DNA of 64,000 bases from Flavivirga abyssicola (GTDB lineage Bacteria > Bacteroidota > Bacteroidia > Flavobacteriales > Flavobacteriaceae). The stretch's first letter is position 1. Each line of letters begins with the position of its first letter. Position numbers and translations under genes: made by a program. The stretch is from positions 3,273,001 through 3,337,000 of the forward strand of contig NZ_CP141266.1 of assembly GCF_030540775.2 (NCBI RefSeq). The letters are read 5' to 3'. Below the pieces are notes generated by a model. The model made no database searches. It saw nothing but the letters and a program-made list of their open reading frames with translations, and was not told the origin of the DNA. Positions 1 through 64,000 of the stretch are shown piece by piece.

Positions 1-729
1 TTTTTTGATTAATGAATTATAAAAATTGTTGCTTAAGGCCAATTGATGAGATGGCACGCTAGTTTTTAGTAATGTTGTTTGATAACTTTTTTTACATTTG
101 AATTTATGCTGAGCTTTTTGGTCTGCTATAAACTCTAAATTTTGCTTTATATCTTTGCTGTAAAGCCATATAAAAGGATTAAACCATAGCACAACACAAG
201 AAAGTTGTGTTAGTAAGATATCTATAGAATGGTATTGTTTTACGTGTATTTTTTCGTGGGTAATAATTTGATCTAATTCAGTTTTGTTAAATTGGTTTGG
301 ATTATAAACAATCCAGTTAAAAAATGAAAATGGCGAAATATCTTCATTAGTTTTTATAAACCTAAAAGCATTTTGTTTTTCACTTTTATTTTTGAAAATT
401 AATGTAAACAATGAAGCTAATTGTATAATAAAACGAACAGAAAAGAAAAGTAACCCTATTAAATACACCATAGGAATATAATCTAAAACATTAAAAAGAG
501 ATACTTCATTTTCAACTACAACATCAGAAGCAAAATTATAATCTGCTATTAAGGCAGATGTATCTTCAATATAAATTGGAATTACTAAAAAAGGAATAAT
601 AAAAGAGGTTATTATACCTAGTAAAAGAAACCCTCTATTAGATTCAAAAAAGGTGTCACGCTGCAAAAAAACTTTGTAGATTATATGGAAAATAATAACG
701 ACAGCACTAACTTTTAGTAAATATTCCAT
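1..729 (-). CDS. M56 family metallopeptidase (BlaR1-like), partial
   Basis: Membrane-embedded zinc peptidase of the BlaR1/MecR1 type, the signal-transducing partner of MecI-type repressors. I translated it by hand from the complement of 729; it begins MEYLLKVSAVVIIFHI and stays open to the window edge, so the C-terminus is missing. Hydrophobic segments lie near residues 1-20, 30-50 and 85-110, and the zinc motif HEKIH is at about residues 158-162, followed by the usual LWFNPFIW segment. It starts 2 nt after the stop of the upstream repressor gene, so the two form an operon. In Bacteroidota such pairs often drive a TonB-linked outer-membrane output carried by the C-terminal part, which cannot be seen here. 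Confidence 0.85.
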   Translation of the reverse strand, partial: MEYLLKVSAVVIIFHIIYKVFLQRDTFFESNRGFLLLGIITSFIIPFLVIPIYIEDTSALIADYNFASDVVVENEVSLFNVLDYIPMVYLIGLLFFSVRFIIQLASLFTLIFKNKSEKQNAFRFIKTNEDISPFSFFNWIVYNPNQFNKTELDQIITHEKIHVKQYHSIDILLTQLSCVVLWFNPFIWLYSKDIKQNLEFIADQKAQHKFKCKKSYQTTLLKTSVPSHQLALSNNFYNSLIKK

Positions 730-731
730 AA

Positions 732-1091
732 CTAGTTGTTTTTTTCGATGAGTTCAATAATCTCTTTAAGCTCGTCTACACTAATTTTTTCTTCCTTGGC
801 AAAAAATGATACCATGTTTTTATAAGAGTTGTTAAAATAATGGTCTATTGCCAAGTTCATAAACTTTTTCTTGTAATCCTCTTTGCTAACAATGGGGTAG
901 TATTGATGCGTTTTACCATAGGCATTGTAGGAAACATAACCTTTTTCCTCTAAATTTCTTATAATAGTTGAAAGCGTATTATAGTGAGGTTTATCACTTT
1001 TTATTTCTGCCAGTACATCCTTAACAAATGCCTTTTCTAACTTCCATAAAATATGCATGATTTCTTCTTCCTTGTTTGTTAATTTTTCCAT
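732..1091 (-). CDS. BlaI/MecI/CopY-type transcriptional repressor
   Basis: Winged-helix repressor of 119 aa, the normal size for BlaI/MecI. The N-terminal half (residues 1-70) carries the family pattern LTNKEEEIMHILWKLEKAFV, then a recognition-helix segment HYNTLSTIIRNLEEKGYVS and the wing. The C-terminal half is the helical dimer region that the partner peptidase family cleaves in known systems. The ATG at 1091 is the only sensible start. It is first in an operon with the M56 peptidase gene that follows after 2 nt. Two dyads just upstream of the start are likely autoregulatory operators. The inducer is unknown; beta-lactam sensing should not be assumed in this lineage. Confidence 0.88.
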   Translation of the reverse strand: MEKLTNKEEEIMHILWKLEKAFVKDVLAEIKSDKPHYNTLSTIIRNLEEKGYVSYNAYGKTHQYYPIVSKEDYKKKFMNLAIDHYFNNSYKNMVSFFAKEEKISVDELKEIIELIEKNN

Positions 1092-1138
1092 TTAAAATAT
1101 GTTTAGTCTTCAAGACTTTTTGAGTCTCTAACAAATAT

Positions 1139-1176
1139 ATAACTATTTTTATAGTTATAAAACTATATATATAGTT
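1139..1176. promoter_or_regulatory. Tandem dyads upstream of the mecI-like gene, likely operator
   Basis: Two adjacent inverted repeats share the half-site AACTAT/ATAGTT. The first is ATAACTATTTTTATAGTTAT (1139-1158). The second is the perfect 16-bp palindrome AACTATATATATAGTT (1161-1176). A further ATAACTA-like half-site lies near 1176-1198. They sit 48-85 bp upstream of the repressor ATG, where a MecI-type dimer would block its own promoter. Assignment to this repressor is inferred from position and symmetry. Confidence 0.55.
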
Positions 1177-1298
1177 ATTTAACGAAATTTTTAGTTATTA
1201 TATGGTTTTATATGTTATGAATAAGTAGGGGATTTAAAAATCGTAAATCAAAAATCGTAGATCTTAATTCTTACACTATCTTCGCAAAAAATATTTTT

Positions 1299-2243
1299 AT
1301 GAGTTTACTTTGGGTCATCCTTGGTTTTACATTATTAGTAGTAGGAGGTGAGTTTCTTGTACGTTCATCTGTAGCATTGTCTTTTAAGTTTAGTATATCT
1401 AAAATGGTTATTGGTATGACGGTGGTATCTTTTGCAACATCAGCACCAGAGCTACTAGTTAGTGTACAAGCAGCATTATCGGGATCGCCAGCCATAGCAA
1501 TTAATAATGTTGTAGGTTCTAACATTGCTAATATAGGTTTGGTACTTGGGGTTACAGCAATGGTAGGAGCTATAGCAGTTGATAAATCATTTTATAAGCT
1601 TAATTGGCCCGTTATGATGGTTTTCTCAATAGTACTTTATTATTTTCTTAAAAATGATAATGTTCTTACAGCTATAGAAGGTAGCATTTTATTCATAGGT
1701 CTTATTCTTTTTTTATATGCATTGATAAAGAAAGGAAAGAAAGATACTAGTGTAGAAGAAGTTGATGATGCTTTAGCGGTTGTTTCAAATTTTAAAATAA
1801 TTCTTTGGCTGGCTATAGGAGCTACGGCTTTATATTTTGGAAGTGAATGGTTAGTAGAAGGATCAAAGGAAATTGCGCGCTCAGTAGGTGTTAGTGAAGC
1901 GGTAATAGGAGTTTCTCTAATAGCTATAGGTACTAGTGTTCCAGAATTAGCGGCATCGGTCATCGCTGCAGCAAAGCAAGAAAAGGCTATTTCTTTAGGT
2001 AATTTAATAGGTTCTAATATTTTTAATATAGCATCGGTTTTAGGTTTAACAGCTATAATAAAACCTATTACTGTTACAGAGCCTCAAATATTGTCTCATG
2101 ATATTTTTTGGATGCTTGGCTTTAGTTTTATTTTAATACCAATAATATTTTTACCAAAGAGATTACAAATCAGTAGAGGAAAAGGATTCTTTTTAGTGTT
2201 TGCTTATGGCGTTTTTATGTTCTTAATATTTACCAGAGGATAA
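1299..2243 (+). CDS. CaCA family calcium/sodium antiporter
   Basis: Inner-membrane cation/Ca2+ exchanger of the YrbG type, 314 aa, about ten membrane segments. The two inverted alpha repeats that form the ion path are clear: GMTVVSFATSAPELLVS (39-55) with GSNIANI (73-79), and GVSLIAIGTSVPELAAS (204-220) with GSNIFNI (238-244). The acidic residues of the APEL and VPEL motifs are the expected ion ligands. A hydrophilic loop at about 143-160 separates the halves. It is a single gene closed by a strong hairpin. Whether it exchanges Na+, H+ or K+ for Ca2+ cannot be told from sequence. Confidence 0.9.
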   Translation: MSLLWVILGFTLLVVGGEFLVRSSVALSFKFSISKMVIGMTVVSFATSAPELLVSVQAALSGSPAIAINNVVGSNIANIGLVLGVTAMVGAIAVDKSFYKLNWPVMMVFSIVLYYFLKNDNVLTAIEGSILFIGLILFLYALIKKGKKDTSVEEVDDALAVVSNFKIILWLAIGATALYFGSEWLVEGSKEIARSVGVSEAVIGVSLIAIGTSVPELAASVIAAAKQEKAISLGNLIGSNIFNIASVLGLTAIIKPITVTEPQILSHDIFWMLGFSFILIPIIFLPKRLQISRGKGFFLVFAYGVFMFLIFTRG

Positions 2244-2262
2244 ATATAAAAGATATGAGCAT

Positions 2263-2298
2263 AAAAAAGGGTTTGCAAATTTTGCAAACCCTTTTTTA
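2263..2298. terminator. Bidirectional intrinsic terminator
   Basis: A perfect inverted repeat GGGTTTGC...GCAAACCC is flanked by six A on the left and six T on the right, so it works in either direction. It sits between the convergent antiporter and type II glutamine synthetase genes. Confidence 0.85.
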
Positions 2299-2321
2299 TT
2301 ATGAACAAAACTAGTATTTCT

Positions 2322-3338
2322 TTAGACGTTAGCGGATTTAACAGTCTTAATGATTCTACCAGCAATTTTGTATGGATCTCCGTTTGAAGCAGGTCTTCTG
2401 TCTTCTAACCATCCTTTCCATCCTTTTTCTACAGTAATGATTGGAATACGAATTGACGCACCTCTATCAGATACTCCATAAGAGAAATCGTTAATAGAAG
2501 CCGTTTCGTGTAAACCAGTTAAACGTTGATCGTTAAACTCACCATATACTTCAATGTGTTCTTTAGTAACAGGTCTGAACGCTTCACATATTTTCTCGTA
2601 AACTTCTTGAGAACCACAAGTTCTTAAAGTTGAGTTAGAGAAGTTTGCGTGCATACCAGAACCATTCCAGTCACCCTTTACAGGTTTTGGGTGATACTCA
2701 ATATAGTATCCGTATTTTTCAGTTAATCTGTCTAATAAATATCTAGCAATCCAAATTTCATCACCAGCTTTTTTAGCTCCCTTAGCAAATAATTGGAATT
2801 CCCATTGTCCACTAGCAACCTCTTGGTTAATACCTTCAAAATTTAAACCAGCTTCAATACATAAGTTTGCATGCTCTTCTACAAAGTCTCTACCGTGTGT
2901 GTTTTTTCCACCAACAGAGCAGTAGTACATACCTTGTGGTCCAGGATAACCTCCAATTGGGAATCCTAAAGGTAGTTGAGTATGCGTGTCCATGATAAAG
3001 TATTCTTGCTCAAATCCGAACCAGAAATCATTATCATTATCATCAATAGTAGCTCTTCCGTTAGATTCGTGAGGCGTACCATCAGCATTTAAAACTTCAG
3101 TCATTACTAAATATCCATTAATACGAGCAGGATCTGGGTATATCGCAACAGGTTTTAATAAACAATCTGAAGATCCTCCTTCAGCTTGTTGTGTTGATGA
3201 ACCATCAAAAGACCAGTTTCCTATTTCTTCTAATGTTCCTTGAAAGTTTTCATGCTCTTCTACCTTAGTTTTACTTCTCAAGTTTTGAGTTGGCTTGTAA
3301 CCATCTAACCAAAGGTATTCTAATTTAATTTTTGCCAT
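2322..3338 (-). CDS. glnII: Glutamine synthetase, type II (eukaryotic-like)
   Basis: ATP-dependent ligation of ammonia to glutamate. The 338-aa length and motifs are those of GSII, not of the roughly 470-aa GSI. Visible are the beta-grasp segment NWSFDGSSTQQAEGGSSDC (41-59), the metal-binding FEQEYFIMD (109-117), GINQEVASGQWEFQ (169-182) and the ATP/glutamate loop GDWNGSGMHANFS (222-234). No adenylylation site of the GSI kind is expected. It is divergent from a type III synthetase gene across a 276-bp AT-rich region that must hold both promoters. The pair probably gives two differently regulated routes of ammonium assimilation. Confidence 0.93.
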   Translation of the reverse strand: MAKIKLEYLWLDGYKPTQNLRSKTKVEEHENFQGTLEEIGNWSFDGSSTQQAEGGSSDCLLKPVAIYPDPARINGYLVMTEVLNADGTPHESNGRATIDDNDNDFWFGFEQEYFIMDTHTQLPLGFPIGGYPGPQGMYYCSVGGKNTHGRDFVEEHANLCIEAGLNFEGINQEVASGQWEFQLFAKGAKKAGDEIWIARYLLDRLTEKYGYYIEYHPKPVKGDWNGSGMHANFSNSTLRTCGSQEVYEKICEAFRPVTKEHIEVYGEFNDQRLTGLHETASINDFSYGVSDRGASIRIPIITVEKGWKGWLEDRRPASNGDPYKIAGRIIKTVKSANV

Positions 3339-3562
3339 AATAAATATTTTATGAGTGAAATTTTAATAATAATCACAAATATAAATTATTATATAAATAC
3401 TTTAAATTTATAGGGGGTATTTTAATATAAGTATAGGTTATTTTTATTTATACCCCATTATTTTAAGGTTTATTTTAAAAAAAGAGTATTATTTTATATG
3501 AAAATTGTAAAAATGTCAACAATAAACTTTTGACTTTTTATGTTTTTATTGATTTAGCTACT

Positions 3563-3570
3563 TATTTTTG
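3563..3570 (+). promoter_or_regulatory. TAnnTTTG -7 element for glnN
   Basis: TATTTTTG matches the Bacteroidota -7 consensus TAnnTTTG and lies 44 bp before the GSIII start codon. No TTG at the ideal 17-23 bp spacing upstream was found, so this is a -7 match only. Confidence 0.45.
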
Positions 3571-3614
3571 CAGTCATAATATAGTCGTTATCAAACCAAA
3601 CAAATTTTCAGGAA

Positions 3615-5801
3615 ATGTCAACATTAAGATTTCATGCCATCAAAGAGTCTCTTGCCTATAAACCAATTATTGTAGAAGAAAAAGAACGTAGGTCAGATCT
3701 GTTTGGAAAGAATGTATTTAATGAGAATACCATGCGTCAATACTTAACAAAAGATGCTTTTGTAGGCGTTATAAATGCCGTTCAATATGGGAAAAAAATA
3801 GATAGAAGCATAGCAGATCAAGTAGCATCTTCTATGAAAGATTGGGCATTATCAAAAGGCGTTACTCATTACACACATTGGTTTCAGCCATTAACAGGTT
3901 CTACAGCAGAAAAGCACGACGCATTTTTTGAAACCATTGGAGATGGTATGGCTATTGAAAAATTTGGAGGCAGTCAGTTAGTACAGCAAGAACCAGATGC
4001 TTCCAGCTTTCCTAGTGGGGGCATTAGAAATACCTTTGAAGCTAGAGGATATACAGCATGGGATCCAACATCACCAGCTTTTATATATGGCACCACCTTA
4101 TGTATCCCAACCATATTTGTAGCTTATACCGGAGAAGCATTAGATTATAAAACGCCTTTATTGCGAGCGCTACATGCAGTAGATGATGCTGCAACTGCAG
4201 TTTGTAAATATTTTGACAAAAATGTAAAGAAAGTGTCATCCTCTTTAGGGTGGGAACAAGAGTACTTTTTAGTAGATAAAATGTTGGCGGCAAGTCGTCC
4301 GGATATTTCCTTAACAGGGAGAACATTATTAGGGCATTCGCCTGCTAAAGGACAACAATTAGATGATCATTATTTTGGATCCATTCCTAATAGAGCATTG
4401 AATTTTATGCGCGAACTGGAAACAGAATGTATGCTTTTAGGAATTCCTGTAAAGACCAGGCATAATGAAGTAGCGCCTAATCAATTTGAATTAGCTCCTA
4501 TTTACGAAGAAGCTAATTTGGCTGTAGATCATAATTCGCTTTTAATGGATATTATGGGACGTGTTGCTTCACGGCATAATTTTAAAGTACTATTACATGA
4601 AAAGCCTTTTGATGGGATCAACGGTTCTGGTAAACATAATAACTGGTCACTTTCTACAGACACTGGTGTTAATTTATTAAGTACAGGAAAAACACCAATG
4701 AGTAATCTTCAATTTCTAACATTTTTCATTAATACAATTAAGGCGGTTCATGAACATGAAGCGCTATTAAGAGCAGCGATAGCATCGGCTAGTAATGATC
4801 ATAGGTTAGGAGCTAATGAAGCACCACCTGCCATAATCTCAGTATTTATTGGAGAACAATTAACCAAAGTTCTAGAAGAGTTAGAAGGCGTGACTAAAGG
4901 AAAACTTTCACCTCAGGAAAAAACAGAACTTAAGCTTAATGTGGTTGGTAAAATACCAGATGTTTTACTCGATAATACAGATAGAAACAGAACCTCTCCT
5001 TTTGCATTTACTGGGAATAAATTTGAGTTTAGAGCTGTAGGGTCTACTGCAAATTGTGGGAACCCGATGACTATTTTAAATACCATAGTAGCCAAACAAT
5101 TAAAAGATTTTAAAATTGAAGTCGATAAATTAATTGACAAGAAAGATTTAAAGAAAGATGAAGCTATATTTAATGTATTAAGAGAATATATTAAATCTAC
5201 TAAAAGTATTTTATTTGAAGGAAACGGTTATGGAAAGGAATGGGAAGAAGAAGCTAAGAAAAGGGGGTTAAGTAATAATAAAACAACACCAGAAGCTTTA
5301 AAAGCTAAAATTTCTAAAGAAACCATTTCATTATTTGAAGAAATGAATGTTATGAGTCGGGTTGAAACTGAAGCTCGTTATGAGATAGAGGTTGAAGCTT
5401 ATATTATGCATATTCAAATAGAAAGTCGCGTATTAGGTGATATAGCTCGAAATCATATTGTACCGACAGCCGTTAAATATCAAAATATTTTAATTGAAAA
5501 TGTTAGAGGGTTAAAAGAAATATTTGATAAAAAATTTAATTTGGTTTCCAAAGAACAGATTAATTTAATTGAAGAGATTTCTAATCATATTGAAGGCATT
5601 AATGCTAATGTTACAAAAATGATTAACGAACGTAAAAAAGCAAATGCGTTTGAAGAAATAGAAAAGAAAGCGCTGGCTTACTGTAACCATGTAAAACCTT
5701 TATTTAATGATATTCGTTACCATTGCGATAAGTTAGAATTGTTGGTTGACGATGAGATTTGGCCGTTAACAAAGTATCGTGAATTATTATTTACAAGATA
5801 A
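3615..5801 (+). CDS. glnN: Glutamine synthetase, type III
   Basis: Large glutamine synthetase of the GSIII class typical of Bacteroidota, 728 aa (family about 700-730). The GSIII N-terminal signature is present (GSQLVQQEPDASSFPSGG, then TFEARGYTAWD, about residues 122-160), followed by the catalytic barrel with WEQEYFLVD and NEVAPNQFELAPIYEEANLAVDHN, then the nucleotide-site segment EKPFDGINGSGKHNNWS. A long helical C-terminal region (about 560-728) is a class feature. The ATG at 3615 fits family N-termini. It is divergent from the GSII gene. GSIII enzymes form double-ringed dodecamers; that is family knowledge. Confidence 0.95.
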   Translation: MSTLRFHAIKESLAYKPIIVEEKERRSDLFGKNVFNENTMRQYLTKDAFVGVINAVQYGKKIDRSIADQVASSMKDWALSKGVTHYTHWFQPLTGSTAEKHDAFFETIGDGMAIEKFGGSQLVQQEPDASSFPSGGIRNTFEARGYTAWDPTSPAFIYGTTLCIPTIFVAYTGEALDYKTPLLRALHAVDDAATAVCKYFDKNVKKVSSSLGWEQEYFLVDKMLAASRPDISLTGRTLLGHSPAKGQQLDDHYFGSIPNRALNFMRELETECMLLGIPVKTRHNEVAPNQFELAPIYEEANLAVDHNSLLMDIMGRVASRHNFKVLLHEKPFDGINGSGKHNNWSLSTDTGVNLLSTGKTPMSNLQFLTFFINTIKAVHEHEALLRAAIASASNDHRLGANEAPPAIISVFIGEQLTKVLEELEGVTKGKLSPQEKTELKLNVVGKIPDVLLDNTDRNRTSPFAFTGNKFEFRAVGSTANCGNPMTILNTIVAKQLKDFKIEVDKLIDKKDLKKDEAIFNVLREYIKSTKSILFEGNGYGKEWEEEAKKRGLSNNKTTPEALKAKISKETISLFEEMNVMSRVETEARYEIEVEAYIMHIQIESRVLGDIARNHIVPTAVKYQNILIENVRGLKEIFDKKFNLVSKEQINLIEEISNHIEGINANVTKMINERKKANAFEEIEKKALAYCNHVKPLFNDIRYHCDKLELLVDDEIWPLTKYRELLFTR

Positions 5802-5970
5802 TAGCAATATTATTTTCTAATATTTTTGAATGATTTCACAGGAATAGTATCCCTTCGAAAAGAGGAATCTAAAATTATGGAATGTCTAGTTTTATTTTTT
5901 CAGATAAAACAAAACGAATTAAATGTGCCATATACTTATGCTAAGGATGGCTAATTTTAAAATATTCCTT

Positions 5971-5978
5971 TACTTTTG
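5971..5978 (+). promoter_or_regulatory. TAnnTTTG -7 element for purM
   Basis: TACTTTTG matches TAnnTTTG and ends 17 bp before the purM ATG, giving a short predicted 5' leader. No clear TTG element lies at standard spacing. Confidence 0.4.
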
Positions 5979-5995
5979 CACCACAATAAAATATT

Positions 5996-7174
5996 ATGAG
6001 TCAAGAAGTTTCTAAACGATATGCACAACGTGGGGTTTCTGCATCAAAAGAAGATGTACATAACGCTATAAAAAATATAGATAAAGGATTATTTCCAAAA
6101 GCATTTTGTAAAATAGTACCAGATTATCTAACAAATGATGATGATTATTGTCTGATTATGCATGCAGATGGGGCTGGTACAAAATCATCATTGGCTTATA
6201 TGTATTGGAAAGAGACTGGAGATGTTTCGGTTTGGAAAGGCATTGCACAAGATGCTTTAATAATGAATATAGATGATTTGTTATGTGTTGGTGCAACCGA
6301 TAATATTATGTTGTCTTCTACCATTGGAAGAAACAAAAGTTTAATTCCGGGGGAAGTACTTTCAGCAATTATTAATGGAACCGAAGAATTACTTGAAGAC
6401 CTAAAATCATTTGGAGTAACCATTCATTCTACAGGAGGGGAAACGGCAGATGTTGGTGATTTAGTGAGAACTATTATTGTAGATTCTACTGTGACTGCAA
6501 GAATGAAGCGAGACGATGTTATTGATAATGCAAATATTAAAGCTGGAGATGTAATCGTTGGTTTAGAGTCTTTTGGGCAGGCAACTTATGAGAAGTTATA
6601 TAATGGAGGTATGGGAAGTAATGGCTTAACGTCTGCTAGACATGATGTTTTTAGTAAGTATTTAGCAGAAAAGTATCCTGAAAGTTTTGATGCATCTGTT
6701 CCTGAAGATTTAGTGTACTCAGGTGGAGTGAAATTGACTGATGATGTTGAAGGTTCGCCTATAGATGCAGGCAAATTGGTATTGTCTCCTACTAGAACAT
6801 ACGCGCCAATTATTAAAAAAATATTATCAGAATTTAATAGTGAAACGATTCATGGTATGGTTCATTGCAGTGGGGGTGCTCAAACAAAAATTCTCCATTT
6901 TATAGATCAGTTTCATATCATAAAAGACAATATGTTTCCAATTCCACCATTATTTAAACTCATTCAAGAACAATCTAAAACTGATTGGAAAGAAATGTAT
7001 CAGGTATTTAATTGTGGACATAGAATGGAATTATATGTGGCTCCTGAAATTGCTGAAAAAATTATTGGCATATCAAAATCTTTTCATGTTGATGCTAAAA
7101 TAATTGGTAGAGTAGAAGCTTCTGAAACAAAAAAACTTACTATTAAATCTGAATTCGGAGTTTTTAATTATTAA
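5996..7174 (+). CDS. purM: Phosphoribosylformylglycinamidine cyclo-ligase (AIR synthase)
   Basis: Converts FGAM to AIR with ATP, the fifth step of purine synthesis, in the cytoplasm. It is 392 aa, longer than the roughly 345-aa proteobacterial enzyme but normal for Bacteroidota. Visible are the N-terminal SKRYAQRGVSASK, the ATP-site segment HADGAGTKSSLAY (about 56-68), the aspartate-rich DALIMNIDDLLCVGA, and the glycine-rich TIHSTGGETADVGD. The C-terminal AIRS domain holds GMVHCSGGAQTKIL and FNCGHRMEL. No other purine gene is adjacent; purU is 12 kb away. Confidence 0.9.
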   Translation: MSQEVSKRYAQRGVSASKEDVHNAIKNIDKGLFPKAFCKIVPDYLTNDDDYCLIMHADGAGTKSSLAYMYWKETGDVSVWKGIAQDALIMNIDDLLCVGATDNIMLSSTIGRNKSLIPGEVLSAIINGTEELLEDLKSFGVTIHSTGGETADVGDLVRTIIVDSTVTARMKRDDVIDNANIKAGDVIVGLESFGQATYEKLYNGGMGSNGLTSARHDVFSKYLAEKYPESFDASVPEDLVYSGGVKLTDDVEGSPIDAGKLVLSPTRTYAPIIKKILSEFNSETIHGMVHCSGGAQTKILHFIDQFHIIKDNMFPIPPLFKLIQEQSKTDWKEMYQVFNCGHRMELYVAPEIAEKIIGISKSFHVDAKIIGRVEASETKKLTIKSEFGVFNY

Positions 7175-7248
7175 ATTTTATTATCGTTTGAAATTGGAAT
7201 GATTCTTGATATGAGTTTTTTTATTTATATAATTAACCAGGTTAAAAC

Positions 7249-8208
7249 ATGAAAACCATATCCTTAGTCTCTTTTTGTTTCTTTTTTCAATTAATTTCTG
7301 CACAGCCAGATTCACTTTTTTTACAAAAAAAGAAGAAAAAAGAAGAAAGCCCCCAATGGATTCAAAAAAATAAAGCTACAGTAGATTTAAGTCAGGTTTC
7401 ATTTACTAATTGGAACTCTGGTGGTAGTAATTCAATATCTGGTCTTTTAGGATTAAATTCTTCTGCAAATTATAGAGATAAATATTTTTCATGGAGAAAT
7501 GATGTATCTATACGTTATGGAATAAATAAGCAAGAGTCTAGGGAGTTAAGAAAAACGGACGATTTGTTCGAACTTACTTCCAATATTGGTTATAAATCTA
7601 ATAACTTATCAAACTGGTTTTATTCAGCAAGGCTTAATTTTAAAACACAACTTACTAATGGGTATAATTACCCAAATAAAGAAGTGCCGATTTCCAGATT
7701 AATGGCACCAGGATATTTGTTTTTTGGTGGCGGTATGGAATACGGAAAAGATATTGAAGAATTATCATTTTATTTTTCCCCAATAACTTTAAAAGCAACT
7801 TTTGTATTAGATGAAGATTTGGCTAATGCTGGTTCTTTTGGAGTTACGCCTGCTGTGTTAGATGCAGATGGAAATATTATTACGCCTGGGGAACGTTTGC
7901 GGGAAGAAGTAGGTATTTTAATGACTAATAGTTACGAAATGGAAGTCGCTAATAACATAAACATGAAGCATGTAGTGAGCTTGTATTCTGATTATGTAAA
8001 CAATTTTGGAAATGTAGACTTAGATTGGAGAATCGATTTTAATTTTAAAGTGAATAATTTTATAAGAGCTACTTTGGGTTCCCATTTAAAATATGACGAT
8101 GACGTAAAAACAAAAGAACCTTCAGAGATTGAAGGAGAGTTTGATGAAGCTGGGGCAAAAGTTCAGTGGAAACAAATTTTAGGCGTTGGATTTGCTGTAG
8201 ATTTTTAA
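7249..8208 (+). CDS. DUF3078 domain protein, probable outer-membrane barrel
   Basis: 319-aa exported protein: a signal peptide (residues 1-18, ending SAQ) precedes a lysine-rich stretch KKKKKEES. The rest alternates hydrophobic and polar residues in beta-strand style and ends in aromatic-rich GVGFAVDF, as expected for an outer-membrane barrel with a C-terminal phenylalanine. The segment WNSGGSNSISGLLGLNSSANY near residues 59-79 is typical of DUF3078. Function is unknown in the family. It follows purM by 74 nt on the same strand and may be cotranscribed. Confidence 0.8.
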   Translation: MKTISLVSFCFFFQLISAQPDSLFLQKKKKKEESPQWIQKNKATVDLSQVSFTNWNSGGSNSISGLLGLNSSANYRDKYFSWRNDVSIRYGINKQESRELRKTDDLFELTSNIGYKSNNLSNWFYSARLNFKTQLTNGYNYPNKEVPISRLMAPGYLFFGGGMEYGKDIEELSFYFSPITLKATFVLDEDLANAGSFGVTPAVLDADGNIITPGERLREEVGILMTNSYEMEVANNINMKHVVSLYSDYVNNFGNVDLDWRIDFNFKVNNFIRATLGSHLKYDDDVKTKEPSEIEGEFDEAGAKVQWKQILGVGFAVDF

Positions 8209-8367
8209 GTCTGCGACCAAGAAAGCATGTACTGTAAAGAAACCTGGAAATAATTGATTGGGGTTAAACATTATGAACCCGTTTATGCAATGGTTCATAA
8301 AATGTAAGGTCTTGTCATAGTCTTCAGAAATAGAATAAGACAAACGCTCCCAAAGACTTGTAATTGT
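8179..8367 (-). pseudogene. Orphan open frame, possible gene remnant
   Basis: Between the DUF3078 and esterase genes the minus strand stays open for 62 codons and reads like a protein (for example LWERLSYSISEDYDKTLHF then FNPNQLFPGFFTVHAF). No ATG occurs until codon 24 (8298), which would give 39 aa. The end overlaps the DUF3078 3' end by 30 nt. It may be the tail of a decayed gene, a very small gene, or chance. I do not recognise the peptide. Confidence 0.2.
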
Positions 8368-8403
8368 TTATATTACAGATATTAAAATCATAAATTTTAG
8401 AAT

Positions 8404-9228
8404 ATGAAAACGTTTAAGAATCTATTTCTATTAATAACAGTTTTTGTTTTAGGGATAATAAGCACTCAAGCGCAAACTACCGAAGAAGATAATCTTTTGG
8501 CTATAAAGCGCCATAGGCAAGCAGCTAAAAATGTTTTAGAGATTGCTAAAGAATTTGAAGCTAAAACCTATGCCAATAATAACAACGAGACTTTAGTTTA
8601 TCGTTTACTTAAACCTTTAAATTATGATTCCAATAAAAAATATCCTTTAGTTGTATGCCTTTCCGGTAGTGGGGGACGCGGTACTGATAATATAAAGCAA
8701 ATTTCAGGTTGTTGGCCTTCTCAAATTTTGTCTAAGCCTGAAAATAGAGAAAATTATCCTTGTTTTCTTTTTGTACCTCAATGCCCACCAAATTTAAATT
8801 GGGGAATATCTTCTAATATCAATCAAATAGAATCATTAGTTTTTGATGTTATTAAAAACATTGAAGACGAATATTCCGTAGATGTAGATAGATTATATGT
8901 TACTGGACAATCTATGGGAGGCTTTGGTACCTGGCATTATATTTTAACGCATCCAAAAATGTTTGCAGCGGCTATTCCTATTTGTGGAAGAGGCAATCCA
9001 GAATTGGCTCATAAAATTGTTGATGTCCCAATATGGGCTTTTCATGGAGCCGAAGATTCAGCTGTATCGGTTGATTACTCAAGACGTATGATTAAATCCA
9101 TTAAAAAATTAGGAGGAAGACCATTATATACAGAGTTTGAAAATGTTGGGCATATTAGCTGGCCTCTTGCCTATGACACACCAGGTTTACTGGAATGGTT
9201 ATTTAAGCAAAAACTTGATAGAAAATAA
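8404..9228 (+). CDS. Secreted alpha/beta-hydrolase (PHB-depolymerase/phospholipase-type esterase)
   Basis: Exported serine hydrolase of 274 aa. A signal peptide ends near residue 23 (STQAQ). The alpha/beta-hydrolase core starts with LNYDSNKKYPLVVCLSGSGGRG, where the first loop forms the oxyanion hole. The nucleophile elbow is GQSMGGFGTW with Ser170; the acid is in the HGAEDSAVSV segment and the histidine in NVGHISWPLAY. This matches the dienelactone-hydrolase/feruloyl-esterase-like group annotated as prolyl oligopeptidase-related. The substrate cannot be called. It is followed directly by a large inverted-repeat element. Confidence 0.75.
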   Translation: MKTFKNLFLLITVFVLGIISTQAQTTEEDNLLAIKRHRQAAKNVLEIAKEFEAKTYANNNNETLVYRLLKPLNYDSNKKYPLVVCLSGSGGRGTDNIKQISGCWPSQILSKPENRENYPCFLFVPQCPPNLNWGISSNINQIESLVFDVIKNIEDEYSVDVDRLYVTGQSMGGFGTWHYILTHPKMFAAAIPICGRGNPELAHKIVDVPIWAFHGAEDSAVSVDYSRRMIKSIKKLGGRPLYTEFENVGHISWPLAYDTPGLLEWLFKQKLDRK

Positions 9229-9233
9229 TAGTT

Positions 9234-9536
9234 TAACGTGAATCTTGGATAATAAAATTTATGTCAGTTAGAGTGATTTTTGCAAAAAATCGTATCGAAA
9301 ACAAATAAATTTTCGACAAAAAAAGCTTCTCGATACATCCCGAAGCAAGTTCGGGACACTACCATTGACGTTATTTTATAGGCCTTAATTTTTCAATGTG
9401 TAACTTTCGCCTTATCAAGTGGATTCCTGCCTTCGGAGGAATGACAAAGCAACAATGTCATTTCATCCGCTTGATAATTTTTTTTTGTCCCGAATCTCGA
9501 AGTGACATCTTGAACTCTTAAACAAGATTCACGTTA
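9234..9536. repeat. Composite inverted-repeat element 1 (about 303 bp)
   Basis: Bounded by perfect 14-bp inverted repeats TAACGTGAATCTTG (9234-9247) and CAAGATTCACGTTA (9523-9536). Inside is a second pair, TTATCAAGTGGAT (9412-9424) and ATCCGCTTGATAA (9465-9477), and further half-palindromes related to the GTCATTC-type arms found elsewhere (near 9330-9355, 9423-9443 and 9455-9462). No coding potential. It looks like nested insertions of small non-autonomous palindromic elements. Confidence 0.75.
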
Positions 9537-9841
9537 GTTTAATTATCCTATTTTTAAACTTCCCTCCAAACTTTATCTTATTGTGCCAAACGGTTTAATA
9601 ATTAATTCAGGTGTATTATCCGTATCTTATTAACCAATTCAAATATGAAGTTTGAAAATACTTTCCGTAATTTGTGTTTGAAAAATTTGTTAACTTTTTA
9701 ATGTTGATAAATATTTAAAATACTCATAATCAGTATTTAATATGTGATTGTTTGTAAGCTTTATGATTTTTGTCATGTTTTAAGTTGTGTACTTTTAGTT
9801 TATTTATACTCTAATTAAATAATCCAAAATACAACTTACTA
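9537..9841 (+). other. nrdJ upstream region
   Basis: 305 bp of very AT-rich sequence with no credible ORF. It should carry the promoter of the B12-dependent ribonucleotide reductase. I looked for a cobalamin riboswitch B12 box (GCCACTG-like) and did not find one, nor a clean TAnnTTTG element; TACTTTTA near 9790 is the closest. Confidence 0.4.
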
Positions 9842-12397
9842 ATGAATGACAACGTCACAAAAACTCCACCAAAAACTTACACACAAGATCAGGCTTTCAA
9901 TGCCACATTAAAGTATTTTAATAATGATGATTTAGCGGCTCGCGTATGGTTAAATAAATATGCCCTTAAAGATTCTCAAGGCAATATTTATGAGTTAACC
10001 CCAAATGACATGCATTTTAGAATTGCTAAAGAACTGGCAAGAGTTGAAAAAAAATATGTAAACCCATTATCTGCTGACGATATTTTTAATTTAATTAAAG
10101 ATTTTAAATACATAGTGCCTCAAGGTAGTCCAATGGCAGGTATAGGCAATCCATTTCAAATCGCATCACTTTCTAATTGTTTTGTAATTGGTAATTCAGG
10201 AGAATCAGATTCATACGGAGGTATCATGAAAATTGACCAAGAACAAGTTCAGCTTATGAAGCGTAGAGGAGGTGTAGGTCACGATTTGTCTCATATTCGC
10301 CCAAAAGGTTCTTCAGTTAAAAACTCTGCATTAACGTCTACAGGTATTGTTCCTTTTATGGAACGCTATTCTAATTCTACAAGAGAAGTTGCGCAGGATG
10401 GAAGAAGAGGTGCATTAATGCTTTCTGTTTCTATTAACCACCCAGATTCAGAAGACTTTATTGATGCAAAATTAGAGCAGGGTAAAGTCACAGGAGCAAA
10501 TGTGTCGGTTAGGATGGATAATGAGTTTATGGAAGCGGTTAAAAACGGAACCGATTATACTCAGAAATACCCAGTATTCAGTAAAAACCCTAAAGTTTCC
10601 AAAACAATAAAAGCAAATGATTTATGGAAAAAAATTGTTCATAATGCCTGGAAGTCAGCCGAACCAGGAATTTTATTTTGGGATACTATTATAAATGAAT
10701 CCATTCCGGATTGTTATGCCGATTTGGGCTATAAAACAGTGTCTACAAACCCATGTGGAGAGATTCCTTTATGCCCTTATGATTCTTGTAGATTATTGGC
10801 TATTAATTTGTTTTCTTATGTAAAGAATCCTTTTACCAAACAAGCTAAGTTTAATTTCACTTTATTCAAAAAACATATTGTTGCTGCGCAACGTATTATG
10901 GATGATATAATCGATTTAGAATTAGAAAAAATAGACGCAATTTTAAAGAAAATAGATGAAGATCCAGAGTTAGATGAAGTTAAGGCTACCGAACGTAATT
11001 TATGGATTAATATAAAGCGAAAAGCAGAAGAAGGACGCAGAACAGGTATTGGTATAACAGCAGAAGGTGATATGTTAGCGGCTTTGGGGATTCAATATGG
11101 TAGTGAAGCAGGGAATGCCTTTTCATTAAAAGTCCATAAAACAATTGGTATAGAAGCTTATAGGGCATCTGTACACTTAGCAAAAGAGCGAGGCTCTTTT
11201 TCTATTTTTGATGCAGAGCGCGAAAAAAACAATCCCTTTATACAACGTTTAAAAGAAGCAGATAGTAAGCTGTATTATGAAATGCTAGAATATGGTAGAC
11301 GCAATATCGCATTACTTACCATAGCTCCAACGGGTACAACAAGTTTAATGACGCAAACAACATCTGGAATAGAACCTGTGTTTTTACCAGTTTATAAACG
11401 TAGAAGGAAGGTAAATCCAAGCGATAAAGATGCACGTGTAGATTTTGTTGATGAAGTTGGTGATTCTTGGGAAGAATATGTTGTTTTTCATCACAGGTTT
11501 AAACAATGGATGGAAGTTAATGGTATTGATACCTCTAAAAATTTCTCTCAGGAAGAGTTAGATGATCTAGTGAAGCAATCTCCGTATTATAAAGCAACTT
11601 CAAATGATGTCGATTGGCTAAGTAAAGTGAGTATGCAAGGCGCTATTCAGAAATGGGTAGATCATTCTATAAGTGTAACTATTAATTTGCCTAATGATGT
11701 TTCTGAAGATTTAGTAGGCGACTTATATTTAAAAGCATGGGAGGTTGGCTGTAAAGGGGTAACCGTTTATAGAGATGGTTCTCGGTCTGGGGTACTAATT
11801 TCTAATGATGATAAAAAGGAAGAGGAATCTAAAGATTTACTAACAGCATTTCCTGTAAAACGGCCTCAAATATTAGAAGCTGATGTGGTCCGTTTTCAAA
11901 ACAATAAAGAAAAATGGATTGCCTTTATAGGTATTATTGATGAGAAACCTTATGAGATTTTTACAGGGTTAACCGATGATGAAGATGGTATTTTAATTCC
12001 TCGCTGGGTAAACAATGGATTAATAATAAAGAACAGAAATGAAAATGGCACGTCTCGTTACGATTTTCAATATGAAAATAAAAGAGGTTATAAGACTACA
12101 ATAGAAGGCTTATCGCATAAGTTTAATCCGGAATTTTGGAACTATGCTAAACTTATTTCCAGTACACTTCGTCATGGCATGCCTATCGATAAAATTGTTG
12201 ATTTAATTAATAGTTTGCAATTAGATAGCGAATCTATTAATACATGGAAAAATGGTGTGGGACGTGCCTTAAAGCGTTATGTGGCAGATGGTACAGAGGC
12301 AAAAGGACAGAAATGTGATTCTTGTAAATCTGGAAACTTAATATATCAGGAAGGTTGTTTAACCTGTAAAGATTGTGGATCTTCTAAATGTGGTTAA
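9842..12397 (+). CDS. nrdJ: Adenosylcobalamin-dependent (class II) ribonucleotide reductase
   Basis: Reduces ribonucleotides to deoxyribonucleotides using a B12-derived radical, oxygen-independently. The 851 aa include the N-terminal ATP-cone-like start, the substrate-site segment PQGSPMAGIGNPFQIASLSNCF (cysteine near residue 114), the active-site motif NPCGEIPLCPYDSCRLLAINLFSY (near 303-326), the APTGTTSLMTQTTSGIEPVF loop, and a cysteine-rich tail with CDSC, CLTC and CGSSKCG in the last 30 residues that acts as redox shuttle in the family. No small radical subunit is adjacent, consistent with class II. It stands alone, with repeats on both sides. Confidence 0.93.
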   Translation: MNDNVTKTPPKTYTQDQAFNATLKYFNNDDLAARVWLNKYALKDSQGNIYELTPNDMHFRIAKELARVEKKYVNPLSADDIFNLIKDFKYIVPQGSPMAGIGNPFQIASLSNCFVIGNSGESDSYGGIMKIDQEQVQLMKRRGGVGHDLSHIRPKGSSVKNSALTSTGIVPFMERYSNSTREVAQDGRRGALMLSVSINHPDSEDFIDAKLEQGKVTGANVSVRMDNEFMEAVKNGTDYTQKYPVFSKNPKVSKTIKANDLWKKIVHNAWKSAEPGILFWDTIINESIPDCYADLGYKTVSTNPCGEIPLCPYDSCRLLAINLFSYVKNPFTKQAKFNFTLFKKHIVAAQRIMDDIIDLELEKIDAILKKIDEDPELDEVKATERNLWINIKRKAEEGRRTGIGITAEGDMLAALGIQYGSEAGNAFSLKVHKTIGIEAYRASVHLAKERGSFSIFDAEREKNNPFIQRLKEADSKLYYEMLEYGRRNIALLTIAPTGTTSLMTQTTSGIEPVFLPVYKRRRKVNPSDKDARVDFVDEVGDSWEEYVVFHHRFKQWMEVNGIDTSKNFSQEELDDLVKQSPYYKATSNDVDWLSKVSMQGAIQKWVDHSISVTINLPNDVSEDLVGDLYLKAWEVGCKGVTVYRDGSRSGVLISNDDKKEEESKDLLTAFPVKRPQILEADVVRFQNNKEKWIAFIGIIDEKPYEIFTGLTDDEDGILIPRWVNNGLIIKNRNENGTSRYDFQYENKRGYKTTIEGLSHKFNPEFWNYAKLISSTLRHGMPIDKIVDLINSLQLDSESINTWKNGVGRALKRYVADGTEAKGQKCDSCKSGNLIYQEGCLTCKDCGSSKCG

Positions 12398-12752
12398 TAA
12401 ATTAAGGTCAATCGATTTAATTTTTTTATAAAAAAAATATTAAATCAATGATTTTTAAGTGTTTGTCATTTCGACAGAGTGAAGTATGAGCCTTTCGACT
12501 TCGCTCAAGATAAACTTTCGAGAAATCTCATAAGAATGGGATTCCTCCTCGTTCCTTGTTCGGAATGACATAGTTTCTTTATTAAAATAGTTAAACAGAT
12601 GACTGTCAGTTTTTAATATGTCAAACTCGGTAAATTAGTAAAGAAGGTCATCTAAAAGGTAAATATTGGAATGTCTGGAGCGCAGTCGAAATCTTCATGT
12701 TTAGTGATCTCGATTGCGCTCGAACGGACAAAAATAAGCTCCTTTCTTTTAC
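12398..12752. repeat. Intergenic palindromic repeats downstream of nrdJ
   Basis: 355 bp without a gene. An AT-rich palindrome (about 12414-12446) could end the nrdJ transcript. Two repeat units follow. Unit 1 (12465-12569) opens with GTCATTTCGACAGAGTGAAG and closes with TTGTTCGGAATGAC. Unit 2 (12671-12730) has opposed arms GGAGCGCAGTCGAAATC and GATCTCGATTGCGCTCGAA. They belong to the same GTCGAA/GCGCTC family seen at 19258, 22081, 24189 and 55920. Confidence 0.7.
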
Positions 12753-13415
12753 TTAATTCAAAGTACCAATACTTAAATATTTATAATCTTCCAGTTCTTT
12801 TACGTTTTCAATTAGTTTTGTACAACCATTTTTTAAAAGATATATAGTATCAGAAATAGATATAATGTGTTCGTACATATGATCTGTGATGATGATGGCT
12901 TTTTTCTGCTTTTCTTCTTCAATAAGGGCTTTTATTTTTTCAATATATAAAGGAGCTACATGAGAGAAAGGCTCGTCTAAAAACACTATTTTTCTTGGGC
13001 ATTTTAAAGTAAGATAAATTTCTATAACCCTGCGCTCCCCTCCAGATAATTTTTTGAAATAAAAGTTTTTATAAGGGGTTAGAGTTTCAAATGTATTAGT
13101 AAAAATATCCCAGTCTACCTTAAAAAGTTTAAAAGTAGTCTTAATCATCATTTTATTAGGAATAAAATGATGCTGGGGTAAATAACTAACTAATTTTGTT
13201 AGATATAGTGGTTTTAAAATAGGGGTATTATTAATTCTTATCAAGCTATATTTGGCCTTTAAATTACCAAAAGCAATATTTAAAAGACAACTCTTTCCAC
13301 AGCCATTACTTCCCAAAATACCCGTAATTTTTCCTATTTCGGCTTTTAAATAAACACCGTTTAAAACAGATTTGTTATTGAAATAAAGTTCAACATTATC
13401 AATCTCTATAATCAT
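12753..13415 (-). CDS. ABC transporter ATP-binding protein
   Basis: A 220-aa ATPase with Walker A GSNGCGKSC (about 35-43), the Q-loop near YLPQHH, signature LSGGERRVIEIYLTL, Walker B KIVFLDEP and the switch histidine in ITDHMYEH. Its start overlaps the stop of the upstream small membrane protein gene by 4 nt, so the two are coupled. The partner is only 95 aa, too small for a normal permease. The substrate is unknown. Lineage homologues are usually just annotated as ABC ATP-binding proteins. Confidence 0.85.
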   Translation of the reverse strand: MIIEIDNVELYFNNKSVLNGVYLKAEIGKITGILGSNGCGKSCLLNIAFGNLKAKYSLIRINNTPILKPLYLTKLVSYLPQHHFIPNKMMIKTTFKLFKVDWDIFTNTFETLTPYKNFYFKKLSGGERRVIEIYLTLKCPRKIVFLDEPFSHVAPLYIEKIKALIEEEKQKKAIIITDHMYEHIISISDTIYLLKNGCTKLIENVKELEDYKYLSIGTLN

Positions 13416-13699
13416 ACAAACTCTTTAATAAGTAAAAGAAATGGAATACTTAAAAACATATCAATAACATATAATAGAGCAAATAATTTGAAAGGAGAGA
13501 TCCCTAAGTTTTTGTAAAATATTAGTTTTCGTTTGGCATGGGTTTCATTTATAAAAAACCATAAAAAAATGACTAATAATAGTTTTGCAATAAGAATGGG
13601 GAGTATGTCATATTTTAAAAATGAAAAAATGATATTTAAGCCAAAAGACCAAAAAATAAAAGACCTGTAAAAAACGAATATGGAAAATAATTGATTCAT
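13412..13699 (-). CDS. Small membrane protein coupled to the ABC ATPase
   Basis: 95 aa with about three hydrophobic segments (residues 5-25, 33-52, 70-92) separated by the basic loop ETHAKRKLIFYKN. No family recognised. Its stop overlaps the ATPase start in a 4-nt arrangement, a sign of translational coupling. It may be a minimal membrane partner of the ATPase. The ISPFKLFALLYVIDMF segment could be a coupling helix, but that is inference. Confidence 0.65.
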   Translation of the reverse strand: MNQLFSIFVFYRSFIFWSFGLNIIFSFLKYDILPILIAKLLLVIFLWFFINETHAKRKLIFYKNLGISPFKLFALLYVIDMFLSIPFLLLIKEFV

Positions 13700-13764
13700 G
13701 ATATATGATTAGAAACGGTAGAAGTTGAATATTATTCTAGTCTAATGATTAATAGGCAGGTATA

Positions 13765-13799
13765 TTGGTGCTTAAAATTCATAAATTATCGTATTTTTG
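13765..13799 (+). promoter_or_regulatory. Probable prfA promoter
   Basis: TTG (13765-13767) and TATTTTTG (13792-13799, matching TAnnTTTG) are separated by 24 bp, one more than the usual 17-23. The -7 element ends 20 bp before the prfA ATG. Confidence 0.5.
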
Positions 13800-13819
13800 A
13801 TTCCCAATTAAAAAGGTAG

Positions 13820-14896
13820 ATGTTAGAGAAATTACAAATAGTAAAACAGCGTTTTGATGAAGTTAGCGATTTAATTATTCAACCCGATATAATTACAGAT
13901 CAAAAGCGCTATGTAGAACTTAATAGAGAATATAAAGACTTGCGAATTCTTATGGATAAGCGGGAATTATATATAGAGCTTACAGACAATTTGAAGGAAG
14001 CAGAATCTATTATTGCAGATGGTAGCGACGAAGAGATGGTAGAAATGGCTAAAATGCAGTATGACGAAGCTAAAGAAGGAATTCCTAAGTTGGAAGAAGA
14101 AATAAAAGTTCTTTTAATACCTAAAGACCCAGAAGATGCTAAAAATGCTGTAGTTGAATTACGTGCTGGTACAGGTGGTGACGAAGCCAGTATTTTTGCA
14201 GGAGATTTATTTAGAATGTATACGAAATACTGTGAAAGTAGAGGGTGGCGCGTAGATACTGTAGATTTTAGTGAAGGGACTAATGGAGGCTTTAAAGAAA
14301 TTCAATTTGAAGTTAGTGGCGAAGATGTTTATGGAACTTTAAAGTTTGAAGCAGGTGTGCATCGTGTACAACGTGTGCCGCAAACAGAGACTCAAGGACG
14401 TGTACATACTAGTGCCGCAACCGTGATGGTATTTCCAGAGGCAGAAGAGTTTGATGTAGAAATTAATCCTAAAGAAGTGAGAATAGACTTTTTCTGTTCG
14501 TCAGGACCAGGAGGGCAATCTGTAAATACAACGTATTCCGCAGTACGTTTAACACATATTCCAACAGGATTGGTGGCGCAATGTCAGGACCAGAAATCCC
14601 AGCATAAAAATAAAGAGAAAGCTTTTAAAGTATTACGTTCTCGTTTATACGATTTAGAATTGGCGAAGAAGCAGGAAGAAGATGCGGCGAAGCGTGGTAG
14701 TATGGTGTCTTCTGGTGATAGAAGTGCTAAGATTAGAACGTATAATTATCCGCAAGGTCGTGTAACTGATCATAGAATAGGTTTAACACTTTACGATTTA
14801 AGCAATATTGTAAATGGAGATATCCAAAAGATCATAGATGAATTAATGTTAGCTGAAAACACTGAGAAGTTGAAGGCTAATGATGATGTGATCTAG
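13820..14896 (+). CDS. prfA: Peptide chain release factor 1
   Basis: Releases nascent chains at UAA and UAG. 358 aa, normal RF1 length, with no programmed frameshift of the RF2 kind. The stop-codon recognition tripeptide PxT is PQT at 187-189 inside [15 protein letters not shown], which separates it from RF2 (SPF). The peptidyl-transferase motif GGQ is at 231-233 in [12 protein letters not shown]. Domain 1 helices occupy residues 1-100. A hairpin-forming repeat directly follows the stop, then pyrF. Confidence 0.95.
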
Positions 14897-14902
14897 ATAT
14901 CT

Positions 14903-14981
14903 GTCATTCCTGCGAAGGCAGGAATTCACTTTATCGTGATTAAGTTTCAATTTAAAAGATCCCTGCCTTCGCAGGAATGAC
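14903..14981. repeat. Palindromic repeat pair between prfA and pyrF
   Basis: Opposed arms GTCATTCCTGCGAAGGCAGG (14903-14922) and CCTGCCTTCGCAGGAATGAC (14962-14981) are perfect complements over 20 bp and enclose 39 bp. Each arm is itself a hairpin (CCTGCGAAGGCAGG). The right arm contains an ATG (14977) in frame with pyrF. Confidence 0.85.
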
Positions 14982-14994
14982 AAAACAGATTAAT

Positions 14995-15810
14995 GTGACA
15001 ACAAACCAACTCGTACAGGAAATCGAAAAAAAGAAATCCTTTTTATGCATAGGATTAGATGTTGATTTAAATAAAATACCACCACACCTTTTAAAAGAAG
15101 AAGACCCTATTTTTGCTTTCAATAAAGCGATTATTGATGCAACTCATCATTTATGTGTTGCCTATAAACCTAATACAGCATTTTATGAGGCGTATGGTTT
15201 AAAGGGGTGGAAGGCTTTAGAAAAAACGATTAATTATTTAAATGAAAAGCATCCAGATATTTTTACTATTGCAGATGCCAAACGAGGCGATATTGGCAAT
15301 ACCAGTACCATGTACGCCAAAGCTTTTTTTGAAGATTTAGCGTTCGATTCTGTTACCGTTGCTCCTTATATGGGGAAAGATTCCATAGAGCCTTTTTTAG
15401 CTTTTGAAAATAAACATACCATACTTTTAGCTCTAACATCCAATCAGGGCGCATTTGATTTTCAAACAAAAATGGTTGATGGAAAAGAACTATATAAACA
15501 AGTTTTAGAAACTTCGAAGACTTGGGAGCATTCAGAGAATTTAATGTATGTAGTGGGAGCCACCAAAGCAGAGTATTTAGCAGATATTAGACAAATTATT
15601 CCAGATAGTTTTTTGTTAGTACCCGGAGTTGGTGCGCAAGGTGGTAATTTACAAGATGTTTGTAAATATGGAATGAGCGATAACATAGGGCTGCTTATTA
15701 ATTCTTCTCGAGGAATTATTTATGCTTCAAATGAAGATGATTTTGCTAAAGCAGCAGCTTTAAAAGCAAAAGAACTTCAGCAAGAAATGGCGATTATTTT
15801 AAATAATTAG
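14995..15810 (+). CDS. pyrF: Orotidine 5'-phosphate decarboxylase
   Basis: Decarboxylates OMP to UMP, last step of de novo pyrimidine synthesis. It belongs to the longer (about 270-aa) OMP decarboxylase subfamily: [15 protein letters not shown] at the N-terminus, the catalytic-type segment [15 protein letters not shown], then [12 protein letters not shown] and the phosphate loop [11 protein letters not shown] and NSSRGI. I prefer the GTG start at 14995 ([16 protein letters not shown]) because it matches family N-termini as I know them. An in-frame ATG at 14977 adds six residues but lies inside the right arm of a palindromic repeat. Confidence 0.88.
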
Positions 15811-15827
15811 TTGTTATTCTAAACGAA

Positions 15828-16637
15828 GTGAAACATCTCAAAGACCAGCTCGATAGAATCCTTCATATAAAAGAAACACCAAAACGTATCGTTTCTTTAG
15901 TACCAAGTCAAACCGAATTACTATATGATTTAGGCTTAGAAAGCTCGCTTATGGGTGTTACTAAATTTTGTGTGCATCCGCATCATATTCGAACAGATGT
16001 TGCTGTTGTTGGAGGAACAAAGCAAATTCACTTAGATGAAATTAAAGCCCTTAGGCCAGATATTATTCTTTGTAACAAAGAAGAAAACACCAAAACCATT
16101 GTAGAAGCTTGTGAAGCTATTTGTAATGTACATGTCTCTGATATTTTTACAATTGATGATAGTTTAGAATTAATTCATCAATATGGTGAGATTTTTAATA
16201 AATCAAAAAGAGCTTTAGCTATAGTAAAAAGTATAAAAAAAGAGGTAGAGGCGTTTAATACATTTATTAAAAATAAACCCACATTAAAAGCGGTTTATTT
16301 TATATGGAAAGATCCGTGGATAATAGCTGCAAATAATACGTTCATTAATTATTTGTTGAAGCTTAATAAGTTTGAAAATGTTTTTGAAAATGAGATTCGT
16401 TATCCAGAAATTGAACTTAGCGAATCAACTATAAATAAAGATGTAGATATTGTGCTTCTGTCTAGCGAGCCTTACCCATTTAAAGAAAAGCACAGAAAGG
16501 ATATCCAAGAATTTTATCCTGACGCCACTATTATATTAACAGACGGTGAAATGTTTTCTTGGTATGGTTCCAGGTTAGCTAAGGCTTTTAAATATTTTAA
16601 AAGCTTGCGCCTAAATCTTGAGAATAATCAATCTTAG
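15828..16637 (+). CDS. BtuF-like helical-backbone metal/cobalamin-binding protein
   Basis: 269 aa of the periplasmic-binding-protein superfamily with a helical backbone, as in BtuF. The signature KRIVSLVPSQTELLYDLGLESSL is at about 19-41, then TKFCVHPHHIR, VGGTKQIHLDEIKALRPDIILCNKEEN, and the C-terminal lobe with WYGSRLAKAF. No signal peptide is visible, which is common in this lineage, so location is uncertain. The start is GTG at 15828, 17 nt after pyrF, and falls in a degenerate repeat arm. Cobalamin is a plausible ligand because two B12 enzymes are nearby, but haem or iron chelates are possible. Confidence 0.75.
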   Translation: MKHLKDQLDRILHIKETPKRIVSLVPSQTELLYDLGLESSLMGVTKFCVHPHHIRTDVAVVGGTKQIHLDEIKALRPDIILCNKEENTKTIVEACEAICNVHVSDIFTIDDSLELIHQYGEIFNKSKRALAIVKSIKKEVEAFNTFIKNKPTLKAVYFIWKDPWIIAANNTFINYLLKLNKFENVFENEIRYPEIELSESTINKDVDIVLLSSEPYPFKEKHRKDIQEFYPDATIILTDGEMFSWYGSRLAKAFKYFKSLRLNLENNQS

Positions 16638-16743
16638 TAGTATCATCTACAAAGTTTGCTATTTTAGTTTCTAATTCTTTTAAGCTTATTAGCTTGTTTA
16701 AGTTTGGTTTTATTTTACCAACTCTACAAAAATGTGTACTCAT
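16597..16743 (-). CDS. Possible 48-aa protein overlapping the BtuF-like gene
   Basis: Starting at the ATG complement of 16743 the minus strand reads MSTHFCRVGKIKPNLNK..., with an acidic helical C-terminal part containing KELETKIANFVDDTTKIDYS. It overlaps the 3' end of the BtuF-like gene by 41 nt in convergent orientation. Composition is protein-like but I recognise no family, and it could be a remnant or chance. Confidence 0.2.
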   Translation of the reverse strand: MSTHFCRVGKIKPNLNKLISLKELETKIANFVDDTTKIDYSQDLGASF

Positions 16744-16818
16744 AACTTTTTTATATAAAGTACGTGAAATAGCGTGTTTTAGATGTAATAAGAAAGTTAA
16801 AAAATTGCTAAATAAATT

Positions 16819-17019
16819 TTATGCAGAAGTTTGTGAGAGTGATTCTCTGGACAAGTATTTTAACTTGTTAAGTTTATCAAGTAATTTGATAGCTCGATAT
16901 TCAGAAATATCACTTAAAGCAGAATCTGTTTGACGAAAATTATAAGCCTGCTCAATAAGTTCTTTATAGCGTTTATTGAGCTTACTTTGATGCGTTTTTA
17001 TGTCGTCTATTTTTTTCAT
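16819..17019 (-). CDS. Small helical protein, Lacal_2735-like
   Basis: 66 aa, charged and almost entirely helical. The pattern KLNKRYKELIEQAYNF followed by TDSALSDISEYRA and KLLDKLNKLK resembles the short flavobacterial Lacal_2735-type proteins, in which LxxKYxxLLEEAYxLS and SDxKYAEA are typical. Function unknown. The opposite-strand 79-codon frame over the same DNA has no such pattern and is rejected. Confidence 0.5.
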   Translation of the reverse strand: MKKIDDIKTHQSKLNKRYKELIEQAYNFRQTDSALSDISEYRAIKLLDKLNKLKYLSRESLSQTSA

Positions 17020-17186
17020 GTTCCCTCACGAAATAGAAAGTAACTAAATATACATTTTTTATTAAGAAATTGAAAGAAAAATTCGGATTATTTCTTTAAA
17101 AAGTATTCATTTTTAAGTGATTATAAACATTTGTTAATCGAAATAAATTTATCAATTTGGTACTGAGTTTCGGTTAAAGTTGTTAT

Positions 17187-17219
17187 AATAATAGGCTTTA
17201 GGTTTTTAAGCCTATTATT
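17187..17219. terminator. Strong hairpin in the 17020-17302 spacer
   Basis: Perfect 12-bp stem AATAATAGGCTT (17187-17198) and AAGCCTATTATT (17208-17219) with a 9-nt loop. It has only a weak T-run on either side. It lies between two divergent genes (16819 minus, 17303 plus), where no terminator is needed, so it may end a short unannotated transcript or act as a leader structure. Confidence 0.4.
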
Positions 17220-17302
17220 TAAAACTTGTATTTAACTCAGTATTTAAGGTAGCCTTAATAAAAAAATCAATAATTTTATATGACTAACTAAAATTGTTAA
17301 TT

Positions 17303-17809
17303 ATGAGGCTTTTTATAAGAGCATTTTTTATCTTATTTTTTTCATTTTCCAATTATGCTCAAGATGTTACTTGTAAATGTTGTGATGAAAAGCATAACGA
17401 GTTTAATTTTTGGTTAGGGAGATGGACTGTAACCAATACAGATGGAAAGGTTGTAGGAAAAAATGTGATTGATAAAATCCAAGACAATTGTATTTTAAGG
17501 GAAAACTGGACAAGTGCTCAAGGAACATTTACAGGAACGAGTAACAATTTCTATAATAATGTTACAAAACAATGGGAACAAATTTGGATTGATAATCAGG
17601 GAGGAAGTTTACATTTAAAAGGACATAGAGTTGCTAATCAGATGATCTTAAAAACAGATATTGCGGATAATAAAGAAGGTAAGCCTTTTTATCATCGTAT
17701 AACCTGGACTTTAAATGACGATGGTTCCGTAAGGCAATATTGGGAAACCATTACCAGCAACAAAGATATTAGTGTGGTCTTTGATGGATTGTATAAAAAA
17801 TCTAATTAA
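17303..17809 (+). CDS. Secreted protein, DUF1579-like
   Basis: 168 aa from the ATG at 17303 (an upstream TTG at 17294 is in frame but less likely). Signal peptide ending near NYAQ, then CKCC and the fold start EFNFWLGRWTVTNTDGKVVG. A chain of beta strands follows with conserved-looking WTSAQGTFTGTSNNFYN, WEQIWIDNQGG and YWETITSNKD. This resembles the DUF1579/THAP4-like lipocalin-shaped domain. Ligand unknown. It converges with the next gene with a 4-nt overlap. Confidence 0.6.
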   Translation: MRLFIRAFFILFFSFSNYAQDVTCKCCDEKHNEFNFWLGRWTVTNTDGKVVGKNVIDKIQDNCILRENWTSAQGTFTGTSNNFYNNVTKQWEQIWIDNQGGSLHLKGHRVANQMILKTDIADNKEGKPFYHRITWTLNDDGSVRQYWETITSNKDISVVFDGLYKKSN

Positions 17810-18150
17810 GGGTGGTTCCTAAATAATAAACCAATTAATAAGAGAAAAGTGTATAAAATTATTCCTGTTGTAATATAATTCCAAAATTGTTTGTCACGTT
17901 TTCTGGACCACGATTTCTTAAACATTATTTTTTGGTGATATCGGTATAAAAAAGGCAAGAATATTAGCTTGAGTTTTTCGTATTCAGTGAATTCGACTTC
18001 TTTTTGTGATATTTCAGATTTTAAGTTTTTTAGTTCTCTTAACTTAATCTCTTTTAATAAAGATTCTTTGATTTCATTATCAATGTTAGGATTTCTGTAT
18101 AATTCTATTAACTGCTCATCGGAAAGTTTACGAACTCTATTTAAATCCAT
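17806..18150 (-). CDS. Hypothetical protein with one C-terminal membrane segment
   Basis: 114 aa. The N-terminal 50 residues are charged and helical (MDLNRVRKLSDEQLIELYRN). The middle holds a basic stretch (KKSWSRKRDKQFW), and residues about 92-110 form a membrane span (GIILYTFLLLIGLLF). It looks like a tail-anchored or small inner-membrane protein. It starts 12 nt after the DUF4197 gene stop and is probably cotranscribed with it. No family recognised. Confidence 0.55.
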   Translation of the reverse strand: MDLNRVRKLSDEQLIELYRNPNIDNEIKESLLKEIKLRELKNLKSEISQKEVEFTEYEKLKLIFLPFLYRYHQKIMFKKSWSRKRDKQFWNYITTGIILYTFLLLIGLLFRNHP

Positions 18151-18162
18151 AAAAAAAACGAA

Positions 18163-18873
18163 TTAATCCTGCAAAGCAAAAACCTTTTTCAATAAATCTG
18201 TTGTTCTGGAAGACAGTTTAGTTCGAATTTCGTTTTCTTCAATAGCAATCATAGTAAACACACCTTTTAAAGCTTCACCGGTAACATAGTCTGTTAAATC
18301 TGGGTTCACATTATTTGTAAAAGGAAGGTTATTGTACTTGTTAATTAGGTTGCTCCAGATTTTATCTGCTCCAACTTTACTAAATGAATTATTTATAACC
18401 GGACTAAATTTATTATATAATGCTGTTTGGGTTTTGCTATTCAAATATCGAGTAGCAGCATCATTTTTTCCAAGTAAAATATTTTTAGCGTCTGCAAATG
18501 TGATACCTTTAACAGCATCAACAAAAATGGGTGTGGCTTCTTTTACGGCATCTTCAGCAGCTCTGTTAAGCACTTTTAAACCTTCATCTGCTAATTTACT
18601 TAAACCAACATCTCTAAGTGCTTTATCCACTTTATGTAATTCTTGTGGTAAAACAATTTTTACTAATTCATTTTTAAAAAAACCATCAGTTTGCGTCAGT
18701 TTTGTCACTTGTTTGTCTATTCCAAAATCCAAAGCTTGTCTTAATCCAGAAGCAATTTCCGTATTGCCAATAATACCGCCGCCACCTTGTGGTAATTGAT
18801 TAACAACTTGTTGTAACTCTGCACAGGCAGTAAGGTTAAAAATTAACACGACTGCTAAAAATTTACGAATCAT
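18163..18873 (-). CDS. DUF4197 lipoprotein
   Basis: 236 aa. Lipoprotein signal MIRKFLAVVLIFNLTAC with the lipobox cysteine at residue 17. The mature part is helical and matches DUF4197: EIASGLRQALDFGIDKQVTKL, NELVKIVLPQELHKVDKALRDVGL, then AVKGITFADAKNILLG and the C-terminal VTGEALKGVFTMIAIEENEIR. The family is widespread in Gram-negatives with unknown function; an outer-membrane location is likely. First gene of a probable two-gene minus-strand unit. Confidence 0.8.
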   Translation of the reverse strand: MIRKFLAVVLIFNLTACAELQQVVNQLPQGGGGIIGNTEIASGLRQALDFGIDKQVTKLTQTDGFFKNELVKIVLPQELHKVDKALRDVGLSKLADEGLKVLNRAAEDAVKEATPIFVDAVKGITFADAKNILLGKNDAATRYLNSKTQTALYNKFSPVINNSFSKVGADKIWSNLINKYNNLPFTNNVNPDLTDYVTGEALKGVFTMIAIEENEIRTKLSSRTTDLLKKVFALQD

Positions 18874-19021
18874 ATTTTTTGGGTTTTATATGTTTAACAA
18901 ATATATGTTTTAGATGTTAAACCATTTCTAATTTATGTTAAATATGTTTTTAAGGGTACATTAAAAACCATTTCCTCGAGATTTGGCCTTATAAAAGATA
19001 AGCTTTAAGAAAAAACAATAA

Positions 19022-19049
19022 AAAGACACCTTGGGAGTAAGGTGTCTTT
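19022..19049 (-). terminator. Leftward intrinsic terminator
   Basis: Stem AAAGACACCTT / AAGGTGTCTTT (11 bp) with a 6-nt loop. Reading leftward it is followed by a T-rich tail, reading rightward it is not, so it ends minus-strand transcription from purU or from an unannotated RNA upstream. Confidence 0.65.
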
Positions 19050-19199
19050 CGTGCAAACTAAATAATCCCACTAGTGTTTCGTCTAAAACTTATACTACAA
19101 TTATGGGCTTTATTATCTTAAACCTTATTTGTTGAGACCCGAAGGGAAAAGAAAAGTCACAACTTTATAAAAAAAAGTGCTAAATATTAATTTAAATAT
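19050..19199 (-). other. Non-coding stretch before the leftward terminator
   Basis: 150 bp with no ORF on either strand, less AT-rich than neighbouring spacers, containing a short CCCTTCGGG hairpin (about 19137-19145). It ends at a good terminator and could be a 3' UTR of purU or a small RNA. No TAnnTTTG element was found for it. Confidence 0.25.
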
Positions 19200-19435
19200 C
19201 GTGAGTTCGACATAAAATTTATAAAAAAATAGACAAAAGCTCAATAAAATAAAGCTTGTCACCTTGAGCGCAGTCCTTTTAAAAATTCAGTTGTTTTAAT
19301 TAGGTTTCGACTTTAGTTTATACTGAGTACTTCGACTGCGCTCAGTATAAACTATAGCCGAAGTACTCAACCTGACATTTGAATATAATTGACCGATTTT
19401 CATTTAAATAAAACTAAAGTTGTATCGAACTCACG
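19200..19435. repeat. Composite inverted-repeat element 2 (about 236 bp)
   Basis: Bounded by perfect 11-bp inverted repeats CGTGAGTTCGA (19200-19210) and TCGAACTCACG (19425-19435). Inside lies a 13-bp perfect stem AGTTTATACTGAG (19315-19327) / CTCAGTATAAACT (19341-19353) and repeat arms GTCACCTTGAGCGCAGTC (19258) and ACTTCGACTGCGCTCAG. The termini resemble those of the elements at 9234 and 62021. Confidence 0.75.
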
Positions 19436-19510
19436 TTAAATATATAGAGTATGCGTCAAGAATTTTGACAATCAGTTGTTTACTGCGTGTGGAAAAATAA
19501 TTTTTTTAAT

Positions 19511-19670
19511 GAACCCATCTTGACTTTTTGTTTTTAACCGAAAATGAGATAACATTTGTTCAGATGCGGCTTTTTTTACAAGGCATAGCAGTGCTAAGCA
19601 TAAAAAAAGTAACAAAATATGGGCGAATTTTAGCCATTTTTTAGGAAATAGAAAAAGTCAAGATGAGTTC
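19511..19670. repeat. Composite inverted-repeat element 3, overlapping the purU stop
   Basis: GAACCCATCTTGACTTTTT (19511-19529) and AAAAAGTCAAGATGAGTTC (19652-19670) are complementary at 18 of 19 positions. Inside is a second hairpin with stem CTTTTTTTA...TAAAAAAAG around TAGCAGTGCTA (about 19570-19608). The right terminus contains two of the three bases of the purU stop codon. Confidence 0.7.
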
Positions 19671-20523
19671 AATAAAAAATCACCGTTTTATTATTGTAAA
19701 CCATGACCTTTCTATCTGTATGCAATTTAACAGCATTAGCTAGAACAATTTTTTCTAAATCCCGTCCTTTTGCTATTAAATCTTGTATGGAATGTGTATG
19801 AGATACATGCGCTACATCTTGTTCAATTATCGGACCAGCATCAAGTTCTTCCGTTACATAATGACTTGTAGCTCCAATAATTTTAACACCGCGCTTATAT
19901 GCCGAATGATATGGTTTTGCACCCACAAATGCAGGAAGAAAAGAATGATGAATGTTAATTATTTTATTAGGGTACTTATTTATAAGTTTTCCGGAAACAA
20001 TTTGCATGTACCTCGCTAAAACGATAAAATCTATGTTGTGTTTCTCTAATAATTCTAGTTGTTTACTCTCGGCTTCATTTTTTGTGTCTTTAGTAACTGG
20101 AATATGATGAAACGGAATTTTAAAATTATCAGCAATAGGTTTTAGATCTAAATGGTTACTTATGATGAAAGGAATTTCTAAATTAAGTTCTTCCGAATTA
20201 TAGCGTCCTAATAAATCGTATAAGCAATGATCATATTTAGAAATAAATAAAGCCATTTTAGGCTTAACCTCCAAAGAGTAAATACGCCATTTCATACCAA
20301 ACTCGCTAGCTAAAGTGTTTTTAAACAATTCTTTAAAACCAGCTGTCGTAAAGGAGTCTATCGTGAATTCACTTTCTAAACGCATGAAAAAGATATCCTG
20401 TTCTCTATCTACATGCTGATCTATATAAACAATATTGCCCCCTTCTTTGGCAACAAAATTCGTTACAGAAGCAATGATATTGGAACGGTCTTTACAATGG
20501 ATTAAAAGCGTAATCTTATTCAT
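19669..20523 (-). CDS. purU: Formyltetrahydrofolate deformylase
   Basis: Hydrolyses 10-formyl-THF to THF and formate, balancing one-carbon pools. 284 aa from the ATG at 20523 (an in-frame TTG at 20532 is less likely). N-terminal ACT domain: LLIHCKDRSNIIASVTNFVAKEGGNI. C-terminal formyltransferase fold with VLARYMQIVSGKLINKYPNKIINIHHSFLPAFVG, where the HHSFLP histidines are catalytic, and GATSHYVTEELDAGPIIEQD. The stop codon lies at the edge of an inverted repeat, so the C-terminal residues may have been set by that insertion. Confidence 0.93.
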   Translation of the reverse strand: MNKITLLIHCKDRSNIIASVTNFVAKEGGNIVYIDQHVDREQDIFFMRLESEFTIDSFTTAGFKELFKNTLASEFGMKWRIYSLEVKPKMALFISKYDHCLYDLLGRYNSEELNLEIPFIISNHLDLKPIADNFKIPFHHIPVTKDTKNEAESKQLELLEKHNIDFIVLARYMQIVSGKLINKYPNKIINIHHSFLPAFVGAKPYHSAYKRGVKIIGATSHYVTEELDAGPIIEQDVAHVSHTHSIQDLIAKGRDLEKIVLANAVKLHTDRKVMVYNNKTVIFY

Positions 20524-20670
20524 GAGATTCAAAATCGATTAGTCGTCAAAATTAATCTAAAAAATAGATAAGAAATAATCAGTATAATAATTTTAGATAA
20601 TCTTACGTGAATGGCTTATTTTTTTGAATATTTCATAAATTGCGATACTTAAAACTAAGATTCTTTACGA

Positions 20671-23600
20671 ATGAAACAACAAGCACCATATAAGCCTAAA
20701 CATAAAGTACGAATAGTAACAGCAGCATCATTGTTTGATGGGCATGATGCTTCCATAAACATCATGCGTCGAATTATTCAAGCTACAGGTGTTGAAGTGA
20801 TTCACTTAGGGCATGATAGAAGTGTGGAAGAGGTTGTAAATACAGCTATTCAAGAAGATGTGAATGCTATTTGTTTAACTTCATATCAGGGAGGTCATAA
20901 TGAGTATTTTAAATACATGTATGATTTATTAAAAGAAAAAGGTGCTGGTCATATCAAGATTTTTGGCGGAGGCGGAGGTGTAATCTTGCCTTCAGAGATT
21001 AGGGATTTGATGGATCATGGGATTACTCGTATTTATTCTCCTGATGATGGGCGTGAAATGGGATTACAAGGCATGATTAATGATTTGGTTAAGCAATCAG
21101 ATTTTGCAATTGGAGATACTTTAAATGGAGAAATCGATACCATAAAAGAAAAGCTTCCAAAATCAATAGCCCGTATTATATCTTCTGCCGAGAATTTTCC
21201 AGAAGTAGCTAAAGACACTTTAGATAAAATACATATTAAAAATAAGAATTCTAAAACCCCAGTTTTGGGTATTACTGGAACCGGTGGAGCGGGAAAGTCT
21301 AGTTTAGTTGATGAGTTGGTTAGACGATTTCTAATTGACTTTCCAGAAAAGACGATTGGCATTGTTTCGGTTGACCCCTCAAAACGAAAAACGGGAGGTG
21401 CTTTGTTAGGAGATCGAATTCGTATGAATGCTATTAACTCACCTCGTGTTTACATGCGTAGTTTAGCAACACGTCAATCTAATTTGGCATTATCTAAATA
21501 TGTAAATGAAGCCGTCGAAGTTTTAAAAGCCGCTGAATATGATTTAATTATTTTAGAAACATCAGGTATTGGACAATCTGATACTGAAATTATAGAACAT
21601 TCCGATGTGTCATTGTATGTAATGACTCCCGAATTTGGAGCAGCAACGCAGTTAGAGAAAATCGATATGCTTGATTTTGCAGATTTAGTTGCTATCAATA
21701 AATTTGATAAACGAGGAGCCTTAGATGCTTTACGTGATGTTAAAAAGCAATATATGCGTAATAATAATCTTTGGGATGTACCTCAAGAGCAATTACCAGT
21801 TTTTGGTACGATAGCTTCTCAATTTAACGATCCGGGAATGAACACGCTTTATAAAGCTGTTATAGATATGTTGGTAGAAAAAGCAGAAGCAGATTTGAAA
21901 TCAACATTTACTATTTCTGATGAAATGAGCGAGAAGATTTTTGTCATTCCGCCTTCAAGAACGCGCTATTTATCTGAAATAGCAGAAACAAATCGGGCTT
22001 ACGACCAAAAAGCAAATAATCAGGTTGAAGTCGCTCAAAAGCTTTATGGAATATATAAAACGATTTGTTCGGTTACGAATGTCACCTTGGGCGCAGTCGA
22101 AAGGTCTCTTATAGGAAAGCTTGGATTAAATCATGAAGAGATTCTTCGACAAGCTCAGAATGACAGTGATAAACTATTTTTAGGTTTATTAGTAAAGGAA
22201 TTCGATAGAGTAAAACTAAATTTAGATCCCTATAACTGGGAAGTTATTATCGGTTGGAATGAAAAAGTAAATACATATAAAAATCCAATCTATTCATTTA
22301 AAGTTCGAGATAAAGAAATAAAAATTAAAACACATACAGAGTCTTTGTCACATACTCAAATTCCTAAAGTGGCATTACCTAAATACCAAGCATGGGGAGA
22401 TATATTGCGTTGGTGTTTACAAGAAAATGTTCCGGGAGAATTTCCTTTTGCATCTGGCTTGTATCCATTTAAAAGAACAGGAGAAGATCCGGCTCGTATG
22501 TTTGCAGGAGAAGGAGGACCAGAACGTACCAACCGCCGTTTTCATTATGTAAGTATGGGATTGCCAGCCAAACGCTTGTCAACCGCATTTGATAGTGTAA
22601 CACTTTATGGTAACGATCCGGATTACCGTCCAGATATTTACGGGAAAATTGGAAATGCAGGCGTTTCAGTTTGTTGTTTAGATGATGCTAAAAAACTGTA
22701 TTCCGGGTTCAATTTAGCAGACGTTATGACTTCTGTGAGTATGACTATTAATGGTCCAGCTCCTATGCTATTAGGCTTTTTTATAAATGCCGCCATAGAT
22801 CAGCAATGTGAAATATACATAAAAGAAAAAGGTCTAGAAAAAGAAATAGAAGCTAAAATTGCTGTTATATATAAAGGAAAAGAGCGACCGAAATATAACG
22901 GAGAATTACCAGAAGGAAATAACGGTTTAGGATTGATGCTATTAGGTGTTACAGGAGATCAGGTCTTGCCCTTAGACATTTATAATGATATTAAAGTTAA
23001 AACGATATCTCAAGTTAGAGGAACAGTCCAAGCGGACATTTTAAAGGAAGATCAAGCCCAAAACACCTGTATTTTTTCAACCGAATTTGCATTGCGATTA
23101 ATGGGTGATGTTCAAGAGTATTTTATTGAAAATAATGTTCGTAATTTTTATTCGGTTTCTATATCTGGCTATCATATTGCCGAAGCAGGAGCCAACCCTA
23201 TTACACAGTTAGCCTTAACACTTTCCAATGGGTTTACTTATGTAGAGTATTACTTAAGTCGAGGTATGGATATTAATAAATTTGGTCCGAACCTATCGTT
23301 CTTTTTTTCTAATGGTATCGATCCAGAATATGCTGTCATTGGACGTGTTGCCAGAAAAATTTGGGCGAAAGCGATGAAGCATAAATATGGGGCTAATACT
23401 AGAGCCCAAATGCTTAAGTATCATATTCAAACATCAGGGCGCAGTTTACATGCTCAAGAAATAGACTTTAATGATATTCGTACAACTTTGCAGGCATTGT
23501 ATGCTATCTACGATAATTGTAATTCGTTACATACAAATGCCTATGATGAAGCGATTACTACTCCAACCGAAGAATCAGTACGTCGTGCTATGGCCATTCA

Positions 23601-24111
23601 GCTTATCATAAATAAAGAATTAGGATTAGCTAAGAATGAAAACCCAATTCAAGGATCTTTTATTATTGAAGAGTTAACCGATTTAGTAGAGGAAGCTGTA
23701 TTGCTTGAATTTGATAGAATAACTGAGCGTGGTGGTGTATTAGGAGCGATGGAAACCATGTATCAACGTAGTAAAATTCAAGAAGAAAGTTTGTATTATG
23801 AAACTTTAAAGCATAATGGTGATTTCCCGATAGTGGGGGTGAATACATTTTTAAGTTCTAAAGGATCGCCAACAGTACTTCCAAAAGAAGTCATTCGTGC
23901 GACAGAAGAAGAAAAGCAATTCCAAATAAAAACTTTAGAAAACCTTCATAAAGCAAACGATACAAAAGCGTTATTAAAAGAATTGCAAACGAAAGCTATT
24001 AACAACGAAAATATTTTTGAAGTATTAATGGAAGTTTGTAAAGTATGTTCTTTAGGAGAAATAACGAGTGCGTTATTTGAAGTAGGGGGACAGTATCGAC
24101 GAAATATGTAA
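20671..24111 (+). CDS. icmF: Fused isobutyryl/methylmalonyl-CoA-type mutase IcmF
   Basis: Adenosylcobalamin-dependent acyl-CoA mutase with built-in G-protein chaperone, 1146 aa. Domains in order: B12-binding domain (about 1-150) with [10 protein letters not shown], His25 being the cobalt ligand; MeaB-like GTPase (about 195-415) with P-loop GTGGAGKS at 203-210, [12 protein letters not shown] and NKFD; linker; mutase barrel (about 540-1146) with [20 protein letters not shown] and [14 protein letters not shown]. Residues 471-498 come from an in-frame palindromic repeat. IcmF interconverts isobutyryl- and butyryl-CoA in characterised cases; substrate here is inferred from architecture. Monocistronic. 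Confidence 0.93.
22081..22164. repeat. Palindromic repeat embedded in frame in icmF
   Basis: Left arm from 22081 (GTCACCTTGGGCGCAGTCGA, then AAGGTCTC to 22108) and right arm 22138-22164 (GAGATTCTTCGACAAGCTCA, then GAATGAC). The arms match the intergenic repeat pairs at 24189, 19258 and 55920. The unit is 84 bp, exactly 28 codons, and keeps the reading frame. Confidence 0.85.
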
Positions 24112-24476
24112 GCAGAGAACCACTTTTTGCGACAGCAAAAAGTGTGTGAATCGCTTATCCCGCGCTCACAATGTCATTAAGTTAAGGACAAAGGTGTCAG
24201 TCTGAGCGCAGTCGAAGACATTTAAACCTCTTACTTTCAATAGCGTTTCGACTGCGCTCAACGTGACAAAATAAAATAAATTCCCTTAACTTAATGACAT
24301 TGCCCGCGCGCAGTCGAGGGATCTCATTAAAGGAAACCATAAACTTAGTACCCTCTTTTTATCAAAGCAAAAGCGAGCTAGTTGTTTAATACTAAATGAT
24401 CATGTAAATCATATTAATTAACGCAACCATTTTCGAAATTAATCATCTTAAAGATAAAACCTTAAAAATCTATACA
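24112..24476. repeat. Nested palindromes downstream of icmF
   Basis: 365 bp without a gene. A hairpin CACTTTTTGC-GACA-GCAAAAAGTG (24121-24144) may be the icmF terminator although it lacks a T-run. Next is an 18-bp perfect inverted repeat AATGTCATTAAGTTAAGG (24170-24187) / CCTTAACTTAATGACATT (24284-24301). Nested within it is a repeat pair with arms CTGAGCGCAGTCGAAGA and TTTCGACTGCGCTCAACGTG. A further half-arm GCGCGCAGTCGAGGGATCTC starts at 24306. Confidence 0.75.
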
Positions 24477-24908
24477 ATGAAAAGTGGTATTTTAATTTTT
24501 CTTTCCTTAGTGTTAATAAGTTGCACTTCAGATGATAGCAAACCAAAAGAAGAAGACTCGGAATTACTTGGTAAATGGAAATTAATCGAACAGCTTTCGG
24601 ACCCAGGAGATGGAAGCGGGGTATTTAATCCAATAGTCAGTAATAGAACTATTGAATTTTTTAGCAATGGTACAGTAACAATAAATGGTATTTTATGTTA
24701 TATGAGCTCTCAGGTTGGTGATGAAAGTTCAGGTACTTATTCCGCTGTTTCTGGAAATGATTTTAGCGATGGAGAAATTATACCTAATGATTGCGATTCT
24801 AATTTTGTTGAACCTAAAGTGTTTTATAAAATAGAAGAAGCCAACTTAATACTTTGGTACTTATGTATAGAACCTTGTGGGCAAAAGTTTATAAAATTAA
24901 CTGATTAA
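24477..24908 (+). CDS. Lipocalin-like lipoprotein
   Basis: 143 aa. Signal MKSGILIFLSLVLISC with lipobox cysteine at 16, then the acidic linker TSDDSKPKEEDSE. The mature part starts LLGKWKLIEQLSDPGDGSG, the usual opening of Bacteroidota lipocalin-like domains (LxGxWxL), followed by IEFFSNGTVTINGI and a cysteine pair in YLCIEPCGQKFIKL. Probably surface or periplasmic; ligand unknown. It converges with the next gene with a 4-nt overlap. Confidence 0.7.
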   Translation: MKSGILIFLSLVLISCTSDDSKPKEEDSELLGKWKLIEQLSDPGDGSGVFNPIVSNRTIEFFSNGTVTINGILCYMSSQVGDESSGTYSAVSGNDFSDGEIIPNDCDSNFVEPKVFYKIEEANLILWYLCIEPCGQKFIKLTD

Positions 24909-25300
24909 AGCGTTAACAACCAAGTACGCTGTAGTTTTTTGAATTTTTTCAACTCGCTGCGCAAAATAGGCAGAAAGTCTTTTCCGTTACTGTTTGAGCG
25001 CTCTAAACGATATGAGTTTTTATAGAGCATATTAGTAAGGCGTTTAAGGGAAGCTATATGCTTGTACTTTCTTTCTGAATAACGCTCTAATTCTGCATTC
25101 AAAATTTCTGGAGCTAATGATACAGATTGTTGCACAATATCTCCTGAAAAATAAATACTAGAATCTTCTGTGCCATCACTTTTTAGAACAGCTAAATCGT
25201 GATTTAGATATGAGGAAATATTTTGAGAAAGCGTGAAAATCTCAACAGCTTTTTTATAAATCGGTAATTCCGATAGATTTAATGGGGTATTAGATGACAT
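24905..25300 (-). CDS. Four-helix-bundle-like protein (IVP23S-like)
   Basis: 131 aa, all helical. The opening LSELPIYKKAVEIFTLSQNIS resembles the start of the four-helix-bundle/23S intervening-sequence protein family (FxxLxVWQKAxEL). Residues 85-125 form long basic amphipathic helices (ERKYKHIASLKRLTNMLYKN). It is divergent from the Lrp-type regulator at 25423 and similar in plan to the protein at 25870-26373. Function unknown. Confidence 0.5.
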   Translation of the reverse strand: MSSNTPLNLSELPIYKKAVEIFTLSQNISSYLNHDLAVLKSDGTEDSSIYFSGDIVQQSVSLAPEILNAELERYSERKYKHIASLKRLTNMLYKNSYRLERSNSNGKDFLPILRSELKKFKKLQRTWLLTL

Positions 25301-25377
25301 ATTCTTTTTCTCTTTAGCTTTTTATCAAAATTAATCACAAGAAATTATATTCGACTTTAGATATTAAAGTAAAAACG

Positions 25378-25385
25378 TATATTTG
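25378..25385 (+). promoter_or_regulatory. TAnnTTTG -7 element for the Lrp-type gene
   Basis: TATATTTG matches TAnnTTTG and ends 37 bp before the regulator ATG. No TTG was found at ideal spacing. Confidence 0.4.
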
Positions 25386-25422
25386 CTTTAGATTTTAATT
25401 ATTTACAGTTAAATTTCATTAA

Positions 25423-25866
25423 ATGGATATTGATAGGCTTAATTGGAAGATTTTAAGGTGTTTACAAGAGAACGCACGCCTTTCTAATGCCGAAATTGGA
25501 CGACGTGTTGGGGTGAGTTCTCCGGCAGTTTCAGAGCGTATTAAAAAGATGGAAGATTTAGGAGTCATTGAAGGCTATAAAACGATTGTTTCTCCATTGG
25601 AAGTTGGTTATCAACTTAAAGCCATCATTACGTTACGTGCCTTTATGGGGAAACTAAAGCCATTTTTGGAAAAGGTAAAAACCTATGATGAAGTTGTGAA
25701 TTGTTATCGAATTACTGGTGATGAAAATATTGTTATGGAAGTGGTATTAAAAAACCAAAAACATATGGAATCATTTATAGATCAACTTATCGTTTATGGA
25801 GAAAGTAAAACACAAATAGTACTGTCTGATGTTGTTAAACAAAAAGAGATAAAATCGTTGAAATAG
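25423..25866 (+). CDS. Lrp/AsnC family transcriptional regulator
   Basis: 147 aa, standard size. N-terminal helix-turn-helix: LNWKILRCLQENARLSNAEIGRRVGVSSPAVSERIKKMEDLGVIEGYKT (5-53). C-terminal RAM/ACT-like domain for amino-acid binding and oligomerisation: LKAIITLRAF, VVNCYRITGDENIVMEVVLKN. Flanked on both sides by minus-strand helical proteins of similar type, ending 4 nt before the next. Such regulators usually control amino acid metabolism or transport; the target is not evident. Confidence 0.9.
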   Translation: MDIDRLNWKILRCLQENARLSNAEIGRRVGVSSPAVSERIKKMEDLGVIEGYKTIVSPLEVGYQLKAIITLRAFMGKLKPFLEKVKTYDEVVNCYRITGDENIVMEVVLKNQKHMESFIDQLIVYGESKTQIVLSDVVKQKEIKSLK

Positions 25867-25869
25867 AAA

Positions 25870-26373
25870 TTACAGATCTCCAAATGTATCATCTGGATTA
25901 TATGGAATATCATCATCAGGATCTTTATCATCATAATTTATCCCTGGAGGATTAAAAAGTCCCCAGCGATCTATAATATAATTCCATTGGTCGAAGGTTT
26001 TTACCCATTCTGCAAATAAGATTCGAAATGCTTCTATTTCAGTTCTTAATAAATCCAAATATTCGATGTCTTTAAAACCGTGCATTTCTATACCACTAGC
26101 GTCAGTAATAAGATCTCGGGCAGCTTTACGAATTATGGCAGCATTTTCCATTTTAATATAGTATCGCATATTTTCACCTGAAGCTCCTGCAATTTTAGCG
26201 GGAATAATCAATGAGTTTTTTCGCATATAATCAAGATTATCTTCTATCATTTCAGCTTGAATTTCTTGCTCAAAATCAATATCAGTTTTTTCAACCGATT
26301 TAACAATATAATCTACTAATTTTTGTATTTCCATAGCCTTTTGAAATACGGGTAGTTTTTGCCACTGTTTCAT
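25870..26373 (-). CDS. Four-helix-bundle-like protein with acidic tail
   Basis: 167 aa. WQKLPVFQKAMEIQKLVDYIVKSV at the N-terminus parallels the protein at 24905-25300 (LPxxxKAxEI). The central helices contain MRYYIKMENAAIIRKAARDLI and IEYLDLLRTEIEAFRILFAEWVKTFD, followed by an acidic, proline-containing C-terminal tail rich in D. It starts 3 nt before the upstream DJ-1-like gene ends, so the two are probably cotranscribed. I recognise only a loose similarity to four-helix-bundle proteins. Confidence 0.5.
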   Translation of the reverse strand: MKQWQKLPVFQKAMEIQKLVDYIVKSVEKTDIDFEQEIQAEMIEDNLDYMRKNSLIIPAKIAGASGENMRYYIKMENAAIIRKAARDLITDASGIEMHGFKDIEYLDLLRTEIEAFRILFAEWVKTFDQWNYIIDRWGLFNPPGINYDDKDPDDDIPYNPDDTFGDL

Positions 26374-26376
26374 GGT

Positions 26377-27135
26377 TTACTTCTTAATCATTAAATGAGG
26401 TACACTATCTAGGTTCCAATCAATCACCAAACCACCAGCTAAAGCTTGTGCAACTTCTTTCCCATAAAGAAACTCACATAAATATAAAGCAGCTTCAAAA
26501 CTTTTTGCGCCACCAGCAGAGGTGATATATTTTCCGTCATGAACAAAGAGCAACTCTTTTCTTATATCCAGTTTGGGAAACACGGTTCTCATTTTGTCAA
26601 TATCGCCTGGAAATGTTGTCGAAACAGCGTTATCAAGTAACCCTGCCTTAGCTAAAACAAACGCCCCGTCACAATGAGAGGTTATAAATTGAGCATTTTT
26701 ATCTGTTTGCTTTACAAAATTAATCATAGCTGTATCCTCTAAATCGGAATCTAAATGATGCTCGGCACTAGGGACAACAAGAATATCAATTTTTGGAAGT
26801 GAATCTTTTGTATAATTAAAATCCGGAAGGATTCGCATACCCTCAAAGGTAGTAATCGCATCATCAGTATTTGCAACGGTGAACACATTCATGGCTTTAA
26901 TATTATTTCTAAAAATAGTATGCTGAAAAATATCAAAAGGCGCTGTTAATTCTGTATTATAAGTGCCATTCATAATCAAGAATGCAACATTATACCTATT
27001 AGGTTCAAGTTTAGGAAACTGTTTGTCATGCTGAACTTGTTTCAGTATCTGATTATCGGTAGTCTCTTTCCTTTTTTCAGAAGAATTACAGCTTATAAGA
27101 AGTAGAATAGTTGTTATATAAAAGAGGTGTTTCAT
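26377..27135 (-). CDS. DJ-1/PfpI family lipoprotein
   Basis: 252 aa. Lipoprotein signal MKHLFYITTILLLISC (Cys16), then a linker and a DJ-1/PfpI domain (about 48-245): YNVAFLIMNGTYNTELTAPFDIF, the glutamate/acidic region and nucleophile elbow ITSHCDGAFVLAKAGLLD with the cysteine, then ITSAGGAKSFEAALYLCEFLYG. The arrangement resembles the GATase1 half of AraC-type regulators but here exported without a DNA-binding domain. Linker residues about 29-37 (QILKQVQHD) come from a palindromic repeat arm. Activity unknown. Confidence 0.8.
   Translation of the reverse strand: MKHLFYITTILLLISCNSSEKRKETTDNQILKQVQHDKQFPKLEPNRYNVAFLIMNGTYNTELTAPFDIFQHTIFRNNIKAMNVFTVANTDDAITTFEGMRILPDFNYTKDSLPKIDILVVPSAEHHLDSDLEDTAMINFVKQTDKNAQFITSHCDGAFVLAKAGLLDNAVSTTFPGDIDKMRTVFPKLDIRKELLFVHDGKYITSAGGAKSFEAALYLCEFLYGKEVAQALAGGLVIDWNLDSVPHLMIKK
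27024..27050 (-). repeat. Single repeat arm embedded in the DJ-1-like gene
   Basis: The plus strand reads GTCATGCTGAACTTGTTTCA then GTATCTG, matching the arm consensus of the intergenic repeat family (compare GTCATGCTGAGCTTGTCGAA at 55920). Translated on the minus strand it gives QILKQVQHD, much like ILRQAQND in IcmF. Confidence 0.75.
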
Positions 27136-27234
27136 TTGACTATTTTTTAATCTAAAATGCTAATATAGTACTTATAATAAGTATGTTACGTATGTACAAT
27201 TATTATACTTGGTTATAGAGCTTTTAATTCTGAC

Positions 27235-27612
27235 TTAATTGATACGCCATGGTGGATTTTTTCTGTTTTTTCCGGCATGGAATAGTATAATGTTATTGCC
27301 ATCTAGACCTTGCAAACGTGCCTCACGCCATAAATACGATTGATCTTCGGGTAATTGTGTAAAACTAATACCTTTTTTCTGAAGCTTAGAAACTAAATTG
27401 TCTAGATTATCATCTTCAAAATATATAGTAATACCATCACCTTTTGGTAAGGTATCTACTTTATGAATTGAAAAAGTACTATTGCCATCAGGGCATTCAA
27501 ATCGAACATATCTTGGGATGGCATCTACAATAAGATGCAATCCCAAGGTTTTATAAAATTCGGTTGCTTTTTCAACATCTAAAGAAGGTATTGTAATTTG
27601 GTTTAAATCCAT
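27235..27612 (-). CDS. VOC (glyoxalase/bleomycin-resistance fold) protein
   Basis: 125 aa, one vicinal-oxygen-chelate domain made of two beta-alpha-beta-beta-beta units: ITIPSLDVEKATEFYKTLGLHLI at the start and GITIYFEDDNLDNLVSKLQKKGISFTQLPEDQSYLWREARLQGLDGNNIILF in the second half. Likely metal ligands are His in FSIHKVD and Glu in WREARL. The gene overlaps the MFS transporter stop by 10 nt, so it is translated from the same message. Substrate unknown; it may act on a compound moved by the transporter. Confidence 0.8.
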   Translation of the reverse strand: MDLNQITIPSLDVEKATEFYKTLGLHLIVDAIPRYVRFECPDGNSTFSIHKVDTLPKGDGITIYFEDDNLDNLVSKLQKKGISFTQLPEDQSYLWREARLQGLDGNNIILFHAGKNRKNPPWRIN

Positions 27613-28856
27613 AAAATTTCTCTTTCTTCTTCTTTTTTTATTTTTTCTTTACGTTTTTTTGTTGCATTCAAATAGTGTCTTAGTATAAATAACAAGAAAA
27701 CACAAAGTGCAGCAAGTAATGTAATAATATACCAGGTATTATCAAAACCTAGCGCATCTACCATTCGCATACCTGCATTATGACCAAATATATGAGCTAT
27801 CGAAAACGCAATACTGTACAAGGCCATATATTCACCTTGATTTCCTTTTTTAGCTCTATCCATGGTAAAAGCGTTTGAAAAAGGAAAGGCTATCATTTCT
27901 CCAAATGTCATTAATAGCATGCCAATTATCAAAATACCAACCCAATTAGTAAAGTTTAAGATAATAAAACTTAACCCAGTTAAAATACCTCCGAAAAGCA
28001 TTAATCCAGATTTCGTGAAATTGGAGTTTTCTAACCATTTTATTAAAGGCATTTCAAATACAAAAATGATAAAACCGTTCAAGCCTAAAATAATTCCTAT
28101 ATCAAACTCACTTAAATGATGTGCATCTTTATAATACAGAGGCATGGTTGAAAAGTATTGTAAGAATACAATACCAAAAATAACCATAGCTGCAAGAAAT
28201 ATTAAAAATGCTTTATCACTGTATGCTGATTTTGGATTTTTTGTTCTTACATCATCCAGAATTTTAGCTTTTTTCGGATTCAATACGTTTATTAAAACAA
28301 GAGTAGCCACCATACATGTAATACCATCTACCCAAAATAACCCTCCATAGCTAAGCGATGTAATTATAATACCACCAATAGCAGGACCAGCAGAGAAACC
28401 AAGGTTTATTGCTAAACGAATTAAAGTCACAGACCGTATTTTGTTTTCTTGTTTGCTATAAGCACTCAAGGCTACGAACATAGCAGGACGAAACATATCT
28501 GCTACAAGCATCACTAAAAAAATGCCTAGACAAAACGTAGCGAAAGTATTTAGAAATTGCAATGCTATAAATAGTATTCCAGTTGTAAGTAAACTGAATA
28601 CCATAACTTTATAATAACCAATTTTATCGGTTAATTTTCCACCCAACCAAGAACCAATTACTGAGCCTAAACCAAAAGCACTCATAATCCACCCAACATC
28701 GCTTAAAGTAAAATTAAGGCGCTTTGTAAGGTACAATGATAAGAATGGAATGACCATGGTTCCTGCTCTATTTATAAGTGTTATTAAAGCAAGCCACCAT
28801 ACTTCTTTTGATAAGCCTTTAAATGTGTTTAAGTAATTGTTGAATAAAGTTTTCAT
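27603..28856 (-). CDS. MFS transporter
   Basis: 417 aa with twelve membrane segments. The MFS loop 2-3 motif is visible as GSWLGGKLTDKIGYYKVMVFSLL (about 67-89), with SDVGWIMSAFGLGSVIGSWLGG before it; a similar pattern of the second half starts near IGIILGLNGFIIFVFEMPLIKWLE. The C-terminus is a lysine/glutamate-rich cytoplasmic tail. It resembles the MdtH/YdeE-type multidrug or sugar-efflux carriers. First of an operon with the VOC gene. A small RNA gene with terminator lies just upstream. Confidence 0.85.
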   Translation of the reverse strand: MKTLFNNYLNTFKGLSKEVWWLALITLINRAGTMVIPFLSLYLTKRLNFTLSDVGWIMSAFGLGSVIGSWLGGKLTDKIGYYKVMVFSLLTTGILFIALQFLNTFATFCLGIFLVMLVADMFRPAMFVALSAYSKQENKIRSVTLIRLAINLGFSAGPAIGGIIITSLSYGGLFWVDGITCMVATLVLINVLNPKKAKILDDVRTKNPKSAYSDKAFLIFLAAMVIFGIVFLQYFSTMPLYYKDAHHLSEFDIGIILGLNGFIIFVFEMPLIKWLENSNFTKSGLMLFGGILTGLSFIILNFTNWVGILIIGMLLMTFGEMIAFPFSNAFTMDRAKKGNQGEYMALYSIAFSIAHIFGHNAGMRMVDALGFDNTWYIITLLAALCVFLLFILRHYLNATKKRKEKIKKEEEREILWI

Positions 28857-28927
28857 TAGTTCTAATTGTTCAAGTTTCTGTTTTTACATATAGTTTTTGT
28901 TTTGAAGTCGAAAGTTGACTAAAAATA

Positions 28928-28955
28928 AAAAGTCCGACTGAGAAGTCGGACTTTT
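28928..28955 (-). terminator. Perfect 12-bp terminator hairpin
   Basis: AAAAGTCCGACT (28928-28939), loop GAGA on the plus strand, AGTCGGACTTTT (28944-28955). Leftward it continues into a T-rich tail. It lies upstream of the minus-strand MFS gene, so it ends the candidate small RNA or attenuates the MFS message. Confidence 0.8.
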
Positions 28956-29076
28956 ACATATTGTAATATTTTATATTTATATCACCACAATATATGACAA
29001 GCCCAACTCACTCTCTTTAAAGAGGTCCATTGCTTTCTATAAATTGTGACGATACAACGCATTTTTATTTCTTTTG
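28928..29076 (-). ncRNA. Candidate structured small RNA gene
   Basis: On the minus strand a TAGCTTTG element (complement of 29083-29090, matching TAnnTTTG) is followed by about 150 nt that end in a perfect terminator. The middle folds on a 12-bp helix, TATCGTCACAAT pairing with ATTGTGGTGATA including two G-U pairs, enclosing a bubble and an apical CTCTTTAAAGAG hairpin. G-U pairs in a long helix suggest selection on RNA structure. The only ORF is 26 codons and unconvincing. A 6S-type RNA is one possibility; class not established. Confidence 0.5.
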
Positions 29077-29168
29077 AAGCTACAAAGCTATATAAAATAT
29101 TCTTAAGTTGTATTTTTGAAATGAAAATATTTTTTAAATAATGAAAAATAAGGTATCCTAGAATATAT

Positions 29169-30575
29169 ATGTCTGATAGTAAATTAATTGAAGTTAGTGG
29201 TTTAAAATCTCCCAAAGGAGCGTTCTTGTTAGGGCATTTGCCGCAATTTAACACCTATAACAAGCATCAGGTTTTAGAGCGTTGGGTTGAAGAATGTGGC
29301 GAATTATTTAAAATACATTTTGTTGGAAAGCAATTTGTGGTATCTGCAAATCCAGATTTTAATAGCCAAATGCTCAGATTAAGACCAGAAGTTTTCAAGC
29401 GCTTTTCTAAGATTGATGAAATTTTAAAAGAAATGGGAGTCGATGGTGTTTTTAATGCAGAAGGAACAGCATGGAAAAGGCACAGAAGACCAACAGCAGA
29501 AGCTTTAAGTGTAAAAAACGTAAAAGCATATTATCCTGTGATTCTGGATAAGACTAATGGCATTCTTGAAAAGTTTAAAAACTATTCTCGGCAAAATACG
29601 ATAGTAAATGTGCAAAAAGAATTTATGGCGTTTACAATTGATATTACAACGGAGATTGCTTTCGGACATAAATTAGATACTATAAATAATAAATCAAATA
29701 GTTTTCAAAAGCATTTGGAAGTTATTTTTCCAATGATTAATTCCCGTGTTACGGCACCAATTCCTATATGGAGATACTTCAAAAGAAAAAAAGATAAAAT
29801 ACTTGATGAATCTTTAAAATCTATTGAAAAGGTTATTTATGAATTTATTAATGAAGCTAAAAAAAGAATCGCAGAAAATCCAAAATTAAAAGCACAACCT
29901 TCTAATTTTTTAGAAGCTTTATTAGTAGAAAACAAAGACGAAAATTTTACAGATGAAGAGATTTACGGAAATGTATTCACAATATTATTAGCTGGAGAAG
30001 ATACAACTTCAAACTCATTGTCTTGGGCTATGTTTTATTTAGCACAACACCCAGAAATAGTAACTAAGGTAAGAATGGAAGCTAAGGAAGTATATTCTAA
30101 AGATACTCCGGACGCTTATGAAAATGTTGAAGATTTAAAATATGCAAATGCAGTAGCTCAGGAAGCGATGCGATTAAAACCAACAACACCTCAATTGTAT
30201 CTGGAATCTAATGAAGACGTTATTATAGATAATGTGTCGATACCAAAAGGAACCAGTATTATTTTACAGAATAAAGTAGCGCAAACACACGACGATTATT
30301 TTTCTAACCCCAATAGTTTTGTTCCAGAAAGGTGGATAGTTAGTGAGTGCCCAATGCATAAAAACCATACTCCTAATGTTATGAGAGCCTTTGGCGGCGG
30401 TCCAAGATACTGTCCTGGAATGCATTTGGCAAAAACAGAAATGACTGTTTTAATTTCGACGTTATGTAAGCATTTTGATTTTAAATTGGAAGTAAAACCA
30501 GAAACCATTAAAGAACAATTTGAGTTTACTATGTATCCAGAAAATTTAAAAGTAACATTTATTCCAGCAAAGTAA
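29169..30575 (+). CDS. Cytochrome P450
   Basis: Soluble haem monooxygenase of 468 aa. I-helix oxygen-activation motif AGEDTTS at 275-281, K-helix ExxR in AVAQEAMRLKP (EAMR), PERW segment FVPERWIV, and the haem loop FGGGPRYCPGMHLA with the thiolate ligand Cys415. No membrane anchor is seen. Flavobacterial homologues stand alone, as here, without adjacent ferredoxin or reductase; substrate unknown (fatty acid, terpene or xenobiotic). The ATG at 29169 gives a normal family N-terminus. Confidence 0.92.
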   Translation: MSDSKLIEVSGLKSPKGAFLLGHLPQFNTYNKHQVLERWVEECGELFKIHFVGKQFVVSANPDFNSQMLRLRPEVFKRFSKIDEILKEMGVDGVFNAEGTAWKRHRRPTAEALSVKNVKAYYPVILDKTNGILEKFKNYSRQNTIVNVQKEFMAFTIDITTEIAFGHKLDTINNKSNSFQKHLEVIFPMINSRVTAPIPIWRYFKRKKDKILDESLKSIEKVIYEFINEAKKRIAENPKLKAQPSNFLEALLVENKDENFTDEEIYGNVFTILLAGEDTTSNSLSWAMFYLAQHPEIVTKVRMEAKEVYSKDTPDAYENVEDLKYANAVAQEAMRLKPTTPQLYLESNEDVIIDNVSIPKGTSIILQNKVAQTHDDYFSNPNSFVPERWIVSECPMHKNHTPNVMRAFGGGPRYCPGMHLAKTEMTVLISTLCKHFDFKLEVKPETIKEQFEFTMYPENLKVTFIPAK

Positions 30576-30708
30576 TATTAACTAAAAAAGTATTTTAAAA
30601 GAGTTAGGATTTCGATATGTGTTTTATATAGTAAATATTACCCTGAACAAATTTAGGGTCTTATAAACCATTCATGATAAAATAATTATAGACATTAAAA
30701 ATAATAAC

Positions 30709-31356
30709 ATGCCACATAGTACACTCCCTTTTAAAAAGCTAAAATTTATAACCAAAAAAAGTATTGTATTGGTATTGTTTTTGGCTACTATATTTAGTTG
30801 TGCTCAGGAAAAGAAGCCTCTTTTAGGGGATACTGAGTTTCAAAGAACAATTAACGCAGAGTATAAAGATGCCACGACATCACCTTTAAAAGATAAAGAC
30901 AGAAAGCATTTTGAAGGTTTGGACTTCTTTAAGTTTGATTCTGCTTATGTTGTAAAAGCACAGTTTAAAAGAACACCGAATGAGAAGTCTTTTAAAATGA
31001 AAACAACGACTGCAAGACTTCCTGAGTATGTGAAATATGGAGAACTAGCATTCAATTTAAAAGGAAAAAGTTTCACATTAAATATTTATCAAAACCAAGG
31101 TTTGAAGGAAAAAGAAGGTTATGAAGATTATTTGTTTTTACCTTTTTTAGATGAAACTAACGGATTTGAAAGCTATGGAGGAGGCCGTTACATTGATGCC
31201 AGAATTCCTAAAGGGGATACTATGGTAATCGATTTTAATTCTGCTTATAACCCTTATTGTGCATATAATGATAGATATTCTTGTCCAATAGTGCCCAGAA
31301 AAAATTATTTAAAAACTAGAATTGAGGCAGGGGTTAAGGCTTTTGGGAAGCATTAA
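30709..31356 (+). CDS. DUF1684 lipoprotein
   Basis: 215 aa. A basic N-terminus and signal KSIVLVLFLATIFSC with lipobox cysteine near residue 31. The mature region matches DUF1684: FKFDSAYVVKAQFKRTP, AFNLKGKSFTLNIYQNQGL, then FLPFLDETNGFESYGGGRYID and the hallmark DFNSAYNPYCAYNDRYSCPIVPRKN. In the family this C-terminal segment is the conserved core, which may bind a metal or organic ligand. Function unknown. It follows the P450 gene by 133 nt. Confidence 0.8.
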   Translation: MPHSTLPFKKLKFITKKSIVLVLFLATIFSCAQEKKPLLGDTEFQRTINAEYKDATTSPLKDKDRKHFEGLDFFKFDSAYVVKAQFKRTPNEKSFKMKTTTARLPEYVKYGELAFNLKGKSFTLNIYQNQGLKEKEGYEDYLFLPFLDETNGFESYGGGRYIDARIPKGDTMVIDFNSAYNPYCAYNDRYSCPIVPRKNYLKTRIEAGVKAFGKH

Positions 31357-31412
31357 CTAAACTTAATAATTTTATTATTTATTTATGTCCATTTAATACA
31401 TATATAAACGTA

Positions 31413-31440
31413 AGCGGTTTGAGTTAATATCCAAACCGCT
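31413..31440. terminator. Hairpin between convergent genes
   Basis: AGCGGTTTG (31413-31421) pairs with CAAACCGCT (31432-31440), loop 10 nt. It has no T-run, but lies between the convergent DUF1684 and monooxygenase genes. Confidence 0.45.
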
Positions 31441-31468
31441 ATTCCAATACCCTGTGATTCGTTGACTT

Positions 31469-31762
31469 TTATCTAACTACAGTCATCTCATTTAATGTAA
31501 ATTCTTTCACAGCACCATCTGTAGCTCTCATATATTTAGCTAAATGTGCATTATTCATATGTTTTTGCCATAATTCTCTACTTTCCCAATTTTCATAAAA
31601 TAAAAACAGGTTTTCATTTTGATTATCTTGATGCAGATCATAATTGATACATCCTTTTTCCGCTCTTGTAACCTCAATTAGTTTTAGTAATTCGTTTTTT
31701 ACTAAGTCTTTTTTTTCAGCTTTTGCCAAAATCTTTGCTACGATTGTTAATTGATTTGTCAT
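31469..31762 (-). CDS. Antibiotic biosynthesis monooxygenase (ABM) domain protein
   Basis: 97 aa, one ferredoxin-like ABM domain: LTIVAKILAKAEKKDLVKNELLKLIEVTRAEKGCINYDLHQD and FLFYENWESRELWQKHMNNAHLAKYM, including the conserved ENW and H residues. Proteins like YgiN oxidise quinols without a cofactor, or detoxify quinones. It starts 8 nt after the nitroreductase stop and is clearly in the same transcript, which supports a quinone or nitro-compound stress role. Confidence 0.82.
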   Translation of the reverse strand: MTNQLTIVAKILAKAEKKDLVKNELLKLIEVTRAEKGCINYDLHQDNQNENLFLFYENWESRELWQKHMNNAHLAKYMRATDGAVKEFTLNEMTVVR

Positions 31763-31770
31763 TTTTTGTT

Positions 31771-32370
31771 TTAAAAGGTCTCTATTACTTGATTAATATT
31801 TCTTCGTGATTTTGGAGTCTTACTCGGTTGATTGAAATCGTCTTTATCTCTATAACCGATAGCTACAGCCATAAGGGTTGCATAGTCTTTTTGATTTAAT
31901 ATACTATCGTACTTCATCGGTTCAACTCCTTCCATTGGCGTAGCGTCAATGCCCATTTCTGCACAAGCACTTAAAAGAACACCTAAGGCTAAATAAACTT
32001 GCCGGTCAAACCAAGCCTTAATTTGTTCTTCTGTTTGAGGCTTTATGAATTCTTTGTAATAATCAACCGCTCCTTTTGGCAAGCCTTCTTCTATTTGTTG
32101 TTCAAATAAAACGATATTGTCAATTCTACTAAATACAACTACAATATCACTGTCAAGTACTTTATTGGTATTTAGCCATGATACTTCAGAAAGTTTTTCT
32201 TTAGTTTCTTTGTCTGAAACGAAAGTAAATTTCCAGGGTTGGCTATTTATTGATGAAGGACTTAGATGCAAAATCTCTTTTAATTCTTCAATTTTTTGTT
32301 TTTCTATTTTTTTAGAATTGTTATACTTTTTTGTCGTGTAACGATTTTTCATGGATTCTATAAAGCTCAT
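31771..32370 (-). CDS. Nitroreductase family protein (FMN-dependent)
   Basis: 199 aa, size of NfsB-like enzymes. Family marks: MKNRYTTKKYN at the N-terminus (FMN phosphate-binding arginine), LSPSSINSQPWKFTFVSD (28-47 region, FMN ring contacts), VYLALGVLLSACAEMGIDATPMEGVEP and the C-terminal IGYRDKDDFNQPSKTPKSRR. It would reduce nitro or quinone compounds with NAD(P)H. First gene of an operon with the ABM gene, divergent from an hxlR-type gene through a compact shared promoter, so it is probably that regulator's target. Confidence 0.87.
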   Translation of the reverse strand: MSFIESMKNRYTTKKYNNSKKIEKQKIEELKEILHLSPSSINSQPWKFTFVSDKETKEKLSEVSWLNTNKVLDSDIVVVFSRIDNIVLFEQQIEEGLPKGAVDYYKEFIKPQTEEQIKAWFDRQVYLALGVLLSACAEMGIDATPMEGVEPMKYDSILNQKDYATLMAVAIGYRDKDDFNQPSKTPKSRRNINQVIETF

Positions 32371-32386
32371 AATTTTGATTTTTTAA

Positions 32387-32437
32387 TACTATACTAATTA
32401 TAGTTGCAAAAATAAGTATAGTAATTTATCTTTGCAA
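32387..32437. promoter_or_regulatory. Symmetric divergent promoters with HxlR-type half-sites
   Basis: Plus strand: TTG (32404-32406), 20-bp spacer, TATCTTTG (32427-32434), for hxlR. Minus strand: TTG (complement of 32435-32437), 20-bp spacer, TATTTTTG (complement of 32407-32414), for the nitroreductase. The two promoters overlap face to face and their ends form TTGCAAA/TTTGCAA. Half-sites TACTATACT (32387-32395) and AGTATAGTA (32415-32423) are inverted repeats; the second lies in both spacers. Confidence 0.75.
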
Positions 32438-32465
32438 TAACGGTCAAAAAGGATAGTATAAAATA

Positions 32466-32828
32466 ATGGTAGAAAAAGAACAAAAAAGACACATATTTAA
32501 CGGAAAGGAATATCCTTGTTGTACAAGTCTTACGATGGGTGTAATAGGAGGAAAATGGAAAACCGTAATTTTATTTCATTTAATAGATGGAAAATTACGA
32601 TACAACGAATTAAGAAAAGCTATGCCAACTGTTACTGAACGAACGTTAAGTTTGCAATTGAAAAAATTAGAGGAAGATGGTATCGTTCACCGAAAGGTTT
32701 ATACTAAAAAGGCACCATTAAAGGTTGAATATACTTTAACGAAATTAGGGGAATCTTTAATTCCACTTATACAATCTATTGCGAATTGGGGTGATTTTAT
32801 TGTTGCAAATTATTCAGAAGAAAAATAA
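32466..32828 (+). CDS. HxlR family transcriptional regulator
   Basis: 120 aa winged-helix protein. The family pattern is complete: YPCCTSLTMGVIGGKWKTVILFHLIDGKLRYNELRKAMPTVTERTLSLQLKKLEEDGIVHRKVY, then VEYTLTKLGESLIPLIQSIANWG. Cysteines at the CC pair near the N-terminus could sense electrophiles, as in some HxlR/YodB-type proteins; this is inference. Divergent from the nitroreductase operon, with half-sites in the shared promoter consistent with repression of both. Confidence 0.9.
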   Translation: MVEKEQKRHIFNGKEYPCCTSLTMGVIGGKWKTVILFHLIDGKLRYNELRKAMPTVTERTLSLQLKKLEEDGIVHRKVYTKKAPLKVEYTLTKLGESLIPLIQSIANWGDFIVANYSEEK

Positions 32829-32953
32829 AGGGGTTAGTTTGGCTTGTTGCTCATACATAGGTTTATGTATTTATACTGAAGTAAGTTTAGTATATGCTGG
32901 TTGTTTCGTTTGTTAAAACAGGTTTAGTATGTTTTTTATAAAAATACAAAGTT

Positions 32954-33319
32954 TTACTTCACCAAAAACATCCCCAAAAACACAGCCAAAAAGCCAACAA
33001 TGAAACTAGCAATGGTATAAAAAGCAAAGCTTGTAAAATCTCCCGATTTTAAAAACACGTGGTTTTCATATGCAAAAGTTGAAAAAGTGGTGAAACCACC
33101 GCAAAAGCCAGTAGCCAAGAGTAACGTTTGGTTTTGAGTTAGTGAGTCATTTTTTGCTGCCAAGCCAAGTATTATACCAATAAGTAAACTTCCTAAAATA
33201 TTAGCAGCAAAAGTTCCATAAGGAATACCTGTTTCAGCACTATTTAAATATTTTCCAATAATATAGCGTAGTACGCTGCCAAAGCCACCACCTAAAAAAA
33301 CCAGTAAAAGCTGTTTCAT
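32954..33319 (-). CDS. crcB: Fluoride efflux channel CrcB/Fluc
   Basis: 121 aa with four membrane segments, normal for a Fluc subunit (the channel is a dual-topology dimer). Motifs: GGGFGSVLRYIIGKYL at the start, GTFAANILGSLLIGIILG, and GFCGGFTTFSTFAYENHVF with the conserved phenylalanines of the pore. It exports fluoride. A single crcB gene is present here. I looked for a fluoride riboswitch in the 90 bp upstream and saw no convincing one. Confidence 0.92.
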   Translation of the reverse strand: MKQLLLVFLGGGFGSVLRYIIGKYLNSAETGIPYGTFAANILGSLLIGIILGLAAKNDSLTQNQTLLLATGFCGGFTTFSTFAYENHVFLKSGDFTSFAFYTIASFIVGFLAVFLGMFLVK

Positions 33320-33409
33320 CAGTGCAATTTAATTAGTTTTTTAACGGTCTGATGTTTCATTTGTTATGTTTTTATAGTAGTGAGAGTTTAGGTACAAAAG
33401 GTTCATGTA

Positions 33410-34432
33410 TTATTTAACAGCAATATATATTTCAGTGACCCAGTCAGCTGGATTTGGATAACTCATAGGGTCTGTTAAGTATGTTTCTAGCATAGGTCCT
33501 TTTTCTGTAAACTCTAAACCATTTTCTGGTATGTATTTCATAGCAGCATCCCAAGCTTCTTTTAAATTCTCATAATTTCCTTTAAGAGTTGTTTTAACAG
33601 CTTTAAAAGGTTTTAATTGTCCGGTAAGAATATCGCTATCAGTACTTACTACCTTTGTTGTAGTTGGTACACAACAAGAGAACATCACGGCGTTATTTTC
33701 TTCATCCCACTTATGATAAAAAGTAAAAGGAGCTCCTGCCATGGCTATTTTATTTTTCATAGCATAGTTACCAACCTTAGGCAGCATTTCGGTCATTTTA
33801 TCCTTCAGATCAGTGATTTTACAAGACGTTGTATTGTAAAGATAGTAACCACCGCTATGTTGGGTGATGCCATCTACTTTTATACTATACTTTTTCATAT
33901 CAGCAGAGACAACACTATCCAGTTTAAATAAACCTCTTTCAAAATCAGGCCCCGTAGCCTCTTCAATAGATCCAGCAAAGGTTGTATACATTTTAGTCAT
34001 AAAATCCTGTTTCCCTTTCATGCCCCAGGTTACTTTGGTACCTTCTTCAGTATTTTCAAAAGTCCAATTTATATCAGATTCAGATTCAAAAGGCTTTATA
34101 AATACAATGTGTTGGTTAATAGATTTATCTTTTTCTACAGCAAGCGTTTTCATATGGCCTTCACCTAAAATGTCCCCATTCCATCCATAGTTTCCATCAA
34201 CACCAGATGTGGTTTCCCCATAGGTTAAAGTGGCATTTGGTTCTTTTTCAATCCAAGGAGAAAAATCAGGCCAATTTTTAAAATCATTTACTTTATTAAA
34301 TAAAAGAGAAGCTGGCGCTTTGATAACTTTACTTCTGGAAAAATCAAATTCATTTGGCTGTACAGCAATGTATATAGCAGTACCAATAAGAGCAATAAGT
34401 AATAAGAATAAAATGTACTTAAAAGTTTTCAT
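33410..34432 (-). CDS. SRPBCC plus GyrI-like domain protein
   Basis: 340 aa. One N-terminal membrane segment (5-24) anchors the protein or is a signal. Residues about 32-175 are an SRPBCC/polyketide-cyclase fold (VIKAPASLLFNKVNDFKNWPDFSPWIEKEPN, then WGMKGKQDFMTKMYT). Residues about 185-340 are a GyrI/AraC-effector-like small-molecule domain (ITQHSGGYYLYNTTSCKITDLKDKMTEMLPKV; ETYLTDPMSYPNPADWVTEIYIAVK). Such fusions are common in Bacteroidota; ligand unknown. 90 nt downstream of its stop is the crcB start, so cotranscription is possible. Confidence 0.78.
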   Translation of the reverse strand: MKTFKYILFLLLIALIGTAIYIAVQPNEFDFSRSKVIKAPASLLFNKVNDFKNWPDFSPWIEKEPNATLTYGETTSGVDGNYGWNGDILGEGHMKTLAVEKDKSINQHIVFIKPFESESDINWTFENTEEGTKVTWGMKGKQDFMTKMYTTFAGSIEEATGPDFERGLFKLDSVVSADMKKYSIKVDGITQHSGGYYLYNTTSCKITDLKDKMTEMLPKVGNYAMKNKIAMAGAPFTFYHKWDEENNAVMFSCCVPTTTKVVSTDSDILTGQLKPFKAVKTTLKGNYENLKEAWDAAMKYIPENGLEFTEKGPMLETYLTDPMSYPNPADWVTEIYIAVK

Positions 34433-34616
34433 TGTTTTTTTGGTTAATTATATAAATCAAATATAATCATTTTTAAACCTCGTTTAATAAATTATTATAT
34501 TTGTTACGTCAAAAAACAATTTTTTCTAAACAAATAATTGTTTTTGCAATTAATCAATAATTTAGAGACTATTATCAATCCCTTTTTTGAACAATAATTA
34601 AAAACATTTTTATATA

Positions 34617-36656
34617 ATGAAACTAAAATCGATACTTAATTTAGTACTAATTACTATTTTATTCTTATCATGTGGCCATGATAAATCTAAGGAAAATACA
34701 AAAAGTACTGAGGTAAAAGAAACCACTGCTTTTAACCATAATGTAGAGCAGTTTGCTGATATTAAAATTCTTCGTTATCAAATTCCTGGATGGGAAAATT
34801 TAACTTTAAAAGAACAAACTTTAGTATATTATCTCACTCAAGCTGGTTTAGCGGGGAGAGATATTATGTGGGATCAAAATTATAGACATAATCTTAAAAT
34901 AAGAAAGGCGCTTGAGAATGTGTATACAAATTACGGAGGCGATAAAACATCTACAGATTGGAAGGCCTTTGAAACTTATTTAAAACGTGTTTGGTTTAGT
35001 AATGGAATACACCACCATTATTCGAATGATAAATTAAAACCAGAGTTTTCTTCAGACTATTTAAAGCAATTATTAACAGATACAAATACTACTTTAGAAG
35101 GAGACGCTTTTGATGTTCTTTTTAATGATGCAGATGCTAAAAAAGTAAACCAAGCTAAAGGTGTTGATAATGTAGGGCTTTCAGCAGTTAACTTTTATGG
35201 ACCTGATGTTACTAATAGTGATGTACAAAGTTTTTATGCAGCTAAGACATCTCCAAATCCGGAAAGACCATTATCTTTTGGGTTAAATTCACAATTAGTA
35301 AAAGAAAATGGCGTATTAAAGGAACGTGTTTACAAATCTGGAGGGCTGTATGGTTCGGCAATTGACGAAATCATTACATGGTTAGAATTAGCAAAAGGCG
35401 TTGCAGAAAATGAGGCTCAGGGTAATGCTCTTGGGTTATTAATTGATTATTATAAAACAGGTGATTTACAGACCTGGGACGATTATAATGTTGCCTGGAC
35501 TTCTGCAACAGCAGGCAATATTGATTATATAAATAGTTTTATTGAAGTATATAACGATCCGTTGGGCTATAGGGGATCTTATGAAAACATCATTCAGATT
35601 AATGATTTTGATATGTCTCAAAAGATGAAAGTATTATCGGATAATGCACAGTGGTTTGAAGACAATTCGCCTTTAATGGAAGCACATAAAAAAGATAGTG
35701 TTGTTGGCGTTACCTATAAAGTTGTTACAGTAGCAGGAGAGGCTGGAGATGCATCACCAAGCACACCAATTGGTGTAAATTTACCCAATGCCAATTGGAT
35801 TAGAAAAGAAGTAGGGAGTAAATCTGTTTCTTTAGGAAATATTATCCATGCTTATAATAATGCAGGTGGTTCTGGACGTTTAAAAGAGTTTGTTCACGAT
35901 GAAGAAGAGTTAAAATTAGCGGAAAAACATGGACAACTTGCAGACAAACTACATACCGCACTGCACGAGGTCATAGGACATGCCTCTGGACAGTTAAATC
36001 CGGGCGTAGGAGAGACTAAAGAAACATTGAAAAACTATGCTTCTACCTTAGAGGAAGGGCGTGCAGATCTGGTTGGATTATATTATTTATATGATGCTAA
36101 ATTGCAAGAACTGGGTTTGGTTGACGATTGGAAAAGTGTAGGGGAAACAGCTTATGATGACTATATTAGAAATGGGCTTGTAATACAGCTAATTCGTTTA
36201 AATTTAGGGGATGATGTTGAAGAAGCACATATGAGAAATAGACAGTGGGTGAGTGCTTGGGTATTTGAGAAAGGTAAAGCCGATAATGTTATTGAAAAAG
36301 TAGTACGTGATGGGAAAACGTATTACAATATCAATGATTATGAAAAGTTACATGACCTTTTTGGACAGTTATTGCGTGAAACACAGCGAATAAAATCTGA
36401 AGGGGATTATGAAGCAGTAGAAGCCTTAGTTGAAGGTTATGGTGTAAAAGTAGATCAAGCTTTGCATGCTGAAGTTTTAGAACGTAATAAACAATTTTCA
36501 TCTGCTCCTTATAATGGTTTTGTGAATCCTGTATTAATAGCTGAGAAAAATGATGAAGGAGAAATAATTGGGGTAAAAGTGACACAGCCAGAAACCTTTG
36601 CTGGGCAGATGTTGGATTATAGTAAAAACTACAATTTCTTACCAGAGGTAAACTAG
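34617..36656 (+). CDS. Dipeptidyl peptidase III (M49), lipoprotein
   Basis: 679-aa zinc exopeptidase that removes dipeptides from N-termini. Lipoprotein signal LVLITILFLSC (Cys near 19). The M49 zinc motif HEVIGH is at 450-455 (HExxxH) and the second motif EEGRAD at about 478-483 supplies the third ligand; the family form is EECRA, so glycine replaces cysteine. Also SFGLNSQLV and ANWIRKEVGSKSVSLGNI are typical of the family. Export to the envelope suggests peptide scavenging. A good terminator follows. Confidence 0.9.
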   Translation: MKLKSILNLVLITILFLSCGHDKSKENTKSTEVKETTAFNHNVEQFADIKILRYQIPGWENLTLKEQTLVYYLTQAGLAGRDIMWDQNYRHNLKIRKALENVYTNYGGDKTSTDWKAFETYLKRVWFSNGIHHHYSNDKLKPEFSSDYLKQLLTDTNTTLEGDAFDVLFNDADAKKVNQAKGVDNVGLSAVNFYGPDVTNSDVQSFYAAKTSPNPERPLSFGLNSQLVKENGVLKERVYKSGGLYGSAIDEIITWLELAKGVAENEAQGNALGLLIDYYKTGDLQTWDDYNVAWTSATAGNIDYINSFIEVYNDPLGYRGSYENIIQINDFDMSQKMKVLSDNAQWFEDNSPLMEAHKKDSVVGVTYKVVTVAGEAGDASPSTPIGVNLPNANWIRKEVGSKSVSLGNIIHAYNNAGGSGRLKEFVHDEEELKLAEKHGQLADKLHTALHEVIGHASGQLNPGVGETKETLKNYASTLEEGRADLVGLYYLYDAKLQELGLVDDWKSVGETAYDDYIRNGLVIQLIRLNLGDDVEEAHMRNRQWVSAWVFEKGKADNVIEKVVRDGKTYYNINDYEKLHDLFGQLLRETQRIKSEGDYEAVEALVEGYGVKVDQALHAEVLERNKQFSSAPYNGFVNPVLIAEKNDEGEIIGVKVTQPETFAGQMLDYSKNYNFLPEVN

Positions 36657-36676
36657 ATTATTTAACTTAATAAACA

Positions 36677-36710
36677 AAAAAACAGGCCCTTCATTCAAGG
36701 GTCTGTTTTT
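36677..36710 (+). terminator. Intrinsic terminator after the DPP III gene
   Basis: AAAAACAGGCCCTT pairs with AAGGGTCTGTTTTT around a 5-nt loop (one G-U pair), followed by a T-run. It lies about 20 nt after the stop codon. Confidence 0.85.
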
Positions 36711-37207
36711 TTGTTAACACTAAAAGTCAAAAGAATTAAATTAACAACTATTAGGATGCTAATTATAATTAGTATTTTCATAGTTTGAGTTTGTTTGTTA
36801 AACATTAGATGCACAAAAATTAAAAAGGTTGCGTGAGAATCTTAAAACTATTTATATAACAGATGAAATGTTCTTTTTCCTACCATAGTCGCTTACTTTA
36901 AAAACAATAAATATCTGATATTGGGTGGGTTAAAGTCATTAAATCTCATTAAAAGTTAGAAATAAGCTATTATTAAGGAAAGAATTTAATTATGTGATGA
37001 TATTTTTTAGTGTGATTTTGACAATAATTATGCCTAAAGTCAATTTGTAAACAAATTAAGATTAAATAATGAGACATCAACGCTGAAAGACTTTCTTAAG
37101 GGGAGTTAAATTATTCTTTACTATATTTTTCGGTGTGTTTTACATAATTTGTTTTCATTACACTGGGTTTTGTATAACGCTATTTCAGGACGAGACAACT
37201 ATATAAC
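36711..37207. other. Gene-free AT-rich stretch
   Basis: About 500 bp with no ORF above 30 codons that looks coding and no strong repeat arm. A short plus-strand run near 36806-36893 reads LDAQKLKRLRENLKTIYITDE before a stop and could be a decayed gene fragment. Otherwise nothing seen. Confidence 0.3.
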
Positions 37208-37243
37208 AAAAAAACCAGAGAAGTTAACTTCTCTGGTTTTTTT
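37208..37243. terminator. Strong terminator, bidirectional
   Basis: Perfect palindrome with stem AAACCAGAGAAGTT / AACTTCTCTGGTTT, flanked by A-run and T-run. It ends the minus-strand lipoprotein transcript (stop 37296). Confidence 0.85.
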
Positions 37244-37295
37244 AATAACATTTAAAACGGTCAACCGTATTTTGCGGTGACTGAAATTATATAGT

Positions 37296-38390
37296 CTATT
37301 TTCTTGTAAACGTAAAAGTATCGATGTAAGTTTCGTTACCATCGATGTAGGTTTCAGTAATTACTAGTTTACCATCAACAAATTTTACTTCGCCACTTTC
37401 TAATACTAAATCTCCATTAGGGTAGTCTTCACTGTATTGTGGATTAATAAAATCTTCATATTTGAATGATACCAAAGTCAACGTTTTGTCAGTTTCATTA
37501 TAGGCCCATTTACCAGTCTCTTTGTCATCATATTTTTGAATTTCATCAAAATAAACAGCACTACAGTTAGTTGCTGTAGCTTCAGTATTTATGTTTTTAT
37601 ATTCTTCATATTCAGTTATGTAAAAATCGCCATCACTTTCAATATTAAGTATCACCTCTTCTTTAACTGTCATACTATAATCAACTTCAATTGTTTCTTG
37701 ATTTTCACAAGTAGTCTCAAATTTATCATCATCAGTAGCTTCTACTAGAATCCATTCACCAGTAATAGCGGCATTACCACCCCATGCTTCTACTTCTACA
37801 CAAACAGTAACAATTTGACTGATGTTGTTTTCTGAATCATAAATACATAAATCAGCACAAAATTTTCCAGGAGGAAAAGAGTTTCCAAAATCTACGTCAA
37901 TTTCGTACTCACCATCTATTAAGTTTTTACTAGATTTTTTTAGTGGCCCTCTAGATTTGTCACTTTTAATATTACTAGATTTGTCTGTTACAAAACTAGA
38001 AACTGGAATATTAAAATAGTCAGAAGCATTATTGTTATCTGAATCTTTAAATAATAAGTAAGCACCAGCAACATTTGTTTCTGCTGTAGAAAACTTTAAA
38101 TTAAAACCAGAGCTTTGAAAAGCTTCTGCTTTATCTGAGCTTATTTCTAGATTTATATTACTATTTGGAGCAGGAGGTGTTCCTTGGTTTTTTGTTGCTC
38201 CATCTATAGATATATCAGAGTTTAAATTAGCTAAAGGAACTGGGTTTTCCTCAAGTTGGTTTTGCTCATTTGCTAGTTGCTCGTTTCCATTGTCGTTATT
38301 ATTGTCATCTGAAGAACAGGAATATACTAATATCGAAAATGCAATTAATGCAAATAATGGTTTAAAAAATTTCATAGTTTTCATTATCAT
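37296..38390 (-). CDS. Large acidic lipoprotein with lipocalin-like C-terminal domain
   Basis: 364 aa. Signal MKFFKPLFALIAFSILVYSC with lipobox cysteine; three in-frame ATGs (38390, 38384, 38375) give slightly different N-termini. An N-rich low-complexity linker (SSDDNNNDNGNEQLANEQNQ) precedes a beta-rich region (about 80-205) and a domain (about 210-360) beginning GEWILVEATDDDKFETTCENQ, close to other Bacteroidota lipocalin-like repeats. Probably surface-exposed. Function unknown. Monocistronic with its own terminator. Confidence 0.65.
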   Translation of the reverse strand: MIMKTMKFFKPLFALIAFSILVYSCSSDDNNNDNGNEQLANEQNQLEENPVPLANLNSDISIDGATKNQGTPPAPNSNINLEISSDKAEAFQSSGFNLKFSTAETNVAGAYLLFKDSDNNNASDYFNIPVSSFVTDKSSNIKSDKSRGPLKKSSKNLIDGEYEIDVDFGNSFPPGKFCADLCIYDSENNISQIVTVCVEVEAWGGNAAITGEWILVEATDDDKFETTCENQETIEVDYSMTVKEEVILNIESDGDFYITEYEEYKNINTEATATNCSAVYFDEIQKYDDKETGKWAYNETDKTLTLVSFKYEDFINPQYSEDYPNGDLVLESGEVKFVDGKLVITETYIDGNETYIDTFTFTRK

Positions 38391-38513
38391 TTGTTAATTT
38401 ATGATTAATGTGCATAGCTAAAAATATTAGTTCAATTGTGCAAAAATCTGAATCAGATTACATAAAAAAAAATGAAATAATAGACGAAGTGTTTAAAAAA
38501 TCAGATTAAGTGT

Positions 38514-38699
38514 TTATTTGAATAAAAACTTTATAGCCACTATAAATAAAATAAAAGCAATAAAAGCAATCAGCATCCATATACTACCAGCGTAAAAACG
38601 CTTATGCAGTTTTAAATCCTTTCGGTAAGTATATCCTATTATAATGGCGAAGGTAATAAAAAATAAAACTCCAAAAATGATTTGACCTTTACTAAACAT
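38514..38699 (-). CDS. Small conserved membrane protein
   Basis: 61 aa starting at the second in-frame methionine (complement of 38699); the first would add 22 poorly conserved residues. Two membrane segments (about 4-22 and 40-60) flank the basic loop YTYRKDLKLHKRFYAGS. I know this pattern (MFSKGQxxFxxLFFIxFxxxIxYxYRKDLKLHKxxY) from flavobacterial genomes as a conserved hypothetical. Divergent from the MazG-like gene. Confidence 0.65.
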   Translation of the reverse strand: MFSKGQIIFGVLFFITFAIIIGYTYRKDLKLHKRFYAGSIWMLIAFIAFILFIVAIKFLFK

Positions 38700-38774
38700 A
38701 TGGTTATTTTTATGCAAATTTAAGAAAACACTAAAGATTTTCTTCTCCAAGGAAATTAAAAACACTAATAATTA

Positions 38775-39161
38775 ATGAAAAATAAAATAGAAGCTGTAAA
38801 AGCGTTTCATACCGCATTTAAAATAGGACATAGGGAATCTCCCAAAGCAGATTTAGGAAAAGAGAAAAATACACTGCGTTTCAATTTAATGAAGGAAGAA
38901 AACGAAGAGTATTTAGAAGCTGCCAATAATAACGATTTGGTTGAAGTTGCAGATGCATTAGGGGATATGCTTTATATATTATGCGGAACCATTATTGAAC
39001 ATGGTATGCAATATAAAATAGAAGAGGTATTTGATGAAATACAACGTAGTAATATGAGTAAACTAGGTGATGACGGACAACCAATTTATAGAGAAGATGG
39101 TAAAGTGCTTAAAGGACCTAATTATTTTAAACCTAATATTGAATCTATTTTAGATAAATAA
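38775..39161 (+). CDS. MazG-like nucleotide pyrophosphohydrolase
   Basis: 128 aa, all-alpha NTP pyrophosphatase superfamily. The metal-binding pattern is present: MKEENEEYLEAANNNDLVEVADALGDMLYILCGTI (E-E-x-x-E at about 41-45, D-x-x-x-D at about 58-62 region). The C-terminal part (RSNMSKLGDDGQPIYREDGKVLKGPNYFKPNI) matches the subgroup often labelled PRA-PH-like and phage MazG-like proteins. It probably hydrolyses a non-canonical or deoxy NTP. Closed by a shared terminator with ilvE. Confidence 0.8.
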   Translation: MKNKIEAVKAFHTAFKIGHRESPKADLGKEKNTLRFNLMKEENEEYLEAANNNDLVEVADALGDMLYILCGTIIEHGMQYKIEEVFDEIQRSNMSKLGDDGQPIYREDGKVLKGPNYFKPNIESILDK

Positions 39162-39194
39162 AAAAAAGAGAAGCTATTTAGCTTCTCTTTTTTT
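39161..39194. terminator. Bidirectional terminator between MazG-like gene and ilvE
   Basis: AAAAAAAGAGAAGC / GCTTCTCTTTTTTT, 14-bp perfect stem with 6-nt loop, A-run and T-run at both ends, between convergent genes. Confidence 0.88.
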
Positions 39195-39208
39195 AATGAA
39201 TACTCTGT

Positions 39209-40276
39209 TTATTCAACTTTAAGTCTCCAGCCAAAAGGATCTTCGGCTTTATTGGTTTGTATATCTGTAATTCGTTTCTTTAATGAACTGGCATACGTGT
39301 CATCTAGTTCTGGTAGGTCAAAATCTTCACCTTTATAACCAAACCCGGCTATAGGAGAAATAACCGCGGCAGTACCCGCACCAAACATTTCTTTTAGAGA
39401 ACCATCTTTTGCCGCAGTAACCACTTCACTAACAGACAGTTTTCTAACTTCAACGGGAATGCCTTCAGCTTTAGCTAGTTCAATAATACTCTTACGTGTA
39501 ATACCATCTAGAATTCTATCGCTAGTTGGCCCTGTTATAAGTGTGTCGTTTATACGAACAAAAATATTCATAGCACCAGCTTCTTCAATATATTCATGGG
39601 TATTATCGTCTGTCCAAATAACCTGTTGGTACCCTTTTTCTATAGCCAATTGTGTCGGGTAAAATTGTCCGGCGTAATTTCCACCAGCTTTAGCAAAACC
39701 AACACCACCATTAGCAGAACGCGAGTATTTTTCTTCAATTAAAACTCTCACTTTTCCAGAAAAATAAGATCCAGAAGGTGCACAAGCTATAATAAATGTG
39801 TATTCATCGGCAGGAGAGGCATGAAAACCGTTACCAGAAGCAAAAACAAAAGGTCTTATATATAAAGAACTTCCATCTTTTTTAGGAATCCATTCATTAT
39901 CAACTTGTAATAATGTTTTAAGACCATCCATAAAATAGCTTTCTGGTAATTCAGGAATTGCCAGACGTTTCGACGAAATATTTAAACGTTTAAAATTCTC
40001 AATAGGACGAAATAACCAGACATCTTCGTTCGTATCTTTGTAGGCTTTCATACCTTCAAAGACAGATTGACCATAATGAAAAATCTTAGCGGATGGATCT
40101 AAACTAATAGCTTGATAAGGGACGACCTTAGGAGCTTGCCATTCACCATTTTTAAAATTGCATTCTAGCATGTGATCAGAAAATACATGCCCAAATTTTA
40201 AATTGTCAAAATCTACATCATTAATTTTAGTAGTTTTGGCTTTTATAATCTCGATATTGTTGATTATAGAGTTCAT
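39209..40276 (-). CDS. ilvE: Branched-chain amino acid aminotransferase
   Basis: PLP-dependent transaminase of fold type IV, 355 aa, the longer class II form. It interconverts Leu, Ile, Val and their keto acids. Motifs: FHYGQSVFEGMKAYK near 66-80, SLYIRPFVFASGNGFHASPADEYTF, FAKAGGNYAGQFYPTQLAIEKGYQQVIWTD with the PLP lysine, and EEAGAMNIFVR, then ITRKSIIELAKAEGIPVE and FGAGTAAVISPI. Ends at a shared terminator. Monocistronic. Confidence 0.93.
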   Translation of the reverse strand: MNSIINNIEIIKAKTTKINDVDFDNLKFGHVFSDHMLECNFKNGEWQAPKVVPYQAISLDPSAKIFHYGQSVFEGMKAYKDTNEDVWLFRPIENFKRLNISSKRLAIPELPESYFMDGLKTLLQVDNEWIPKKDGSSLYIRPFVFASGNGFHASPADEYTFIIACAPSGSYFSGKVRVLIEEKYSRSANGGVGFAKAGGNYAGQFYPTQLAIEKGYQQVIWTDDNTHEYIEEAGAMNIFVRINDTLITGPTSDRILDGITRKSIIELAKAEGIPVEVRKLSVSEVVTAAKDGSLKEMFGAGTAAVISPIAGFGYKGEDFDLPELDDTYASSLKKRITDIQTNKAEDPFGWRLKVE

Positions 40277-40370
40277 AAGTCTAGTTATTTAATGATACAA
40301 ATTTAGGTAAAAACGTTTTTAAAAAAACGGTATATTTACATAAATCGTTTAAAATTGAAATATTCATAAC

Positions 40371-40874
40371 ATGAAGTCGATTATCTTAGTAATTGTATGT
40401 GCCTTAATGTTAAATTCTTGCAAAAATAAAAATGAGGAATCATCTAAAAAAACACTAAAAAAAGAAGCCGTAGAATACGTATCTTTTGGAAAAGAAATAA
40501 TTGCAAATGATGCTATTGCAGCTACTTCTATGGCATCACACTACAAAACTATGAATGTAGGAGATTCCATTAATTCTAAAATGTTGGCTAAAGTTAATAG
40601 TGTCTGTCAGTCAAAAGGGTGTTGGATGACTCTAAATTTAGAGGACGGTAATGAAGTCATGGTGAAATTTAAAGACTACGGTTTTTTTGTGCCTAAAAAC
40701 ATTGCAGGTAAAGAGGTTATTGTAAATGGAAAAGCTTATATAAAAGAAGTCCCAATTGATGAATTGAGGCATTATGCTGAAGATGCTGGTAAATCTACTG
40801 AAGTTATAGCTGCAATTACCGAACCTAAAAAGACCTATTCGTTTGAAGCTGATGGTGTATTATTAAAACAATAG
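40371..40874 (+). CDS. DUF4920 lipoprotein
   Basis: 167 aa. Lipoprotein signal MKSIILVIVCALMLNSC (Cys17), then a lysine/glutamate linker. The DUF4920 core (about 50-150) resembles an OB-fold: KMLAKVNSVCQSKGCWMTLNLEDGNEVMVKFKDYGFFVPKNIAGKEVIVNGKAYIKEVPIDELRHYAEDAGKS. The cysteine pair CQSKGCWM is the family hallmark, possibly metal binding. Two nt before mnmD, so cotranscribed with it. Confidence 0.8.
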   Translation: MKSIILVIVCALMLNSCKNKNEESSKKTLKKEAVEYVSFGKEIIANDAIAATSMASHYKTMNVGDSINSKMLAKVNSVCQSKGCWMTLNLEDGNEVMVKFKDYGFFVPKNIAGKEVIVNGKAYIKEVPIDELRHYAEDAGKSTEVIAAITEPKKTYSFEADGVLLKQ

Positions 40875-40876
40875 TT

Positions 40877-41566
40877 TTGAAACGAGAAGTAGTAATAACG
40901 GGAGATGGTTCATCAACCATACATTTACCTGATTGGGATGAGCAATACCATTCAAAACATGGTGCTATACAAGAAGCTTATCATGTGTTTATAAAACATG
41001 GCTTGCTTCACTTTTATAATGTTGAACAAAGCAAAAACTTAAATGAGCAGGTAACTATTTTAGAAATTGGTTTTGGTACGGGGTTAAACGCTTTTATTAC
41101 TTTATTAGAAGCAGAAAAATTAAATATCAACATTAACTATTTTGGCGTAGAAGGTTATCCAATTTTAATGGATGAAATTGATCAGTTAAATTACCCGATT
41201 GAATTAAATGCACAAAATAAAGTGGCTCTTTTTAAACAGCTACATGAAGTTGTTTGGGAGGAAAAGTATATGGTTTCTGAAAACTTTTCAATAGAGAAAC
41301 AAAACCGTTTCTTTTCAGAAATCGCAGAAAAAAACATGTACAATATTATATATTTTGATGCTTTTGGCGCTCGGGTACAGCCTGAATTGTGGACAGAATC
41401 CATATTCTTAAAAATGTATAATGCATTAAAACCAGGAGGCGTTTTAGTTACTTATTCAGCAAAAGGAAGTGTACGTCGAGCTATGCAGGCAGTTGGCTTT
41501 ATTGTTGAGCGTTTACCTGGACCGCCTGGTAAACGTGAAATGTTACGCGCTTGCAAAGAAGCGTGA
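40877..41566 (+). CDS. mnmD: tRNA mnm5s2U34 methyltransferase, MnmD type
   Basis: 229-aa SAM-dependent methyltransferase, equivalent to the N-terminal half of MnmC, finishing the wobble modification of tRNAs for Lys, Glu and Gln. Start codon is TTG (40877): the N-terminus KREVVITGDGSSTIHLPDWDEQYHSKHGAIQEAYHVFI is conserved and no ATG is available. SAM site ILEIGFGTGLNAFITL (about 57-72); YFDAFGARVQPELWTE; C-terminal GFIVERLPGPPGKREMLRA is the family end. The oxidase half of MnmC is absent, as usual in this phylum. Confidence 0.9.
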   Translation: MKREVVITGDGSSTIHLPDWDEQYHSKHGAIQEAYHVFIKHGLLHFYNVEQSKNLNEQVTILEIGFGTGLNAFITLLEAEKLNININYFGVEGYPILMDEIDQLNYPIELNAQNKVALFKQLHEVVWEEKYMVSENFSIEKQNRFFSEIAEKNMYNIIYFDAFGARVQPELWTESIFLKMYNALKPGGVLVTYSAKGSVRRAMQAVGFIVERLPGPPGKREMLRACKEA

Positions 41567-41649
41567 CATTCAACGAAGTTAAATGTTTATATTAAAGGAA
41601 AGGTTAGTATTCAGCGAAGTTAAATGTTACGCGCTAGCAAAGAAGCGTG
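41540..41649 (+). repeat. Duplicated mnmD 3' end
   Basis: The last 26 bp of mnmD through its stop (41540-41565) recur at 41624-41649 with one mismatch, 84 bp downstream. In between, TTCAACGAAGTTAAATGTT (41569-41587) recurs as TTCAGCGAAGTTAAATGTT (41610-41628). This is a local duplication in the spacer, partly made of degenerate repeat arms. Confidence 0.7.
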
Positions 41650-41758
41650 GTCAAATGGCACTTAATAATTTTCTGGTCTGCAGATCGTAGACTGTTAAAC
41701 CTAATATAAAACGTTAGCATACAGGTATGCCTTTTTGTAACTTTAATAAAAAAAGAAA

Positions 41759-42664
41759 ATGCGAGTTTTAATAACAGGAGCGACAGGCTTAATAGGGCAG
41801 GAGATTGTAAAACTTTGTCAAGAGAAAGGTATTGCGGTTAATTACTTAACCACACGTAAAACTAAAATATTTCAAAAAGAAAATTATCAAGGGTATTACT
41901 GGAACCCTAAGAGTCAAGATATTGATACGGATTGTTTTAAGCATGTTGATGCCATTATACATCTGGCAGGAGCTACTGTTTCTAAACGCTGGACTTCTTC
42001 TTATAAAAAAGACATTTTATCTAGTAGAAAAATAACAACTCAGTTACTAATTAATGCTTTGAAAGGGGAGAGTCATACTATAAAACAAGTCATTTCTGCT
42101 AGTGCTATTGGAATTTACTCAGATTCCTTAATTAATTATTACGAAGAAAACTCTAAAGACTTTAGCAAATCTTTTTTAAGTCATGTCGTTCAGGCATGGG
42201 AACAAGAGGTTGATGCGTTTAACAAATTGGATATTACTGTTTCCAAAATAAGAATAGGCTTGGTTCTGGCTGAAAACGGTGGAGCACTTCAAGAAATGGT
42301 CAAGCCTATTAAGTTTGGATTAGGAGCAGCTTTTGGTAGCGGTAAACAATGGCAGTCCTGGATTCATGTTCAGGATTTAGCAAATATGTTTTTATATGTC
42401 TTGGAAAATAACTTAAAAGGCATTTATAATGGCGTAGCACCAAACCCTGTAACAAACAATGAATTAATAAAAACGGTGTCTAATGTGATACGCAGACCTT
42501 TGTTTTTGCCTAATATTCCTAAATTCTTTTTAAAGTTGGTATTGGGAGAGATGCATACATTACTATTTGAAAGCCAAAGAGTTAGTTCTAAGAAAATAGA
42601 AAATAAGGGATTTGTTTTTAAATACCATCACTTGTTGTTAGCTCTAGAGGACTTATTAAAATAG
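41759..42664 (+). CDS. TIGR01777 family epimerase (SDR superfamily)
   Basis: 301 aa, extended short-chain dehydrogenase fold. NAD(P) motif MRVLITGATGLIGQEIV at the start, HVDAIIHLAGATVSKRWTSSYKKDILSSRK (family-specific W-T), SASAIGIYSD (catalytic serine region), SKIRIGLVLAENGGALQEMVKPIKFGLGAAFGSGKQWQSWIHVQDLANMF, and a DUF1731-like C-terminus (RPLFLPNIPKFFLKLVLGEMHTLL). E. coli YfcH is a homologue of unknown substrate. Its 3' end overlaps the next gene by 9 nt, convergent. Confidence 0.88.
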   Translation: MRVLITGATGLIGQEIVKLCQEKGIAVNYLTTRKTKIFQKENYQGYYWNPKSQDIDTDCFKHVDAIIHLAGATVSKRWTSSYKKDILSSRKITTQLLINALKGESHTIKQVISASAIGIYSDSLINYYEENSKDFSKSFLSHVVQAWEQEVDAFNKLDITVSKIRIGLVLAENGGALQEMVKPIKFGLGAAFGSGKQWQSWIHVQDLANMFLYVLENNLKGIYNGVAPNPVTNNELIKTVSNVIRRPLFLPNIPKFFLKLVLGEMHTLLFESQRVSSKKIENKGFVFKYHHLLLALEDLLK

Positions 42665-43876
42665 ATTATATCCAAAAATAATTGATGTCCTAGGATAATT
42701 CGTATCAAACAAACTATTTGTTATTATTGTTTGATTTGAGGAAAATCTAGCTTCTAAGCTTATTTTATCATTAAATTTATAGCCTATGTCGAATGCAAAA
42801 TAGTTTTTTCCTCTTAATCCCAAATCTAATAAACTAGTTGTTTCATAATCAAAATTAGAACCTAAATCTATAGTATTAAAATTATATAAAGCATTTACAA
42901 ATATTTTTGAAGAAGGACTAATAGGGAAGTAGTACCTAATTCCAAATAGCAAATCAATTCCTTTGTAATTAATAGATACTTTCGTTGTTTTGGGACCTAA
43001 AGTAGTATTAACATAAACATAGTCATCAATCTCAGATTTGAAGCTTTGAAATGTTGGTTCAAATAATAATGCAAACTTCCCATTATTAAACGGTAAGACA
43101 AATTCTGATTCTAAACCTATCCCAAAATTTAAATTATTGCCAAAGTCTATTTTGCCTAGAGCACTATTTTTATTTTCAGTAGATAATGAAGTGAAATTAA
43201 TACTTGGTTTTATAAATAAATTAAATTTCCCGGTATTTTTTTCTTCTTGTATGGAGTTTGTATAATTGAGATCATTACATGCATTATATTTAATAAAATA
43301 CTCCATTAAGCTCGTTGTATTATATTTTAGTTTTTTTATATCATTTATTGTTAAGCTATTGCATTTTAAGTTATTGTTAATCTGTTGTTTATACTGATTG
43401 TTTTCCTTAGCTATGGTTTGGGAAGTATAATACTTTTTATAGATTAACTGCTCGATTTTTTCATTATTATTAAAAAAGAAAAGTCTAGCATTGTTATCCA
43501 GATATACAAATAAATTAGCCTTGCCTTCAACCAGATATTTTAGAAATAATGTTTTATCTCTCAGATCAGGGCTTTTAGTTTTGCTTAATTTATTTGTTTG
43601 CTTACTTGAAACATCTATTTTTACAAAAGCTCTTGTAAACTTCGTTTTGTCAAAACCAAATTCTGAAATGTTTTGAATAAGACCTTTGGTTGGTTTTGAA
43701 TTTTCACTATGTTTATAAATAAATGTTTTCGGATTGTTTTTCCAGTCTTCGTTTAAAATAAAACAATTAATTTTTTCTCCATTATTATTTTTAAAGTACC
43801 CTTTCTTAAAAGTGTCTTGGGAAAATATGTTTTGCGTTAAAATTAGAAGTATAATTAGGGCGGTTTTTTTGGACAT
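42656..43876 (-). CDS. Outer-membrane beta-barrel protein
   Basis: 406 aa. Signal peptide ends near NIFSQ. An N-terminal part (20-200) of mixed structure starts KKGYFKNNNGEKINCFILNEDWKNNPKTF, a pattern seen in many flavobacterial envelope proteins. Residues about 215-406 alternate as barrel strands and end in YPRTSIIFGYNLF with terminal phenylalanine, the sorting mark of outer-membrane barrels. Function unknown. Convergent overlap of 9 nt with the epimerase gene. Confidence 0.7.
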   Translation of the reverse strand: MSKKTALIILLILTQNIFSQDTFKKGYFKNNNGEKINCFILNEDWKNNPKTFIYKHSENSKPTKGLIQNISEFGFDKTKFTRAFVKIDVSSKQTNKLSKTKSPDLRDKTLFLKYLVEGKANLFVYLDNNARLFFFNNNEKIEQLIYKKYYTSQTIAKENNQYKQQINNNLKCNSLTINDIKKLKYNTTSLMEYFIKYNACNDLNYTNSIQEEKNTGKFNLFIKPSINFTSLSTENKNSALGKIDFGNNLNFGIGLESEFVLPFNNGKFALLFEPTFQSFKSEIDDYVYVNTTLGPKTTKVSINYKGIDLLFGIRYYFPISPSSKIFVNALYNFNTIDLGSNFDYETTSLLDLGLRGKNYFAFDIGYKFNDKISLEARFSSNQTIITNSLFDTNYPRTSIIFGYNLF

Positions 43877-44247
43877 AGTAAATCTGTGTTTTCTTACTGT
43901 GGAATCTTTAGCAAGCGAATTTATATAAAAAATCTTATAATTAAGATGATAACTTTAATTAAAAAAGTTCTTTGTTCTTATAGTTTATTTTAAATGGGAT
44001 GTAACAAAATAATTCACCTTTAGACCTATATTATCGTCTACTAAGCAATAATATTTATGAAGCTTATTTTACTTAAATATCTATAAGAGTACAATTAAAG
44101 GCTTTGTGCAATTTTGTTGCACATAATAATTATACATTCCATTAGAAACGTGATTCAAGAAAATAATTCCCTAGTAAATTATGGACAAAAAGCCTCTTTA
44201 ATTAATATTGAAAAAATATTTAATGACATTATGACATTTTTATAATA
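43877..44247 (+). other. grpE upstream region
   Basis: About 370 bp of AT-rich sequence without a credible gene. Near its right end a direct repeat, TGACATTATGACATT (about 44224-44238), lies 10-24 bp upstream of the -24 box of the sigma-54-like promoter and could be an activator site. Confidence 0.35.
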
Positions 44248-44263
44248 TTGGCAGTACTTTTGC
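44248..44263 (+). promoter_or_regulatory. Sigma-54-type (-24/-12) promoter for grpE-dnaJ
   Basis: TTGGCAGTACTTTTGC fits the TGGCAC-N5-TTGC consensus: GG at 44250-44251 and GC at 44262-44263 are exactly 12 bp apart, as sigma-54 requires. The predicted start is about 12 nt later, 28 nt before the grpE ATG. The same bases also contain TACTTTTG (44255-44262), a TAnnTTTG match, and form the dyad TTGGCA/TGCCAA, so a housekeeping promoter cannot be excluded. Confidence 0.6.
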
Positions 44264-44302
44264 CAACTAATTTTAGTATTTGTATAAAATTTAAATGCAG
44301 TA

Positions 44303-44854
44303 ATGAGTAAGAAAGAAAAAACGAACGATATAGAAAACGATCAAATAGACGGTGTACAAAGCGAAACTGTTGATGTTGAAGAACAGGTTGTCGAAGAACA
44401 AACTGTTGAAGAAAAGCTTCAAGAGGAATTAAAACAAGAGAAAGATAAGTTTCTACGTTTATTTGCTGAATTTGAAAATTATAAACGTCGTACGTCAAAA
44501 GAGCGCGTTGAGTTATTTTCGACAGCAAGTGAAGACGTTATGAAAACGTTGTTGCCAATTCTTGATGATTTTGAGCGTGCATTGACTCATATAGAAGAAG
44601 ATAAAGAAGCAGAAGAGTTGCGTAAAGGTGTTTTGTTAATTTACCAAAAACTAGTAACAACTTTAGAACAAAAAGGGTTGACCCCTGTAAAGGTTGAAAA
44701 AGGAGATGCTTTTAATGCAGACGATCATGAAGCTGTTACTCAAATACCAGCTCCTAGTGACGATTTAAAAGGAAAAATTATTGATGTTATCGAAAAAGGA
44801 TATAAACTTGGTGAGAAAGTGATTCGTTTTCCAAAAGTTGTTATAGGGCAATAA
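44303..44854 (+). CDS. grpE: Nucleotide exchange factor GrpE
   Basis: 183 aa. Releases ADP from DnaK. An acidic, disordered start (1-50) leads into a long coiled coil (about 40-95, KLQEELKQEKDKFLRLFAEFENYKRRTSKERVELF) and the beta-domain with GVLLIYQKLVTTLEQKGLTPV, FNADDHEAVTQIPAPSDDLKGKIIDVIEKGYKLGEKVIRFPKVVIG. Directly upstream of dnaJ (9 nt). dnaK is not in the window. Confidence 0.95.
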   Translation: MSKKEKTNDIENDQIDGVQSETVDVEEQVVEEQTVEEKLQEELKQEKDKFLRLFAEFENYKRRTSKERVELFSTASEDVMKTLLPILDDFERALTHIEEDKEAEELRKGVLLIYQKLVTTLEQKGLTPVKVEKGDAFNADDHEAVTQIPAPSDDLKGKIIDVIEKGYKLGEKVIRFPKVVIGQ

Positions 44855-44863
44855 AATATAGAC

Positions 44864-45985
44864 ATGGCTAAAAGAGATTATTACGAGGTTTTAGGAGTTA
44901 GCAAAGGAGCAACCTCTTCAGAAATAAAAAAAGCTTATCGAAAAAAAGCTATAGAATTTCATCCAGACAAGAATCCAGATGACAAAGAAGCAGAAGCTAA
45001 ATTTAAAGAAGCAGCCGAAGCTTATGAGGTGTTGAGTGACGCCGATAAAAAAGCACGTTACGACCAATTTGGTCATCAAGCCTTTGAAAATGGCGGCGGA
45101 GGCTTTGGCGGAGGAGGCATGAATATGGATGATATTTTTAGTCAATTCGGAGATATTTTTGGCGGAGGCTTTGGCGGCGGCGGATTCTCTGGTTTTGGCG
45201 GTGGCGGAGGCCAACGTCGCGTAAAAGGAAGTAATCTTCGTATTCGTGTAAAATTGACTTTGGAAGAAATTGCTAATGGCGTAGAGAAAAAAGTAAAAGT
45301 TAAGCGTAAAGTTCAAGCACCGGGAACAACCTATAAAACATGTTCAACATGTAATGGTAGCGGTCAAGTAACACGTATAGCAAATACTATTCTTGGTAGG
45401 ATGCAAACATCAGCACCGTGTAATGTTTGTGGAGGAGCAGGGCAAACCATCGATAAAAAACCAAATGATGCCGATTCACAAGGTTTAAAAGTTGCCGAAG
45501 AAACGGTTTCCATAAAAATACCTGCGGGTGTTGTGGATGGCATGCAACTTAAAGTGTCTAGTAAAGGTAATGAAGCACCAGGAAATGGCGTTTCTGGAGA
45601 TCTTATAGTCGTTATTGAAGAGGAGAGTCACGATAAATTACAGCGAGAAGGAGATAATTTACACTATGATTTATATGTGAGTTATCCAGATGCTGTTTTA
45701 GGAACTTCTAAAGAAATCGATACCGTAACTGGTAAAGTGCGCATTAAAGTAGAAGCAGGGGTCCAATCTGGTAAAATTTTACGCTTACGCGGAAAAGGTA
45801 TACCAAGTATAAACGGTTATGGTAAAGGAGATTTATTAGTTCATGTAAATGTTTGGACACCAAAAACGTTGAATAAACACCAAAAAGAATTTTTTGAAAC
45901 TATGAGAAATGATGAACATTTTGAGCCAAAACCAGAAAGTTCTGATAAATCATTTTTTGAGAAAGTGAAAGATATGTTCTCATAA
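44864..45985 (+). CDS. dnaJ: Chaperone DnaJ
   Basis: 373 aa Hsp40. J domain 1-70 with HPD at 33-35; glycine-rich stretch about 76-116; zinc region; C-terminal substrate-binding domains with dimerisation end. Only two CxxCxGxG motifs occur (160-167 CSTCNGSG and 186-193 CNVCGGAG), instead of the usual four, so one zinc site rather than two; this seems to be a trait of flavobacterial DnaJ. Cotranscribed with grpE; a terminator follows 170 nt after the stop. Confidence 0.95.
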
Positions 45986-46039
45986 TAAGATGAACATTTT
46001 TTAGTAATAAGGACAAGGATTATGCACACAAATTTTTTA

Positions 46040-46067
46040 AACTATAAAAGAAAGTTCTCTTATAGTT
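46040..46067 (+). terminator. Weak hairpin after dnaJ
   Basis: AACTATAA (46040-46047) pairs with TTATAGTT (46060-46067), with two more pairs inside, followed by a T-rich tail. A possible first terminator or mRNA 3' structure of grpE-dnaJ. Confidence 0.4.
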
Positions 46068-46154
46068 TTGTTATTAGTATGTAAAAAATAACTATATTTG
46101 AACTATCACTAATTTATTTTAGTGGTAATTTTTCTTTTTCATAGCAATTTTTTT

Positions 46155-46190
46155 CCCATCCTTAAATTATTAAGGGTGGGTTTTGTTTTT
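46155..46190 (+). terminator. Main terminator of grpE-dnaJ
   Basis: CCCATCCTTAA (46155-46165) pairs with TTAAGGGTGGG (46170-46180), one G-U pair, loop ATTA, followed by a T-run with one G. Confidence 0.82.
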
Positions 46191-46294
46191 TATGAAGTTA
46201 ACCTTTTTATTTAGAGTATTTTATGTTATTATTCAATAGGTTAGTTCATAACAATTAATATATTTACATCAGTCAAGTCAATTAAAAAATAAGA

Positions 46295-47221
46295 ATGAAC
46301 AACTTACTGGAAGTTAATGAAGTTTCTAAAAACTTCGGAGACTTTAAAGCACTTAATAAAGTGTCAATTACAGTTCCTAAGGGCAGCATATTTGGTTTGT
46401 TAGGACCTAATGGAGCAGGTAAAACAACACTTATACGAGTTATAAATCAAATAACAATGCCAGATAAAGGGAAAGTGCATTTAGATGGCGAATTACTTAA
46501 CCCTACTCATATAAAAGATATTGGTTATTTACCCGAAGAAAGAGGGCTTTATAAATCTATGAAAGTTGGGGAGCAAGCTTTATATTTAGCCCAATTAAAA
46601 GGTTTAAGCAAAGCAGAAGCTAAGGCACGATTAAAATATTGGTTTGATCGCTTAGAAATAGGAGATTGGTGGAACAAGAAAATTCAAGAGTTATCTAAAG
46701 GAATGGCTCAAAAAATACAATTTGTGGTTACTGTGTTGCATCAACCTAAGCTTTTGATTTTTGATGAACCATTTTCAGGCTTCGATCCTATAAATGCCAA
46801 TTTAATTAAAGATGAAATTTTGCGTCTACGAGAAGAAGGAGCAACTGTTATTTTTTCAACCCACAGGATGGAATCTGTAGAAGAACTTTGTGATGATATA
46901 GCATTGATCCATAAATCGAATAAAATTCTTGATGGAAAATTAATTGATATAAAACGAGATTATAAAATAAATACTTACGAAGTTGGTATTCGGACAAACA
47001 ATAAAGAAGGTTTAGAACAGGAATTAGCAAATAAATTTGATATTTCTAAAGCTAATTTTAAAACGTTAGAAGACGAATTAAAATTAAATATAAAACTATC
47101 TCAAACAGATGCACCAAATGATTTATTGAGTTATTTAACAACAAAAGGAGAGATATCTCATTTTGTTGAATTAATACCAAGTGTAAACGATATTTTCATT
47201 CAAACAGTACGGAATAATTAA
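46295..47221 (+). CDS. ABC-2 type exporter ATPase (NatA-like)
   Basis: 308 aa. Walker A GPNGAGKTTLIR (about 40-51), Q-loop segment IGYLPEERGLYKSMKV, modified signature ELSKGMAQKIQFVVTVL, Walker B KLLIFDEPFSGFDPI, switch histidine FSTHRMESVEEL, plus an 80-residue C-terminal extension common in NatA/YhaQ-like ATPases. Six nt before the permease gene. Possible substrates are Na+, peptides or antibiotics; not determinable. Confidence 0.88.
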   Translation: MNNLLEVNEVSKNFGDFKALNKVSITVPKGSIFGLLGPNGAGKTTLIRVINQITMPDKGKVHLDGELLNPTHIKDIGYLPEERGLYKSMKVGEQALYLAQLKGLSKAEAKARLKYWFDRLEIGDWWNKKIQELSKGMAQKIQFVVTVLHQPKLLIFDEPFSGFDPINANLIKDEILRLREEGATVIFSTHRMESVEELCDDIALIHKSNKILDGKLIDIKRDYKINTYEVGIRTNNKEGLEQELANKFDISKANFKTLEDELKLNIKLSQTDAPNDLLSYLTTKGEISHFVELIPSVNDIFIQTVRNN

Positions 47222-47226
47222 TTTGT

Positions 47227-48540
47227 ATGAACCATTTACCTCTTATAATAAAGCGTGAATATTTAACGAAGGTTAAAAATAAATCATTTATAGTGATGAC
47301 TATTTTAAGTCCAATTATAATGATAGCACTTGTTGCAGTTGTTGCATATTTATCACAATTAAATAATGATAAAGTGCGTACGATTTCTGTTTTAGATGAA
47401 TCAGGACTTGTACAAGACATTTTCAAAAATTCAGAAAAAACAACCTATCATATTCTAGAGAACATGTCTTTAGAAGATGCTAAAAAAATATCAGAAGAAA
47501 CGGCCTCTTATGGGTTACTACACGTGGGGAAGCTTGATTCTGTAGCATCCGCTTCAATGCATATTAAATTTTATTCAGAAGAAACACCTTCGCTTACATT
47601 AATCTCTGATTTAGAGAGCAAGTTAGAGAAAGAGTTTACTAATATTAAATTAGAGCAACAAGGCATCGATATTAATTTAATTAAAGCTTCGAAAATAAGA
47701 ATAGATATAGCTCAAGAAAGTTTTGAGGGTGAGAAAACATCAAAATTGGATAGTTTTGCAAGACTTGGTTTCGGTATTGCTGCGGGGTATTTATTATTCA
47801 TGTTTATTATAATTTATGGTAATATGATTATGCGTAGTGTGATTGAGGAAAAAACCAGTAGAATTATTGAAGTTATTATTTCATCTGTAAAACCTGTACA
47901 ACTCATGCTAGGAAAAATAATTGGAACTTCTTTAGCAGGAATTACACAATTTGTTATTTGGATGATTTTTGGAGGTCTTTTAATGACTGTCGTTTCATTA
48001 GTCATCGGTATCAACCTATTTGATTCAGCAGGGCCTCAACAAGAATTAATACAAATAGCATCAGAAGGTTCTGGTTTTAATTTTTATTTTGAATCTTTTA
48101 AAACCGCACTGCAAAATTTACCATTAATGAACCTTATCACGGCCTTTATATTATTCTTTATAGGAGGGTATTTGTTATACAGTTCGCTCTATGCAGCCAT
48201 TGGAGCAGCAGTAGATAACGAAACGGATACTCAACAGTTTTTATTACCAATTATGATGCCTTTAATTTTGGCAGTTTATATTGGTATCTTTACAGTAATT
48301 GAAGACCCGCACGGAACCGTGTCTACGGTATTTTCTTTTATACCATTAACATCTCCTGTGGTTATGCTTATGCGGATTCCTTTTGGAGTACCTCTATGGC
48401 AGCAATTGGTATCATTATTGCTATTGGGTGGTACGTTTATGTTTACAGTTTGGTTTGCAGCAAAAATTTATCGTGTAGGTATTTTAATGTATGGTAAAAA
48501 ACCAAGTTATAAAGAATTGATAAAATGGATTAAGTATTAA
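47227..48540 (+). CDS. ABC-2 type permease (NatB/YhaP-like)
   Basis: 437 aa. One membrane segment at 22-42 ([22 protein letters not shown]), a large extracytoplasmic domain (about 45-175), then five or six segments from residue 180, including [48 protein letters not shown], the classical ABC-2 coupling region. Partner of the ATPase immediately upstream; the MscS gene begins 2 nt after its stop. Confidence 0.88.
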   Translation: [437 protein letters not shown]

Positions 48541-48542
48541 AA

Positions 48543-49436
48543 ATGAATCAAAATTTAGAGAACATAGAAGAAACCATAACAAAAAGTTCGATTTGGGAGA
48601 ACTTCACTGATTTTATTGGAATTCACCTTTATTCAAACGAAGCAGGAACCATTAATATAACAGTCGGGTTTTTACTTTTGGTTTGTATCTTTTTTGTATT
48701 AACAAATGTTGTTCTTTCTTTAGTTAAAAGGTTAATTACACGCAAATTACCAAAAGAAGATAAAGCTAAGTTTACCACAGTCTTCTCGTTTTCACGTTGG
48801 TTTATTTATCTAATAGTATTGCTAATAGCCTTTAGTACAGCCGGTATAAATGTAAATGCGATTTTAGCTGCCTCAGCAGGTTTGTTAATAGGTGTTGGGC
48901 TTGCATTACAAACATTATTTCAAGATATTATTTCTGGTATTTTTATCCTGATAGACCAATCTGTACACGTAGGAGATATTATTGAGTTAGAAGGTAAAGT
49001 TGGACGGGTTGAAGAGATTAAACTTAGAACAACAAGAGCAGTGACTATTGATAATAAAGTATTAGTGATTCCTAACCATTTATACTTAACCAATAGTTTG
49101 TATAATTGGACACAAAATGGAACCATTACAAGAGAAAGTGTAGAAGTTGGCGTAGCTTATGGTAGTGATGTGGAGCTTGTAAAAAAATTACTTTTACAAG
49201 TAGCTTCAGAAAATAAAGATGTTTTAAATTTTCCTGAACCTTTGGTTCTTTTTACAAATTTTGCAGACAGTTCACTCAATTTTAAATTAATTGTTACTAT
49301 TAATGATAGCTTTCAAGCCGTTATTCCGAAAAGTGATTTAAGATTTTCGATCGATAAAATATTCAGGGAAAATAATATTACCATTCCGTTCCCTCAAAGA
49401 GATATACATGTCATTTCTCAGCAAAAAGAGCTATAG
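48543..49436 (+). CDS. Small mechanosensitive channel (MscS family)
   Basis: 297 aa. Segments at about 35-57 and 78-98, then the pore helix NVNAILAASAGLLIGVGLALQTLFQDIISGIFILIDQSVHVGDIIELEGKVGRVEEIKLRTTRAVTIDNKVLVIPNHLY, which is the MscS TM3 plus beta domain. The pore helix is rich in A and G as required. Three membrane segments, as in E. coli MscS. Two nt after the ABC permease. Would release solutes on hypo-osmotic shock. Confidence 0.9.
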   Translation: MNQNLENIEETITKSSIWENFTDFIGIHLYSNEAGTINITVGFLLLVCIFFVLTNVVLSLVKRLITRKLPKEDKAKFTTVFSFSRWFIYLIVLLIAFSTAGINVNAILAASAGLLIGVGLALQTLFQDIISGIFILIDQSVHVGDIIELEGKVGRVEEIKLRTTRAVTIDNKVLVIPNHLYLTNSLYNWTQNGTITRESVEVGVAYGSDVELVKKLLLQVASENKDVLNFPEPLVLFTNFADSSLNFKLIVTINDSFQAVIPKSDLRFSIDKIFRENNITIPFPQRDIHVISQQKEL

Positions 49437-49520
49437 AAAATGAGAAAGATTTAAAAAATATATAAAATTTGAGTGTGGATGGCCTATATTTCTATCTATA
49501 CTCTTTTAAACTTAAAGAAA

Positions 49521-50684
49521 ATGCCTAAAATATTAGTAATAGAAGACGAAGCAGCGATTAGACGTGTACTAGTTAAAATTCTTTCAGAAGAAAATGATAC
49601 CTACGAGGTAGAAGAAGCCGAAGATGGTTTATTGGGAATTGAAAAAATAAAAAATGATGATTTCGATTTGGTGCTTTGCGACATTAAAATGCCAAAAATG
49701 GATGGTGTTGAAGTTTTAGAAGCTGTAAAAAAGATTAAACCTGAAACACCTATTGTTATGATTTCTGGGCATGGCGACTTAGACACAGCCGTTAATACCA
49801 TGCGTTTAGGGGCTTTTGATTATATATCGAAACCACCAGATTTAAATAGATTGCTAAATACAGTTCGTAATGCTTTAGATAAAAAAGAATTGGTAGTTGA
49901 AAACAAACTTCTTAAAAAGAAAGTAAGCAAGAACTTTGAGATGATAGGAGAAAGTGAAGCGATTTCTCATATAAAAAGTATTATTGAAAAAGTGGCACAG
50001 ACCGATGCCCGTGTTTTAGTCACTGGACCTAATGGAACTGGAAAGGAGTTGGTAGCACATTGGTTACATCAAAAAAGTGACAGATCTAAAGGAGCTATGA
50101 TTGAGGTTAATTGTGCTGCAATACCAAGTGAACTTATAGAAAGTGAGCTATTTGGTCATGTTAAAGGCGCTTTTACAAGTGCCGTTAAAGACAGAGCTGG
50201 TAAATTTGAAGCAGCAAATGGAGGGACTATCTTTTTAGATGAAATTGGAGATATGAGTTTACCTGCTCAAGCTAAGGTGCTTAGAGCTTTACAAGAAAGT
50301 CGTATTCAACGTGTAGGAAGCGATAAGGATATTAAAGTGAATGTTCGAGTGGTTGCGGCAACTAATAAAGATTTGAAAAAAGAAATAGCAGAAGGAAGAT
50401 TCCGTGAAGATTTATATCACAGACTAGCAGTCATATTAATTAAAGTTCCAGCTTTAAATGATAGGCGAGATGATATTCCTTTATTAGTAAATCATTTTAC
50501 AAAAAAGATTGCTAGCGAACAGGGAACAGCTAAAAAATCGTTTTCAGATAAAGCTATTAAATTATTACAGGATTACGATTGGACAGGAAATATAAGAGAA
50601 TTACGTAATGTTGTTGAGCGTTTAATTATTCTTGGAGGTAAAGAAGTAAGTGAAGAAGATGTTAAATTATTTGCTTCTAAGTAA
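49521..50684 (+). CDS. Sigma-54-dependent response regulator without DNA-binding domain
   Basis: 387 aa from the ATG at 49521; the longer frame from 49473 adds a non-homologous leader. Receiver domain 1-120 with acidic pocket E8-D9 and phosphoacceptor D54 (CDIKMPKMDG). AAA+ domain from 140: Walker A GPNGTGKE (169-176), sigma-54 contact loop GAFTSA (216-221, normally GAFTGA), Walker B GGTIFLDE, arginine-finger region FREDLYHR. It ends just after GNIRELRNVVERLIILGG...LFASK, without the Fis-like helix-turn-helix of NtrC. No histidine kinase is adjacent. Probably acts from solution or through a partner. Confidence 0.9.
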   Translation: MPKILVIEDEAAIRRVLVKILSEENDTYEVEEAEDGLLGIEKIKNDDFDLVLCDIKMPKMDGVEVLEAVKKIKPETPIVMISGHGDLDTAVNTMRLGAFDYISKPPDLNRLLNTVRNALDKKELVVENKLLKKKVSKNFEMIGESEAISHIKSIIEKVAQTDARVLVTGPNGTGKELVAHWLHQKSDRSKGAMIEVNCAAIPSELIESELFGHVKGAFTSAVKDRAGKFEAANGGTIFLDEIGDMSLPAQAKVLRALQESRIQRVGSDKDIKVNVRVVAATNKDLKKEIAEGRFREDLYHRLAVILIKVPALNDRRDDIPLLVNHFTKKIASEQGTAKKSFSDKAIKLLQDYDWTGNIRELRNVVERLIILGGKEVSEEDVKLFASK

Positions 50685-50709
50685 ATATAGAACTGTTTAT
50701 AAAAAAAAG

Positions 50710-50884
50710 AGACTGCCTAAAAAGTGATTAATCTTGTCATTCAGAGCAACGCGAAGAATCTTATTTTACTCATAATTCAGAGTTATCTATTTTAAAGAGA
50801 TTCTTCACAGCTTCGCTGATACCTTCGAAACAAAATATATTTTGTTTCTCGGTAATATTCAGAATGACACTTTTTAGATAGCCT
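50710..50884. repeat. Composite inverted-repeat element 5 (about 175 bp)
   Basis: Ends AGACTGCCTAAAAAGTG (50710-50726) and CACTTTTTAGATAGCCT (50868-50884) pair at 14 of 17 positions. Inside are family arms GTCATTCAGAGCAACGCGAA (from 50736) and AGATTCTTCACAGCTTCGCT, plus a perfect 22-bp palindrome centred at 50837.5 (GAAACAAAATA and its complement). It fills the spacer between convergent genes and may also terminate them. Confidence 0.7.
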
Positions 50885-50911
50885 ATTTTTTTTGAATTTG
50901 ATTATTTTAAC

Positions 50912-51682
50912 TTATTCTTCGCAATCATTTATTAATGATACGTATTCAGAAGCCATAGTTTTAATACGAATCATGTAGTGTATTTTCACCTCTTCAATAT
51001 TTTTTTCTGTCATATCTTCTAAAGATTTATTATCTCTAAAAGGTTTGTAATTTATGCATCCGCAAATATTTAAGGTTTCGTTGTAAGTATTAATGTTTGA
51101 TGAAATAGCATTTTCGTAGGAAAGAATTAATTTTTTCTTCTTTATAAGTAATTCTTTTTCTTTTTGCTCAGCTAGTTTCATTTTGATTTGCTGTTCTTTA
51201 AGCTTTAAAGCTTCTTGCTGCTGTTTTAGTCTTAACTGTTCATTTTGTAAGTCGGTAAGGTCATCACCTCCTTGTCCCTGAGCCACAGCAAGATCTCCAT
51301 TATCTTCATTAGAAGGAATAGCAGCAGAACATTTATCAATTTCTATAACACTGTTTTTACTGTAATCTCTAGCACGTTTTACAAAAAAACGACCATTTTC
51401 AAAAGTTTCAGCAGTATCTACCTTTGCTAGTAAGTCTATACATTTATCCGTAAGTTCCAATGCAGCTTTACAATTACAATTGGTGAACTCCTTTTTAGCA
51501 AGTTTAAAAGATTCCAAAGACCTGTTAGCATAATATTGTAAATGATTTATATTATTAGAATCATAAGAATCCTTAACATGTGAGTAGGCACTAACTAGAT
51601 ATGAATTGGCATAGTCACAATCACCCTGTCCGTTAACAGCAAACGACGTGATTATAAATAGTATAAAGTAATAATTTTTCAT
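50912..51682 (-). CDS. Secreted coiled-coil protein
   Basis: 256 aa. Signal peptide ending near NGQG. Cysteine-containing helical N-terminal half (21-120; ANSYLVSAYSHVKDSYDS, FTNCNCKAALELTDKCID), acidic linker (122-142), a coiled coil at about 142-190 rich in K, Q and E (LRLKQQQEALKLKEQQIKM), and a C-terminal helical part with CGCINYKPFR. Probably periplasmic. No family recognised beyond this repeated flavobacterial design. Function unknown. Confidence 0.6.
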   Translation of the reverse strand: MKNYYFILFIITSFAVNGQGDCDYANSYLVSAYSHVKDSYDSNNINHLQYYANRSLESFKLAKKEFTNCNCKAALELTDKCIDLLAKVDTAETFENGRFFVKRARDYSKNSVIEIDKCSAAIPSNEDNGDLAVAQGQGGDDLTDLQNEQLRLKQQQEALKLKEQQIKMKLAEQKEKELLIKKKKLILSYENAISSNINTYNETLNICGCINYKPFRDNKSLEDMTEKNIEEVKIHYMIRIKTMASEYVSLINDCEE

Positions 51683-51842
51683 AACATTTGGTTTTATACG
51701 ATAAATAGGGCTTGCAATGTATTAAAAACATTATAAAAAACAATGTATTTTACCGTTATAATATGCATTTAATGTGATAAAATGCATTTAAACGAGTTTT
51801 GTTGTAGGATTAAGATTTCAAATTTAAGATTTCCAAAATGGG

Positions 51843-52358
51843 TTATATGGTGTTATTTATAGTTTCTACAAACGCATCTATTCTAAGTTTTACTTCATTA
51901 TTGATAGAATCATTTTCAATGTACACATGAATATCTCCTAAATAATTCATACCCAAGTAGTTTGCAGATTCTACAAATGGCATAGAAAATCCTTCTTTTA
52001 AATCATCAGAATTACTACTACTAATCATGGCCATATTTTTACCACGTAATTTTCTTCCAGTATCTTTATGTACTCGTAATAAATCGGAAATTCTATCAAA
52101 AAACACTTTTAAAATACCACTCATACTATACCAGTAAACAGGTGTAGCAAAAATTATGATGTCATAGGTTTCAATAATATGTGTTATTAAGCTTAAAAAA
52201 TCATCACCTTCATTTTTATACTCATAATCATAATGGCCAATGTTTTTTGTTCTTAAATCAATAACGTCCATACCGTTATTTGTAGCTATGTAATTAACTA
52301 TTTTATTAGTGTCTCCGTGGCTTCTGGAACTTGCTTGTACTATGACGCTTTTTTTCAT
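51843..52358 (-). CDS. NAD(P)H-dependent FMN reductase-like (flavodoxin fold)
   Basis: 171 aa. FMN phosphate loop SSRSHGDTNKIVNYI near residues 11-25, then ISLITHIIETYDIIIFATPVYWYSMSGILKVFFDRISDLL, the classic flavodoxin-like/NADPH-dependent FMN reductase segment, and NMAMISSSNSDDLKEGFSMPF. Likely a quinone, azo or metal reductase. It is a single gene, divergent from the PPK2 gene. Confidence 0.82.
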   Translation of the reverse strand: MKKSVIVQASSRSHGDTNKIVNYIATNNGMDVIDLRTKNIGHYDYEYKNEGDDFLSLITHIIETYDIIIFATPVYWYSMSGILKVFFDRISDLLRVHKDTGRKLRGKNMAMISSSNSDDLKEGFSMPFVESANYLGMNYLGDIHVYIENDSINNEVKLRIDAFVETINNTI

Positions 52359-52491
52359 AATTATTAAAAATATATAGTCTAAATAACAATTTTAAAAGAG
52401 CTTACGTAACAGTTTTCAATAGAAACAATTAATAGTTAATATGATATAATCGATTGCATTTTATATATTTAATCCATATAAAATTTTAAAA

Positions 52492-53343
52492 ATGGACAAT
52501 TATAAAGTAACTACAAACATATCATTAAAAAATTCTGAAACTAAAATTGTTATTGACGATGCAGAGAAAGAATTAAAGAAAGTTAGAAAAAAATTGGGTA
52601 AGCTTCAAGATACTATTTATGCACATGGTAAATATGCAGTTTTAATTTGTTTACAAGGTATGGATACAGCTGGTAAAGACAGTTTAATCCGCGAAGTTTT
52701 TAAAGATTTTAATGCCCGTGGCGTGGTCGTTCATAGTTTTAAAGTTCCAACAGAATTAGAGCTTAAGCATGATTATATTTGGAGGCATTATATAGCTCTC
52801 CCAGCTCGTGGTAAATTTGGTGTTTTTAACAGAACCCACTATGAAAATGTATTAGTAACAAGAGTACACCCTGGTTATATTTTAGGAGAAAATATTCCAA
52901 CCGTAAATTCTGTTGATGATATTGATGATGCTTTTTGGGACAAACGTTTCGAGCAAATTAATAATTTTGAGAAGCATATAGCAGAAAGTGGTACCATCAT
53001 TTTTAAGTTTTTTTTAAACCTTTCTAAAGAAGAACAGAAAAATAGGTTATTACGTCGTTTAGAAAAACAAGAAAAAAATTGGAAGTTTTCTCCTGGTGAT
53101 TTAAAAGAGCGTAAACTTTGGGAAAAGTATCAAGAATGTTATGAAGATGCCATAAACAGAACCTCTAAACCGCATGCGCCGTGGTATACTATTCCAGCTG
53201 ATGACAAACCAACTGCACGTTACATGGTAGCAAAAATAATGTATGATGTTTTAAGTACTTATAAAGATATACAGGAACCTGAGCTTGATGATGATATTAA
53301 AGCAAACCTTAAAATATATAAAGAAGAGTTAAATAACGAATAA
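52492..53343 (+). CDS. Polyphosphate kinase 2 family protein
   Basis: 283 aa, one PPK2 domain that moves phosphate between polyphosphate and nucleotides. Walker A-like LQGMDTAGKDSLIREVFKDFNARGV (about 54-78; GMDTAGKD rather than the GxDAAGKG of class I), then PTELELKHDYIWRHYIALPARGKFGVFNRTHYENVLVTRVH, which holds the lid and Walker B-like region, and LSKEEQKNRLLRRLEKQEKNWKFSPGDLKERKLW. The motif variants resemble class III enzymes that phosphorylate AMP and ADP, but class is inferred. Confidence 0.9.
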   Translation: MDNYKVTTNISLKNSETKIVIDDAEKELKKVRKKLGKLQDTIYAHGKYAVLICLQGMDTAGKDSLIREVFKDFNARGVVVHSFKVPTELELKHDYIWRHYIALPARGKFGVFNRTHYENVLVTRVHPGYILGENIPTVNSVDDIDDAFWDKRFEQINNFEKHIAESGTIIFKFFLNLSKEEQKNRLLRRLEKQEKNWKFSPGDLKERKLWEKYQECYEDAINRTSKPHAPWYTIPADDKPTARYMVAKIMYDVLSTYKDIQEPELDDDIKANLKIYKEELNNE

Positions 53344-53433
53344 GTTCATATACTACGGGTGACAATTGTTTTATGATTTCTTTTAGATTTTAAGCTTTTA
53401 ATAAGTAGTATATTTAAGCCTAAAAAATATTAT

Positions 53434-54846
53434 ATGAGTAAATTAAAATTGTTGCTTTGTCTTTTAGGGATTATATTTTCAGTTAATACATACGCTCAAA
53501 GTGATGCAGAAGTCCTGAAAAAAATCTATAAAAACGCTTTAACTAATGGTAAAAGCTATGATTGGCTAAATCATCTGTCTAATCAAATAGGAGGACGCCT
53601 GTCGGGGTCTTTGAATGCAGAGAAAGCAGTTAATTATACCAAAGAAGAACTCGATAAATTAGGTTTGGATAAAGTTTGGTTGCAACCAGTCATGGTTCCT
53701 AAATGGGTGCGTGGTTTTAAAGAACATGCATTTATAGAATCTGAGAAAGGAAAAACGACGACTGTTAATATTTGTGCATTAGGAGGTTCTATAGCGACTC
53801 CAGCACTTGGTTTAAAAGCAAATGTTGTAGAGGTTAAAAATTTTGAAGAATTAGAAACACTGGGAAAAGAAAATATTGAAGGCAAAATAGTGTTTTATAA
53901 CAGACCGATGCAGGCTGATTTAATTAACACGTTTGAAGCTTATGGCGGATGTGTTAACCAACGTTATAAAGGGGCTGTTGAAGCTTCAAAGTACGGAGCT
54001 GCTGGTGTTATTGTTAGATCTATGAATTTAAGATTAGATGATTTTCCTCATACGGGAAGCATGACTTATGGAGACATACCCGTAACAGATAGGATACCGT
54101 CTGCGGCAATAAGCACTAATGATGCTGAGCTTTTGAGCACCATGCTAAAACTGGACAAATCAATAAAATTCTATTTTAAACAAAGCTGTAAACAACTAAA
54201 AGATGTTTTATCTTATAATGTTATTGGACAAATAACGGGAAGTGAATTTCCAAATGAATATATGATTGTTGGTGGGCATTTAGATTCTTGGGATTTAGGT
54301 GATGGCTCCCATGATGATGGTGCTGGTGTAGTGCAGTCTATGGATGTGCTGCGCTTATTAAAAGAATCGGGAATAACACCAAAAAGAAGTATAAGAGTTG
54401 TCCTGTTTATGAATGAAGAAAATGGATTAAGGGGTGGAAAAAAATATGCAGAAGTAGCCAAACAAAAAGGAGAAAATCATGTGTTTGCTCTAGAAAGTGA
54501 TTCAGGTGGTTTTACACCACGAGGCTTCTCTTTTGATTGTAATGACGCCAGTTTTGAACAGGTATTAAGTTGGCAACCGCTATTTAAACCCTATTTAATT
54601 CATTATTTAGAGAAGGGAGGTAGTGGTGCAGACGTTGGACCTCTTAAAACGAAGACAAATGTGTTAGCGGGATTGAGACCAGATTCGCAACGTTATTTTG
54701 ATCATCATCATGCTAGTAATGACACATTCGATGCTGTAAATAAGCGTGAATTAGAATTAGGAGCTGCTACCATGACGGCATTGGTTTACTTATTTGACAA
54801 ATATGGTGTTAACCCCATTGTAAATGAGAAACAACTAAAAAAATAA
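53434..54846 (+). CDS. M28 family metallopeptidase (carboxypeptidase Q-like)
   Basis: 470 aa, exported (signal ending NTYAQ). N-terminal part of the catalytic domain (WLNHLSNQIGGRLSGSLNAEKA), inserted PA domain (about 105-250, with KYGAAGVIVRSM), then zinc site: GGHLDSWDLGDGSHDDGAGVVQSMDVLRLL (His, Asp), MNEENGLRGGKKYAE (catalytic Glu), ESDSGGFTPRGF and HHASNDTFDAV (last His). Likely degrades peptides in the periplasm. First of three closely packed genes. Confidence 0.9.
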   Translation: MSKLKLLLCLLGIIFSVNTYAQSDAEVLKKIYKNALTNGKSYDWLNHLSNQIGGRLSGSLNAEKAVNYTKEELDKLGLDKVWLQPVMVPKWVRGFKEHAFIESEKGKTTTVNICALGGSIATPALGLKANVVEVKNFEELETLGKENIEGKIVFYNRPMQADLINTFEAYGGCVNQRYKGAVEASKYGAAGVIVRSMNLRLDDFPHTGSMTYGDIPVTDRIPSAAISTNDAELLSTMLKLDKSIKFYFKQSCKQLKDVLSYNVIGQITGSEFPNEYMIVGGHLDSWDLGDGSHDDGAGVVQSMDVLRLLKESGITPKRSIRVVLFMNEENGLRGGKKYAEVAKQKGENHVFALESDSGGFTPRGFSFDCNDASFEQVLSWQPLFKPYLIHYLEKGGSGADVGPLKTKTNVLAGLRPDSQRYFDHHHASNDTFDAVNKRELELGAATMTALVYLFDKYGVNPIVNEKQLKK

Positions 54847-55181
54847 TGATACGAGTTATGTGGGAAGAGAAGCTAAAAATTTATGATCAACTTGTTGAGA
54901 AATGCCCGAGATTTAAACGTAAAGGAAAAACAATGCCATATACTTCGGCAAATGGTTATATGTTTTCTCTTTTTAATAAAGATTGTGAGATAGGCATTCG
55001 ATTTTCAAAAGACGTACAAGAAAAATACATACAAGAATTCAATTCGTCACTATATAAATCTTACGGAGCCGTTATGAAAGGCTATGTATTGATTCCTGAA
55101 AACATGTTAGAAGATTTAGATAATGTATCCCGCTATTTAAACGAAAGTTACGATTACGTAATGTCACTAGAACCAAAATAA
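54846..55181 (+). CDS. Conserved hypothetical, TfoX/YjbR-like
   Basis: 111 aa, start ATG sharing one base with the upstream stop (translational coupling). The pattern MWEEKLKIYDQLVEKCPRFKRKGKTMPYTSANGYMFSLFNKDCEIGIRFSKDVQEKYIQEF and YGAVMKGYVLIPENMLEDL resembles TfoX N-terminal or YjbR-like domains (compact alpha-beta fold), seen in many flavobacteria as uncharacterised proteins. Role unknown; cotranscribed with a peptidase and a DinB-like protein. Confidence 0.65.
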   Translation: MIRVMWEEKLKIYDQLVEKCPRFKRKGKTMPYTSANGYMFSLFNKDCEIGIRFSKDVQEKYIQEFNSSLYKSYGAVMKGYVLIPENMLEDLDNVSRYLNESYDYVMSLEPK

Positions 55182-55182
55182 A

Positions 55183-55740
55183 ATGAAAAAACTTACTATG
55201 ATGTTTGCCCTGCTATTATCAACATTTGTAATGGCGCAATCCAAAGAGGAAAAATTACCTTATTATGAAATACCAAATCATCCAGAAAGCTATACCGCAG
55301 GAACTGTGGCTGCTAGAATGGTAGATGGATTGGGGTTTCGCTATTATTGGGCTACAGAAGGGTTACGTGGTGAAGACCTTGTGTATAGGCCTAGTGAAAC
55401 TGGACGTACCAGTGCAGAGACTATTGATCATATTTTAGGACTTTCGAATTTTATTCTTAGTTCAGTATCTGAAAAAGGAGAAAGAAGTAAAGAGACTGAA
55501 GGTTCTTTTGAAGATAAAAGAAAGCAAACTTTATTGAATTTTAAAAAGGTCTCCGATATTTTAAGGACTATGGATGATGTGTCTCAATTTGATAATGATA
55601 GATTCCCTTTTTGGAATATTATTAACGGTCCTATTGCAGATGCTTTATGGCATTGTGGACAAGTCGTTATGCTGCGTCGTGCTTCAGGAAATCCTTTTAA
55701 TTCAGAGGTAAGTGTTTTTACTGGAAAATTGAGAGAATAA
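55183..55740 (+). CDS. Secreted DinB-like protein
   Basis: 185 aa. Signal peptide ends near FVMAQ. The DinB four-helix pattern is visible: RMVDGLGFRYYWATEGL, SAETIDHILGLSNFILSSV, and the C-terminal IINGPIADALWHCGQVVMLRRASGNP, where histidines in TIDHIL and LWHCGQV are the family metal ligands. Most DinB proteins are cytoplasmic; this one is exported. It starts 2 nt after the previous gene. Function unknown. Confidence 0.72.
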   Translation: MKKLTMMFALLLSTFVMAQSKEEKLPYYEIPNHPESYTAGTVAARMVDGLGFRYYWATEGLRGEDLVYRPSETGRTSAETIDHILGLSNFILSSVSEKGERSKETEGSFEDKRKQTLLNFKKVSDILRTMDDVSQFDNDRFPFWNIINGPIADALWHCGQVVMLRRASGNPFNSEVSVFTGKLRE

Positions 55741-56062
55741 ATATACTCCAATATATAAAGGGGCTAAAAGTGATATAATTTTCTTTATTATGTATAACCT
55801 GTGCTAAAATTTTAACTAATATATTCAATAATATAATGTAATTGGTTTTCAGTCAGGTAATTATTGTGAGTTTTGATAGTGCCTTACTAAAATGATAAAA
55901 GACAAAAAGAAATTCCTATGTCATGCTGAGCTTGTCGAAATACCAGTAAATTACTGATAATCAATATCGGTTTCGACAAGCTCAACCTGACAAATAGAAT
56001 TATAAAGACTTTTAAACATCCTCTTTTTTTATAAATTATTTGTTTTTAACTTAGAATTCCCC
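55741..56062. repeat. Gene-free spacer with a palindromic repeat pair
   Basis: 322 bp between convergent genes. Arms GTCATGCTGAGCTTGTCGAA (55920-55939) and TTTCGACAAGCTCAACCTGAC (about 55971-55991) form a pair; the flanks are AT-rich. The pair may serve as a terminator for both genes. Nothing else seen. Confidence 0.75.
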
Positions 56063-59000
56063 CTAATGTTTTGTTTTTATAGGATAATCCGGTCTTTCCA
56101 TCGTTTTTGGTGGATTTTCTTTTAACTCTTTTAAAGCGATTTCAATGGCTTTTTCAAGTTGAGGATCACTACCTTTTATAACTTGTTCTGGCCATTGTTC
56201 AACCTCAATATCTGGAGCAACACCTTCATTTTCAACTCTAAATCCATCTTTCGTGTAAAAGGCAACATTTGGGGCACTAACGATACCACCATCAATAAAC
56301 TCGGGATATCCTAAAATACCTACCAAACCTCCCCAGGTACGTTTACCAACGATAGTCCCTAGTTTAAATTTTCTAAACATCCATGGTAAGTAATCCCCAC
56401 CAGAACCTGCGGTTTCGTCTGTTATCATAACTTTAGGTCCTTGTATAGAAGCATTAGGCGATTTTTGATCTTTTCCATAGCGGAAATTCCAGTAGGCTTG
56501 TTCAGGTTTCTTTAAAATATCTATGTAATAGTCCGCTAACTGTCCACCACCATTAAAACGTTCATCAATAATGATCGCTTTTTTATTTGCTTGCGGGAAG
56601 AAGTAGCGTTTAAAGTATTCATGTCCAGCTCCTGCTGTATTTGGTACATACACATAAGCAACTTGACCGTCGGTAGCTTTGTCTACTTTTTTAATATTAT
56701 TTTCAACCCATTCTCTATTACGCAATGATCGCTCATTACCTACTGGAGTCACTTTTACATTGCGGGCATTAGATCCATTTGAATTAGAACTGACCTTAAG
56801 CGAAACAATTTTATTGGCAGTATTTTCAAAAAAGCTATATAGGTTATCTTTTGATGTTACATTTTTGCCATTTACAGCAAGAATATAATCACCTGTGTTT
56901 ATATCTACACCTGGCTCTGTTAAAGGAGAGCGTAGATCAGGGTTCCAATTTAAGCCGCCATATATTTTCTTAATACGATAGCGATTATTCTTTACTTCAT
57001 AATCAGCACCTAATAAGCCCCCGTTTATCCTTTTGGGGTTGTTCAAACGATCTCCTCTGTTAAAGAAACGATGATGTCCTACACCTAATTCGCTAAACAT
57101 CCAACTCATCATTCTGTATAAATCACTTCTGCAAGCAATATGTGGTAGAAAAACTTCATATTTGGCTTTCATAGCATTCCAATCAACGCCATGCATTCCT
57201 GGATCATAGAAGTAATCTCTGTTAACTCTCCAGGCTTCATGAAAAATGTTTTTCCATTCTGCTACAGGGTCAATCTTAACTTGCACATTTGATGTGTTTA
57301 CTATGCCGTCTTTAGGTTTTTTACCAGTATCGGTAATTCCTATCTTACGGTCTATAGTATATAACATTTTGTCACCCTTAGCTGCAATCTCAAAATAATT
57401 AGCAGGCATAATGGTTTCATCTTTTCTTTTTTTCAAATCATATTTGTGCAACGTTGTTTTGCGTTCGTGTGGTGCTCTTGATAAGTAATATAGCTCGCCT
57501 TCTTTCGCAATACCCAAGTTTCTATATATACCTGAAGTAATAGGTATATGTACAATTCTGTTTTGTATACCATCCCAATCAATTTTTAAGTCCGATTTCT
57601 TGTCTTTTTTATCCTTATCCTTATCCTTGTCTTTATCCTTATCCTCGTTTACTTCTTCTTTAACCTCTTCTTCATCATTTTCTTTTGTAAAAGGAGATAT
57701 TGTTTCTTTTTGAAGTGTTACCAAATAAATAGAATTACTTAGTTCCATGTCTTGATTGGATTGATCGAACCAATTGACCACAGGACCAGCATCTGTAGAA
57801 GCAATCATATAAAGATATTTTCCGCTAGGATCAAAAACTGGGTTTGTTATGTTTGATAAGCCATCAGATAGAGTAAAAGATTTATTTTCAGAAAGCGAGT
57901 AGAGGTGTACTTGTTCAAAGTTGGTTTCTGTAATTATGGTGTAAGCAATCCATTTAGAGTCTGAAGACCAATCTCCAAATAATTCTCTAAACACACCAGG
58001 AGTATAGACCACATCAGAGGCTATTTTGGTTATGTTACTTGTTGCTATGTCAAGTAGGTATAAAGATCGTCCATTATCTACAAAAGCTATTTTATTATTG
58101 TCTGGCGACCAATGCATGTCAGCATAAAAGCCATTTCCTGTCAATGTTATTTTTTTAATATGTCCATTACTAGTATTTTGGATATGCAATGCATATTCAC
58201 CAGAAGCATCTGAGTAATATGCAATGTACTTTCCATTTGGTGACCAAGATGGGTATTTTTCATGAACGCCTTGTGTATTAGTAATATTTTTAGGATCTCC
58301 TTTTTTAGCAGGAATAGTGATAATGTCTCCTCTAAAGTCTGTTACTACGCGCGCACCTGATGGAGAAATACTTCCACTTCTTATGTATTTATTACCAGAA
58401 ACATAACGTGGTCTTAATTCTAATAAATCAGTGGAAATATTAATATTAAGTTTTGTCTGTGATCCCGAAGCTATATTATATACATGTAAATAACCTGCTT
58501 GTTCAAATATGATATCATTTTTATTGGCAGATAAATTAATAATAGGGAAATCTTTAAATTGAGTTAGCTGATTAATTGATTTCGTTTTTACATGATAACT
58601 ATACAGGTTAAACTCGCCATTTCTGTCACTTTTAAAATAAACATAATCTCCAGACCATTGAGGTTTGCTATCATTACAACCGCCAGAAGGTTTTGATATT
58701 TCTTCTACTTTATGAGACTTATTATTATAAATCCAAATACGTGAGATGGTACCTCCTCGATAATGCTTCCATTGATTAAAAACATCATATATAGGTGTAT
58801 AAGCAAGCTGTTTTTCGTCATCCGAATAGGACGCCCAAAAAGCATTAGGAATGTTTAATTGAGTAATAGTTCCACCATTCGCTGATGTTTTAAATAGTTT
58901 TAAATGTCTATTAGTAAATGAGTTGCGTTGAGATGCGAAAATGACATTGGATCCATCCGCAGAGAAGTCACGGACTAAATCAGTATATGGGTGCCAGGTT

Positions 59001-59323
59001 AATCTTTTGGGAATTCCTCCAGAAACAGGCACTATAAAGACATCAGTATTTCCATCATATTGAGCATTAAAAGCAATTTGAGTACCGTCTGGCGAAAATA
59101 TAGGGTTAGACTCAATACCTTTGTCAATAGTCAATCGTTTGGGGTTTGTACCATCTTTATTGGCTACCCACAAGTCTTCAGCATAAATAAAAGCAATATG
59201 AGAATTGCTTATAGCTGGTTGAGATAATAAACGAGTGCTCTGAGCATGACTTTTTAGTGATGAAAATAATGTCATAACAAAGATTAAACTTAGAATTGAT
59301 GAGATTTTGATTGATGTTTTCAT
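56063..59323 (-). CDS. Tricorn-like S41 protease
   Basis: 1086 aa, exported (signal ending KSHAQ). Two propeller regions of WD40/PD40 type (about 30-310 and 320-560) with repeated NP-IFSPDGTQIAF and SWSPNGKYIAY strands; an acidic/lysine linker of K-D repeats (about 548-575); then a C-terminal S41 part with PDZ-like (about 740-850) and catalytic domain (about 880-1060). The nucleophile is the serine in ITDETAGSGGDYLPW. Homologous to archaeal tricorn core but soluble, periplasmic. Likely degrades peptides. Own transcript. Confidence 0.9.
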   Translation of the reverse strand: MKTSIKISSILSLIFVMTLFSSLKSHAQSTRLLSQPAISNSHIAFIYAEDLWVANKDGTNPKRLTIDKGIESNPIFSPDGTQIAFNAQYDGNTDVFIVPVSGGIPKRLTWHPYTDLVRDFSADGSNVIFASQRNSFTNRHLKLFKTSANGGTITQLNIPNAFWASYSDDEKQLAYTPIYDVFNQWKHYRGGTISRIWIYNNKSHKVEEISKPSGGCNDSKPQWSGDYVYFKSDRNGEFNLYSYHVKTKSINQLTQFKDFPIINLSANKNDIIFEQAGYLHVYNIASGSQTKLNINISTDLLELRPRYVSGNKYIRSGSISPSGARVVTDFRGDIITIPAKKGDPKNITNTQGVHEKYPSWSPNGKYIAYYSDASGEYALHIQNTSNGHIKKITLTGNGFYADMHWSPDNNKIAFVDNGRSLYLLDIATSNITKIASDVVYTPGVFRELFGDWSSDSKWIAYTIITETNFEQVHLYSLSENKSFTLSDGLSNITNPVFDPSGKYLYMIASTDAGPVVNWFDQSNQDMELSNSIYLVTLQKETISPFTKENDEEEVKEEVNEDKDKDKDKDKDKKDKKSDLKIDWDGIQNRIVHIPITSGIYRNLGIAKEGELYYLSRAPHERKTTLHKYDLKKRKDETIMPANYFEIAAKGDKMLYTIDRKIGITDTGKKPKDGIVNTSNVQVKIDPVAEWKNIFHEAWRVNRDYFYDPGMHGVDWNAMKAKYEVFLPHIACRSDLYRMMSWMFSELGVGHHRFFNRGDRLNNPKRINGGLLGADYEVKNNRYRIKKIYGGLNWNPDLRSPLTEPGVDINTGDYILAVNGKNVTSKDNLYSFFENTANKIVSLKVSSNSNGSNARNVKVTPVGNERSLRNREWVENNIKKVDKATDGQVAYVYVPNTAGAGHEYFKRYFFPQANKKAIIIDERFNGGGQLADYYIDILKKPEQAYWNFRYGKDQKSPNASIQGPKVMITDETAGSGGDYLPWMFRKFKLGTIVGKRTWGGLVGILGYPEFIDGGIVSAPNVAFYTKDGFRVENEGVAPDIEVEQWPEQVIKGSDPQLEKAIEIALKELKENPPKTMERPDYPIKTKH
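57611..57645 (-). repeat. Hexanucleotide repeat encoding K-D
   Basis: About six copies of ATCCTT/ATCTTT-like units (coding strand AAGGAT and close variants) encode the DKDKDKDKDKDKK linker of the tricorn-like protease. Unit changes would be in frame and only alter linker length. Confidence 0.75.
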
Positions 59324-59446
59324 TAAGATATAGTTTTAATAATTATACTAGAAAATAGTTATATGTTGGTTAGTACGATTCGACTTATTTTCATGATTTG
59401 AATAGTTTGAAATAGAAATCAGTCTCACTTTAAAAGACTATTTCAA

Positions 59447-60742
59447 TTACTTAATATTTAGTTTCTTAAATATACCATAAATAATGGTTAAAACAGCTAT
59501 CAATATGCCTGTTGCTATAACTTCATTTATAGATAAATTAGATAAAAAATATAGAATAATACTTATTGAAAGGATAGGGATTGTAAAACCTCCTGGGATT
59601 TTGAATTCACCTTCTTTAAATTGTTGTGATTTACGCAATTTCATAACTGATAGTGCCACGCCTAAATATATAATTAACATAGCACTACTAGCTATAATTG
59701 CTAGTTTTTCAAAACTGCCAGTAGCAGAGAGTGTAAAGCCAATAACAGCATACACAATGATTGCTATATAAGGCGTCTTAAATGACTTATGAATTTTAGA
59801 GAACATTTTTAATGGGATAACTTTATCTCTTGATAGCGCGTATATGACTCTAGGATTGTTAAGTATGGAACCACTTAAGAAACCAAACATAGAAACAACA
59901 GCTCCAATGAATAATAAGGTATAACCAAAAGGTCCAAAAACTACTTTAGCAGTTTCGGCAAGTGGTGCAGCTTTAAAACTTGGTAAATCACTACCTAAAA
60001 CACCTTGCGATACTGTTTGAATTAAAACATAGACACATACTACAGTTAAAATACTAATAAAGATTGCTTTAGGAACGGTACGTTTTGGGTTTATAACTTC
60101 CCCGCCAACAACAAGACCAGTTTCAGCGCCTTGAAAGGCAAAAAATAAAATAAGCGACGTTTCTCCTAGTTTTTTAAAACTCGGCAGGGTATCTATGTAT
60201 AAATTATTAAATGAAACATCTTTCCAGCCAATTAAAACCAGTAAAAGTAAGGGGATTAATTTGGCTAGGGTATTGAATTTCACGAGACCTATACCTTGTT
60301 TTAGCCCAATAATATTGATATAAGCTAACCCAAAGAAAATTATAAATAGAAATGATAATCGAACCCAGTGATTTTCAAAAATGGGATATCCCGATGCTAA
60401 TATATTTACTAAAGCATTTGATACTGCTGCGTCTGCAAACAAGGTGCCAATAATAGCAAAAATGCCTCCTAAAAAACCAGCGTAATTTCCAAAAGCTGTT
60501 TCAATATAAGTGTAAGGTCCCCCAGTATTTGTTACTTTACTACCTGCTTCAGCAAAGCATAGCATAACAAGTGCTATTAAAACACCGCAAAACATATAAG
60601 CGACAATACTAGAAGCTCCCATTTTAGCCGCTATAACAGCCGGTAGAGCAAAAATCCCTGCACCTATAATGATATTGATAATATTGGCAGATAAACCTAA
60701 AACACCAACACTTCTTTTTAATCCTTCCTCTTTTTTATTCAT
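59447..60742 (-). CDS. Amino acid permease (APC superfamily)
   Basis: 431 aa, about twelve membrane segments. TM1 has the APC unwound motif NIIIGAGIFALPAVIAAKMG (18-42), and TM6 region LILFFAFQGAETGLVVGGEVINPKRTVPKAIFISI is the family signature. Closest in pattern to YhdG/CAT-like or APA permeases; specificity unknown. It follows the DUF1624 gene by 1 nt in one operon. Confidence 0.88.
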   Translation of the reverse strand: MNKKEEGLKRSVGVLGLSANIINIIIGAGIFALPAVIAAKMGASSIVAYMFCGVLIALVMLCFAEAGSKVTNTGGPYTYIETAFGNYAGFLGGIFAIIGTLFADAAVSNALVNILASGYPIFENHWVRLSFLFIIFFGLAYINIIGLKQGIGLVKFNTLAKLIPLLLLVLIGWKDVSFNNLYIDTLPSFKKLGETSLILFFAFQGAETGLVVGGEVINPKRTVPKAIFISILTVVCVYVLIQTVSQGVLGSDLPSFKAAPLAETAKVVFGPFGYTLLFIGAVVSMFGFLSGSILNNPRVIYALSRDKVIPLKMFSKIHKSFKTPYIAIIVYAVIGFTLSATGSFEKLAIIASSAMLIIYLGVALSVMKLRKSQQFKEGEFKIPGGFTIPILSISIILYFLSNLSINEVIATGILIAVLTIIYGIFKKLNIK

Positions 60743-60743
60743 A

Positions 60744-61931
60744 TTATAAGTAGCTTAACCACCATTTATCTTTATTATTTGCTTTATGGATCATGTATTT
60801 TTTACTTGGAAAGTAAAGCAGTGTTATAAGACCTGCCCATAACAAATACACTACAAATAAAGAATAGCCATAGCCAGAGGCTAAAGATCCGGTATTCCAG
60901 GCATTCATATCTAAAATCATTTTTTGCCAATCGTCACCGGAAATTATTAATCCGATTATTGCAACACTATGAATAACTAAAATATGAAGGAAATAATAAA
61001 ATAATGGTACGCGTCCAAAAATTAAAAAGAAGTCGGTAACTTTATTTTTTACAGCTTCAATACCATATAAAAATAATAATGCAGGACCAATGGTAATAAG
61101 AATATAAGCTAATGAAGGGGGGTATTTAGTTACATTGAAAAACGATAGCACTGTTTTGGTGGCTGTATCTTGAGTTGACCAAGGAACTAAATCGCCATAA
61201 ACATTTAAACCTCTAATGACAAAAAATAGGCAAACAGAAGCAACGCCTATTCTTACCAACCATTTTTTTCTTATTTCAATATCAAAGCCCTTTGTGTACA
61301 TTGATCCTAAGCAATACCCCAAACTCATTAAACCTATCCAGGGAAGAATAGGGTAAGCAAAGGCTACCATTCTAGTAGAACTTACAGGAATAAAATTAGA
61401 TTGATGTAATATATACCAGACAATAGATTCAAAGCTGGTACCTTGCATTGTTATACTGTCTAAAAGATTATGTCCGGTAATAAGAATAAACCCAATAAGT
61501 AGTATTATTTTTCTTGGAAGATATATTAAAAAAGAAAGAAATATCATGCTTAACCCGATAGCCCAAATGACTTGAAGTCCGATAAAACTATAAGATATAT
61601 CAAACCACCAGATAAAATTATTTAATACTATTTCTAAGAAAACAAGCCATAAGCCTCTTGTAAACAAAAACTTGAATGATTGTGGTTTTGTTTTATTGCT
61701 TCCATACAAAAAAGCAGATGTACCTGCTAAAAATATAAATACAGGAGCACAATAATGTGTTATAAAACGAGTAAAGAATAAGAAAGGGGTTGTCGTTTCT
61801 AAGTTTGTAGGATTACTAAAAAAAGAGCCGTAATGAAAATAATCTCTAACGTGGTCCAATGCCATAATAACCATAACAACACCTCTTAAAATGTCTATGG
61901 ATTCTATTCTGGTCGATTTTACTAAGGGCAT
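60744..61931 (-). CDS. DUF1624 / heparan-alpha-glucosaminide acetyltransferase-like membrane protein
   Basis: 395 aa, about ten membrane segments. The N-terminal signature RIESIDILRGVVMVIMALDHVRDYFHYGSF (residues 7-36) is that of DUF1624/HGSNAT-like membrane acyltransferases: the D-H in ALDHVRD carries the catalytic-type histidine. HILVIHSVAIIGL and LFYFPSKKYMIHK close the protein. Probably O- or N-acylates a sugar in the periplasm using cytoplasmic acyl-CoA; substrate unknown. Upstream in operon with the amino acid permease. Confidence 0.82.
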   Translation of the reverse strand: MPLVKSTRIESIDILRGVVMVIMALDHVRDYFHYGSFFSNPTNLETTTPFLFFTRFITHYCAPVFIFLAGTSAFLYGSNKTKPQSFKFLFTRGLWLVFLEIVLNNFIWWFDISYSFIGLQVIWAIGLSMIFLSFLIYLPRKIILLIGFILITGHNLLDSITMQGTSFESIVWYILHQSNFIPVSSTRMVAFAYPILPWIGLMSLGYCLGSMYTKGFDIEIRKKWLVRIGVASVCLFFVIRGLNVYGDLVPWSTQDTATKTVLSFFNVTKYPPSLAYILITIGPALLFLYGIEAVKNKVTDFFLIFGRVPLFYYFLHILVIHSVAIIGLIISGDDWQKMILDMNAWNTGSLASGYGYSLFVVYLLWAGLITLLYFPSKKYMIHKANNKDKWWLSYL

Positions 61932-61986
61932 TTCTTGATTGATTGTTTTAGAATTCTGCTATCAAGATACTCATTTTTAAAACAAA

Positions 61987-62013
61987 AAAATGCTTAGCAA
62001 ATGCTAAGCATTT
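61987..62013 (-). terminator. Leftward terminator of lysA
   Basis: AAAATGCTTAGCA / TGCTAAGCATTTT, 13-bp perfect stem. Leftward it is followed by a long T-run. It ends the lysA transcript, with repeat element 6 inside the 3' UTR. Confidence 0.8.
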
Positions 62014-62020
62014 TAATAAC

Positions 62021-62228
62021 TAACGTGAGTTCGATTTAACTTAAATTATTTAACTTCATTGTAAAGTTCTGATTGTTAGGTTTATAAAATATTTTGTATT
62101 TAAAAACACCCTCCTTAATCCTCCCTCGAGGGAGGAATCTCATTAGGTAAAATTGTCCCCTTGAGGGGACTTTAGGGGTGTTTTCAATGTAACTAATTGA
62201 AAATCAATAACCATTAAATCGAGTTAAC
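62021..62228. repeat. Composite inverted-repeat element 6 (about 208 bp)
   Basis: Left terminus TAACGTGAGTTCGATTTAA (62021-62039), right terminus TTAAATCGAGTTAAC (62214-62228), imperfect complements. Inside: AAAACACCC / GGGGTGTTTT, and two perfect hairpins CCTCCCTCGAGGGAGG (62120-62135) and GTCCCC-TTGA-GGGGAC (62155-62170), giving a three-way junction if folded. Termini resemble elements 1 and 2. Confidence 0.75.
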
Positions 62229-62262
62229 TAAGATTTGATTTAATTGAAAAGTTTATTTTAGT

Positions 62263-63498
62263 TTATTTAACCAATTGCTTTTCTTTTTTTGTACTAAAAT
62301 CGACCTCAATTTGATTTTTAGTAATATCCTCAAAAGTTTCTCTTTTTCTAATTAAATGCGCTTTACCTTTATACCATAAAACTTCAGCAGGTCGGTATCT
62401 AGAGTTGTAATTACTTGCCATAGAGAAGCAATAAGCACCTGCGTTTTTAAAACATAAAATATCACCTTCATTAATTTCATTGATACGTCTGTTATTTCCA
62501 AAGGTATCGGTTTCGCATATATAACCTACCACAGTGTAAAAACGCTCTCGTCCTTTTGGGTTAGAAATGTTTACAATATCATGGTGAGATCCATAAAACA
62601 TAGGTCTAATAAGATGATTAAACCCAGAATCTACTTGGGCAAATACCGTAGAGGTTGTTTGTTTTACAGCATTTACTTTAGTTAAAAAGCTTCCAGATTC
62701 ACTCACTAGAAATTTACCAGGCTCAAAAGCCAGAGTTAAATCTTTTCCATAATTTTTACAAAATTCATTGAATCTTGCAGATAGTTTTTTTCCTAACTCT
62801 TCAATATTGGTCTCAATATCACCTTGTTTGTAAGGCACTTTAAAACCAGAACCAAAGTCAATAAAATCTAGATTTTTGAATTGCTTTGCGGTTTCAAATA
62901 ATATTTCGCTGGCATATAAAAAGACTTCAATATCTAAAATATCACTTCCCGTATGCATATGAATACCATTAATAGTCATTTGGGTATTTTCTACAATACG
63001 TAATATATGTGGTATTTGATGAATAGAAATTCCAAATTTAGAATCAATATGACCAACTGAGATATTGCTATTACCACCAGCCATAACATGTGGATTAATT
63101 CGGATACACACAGGAGTTTTTGGATGTTTTGTTCCAAATTGCTCTAATATGGAGAGGTTATCAATATTAATTTTAACACCTAGTTTGGCTGCTTCTTCAA
63201 TTTCACTTAAGGATACACCGTTAGGCGTGAAAATAATCTGTTCTGGTAAAAAACCAGCGGCTAGGCCAAGTTGTACTTCTTGAATAGATACCGTATCTAT
63301 CCCAGACCCAAGTGCGTTTAAAAGTTTTAATATAGATATATTAGAAAGTGCCTTAACTGCATAGTTAATCTTAAGTTTCTTAACATTTTTAAAGGCACTA
63401 GTAAGCCTTTTGTATTGATTTTCAATTTTTTCAGCATCATATACATAAACTGGACTCCCAAAATCTTGTGCAATTTTCAGCAATTGATTTTCTAACAT
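62263..63498 (-). CDS. lysA: Diaminopimelate decarboxylase
   Basis: 411 aa, PLP-dependent, fold type III; makes L-lysine from meso-diaminopimelate. PLP lysine in LKINYAVKALSN (K49), GGNSNISVGHIDSKFGI, substrate and PLP residues DFGSGFKVPYK, EPGKFLVSESG and the C-terminal CETDTFGNNR (conserved Cys) and GAYCFSMASNYNSR. No other lysine gene is adjacent. Leftward transcript ends at 61987. Confidence 0.93.
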   Translation of the reverse strand: MLENQLLKIAQDFGSPVYVYDAEKIENQYKRLTSAFKNVKKLKINYAVKALSNISILKLLNALGSGIDTVSIQEVQLGLAAGFLPEQIIFTPNGVSLSEIEEAAKLGVKINIDNLSILEQFGTKHPKTPVCIRINPHVMAGGNSNISVGHIDSKFGISIHQIPHILRIVENTQMTINGIHMHTGSDILDIEVFLYASEILFETAKQFKNLDFIDFGSGFKVPYKQGDIETNIEELGKKLSARFNEFCKNYGKDLTLAFEPGKFLVSESGSFLTKVNAVKQTTSTVFAQVDSGFNHLIRPMFYGSHHDIVNISNPKGRERFYTVVGYICETDTFGNNRRINEINEGDILCFKNAGAYCFSMASNYNSRYRPAEVLWYKGKAHLIRKRETFEDITKNQIEVDFSTKKEKQLVK

Positions 63499-63668
63499 AA
63501 TTTTTTCTAATTTTTTTCAAAGATATTTTATTCGAATAAATAAAAAATAATTAATTAAAAAATTATACAAATTAAACAAAATGTTAATTATTTAACATAA
63601 AGATTTTACCATATTTAATGTTGGTAAGTTTTCATAATTAAATATTAGGGTAAGTAATTGCTATTATT

Positions 63669-63676
63669 TACATTTG
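63669..63676 (+). promoter_or_regulatory. TAnnTTTG -7 element for sucC
   Basis: TACATTTG matches TAnnTTTG and ends 25 bp before the sucC ATG. No TTG at standard spacing was found. Confidence 0.45.
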
Positions 63677-63701
63677 CCATTCTTAAACGATTACGCGAAT
63701 T

Positions 63702-64000
63702 ATGAATTTACACGAATATCAAGGTAAAGAAATATTAAATAGTTTTGGAGTACGTATACAACGTGGTATAGTAGCTCAAAATGCTAATGAAGCAGTAGCT
63801 GCTGCAAAACAATTAACAAACGAAACTGGGACAAGTTGGCACGTTATTAAGGCACAGGTTCATGCTGGAGGACGTGGAAAAGGTGGCGGTGTTAAGCTTG
63901 CCAAAAACTTGCAAGAAGTTGAAGAGATAGCTGGACAAATAATTGGAATGAACTTAATTACACCTCAAACGTCTGCTGAGGGTAAAAAAGTACACCAAGT
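63702..64000 (+). CDS. sucC: Succinyl-CoA ligase, ADP-forming, beta subunit (partial)
   Basis: The first 99 codons of an ATP-grasp enzyme of the citric acid cycle, cut by the window edge. [22 protein letters not shown] is the typical N-terminus; [24 protein letters not shown] contains the first part of the nucleotide-binding domain (Lys and GGRGK). The gene starts 204 nt from lysA, divergent. Confidence 0.93.

Follow-up and report, generated by a model that had tools for sequence, protein, structure and literature searches.

The linker of the fused isobutyryl-CoA mutase/GTPase IcmF is a hot spot for the arms of short hairpin repeats, and it is quite probable that the in-frame acquisition of such arms, together with their fast turnover at this one place in many Flavobacteriaceae, explains the structure of the gene analyzed in this work. 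The window, that is, the whole stretch of 64,000 nucleotides under study, covers positions 3273001-3337000 of the host genome (4.68 Mb, one contig) and contains the following features:

20671-24111, plus strand: icmF, fused isobutyryl-CoA mutase/GTPase, 1146 amino acids in a single open frame
22081-22107, plus strand: 5' hairpin arm in icmF, coding for VTLGAVERS (residues 471-479)
22108-22137, plus strand: inter-arm stretch in icmF, ten codons (residues 480-489), outside the repeat
22138-22164, plus strand: 3' arm in icmF, in the opposite orientation, coding for EILRQAQND (residues 490-498)
19258-19351, no strand assigned: arm of the CCT variant between genes, matched over 19 nt, with a reverse-oriented arm after it at 19331-19351 (two mismatches)
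24196-24267, no strand assigned: 72-bp inverted pair of GCGCAG-type arms in the intergenic region downstream of icmF
55920-55991, no strand assigned: 72-bp inverted pair of GCTTGTCGAA-type arms between genes, from the subfamily to which the icmF 3' arm belongs

The product of icmF matched the NCBIfam IcmF model with 1727.5 bits (cut-off 1500). According to the original prediction, a single mobile palindrome of exactly 84 bp is inserted in this gene. That a repeat palindrome codes for part of a conserved enzyme, with its arms in frame at residues 471-479 and 490-498, was borne out by our analysis; a single, recent and clean 84-bp insertion was not. The 5' arm, a GCGCAG-type one, has the stem variant CCT/AGG and a T ahead of it (TGTC), and the 3' arm belongs to the GCTTGTCGAA subfamily (CTTG type), which occupies eight genomic places with up to two mismatches, icmF included, versus none for the control. 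The icmF copy is, in other words, a composite of two arms from two subfamilies, each of which has other copies in the genome. The other 15 inverted pairs listed for the genome never join the 5' arm type of icmF to its 3' arm type, and the inter-arm stretch 480-489 is absent from all of them. The presence of two arm subfamilies, together with that of single arms in other icmF genes (the 5' arm alone in L074 and L084 and the 3' arm alone in L076, by reading), led us to reject the transposition of one 84-bp unit.

As far as the whole genome is concerned, a 106-base query matched 16 places at E <= 1e-3, its own one among them (3.6e-8 for the best of the others; 40 of the 70 candidates were scored), and the arm pattern, with up to two mismatches, gave 92 matches versus four for the reversed control. 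The arms are about 25-27 nt long and begin with GTCA in most of the copies listed; they often form inverted intergenic pairs, and many single arms are present too. Sixteen inverted pairs were listed, 11 of which, including that at 55920-55991, measure 69-74 bp, the remaining ones being the icmF copy (84 bp) and four pairs of 82-120 bp. The base preceding the GTC-ended pairs outside icmF (n = 13, by reading) is T in 11 cases and C in two. The intergenic copies predicted at 19258 and 55920 were recovered between open reading frames of at least 80 amino acids, and the third one is real as well, its start lying at 24196 and not at 24189. One further copy of the ILKQVQDD type is found in the window. 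At 24161-24310 the arm pair 24196-24267 is enclosed by a further 27-nt inverted repeat (89%), and an outer word similar to the one around this pair was found near another arm (L147); the arm pairs may belong to a larger nested element. The abundance of the arms differs within the genus, G001 and G008 harboring one exact copy of the arm pattern each and the other ten congeners 12-55.

The analysis of the stems revealed that 33 of 34 distinct genomic arms (at most one mismatch to the pattern, outside frames longer than 200 amino acids, G-T counted as a pair) are paired at each of two variable positions, versus maxima of 26 and 22, respectively, in the shuffles. At the first stem position the pair is a standard one in 17 of the 34 arms; at the second, CG occurs in 18, GC in nine, TA in six and an unpaired CA in one. 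No unpaired CCA-like tail was evident on an unsystematic reading of the listed pairs and of the icmF arms.

The search for other in-frame protein copies, which had been proposed along with the prediction, gave a positive result. Five of 101 arm-like matches lie inside coding frames (judged for frames longer than 200 amino acids only): the two arms of icmF, one arm in argS, one in mtaB and one in a putative 225-amino acid open reading frame that has no NCBIfam match. The positions of the argS and mtaB arms are as follows:

G000:C1:2765141 (L004, L207): argS arm of the CCT/AGG variant, in frame, coding for VTLSAVER
G000:C1:3163619 (L185, L219): mtaB arm, a related arm read in another frame, coding for SHPERSRG

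Two other matches (L183 and L184, two mismatches) look like chance codons, and those of L036, L168, L180 and L206 fall in codons 3-11 of a stop-to-stop frame, apparently upstream of the start codon. In argS, the VTLSAVER word is placed shortly past QYTYAR and directly ahead of KEKELLKQ. Within the genus, the argS arm is of the CCT/AGG variant in G000 and of the ACA/TGT variant in G007, occurs in nested forms in G005 and G006 and is missing in G010 and G011; G001, G008 and G009 exhibit apparently opposite-oriented arms, as do, in a more decayed form, G003 and G004 (by reading). The same register is occupied by arms in other genera as well (L288, and L283 with a nested form), according to an alignment of 39 rows in which genera other than that of the window are represented by 28 loci, the best-scoring ones of 117 family genomes with a match. 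The mtaB arm is present in six of the 12 congeners, the decayed forms of G003 and G004 being counted, and this distribution does not fit the species tree, a hand-typed one with polytomies, on which it requires six changes.

Three pairs of sister genomes, each with 100/100 support on a tree built without linkers, allow a closer comparison. The state of the mtaB arm is different in each of them and the argS linker in two, the reverse arm being common to G001 and G009. In both genes the identity between sisters (gaps being scored as differences) falls over about 20 codons, i.e., the arm and roughly a dozen neighbors, and is normal beyond. As for icmF, the dip between G007 and G011 is wider (about 50-70 codons), and no dip exists between G000 and G006.

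To place the icmF segment among its relatives, 92 orthologous rows were aligned, 90 of which were retained after dropping two duplicates; nearly all of them are Flavobacteriaceae by title, with a few metagenome-assembled genomes named just Bacteroidetes or Bacteroidia. The genus set consists of 12 genomes, that of the window included, and the icmF stretch of one of them is the same as that of Flavivirga sp. 57AJ16 (L048, L056). It had been expected that orthologues would lack residues 471-498, and this expectation failed. Counting the window and its congeners, 48 of the 90 rows possess a long linker, with 37-54 residues between fixed columns versus 39 in the window, and all 11 congeners are long (38-47 residues, four of them falling one residue short of the window and the others equaling or exceeding it). 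The long linker is missing in 42 rows, 40 of which have 29-33 residues and are therefore shorter than the window by 6-10 residues, not by 28; the other two are L129, with 36 residues, and L081, with 38 and an arm at a later site. No row among the 90 lacks just the repeat-coded codons. Judged from the ends of the phmmer alignments, the stretch is 29 residues longer than in the IcmF of Cupriavidus (4xc6).

The mean amino acid identity among the 12 congeners is 0.51 in the segment, versus 0.92 for residues 30-460 and 0.96 for residues 515-1140, and no other icmF stretch compared is conserved so little; a conserved functional segment is unsupported by these values. According to the original prediction, orthologues carrying the same segment with a codon-level conservation absent from intergenic copies would refute it; since the segment is the least conserved stretch compared, this objection does not apply. 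The codons of the 5' arm rank second in rarity among 1137 nine-codon windows of icmF, and codon identity among distant icmF rows is raised there (ratio 1.25, eighth of 1137 windows); for the 3' arm neither rarity (143rd of 1137) nor codon identity (ratio 1.03, 396th of 1137) is unusual. The part of the published structure paper available to us (PMC10481361) names a linker lying between the G-protein domain and the mutase one. In the AF2 model, of which only the local region was used since the mean pLDDT of the whole is 56, the segment (local pLDDT about 70-88), which itself contains two short helices, is predicted to be flanked by helices 428-469 and 498-515, and such a tip would tolerate extra residues.

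The arms are concentrated in this linker. In 80 named loci, which total 486 kb and, being the 80 best of 583 relatives, are biased to near kin, the arm pattern was matched 21 times within icmF, always in the linker, and 17 times elsewhere, the reversed control giving no match. The forms observed by reading are heterogeneous, including arms at a later site of the linker (L081, L085, L113), palindromes nested in arms (L044, L046, L061, L088) and VIASEAKQS-like words in the same codons (L047, L048, L066, L087, L105). Since the long linker is widespread and the segment is the least conserved one, we suggest that it represents an old and fast-turning hot spot of separate arms.

The icmF arms show the stem variants and the complementary changes of the genomic pool. 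Indeed, among 19 distinct in-icmF arms (from 24 rows, two of the 26 match rows being omitted), 16 cells are changed on both sides of the stem, versus 6.0 (sd 2.0) in shuffles that do not correct for relatedness, and 85.7% of the cells are paired versus 77.1%; pairs with any two-sided change are about as many as in the shuffles (three versus 2.7). A Leu/Ser change in these arms is accompanied by a synonymous GAA/GAG change, for which selection on the protein alone does not account.

Other repeat words were also followed. The exact words VIASEAKQS and ILKQVQDD occur in 97 and 19 IMG/VR stretches, respectively, and VIPTEGG as a widespread repeat is unsupported, both patterns tried giving none; the exact CCT/AGG arm gave none either. 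A plasmid search with L105 returned two Persicobacter records, and the four translated repeat words were found in no paper of the literature searched. In the genus, with at most one mismatch, VIASEAKQS is confined to icmF, in G007 and G009, and is therefore not a local repeat there but a probable fossil or import. Neither VIASEAKQS nor ILKQVQDD was found outside icmF in the 80 named loci, nor, with up to two mismatches, in a 400-kb sample of G005 that did not cover its icmF and in which the arm pattern was matched eight times.

Different scenarios can be envisaged to explain these data. A single old insertion in an ancestor of the Flavobacteriaceae compared here, inherited vertically, with the short forms derived by deletion and the remaining diversity by drift, would account for the codon register common to all the congeners and to many genera, for the decayed-looking forms of Kordia, L073 and L080, and for the fact that the long and short states track the 90-row icmF tree, on which they require at least 18 changes versus a mean of 30.1 and a minimum of 23 after shuffling. 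However, 18 changes are still many, even if counted on a quickly made tree of which 28 forks are weak; moreover, the stem variants alter on both sides together, argS and mtaB vary among sister genomes in the arm family, nesting or presence, and the same codons are also occupied by words from a different repeat family, so that we consider a single ancestral event unlikely. The preservation of the stem pairing by compensatory changes, the synonymous one included, and the location of the arm between the two domains might also suggest that the hairpin was retained for a function in the mRNA or the DNA, for example to make translation pause between the GTPase and mutase domains. This appears very improbable, given that the long form is absent from 42 of the 90 rows, that three long rows (L073, L080, L094) show no arm by reading, that the position of the arm varies and that the genomic pool covaries likewise without icmF.

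A possibility to be taken seriously, even if on the whole we lean against it, is that most of the turnover is due to linker alleles being exchanged between species by homologous recombination, the arms being passengers. In the mtaB arm bin and the 12 preceding codons, the identity of G006 to G011 is 1.00 (few codons present) and 0.94, versus 0.22 and 0.64 between the sisters G000 and G006, and this relationship is reversed in most of the flanking bins; since the arm-free tract of G006 resembles that of G011 while most of its flanks resemble those of G000, small-tract alleles appear to have been exchanged or re-created. Similarly, L065 has an L067-like linker, and its 5' flank (residues 455-470) is closer to that of L067 (0.82) than to those of short-linker relatives (0.62-0.69), which favors exchange over a fresh insertion. 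The occurrence of VIASEAKQS in G007 and G009, neither of which has a second copy, points in the same direction. Exchange, however, cannot create arms, nested palindromes or opposite orientations, and the argS and mtaB tracts are very short for ordinary recombination.

The acquisition of arms in frame with their fast turnover, which we prefer, might have proceeded as follows. TGTC-tagged REP-like hairpin repeats would enter coding DNA and would persist where the frame is open and the protein tolerates the added codons, the IcmF linker between two helices being one candidate for such a tolerant place. In many Flavobacteriaceae this linker would have gained arms in frame, either through repeated acquisition or through replacement in place, and the tract might later decay, take nested palindromes and be swapped in short tracts among related species. 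The arrival of the arms was presumably a transposition-like step, and the turnover is likely to include short-tract recombination. The IcmF protein presumably still works, and the segment is probably tolerated without serving any selected function. More speculatively, and with some doubt on our part, the linker hairpins could be a standing generator of diversity, through in-place overwriting from the genomic pool or through interspecies swaps of less than about 75 bp; if this were true, the linkers of core enzymes would evolve in concert with a selfish hairpin family.

A question related to this process concerns the gene(s) that might mobilize the arms. No tagged arm was found near the Y1_Tnp genes of the 32 loci examined out of 63 matches. 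Partial arm words of 12 nt were found in two of these loci (L231, L252), and a wider core pattern gave one related word each in L237 and L239; the core patterns gave one match each in 102 kb near Y1_Tnp genes versus 5-8 in 400 kb of G005. Arm-related words near these genes are no commoner than the background, and a linked Y1/RAYT transposase as the mobilizer is unsupported by these counts. Other palindromes (GCTAGCGCGAGC, CCCGATAGCGCGGATTT) lie alongside the Y1_Tnp genes of the genus in L236, L237 and L239 and are perhaps the REP families of those genes.

The element itself is of a known kind; it is the pattern that is unusual. The recurrent colonization of one linker by several hairpin families, with rapid turnover and across a family, looks new as far as we searched. 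In the literature on the REPs of Flavobacteriaceae and on intragenic REPs of Bacteroidetes, covered mostly outside subscription journals, we found no report of a linker hot spot; REP counts have been published for two Flavobacterium genomes, according to the accessible part of PMC12306157. In the sources available to us in part, protein-coding palindromes have so far been described genome by genome and are best known from Rickettsia. One tolerant enzyme linker rebuilt repeatedly from hairpins across a free-living family would provide a countable natural experiment in which selfish DNA supplies protein sequence, and such linkers would have to be regarded as poor phylogenetic markers.

The comparison with known systems can be made with the Rickettsia palindromic elements (RPEs), with the CGTC-tagged REPs and with the GTAG REP/RAYT systems. 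The RPEs, as described in the accessible parts of PMC2229807, are Rickettsia-specific palindromes of 105-146 bp that are found between genes and in frame within conserved protein genes, the effect of the one in gmk having been judged neutral or slightly detrimental. The in-frame copies in conserved proteins (icmF, argS and mtaB) are in agreement with this picture, whereas the single arms of 25-27 nt, the composite and nested forms (84 bp for the icmF composite), the occurrence in Flavobacteriaceae and the recurrence at one linker are not. The GTAG REP/RAYT systems share with our arms the short palindromes in inverted pairs; unlike them, the arms are tagged by GTCA instead of GTAG and are not enriched near the 32 Y1_Tnp loci examined. 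A similar behavior is that of the CGTC-tagged REPs described in 2013, which, according to the accessible parts of PMC3733652, have a CGTC or TGTC end, a short hairpin, paired units and no known dedicated transposase, occur in Bacteroidetes and have intragenic copies, including some in tRNA synthetases, flexible linkers and loops being suggested there as tolerant sites. Our arms are likewise mostly TGTC-ended and frequently form inverted dimers. However, no CCA tail is evident by reading, and the CGTC-tagged REPs carry A-T at stem positions 1 and 2, whereas the second pair of our arms is mostly not A-T, and for this reason we do not class them as CGTC-tagged REPs despite their similar behavior; they also differ from those elements, as described in these parts of the source, in that a single linker is used recurrently, with nested forms and turnover, across a family.
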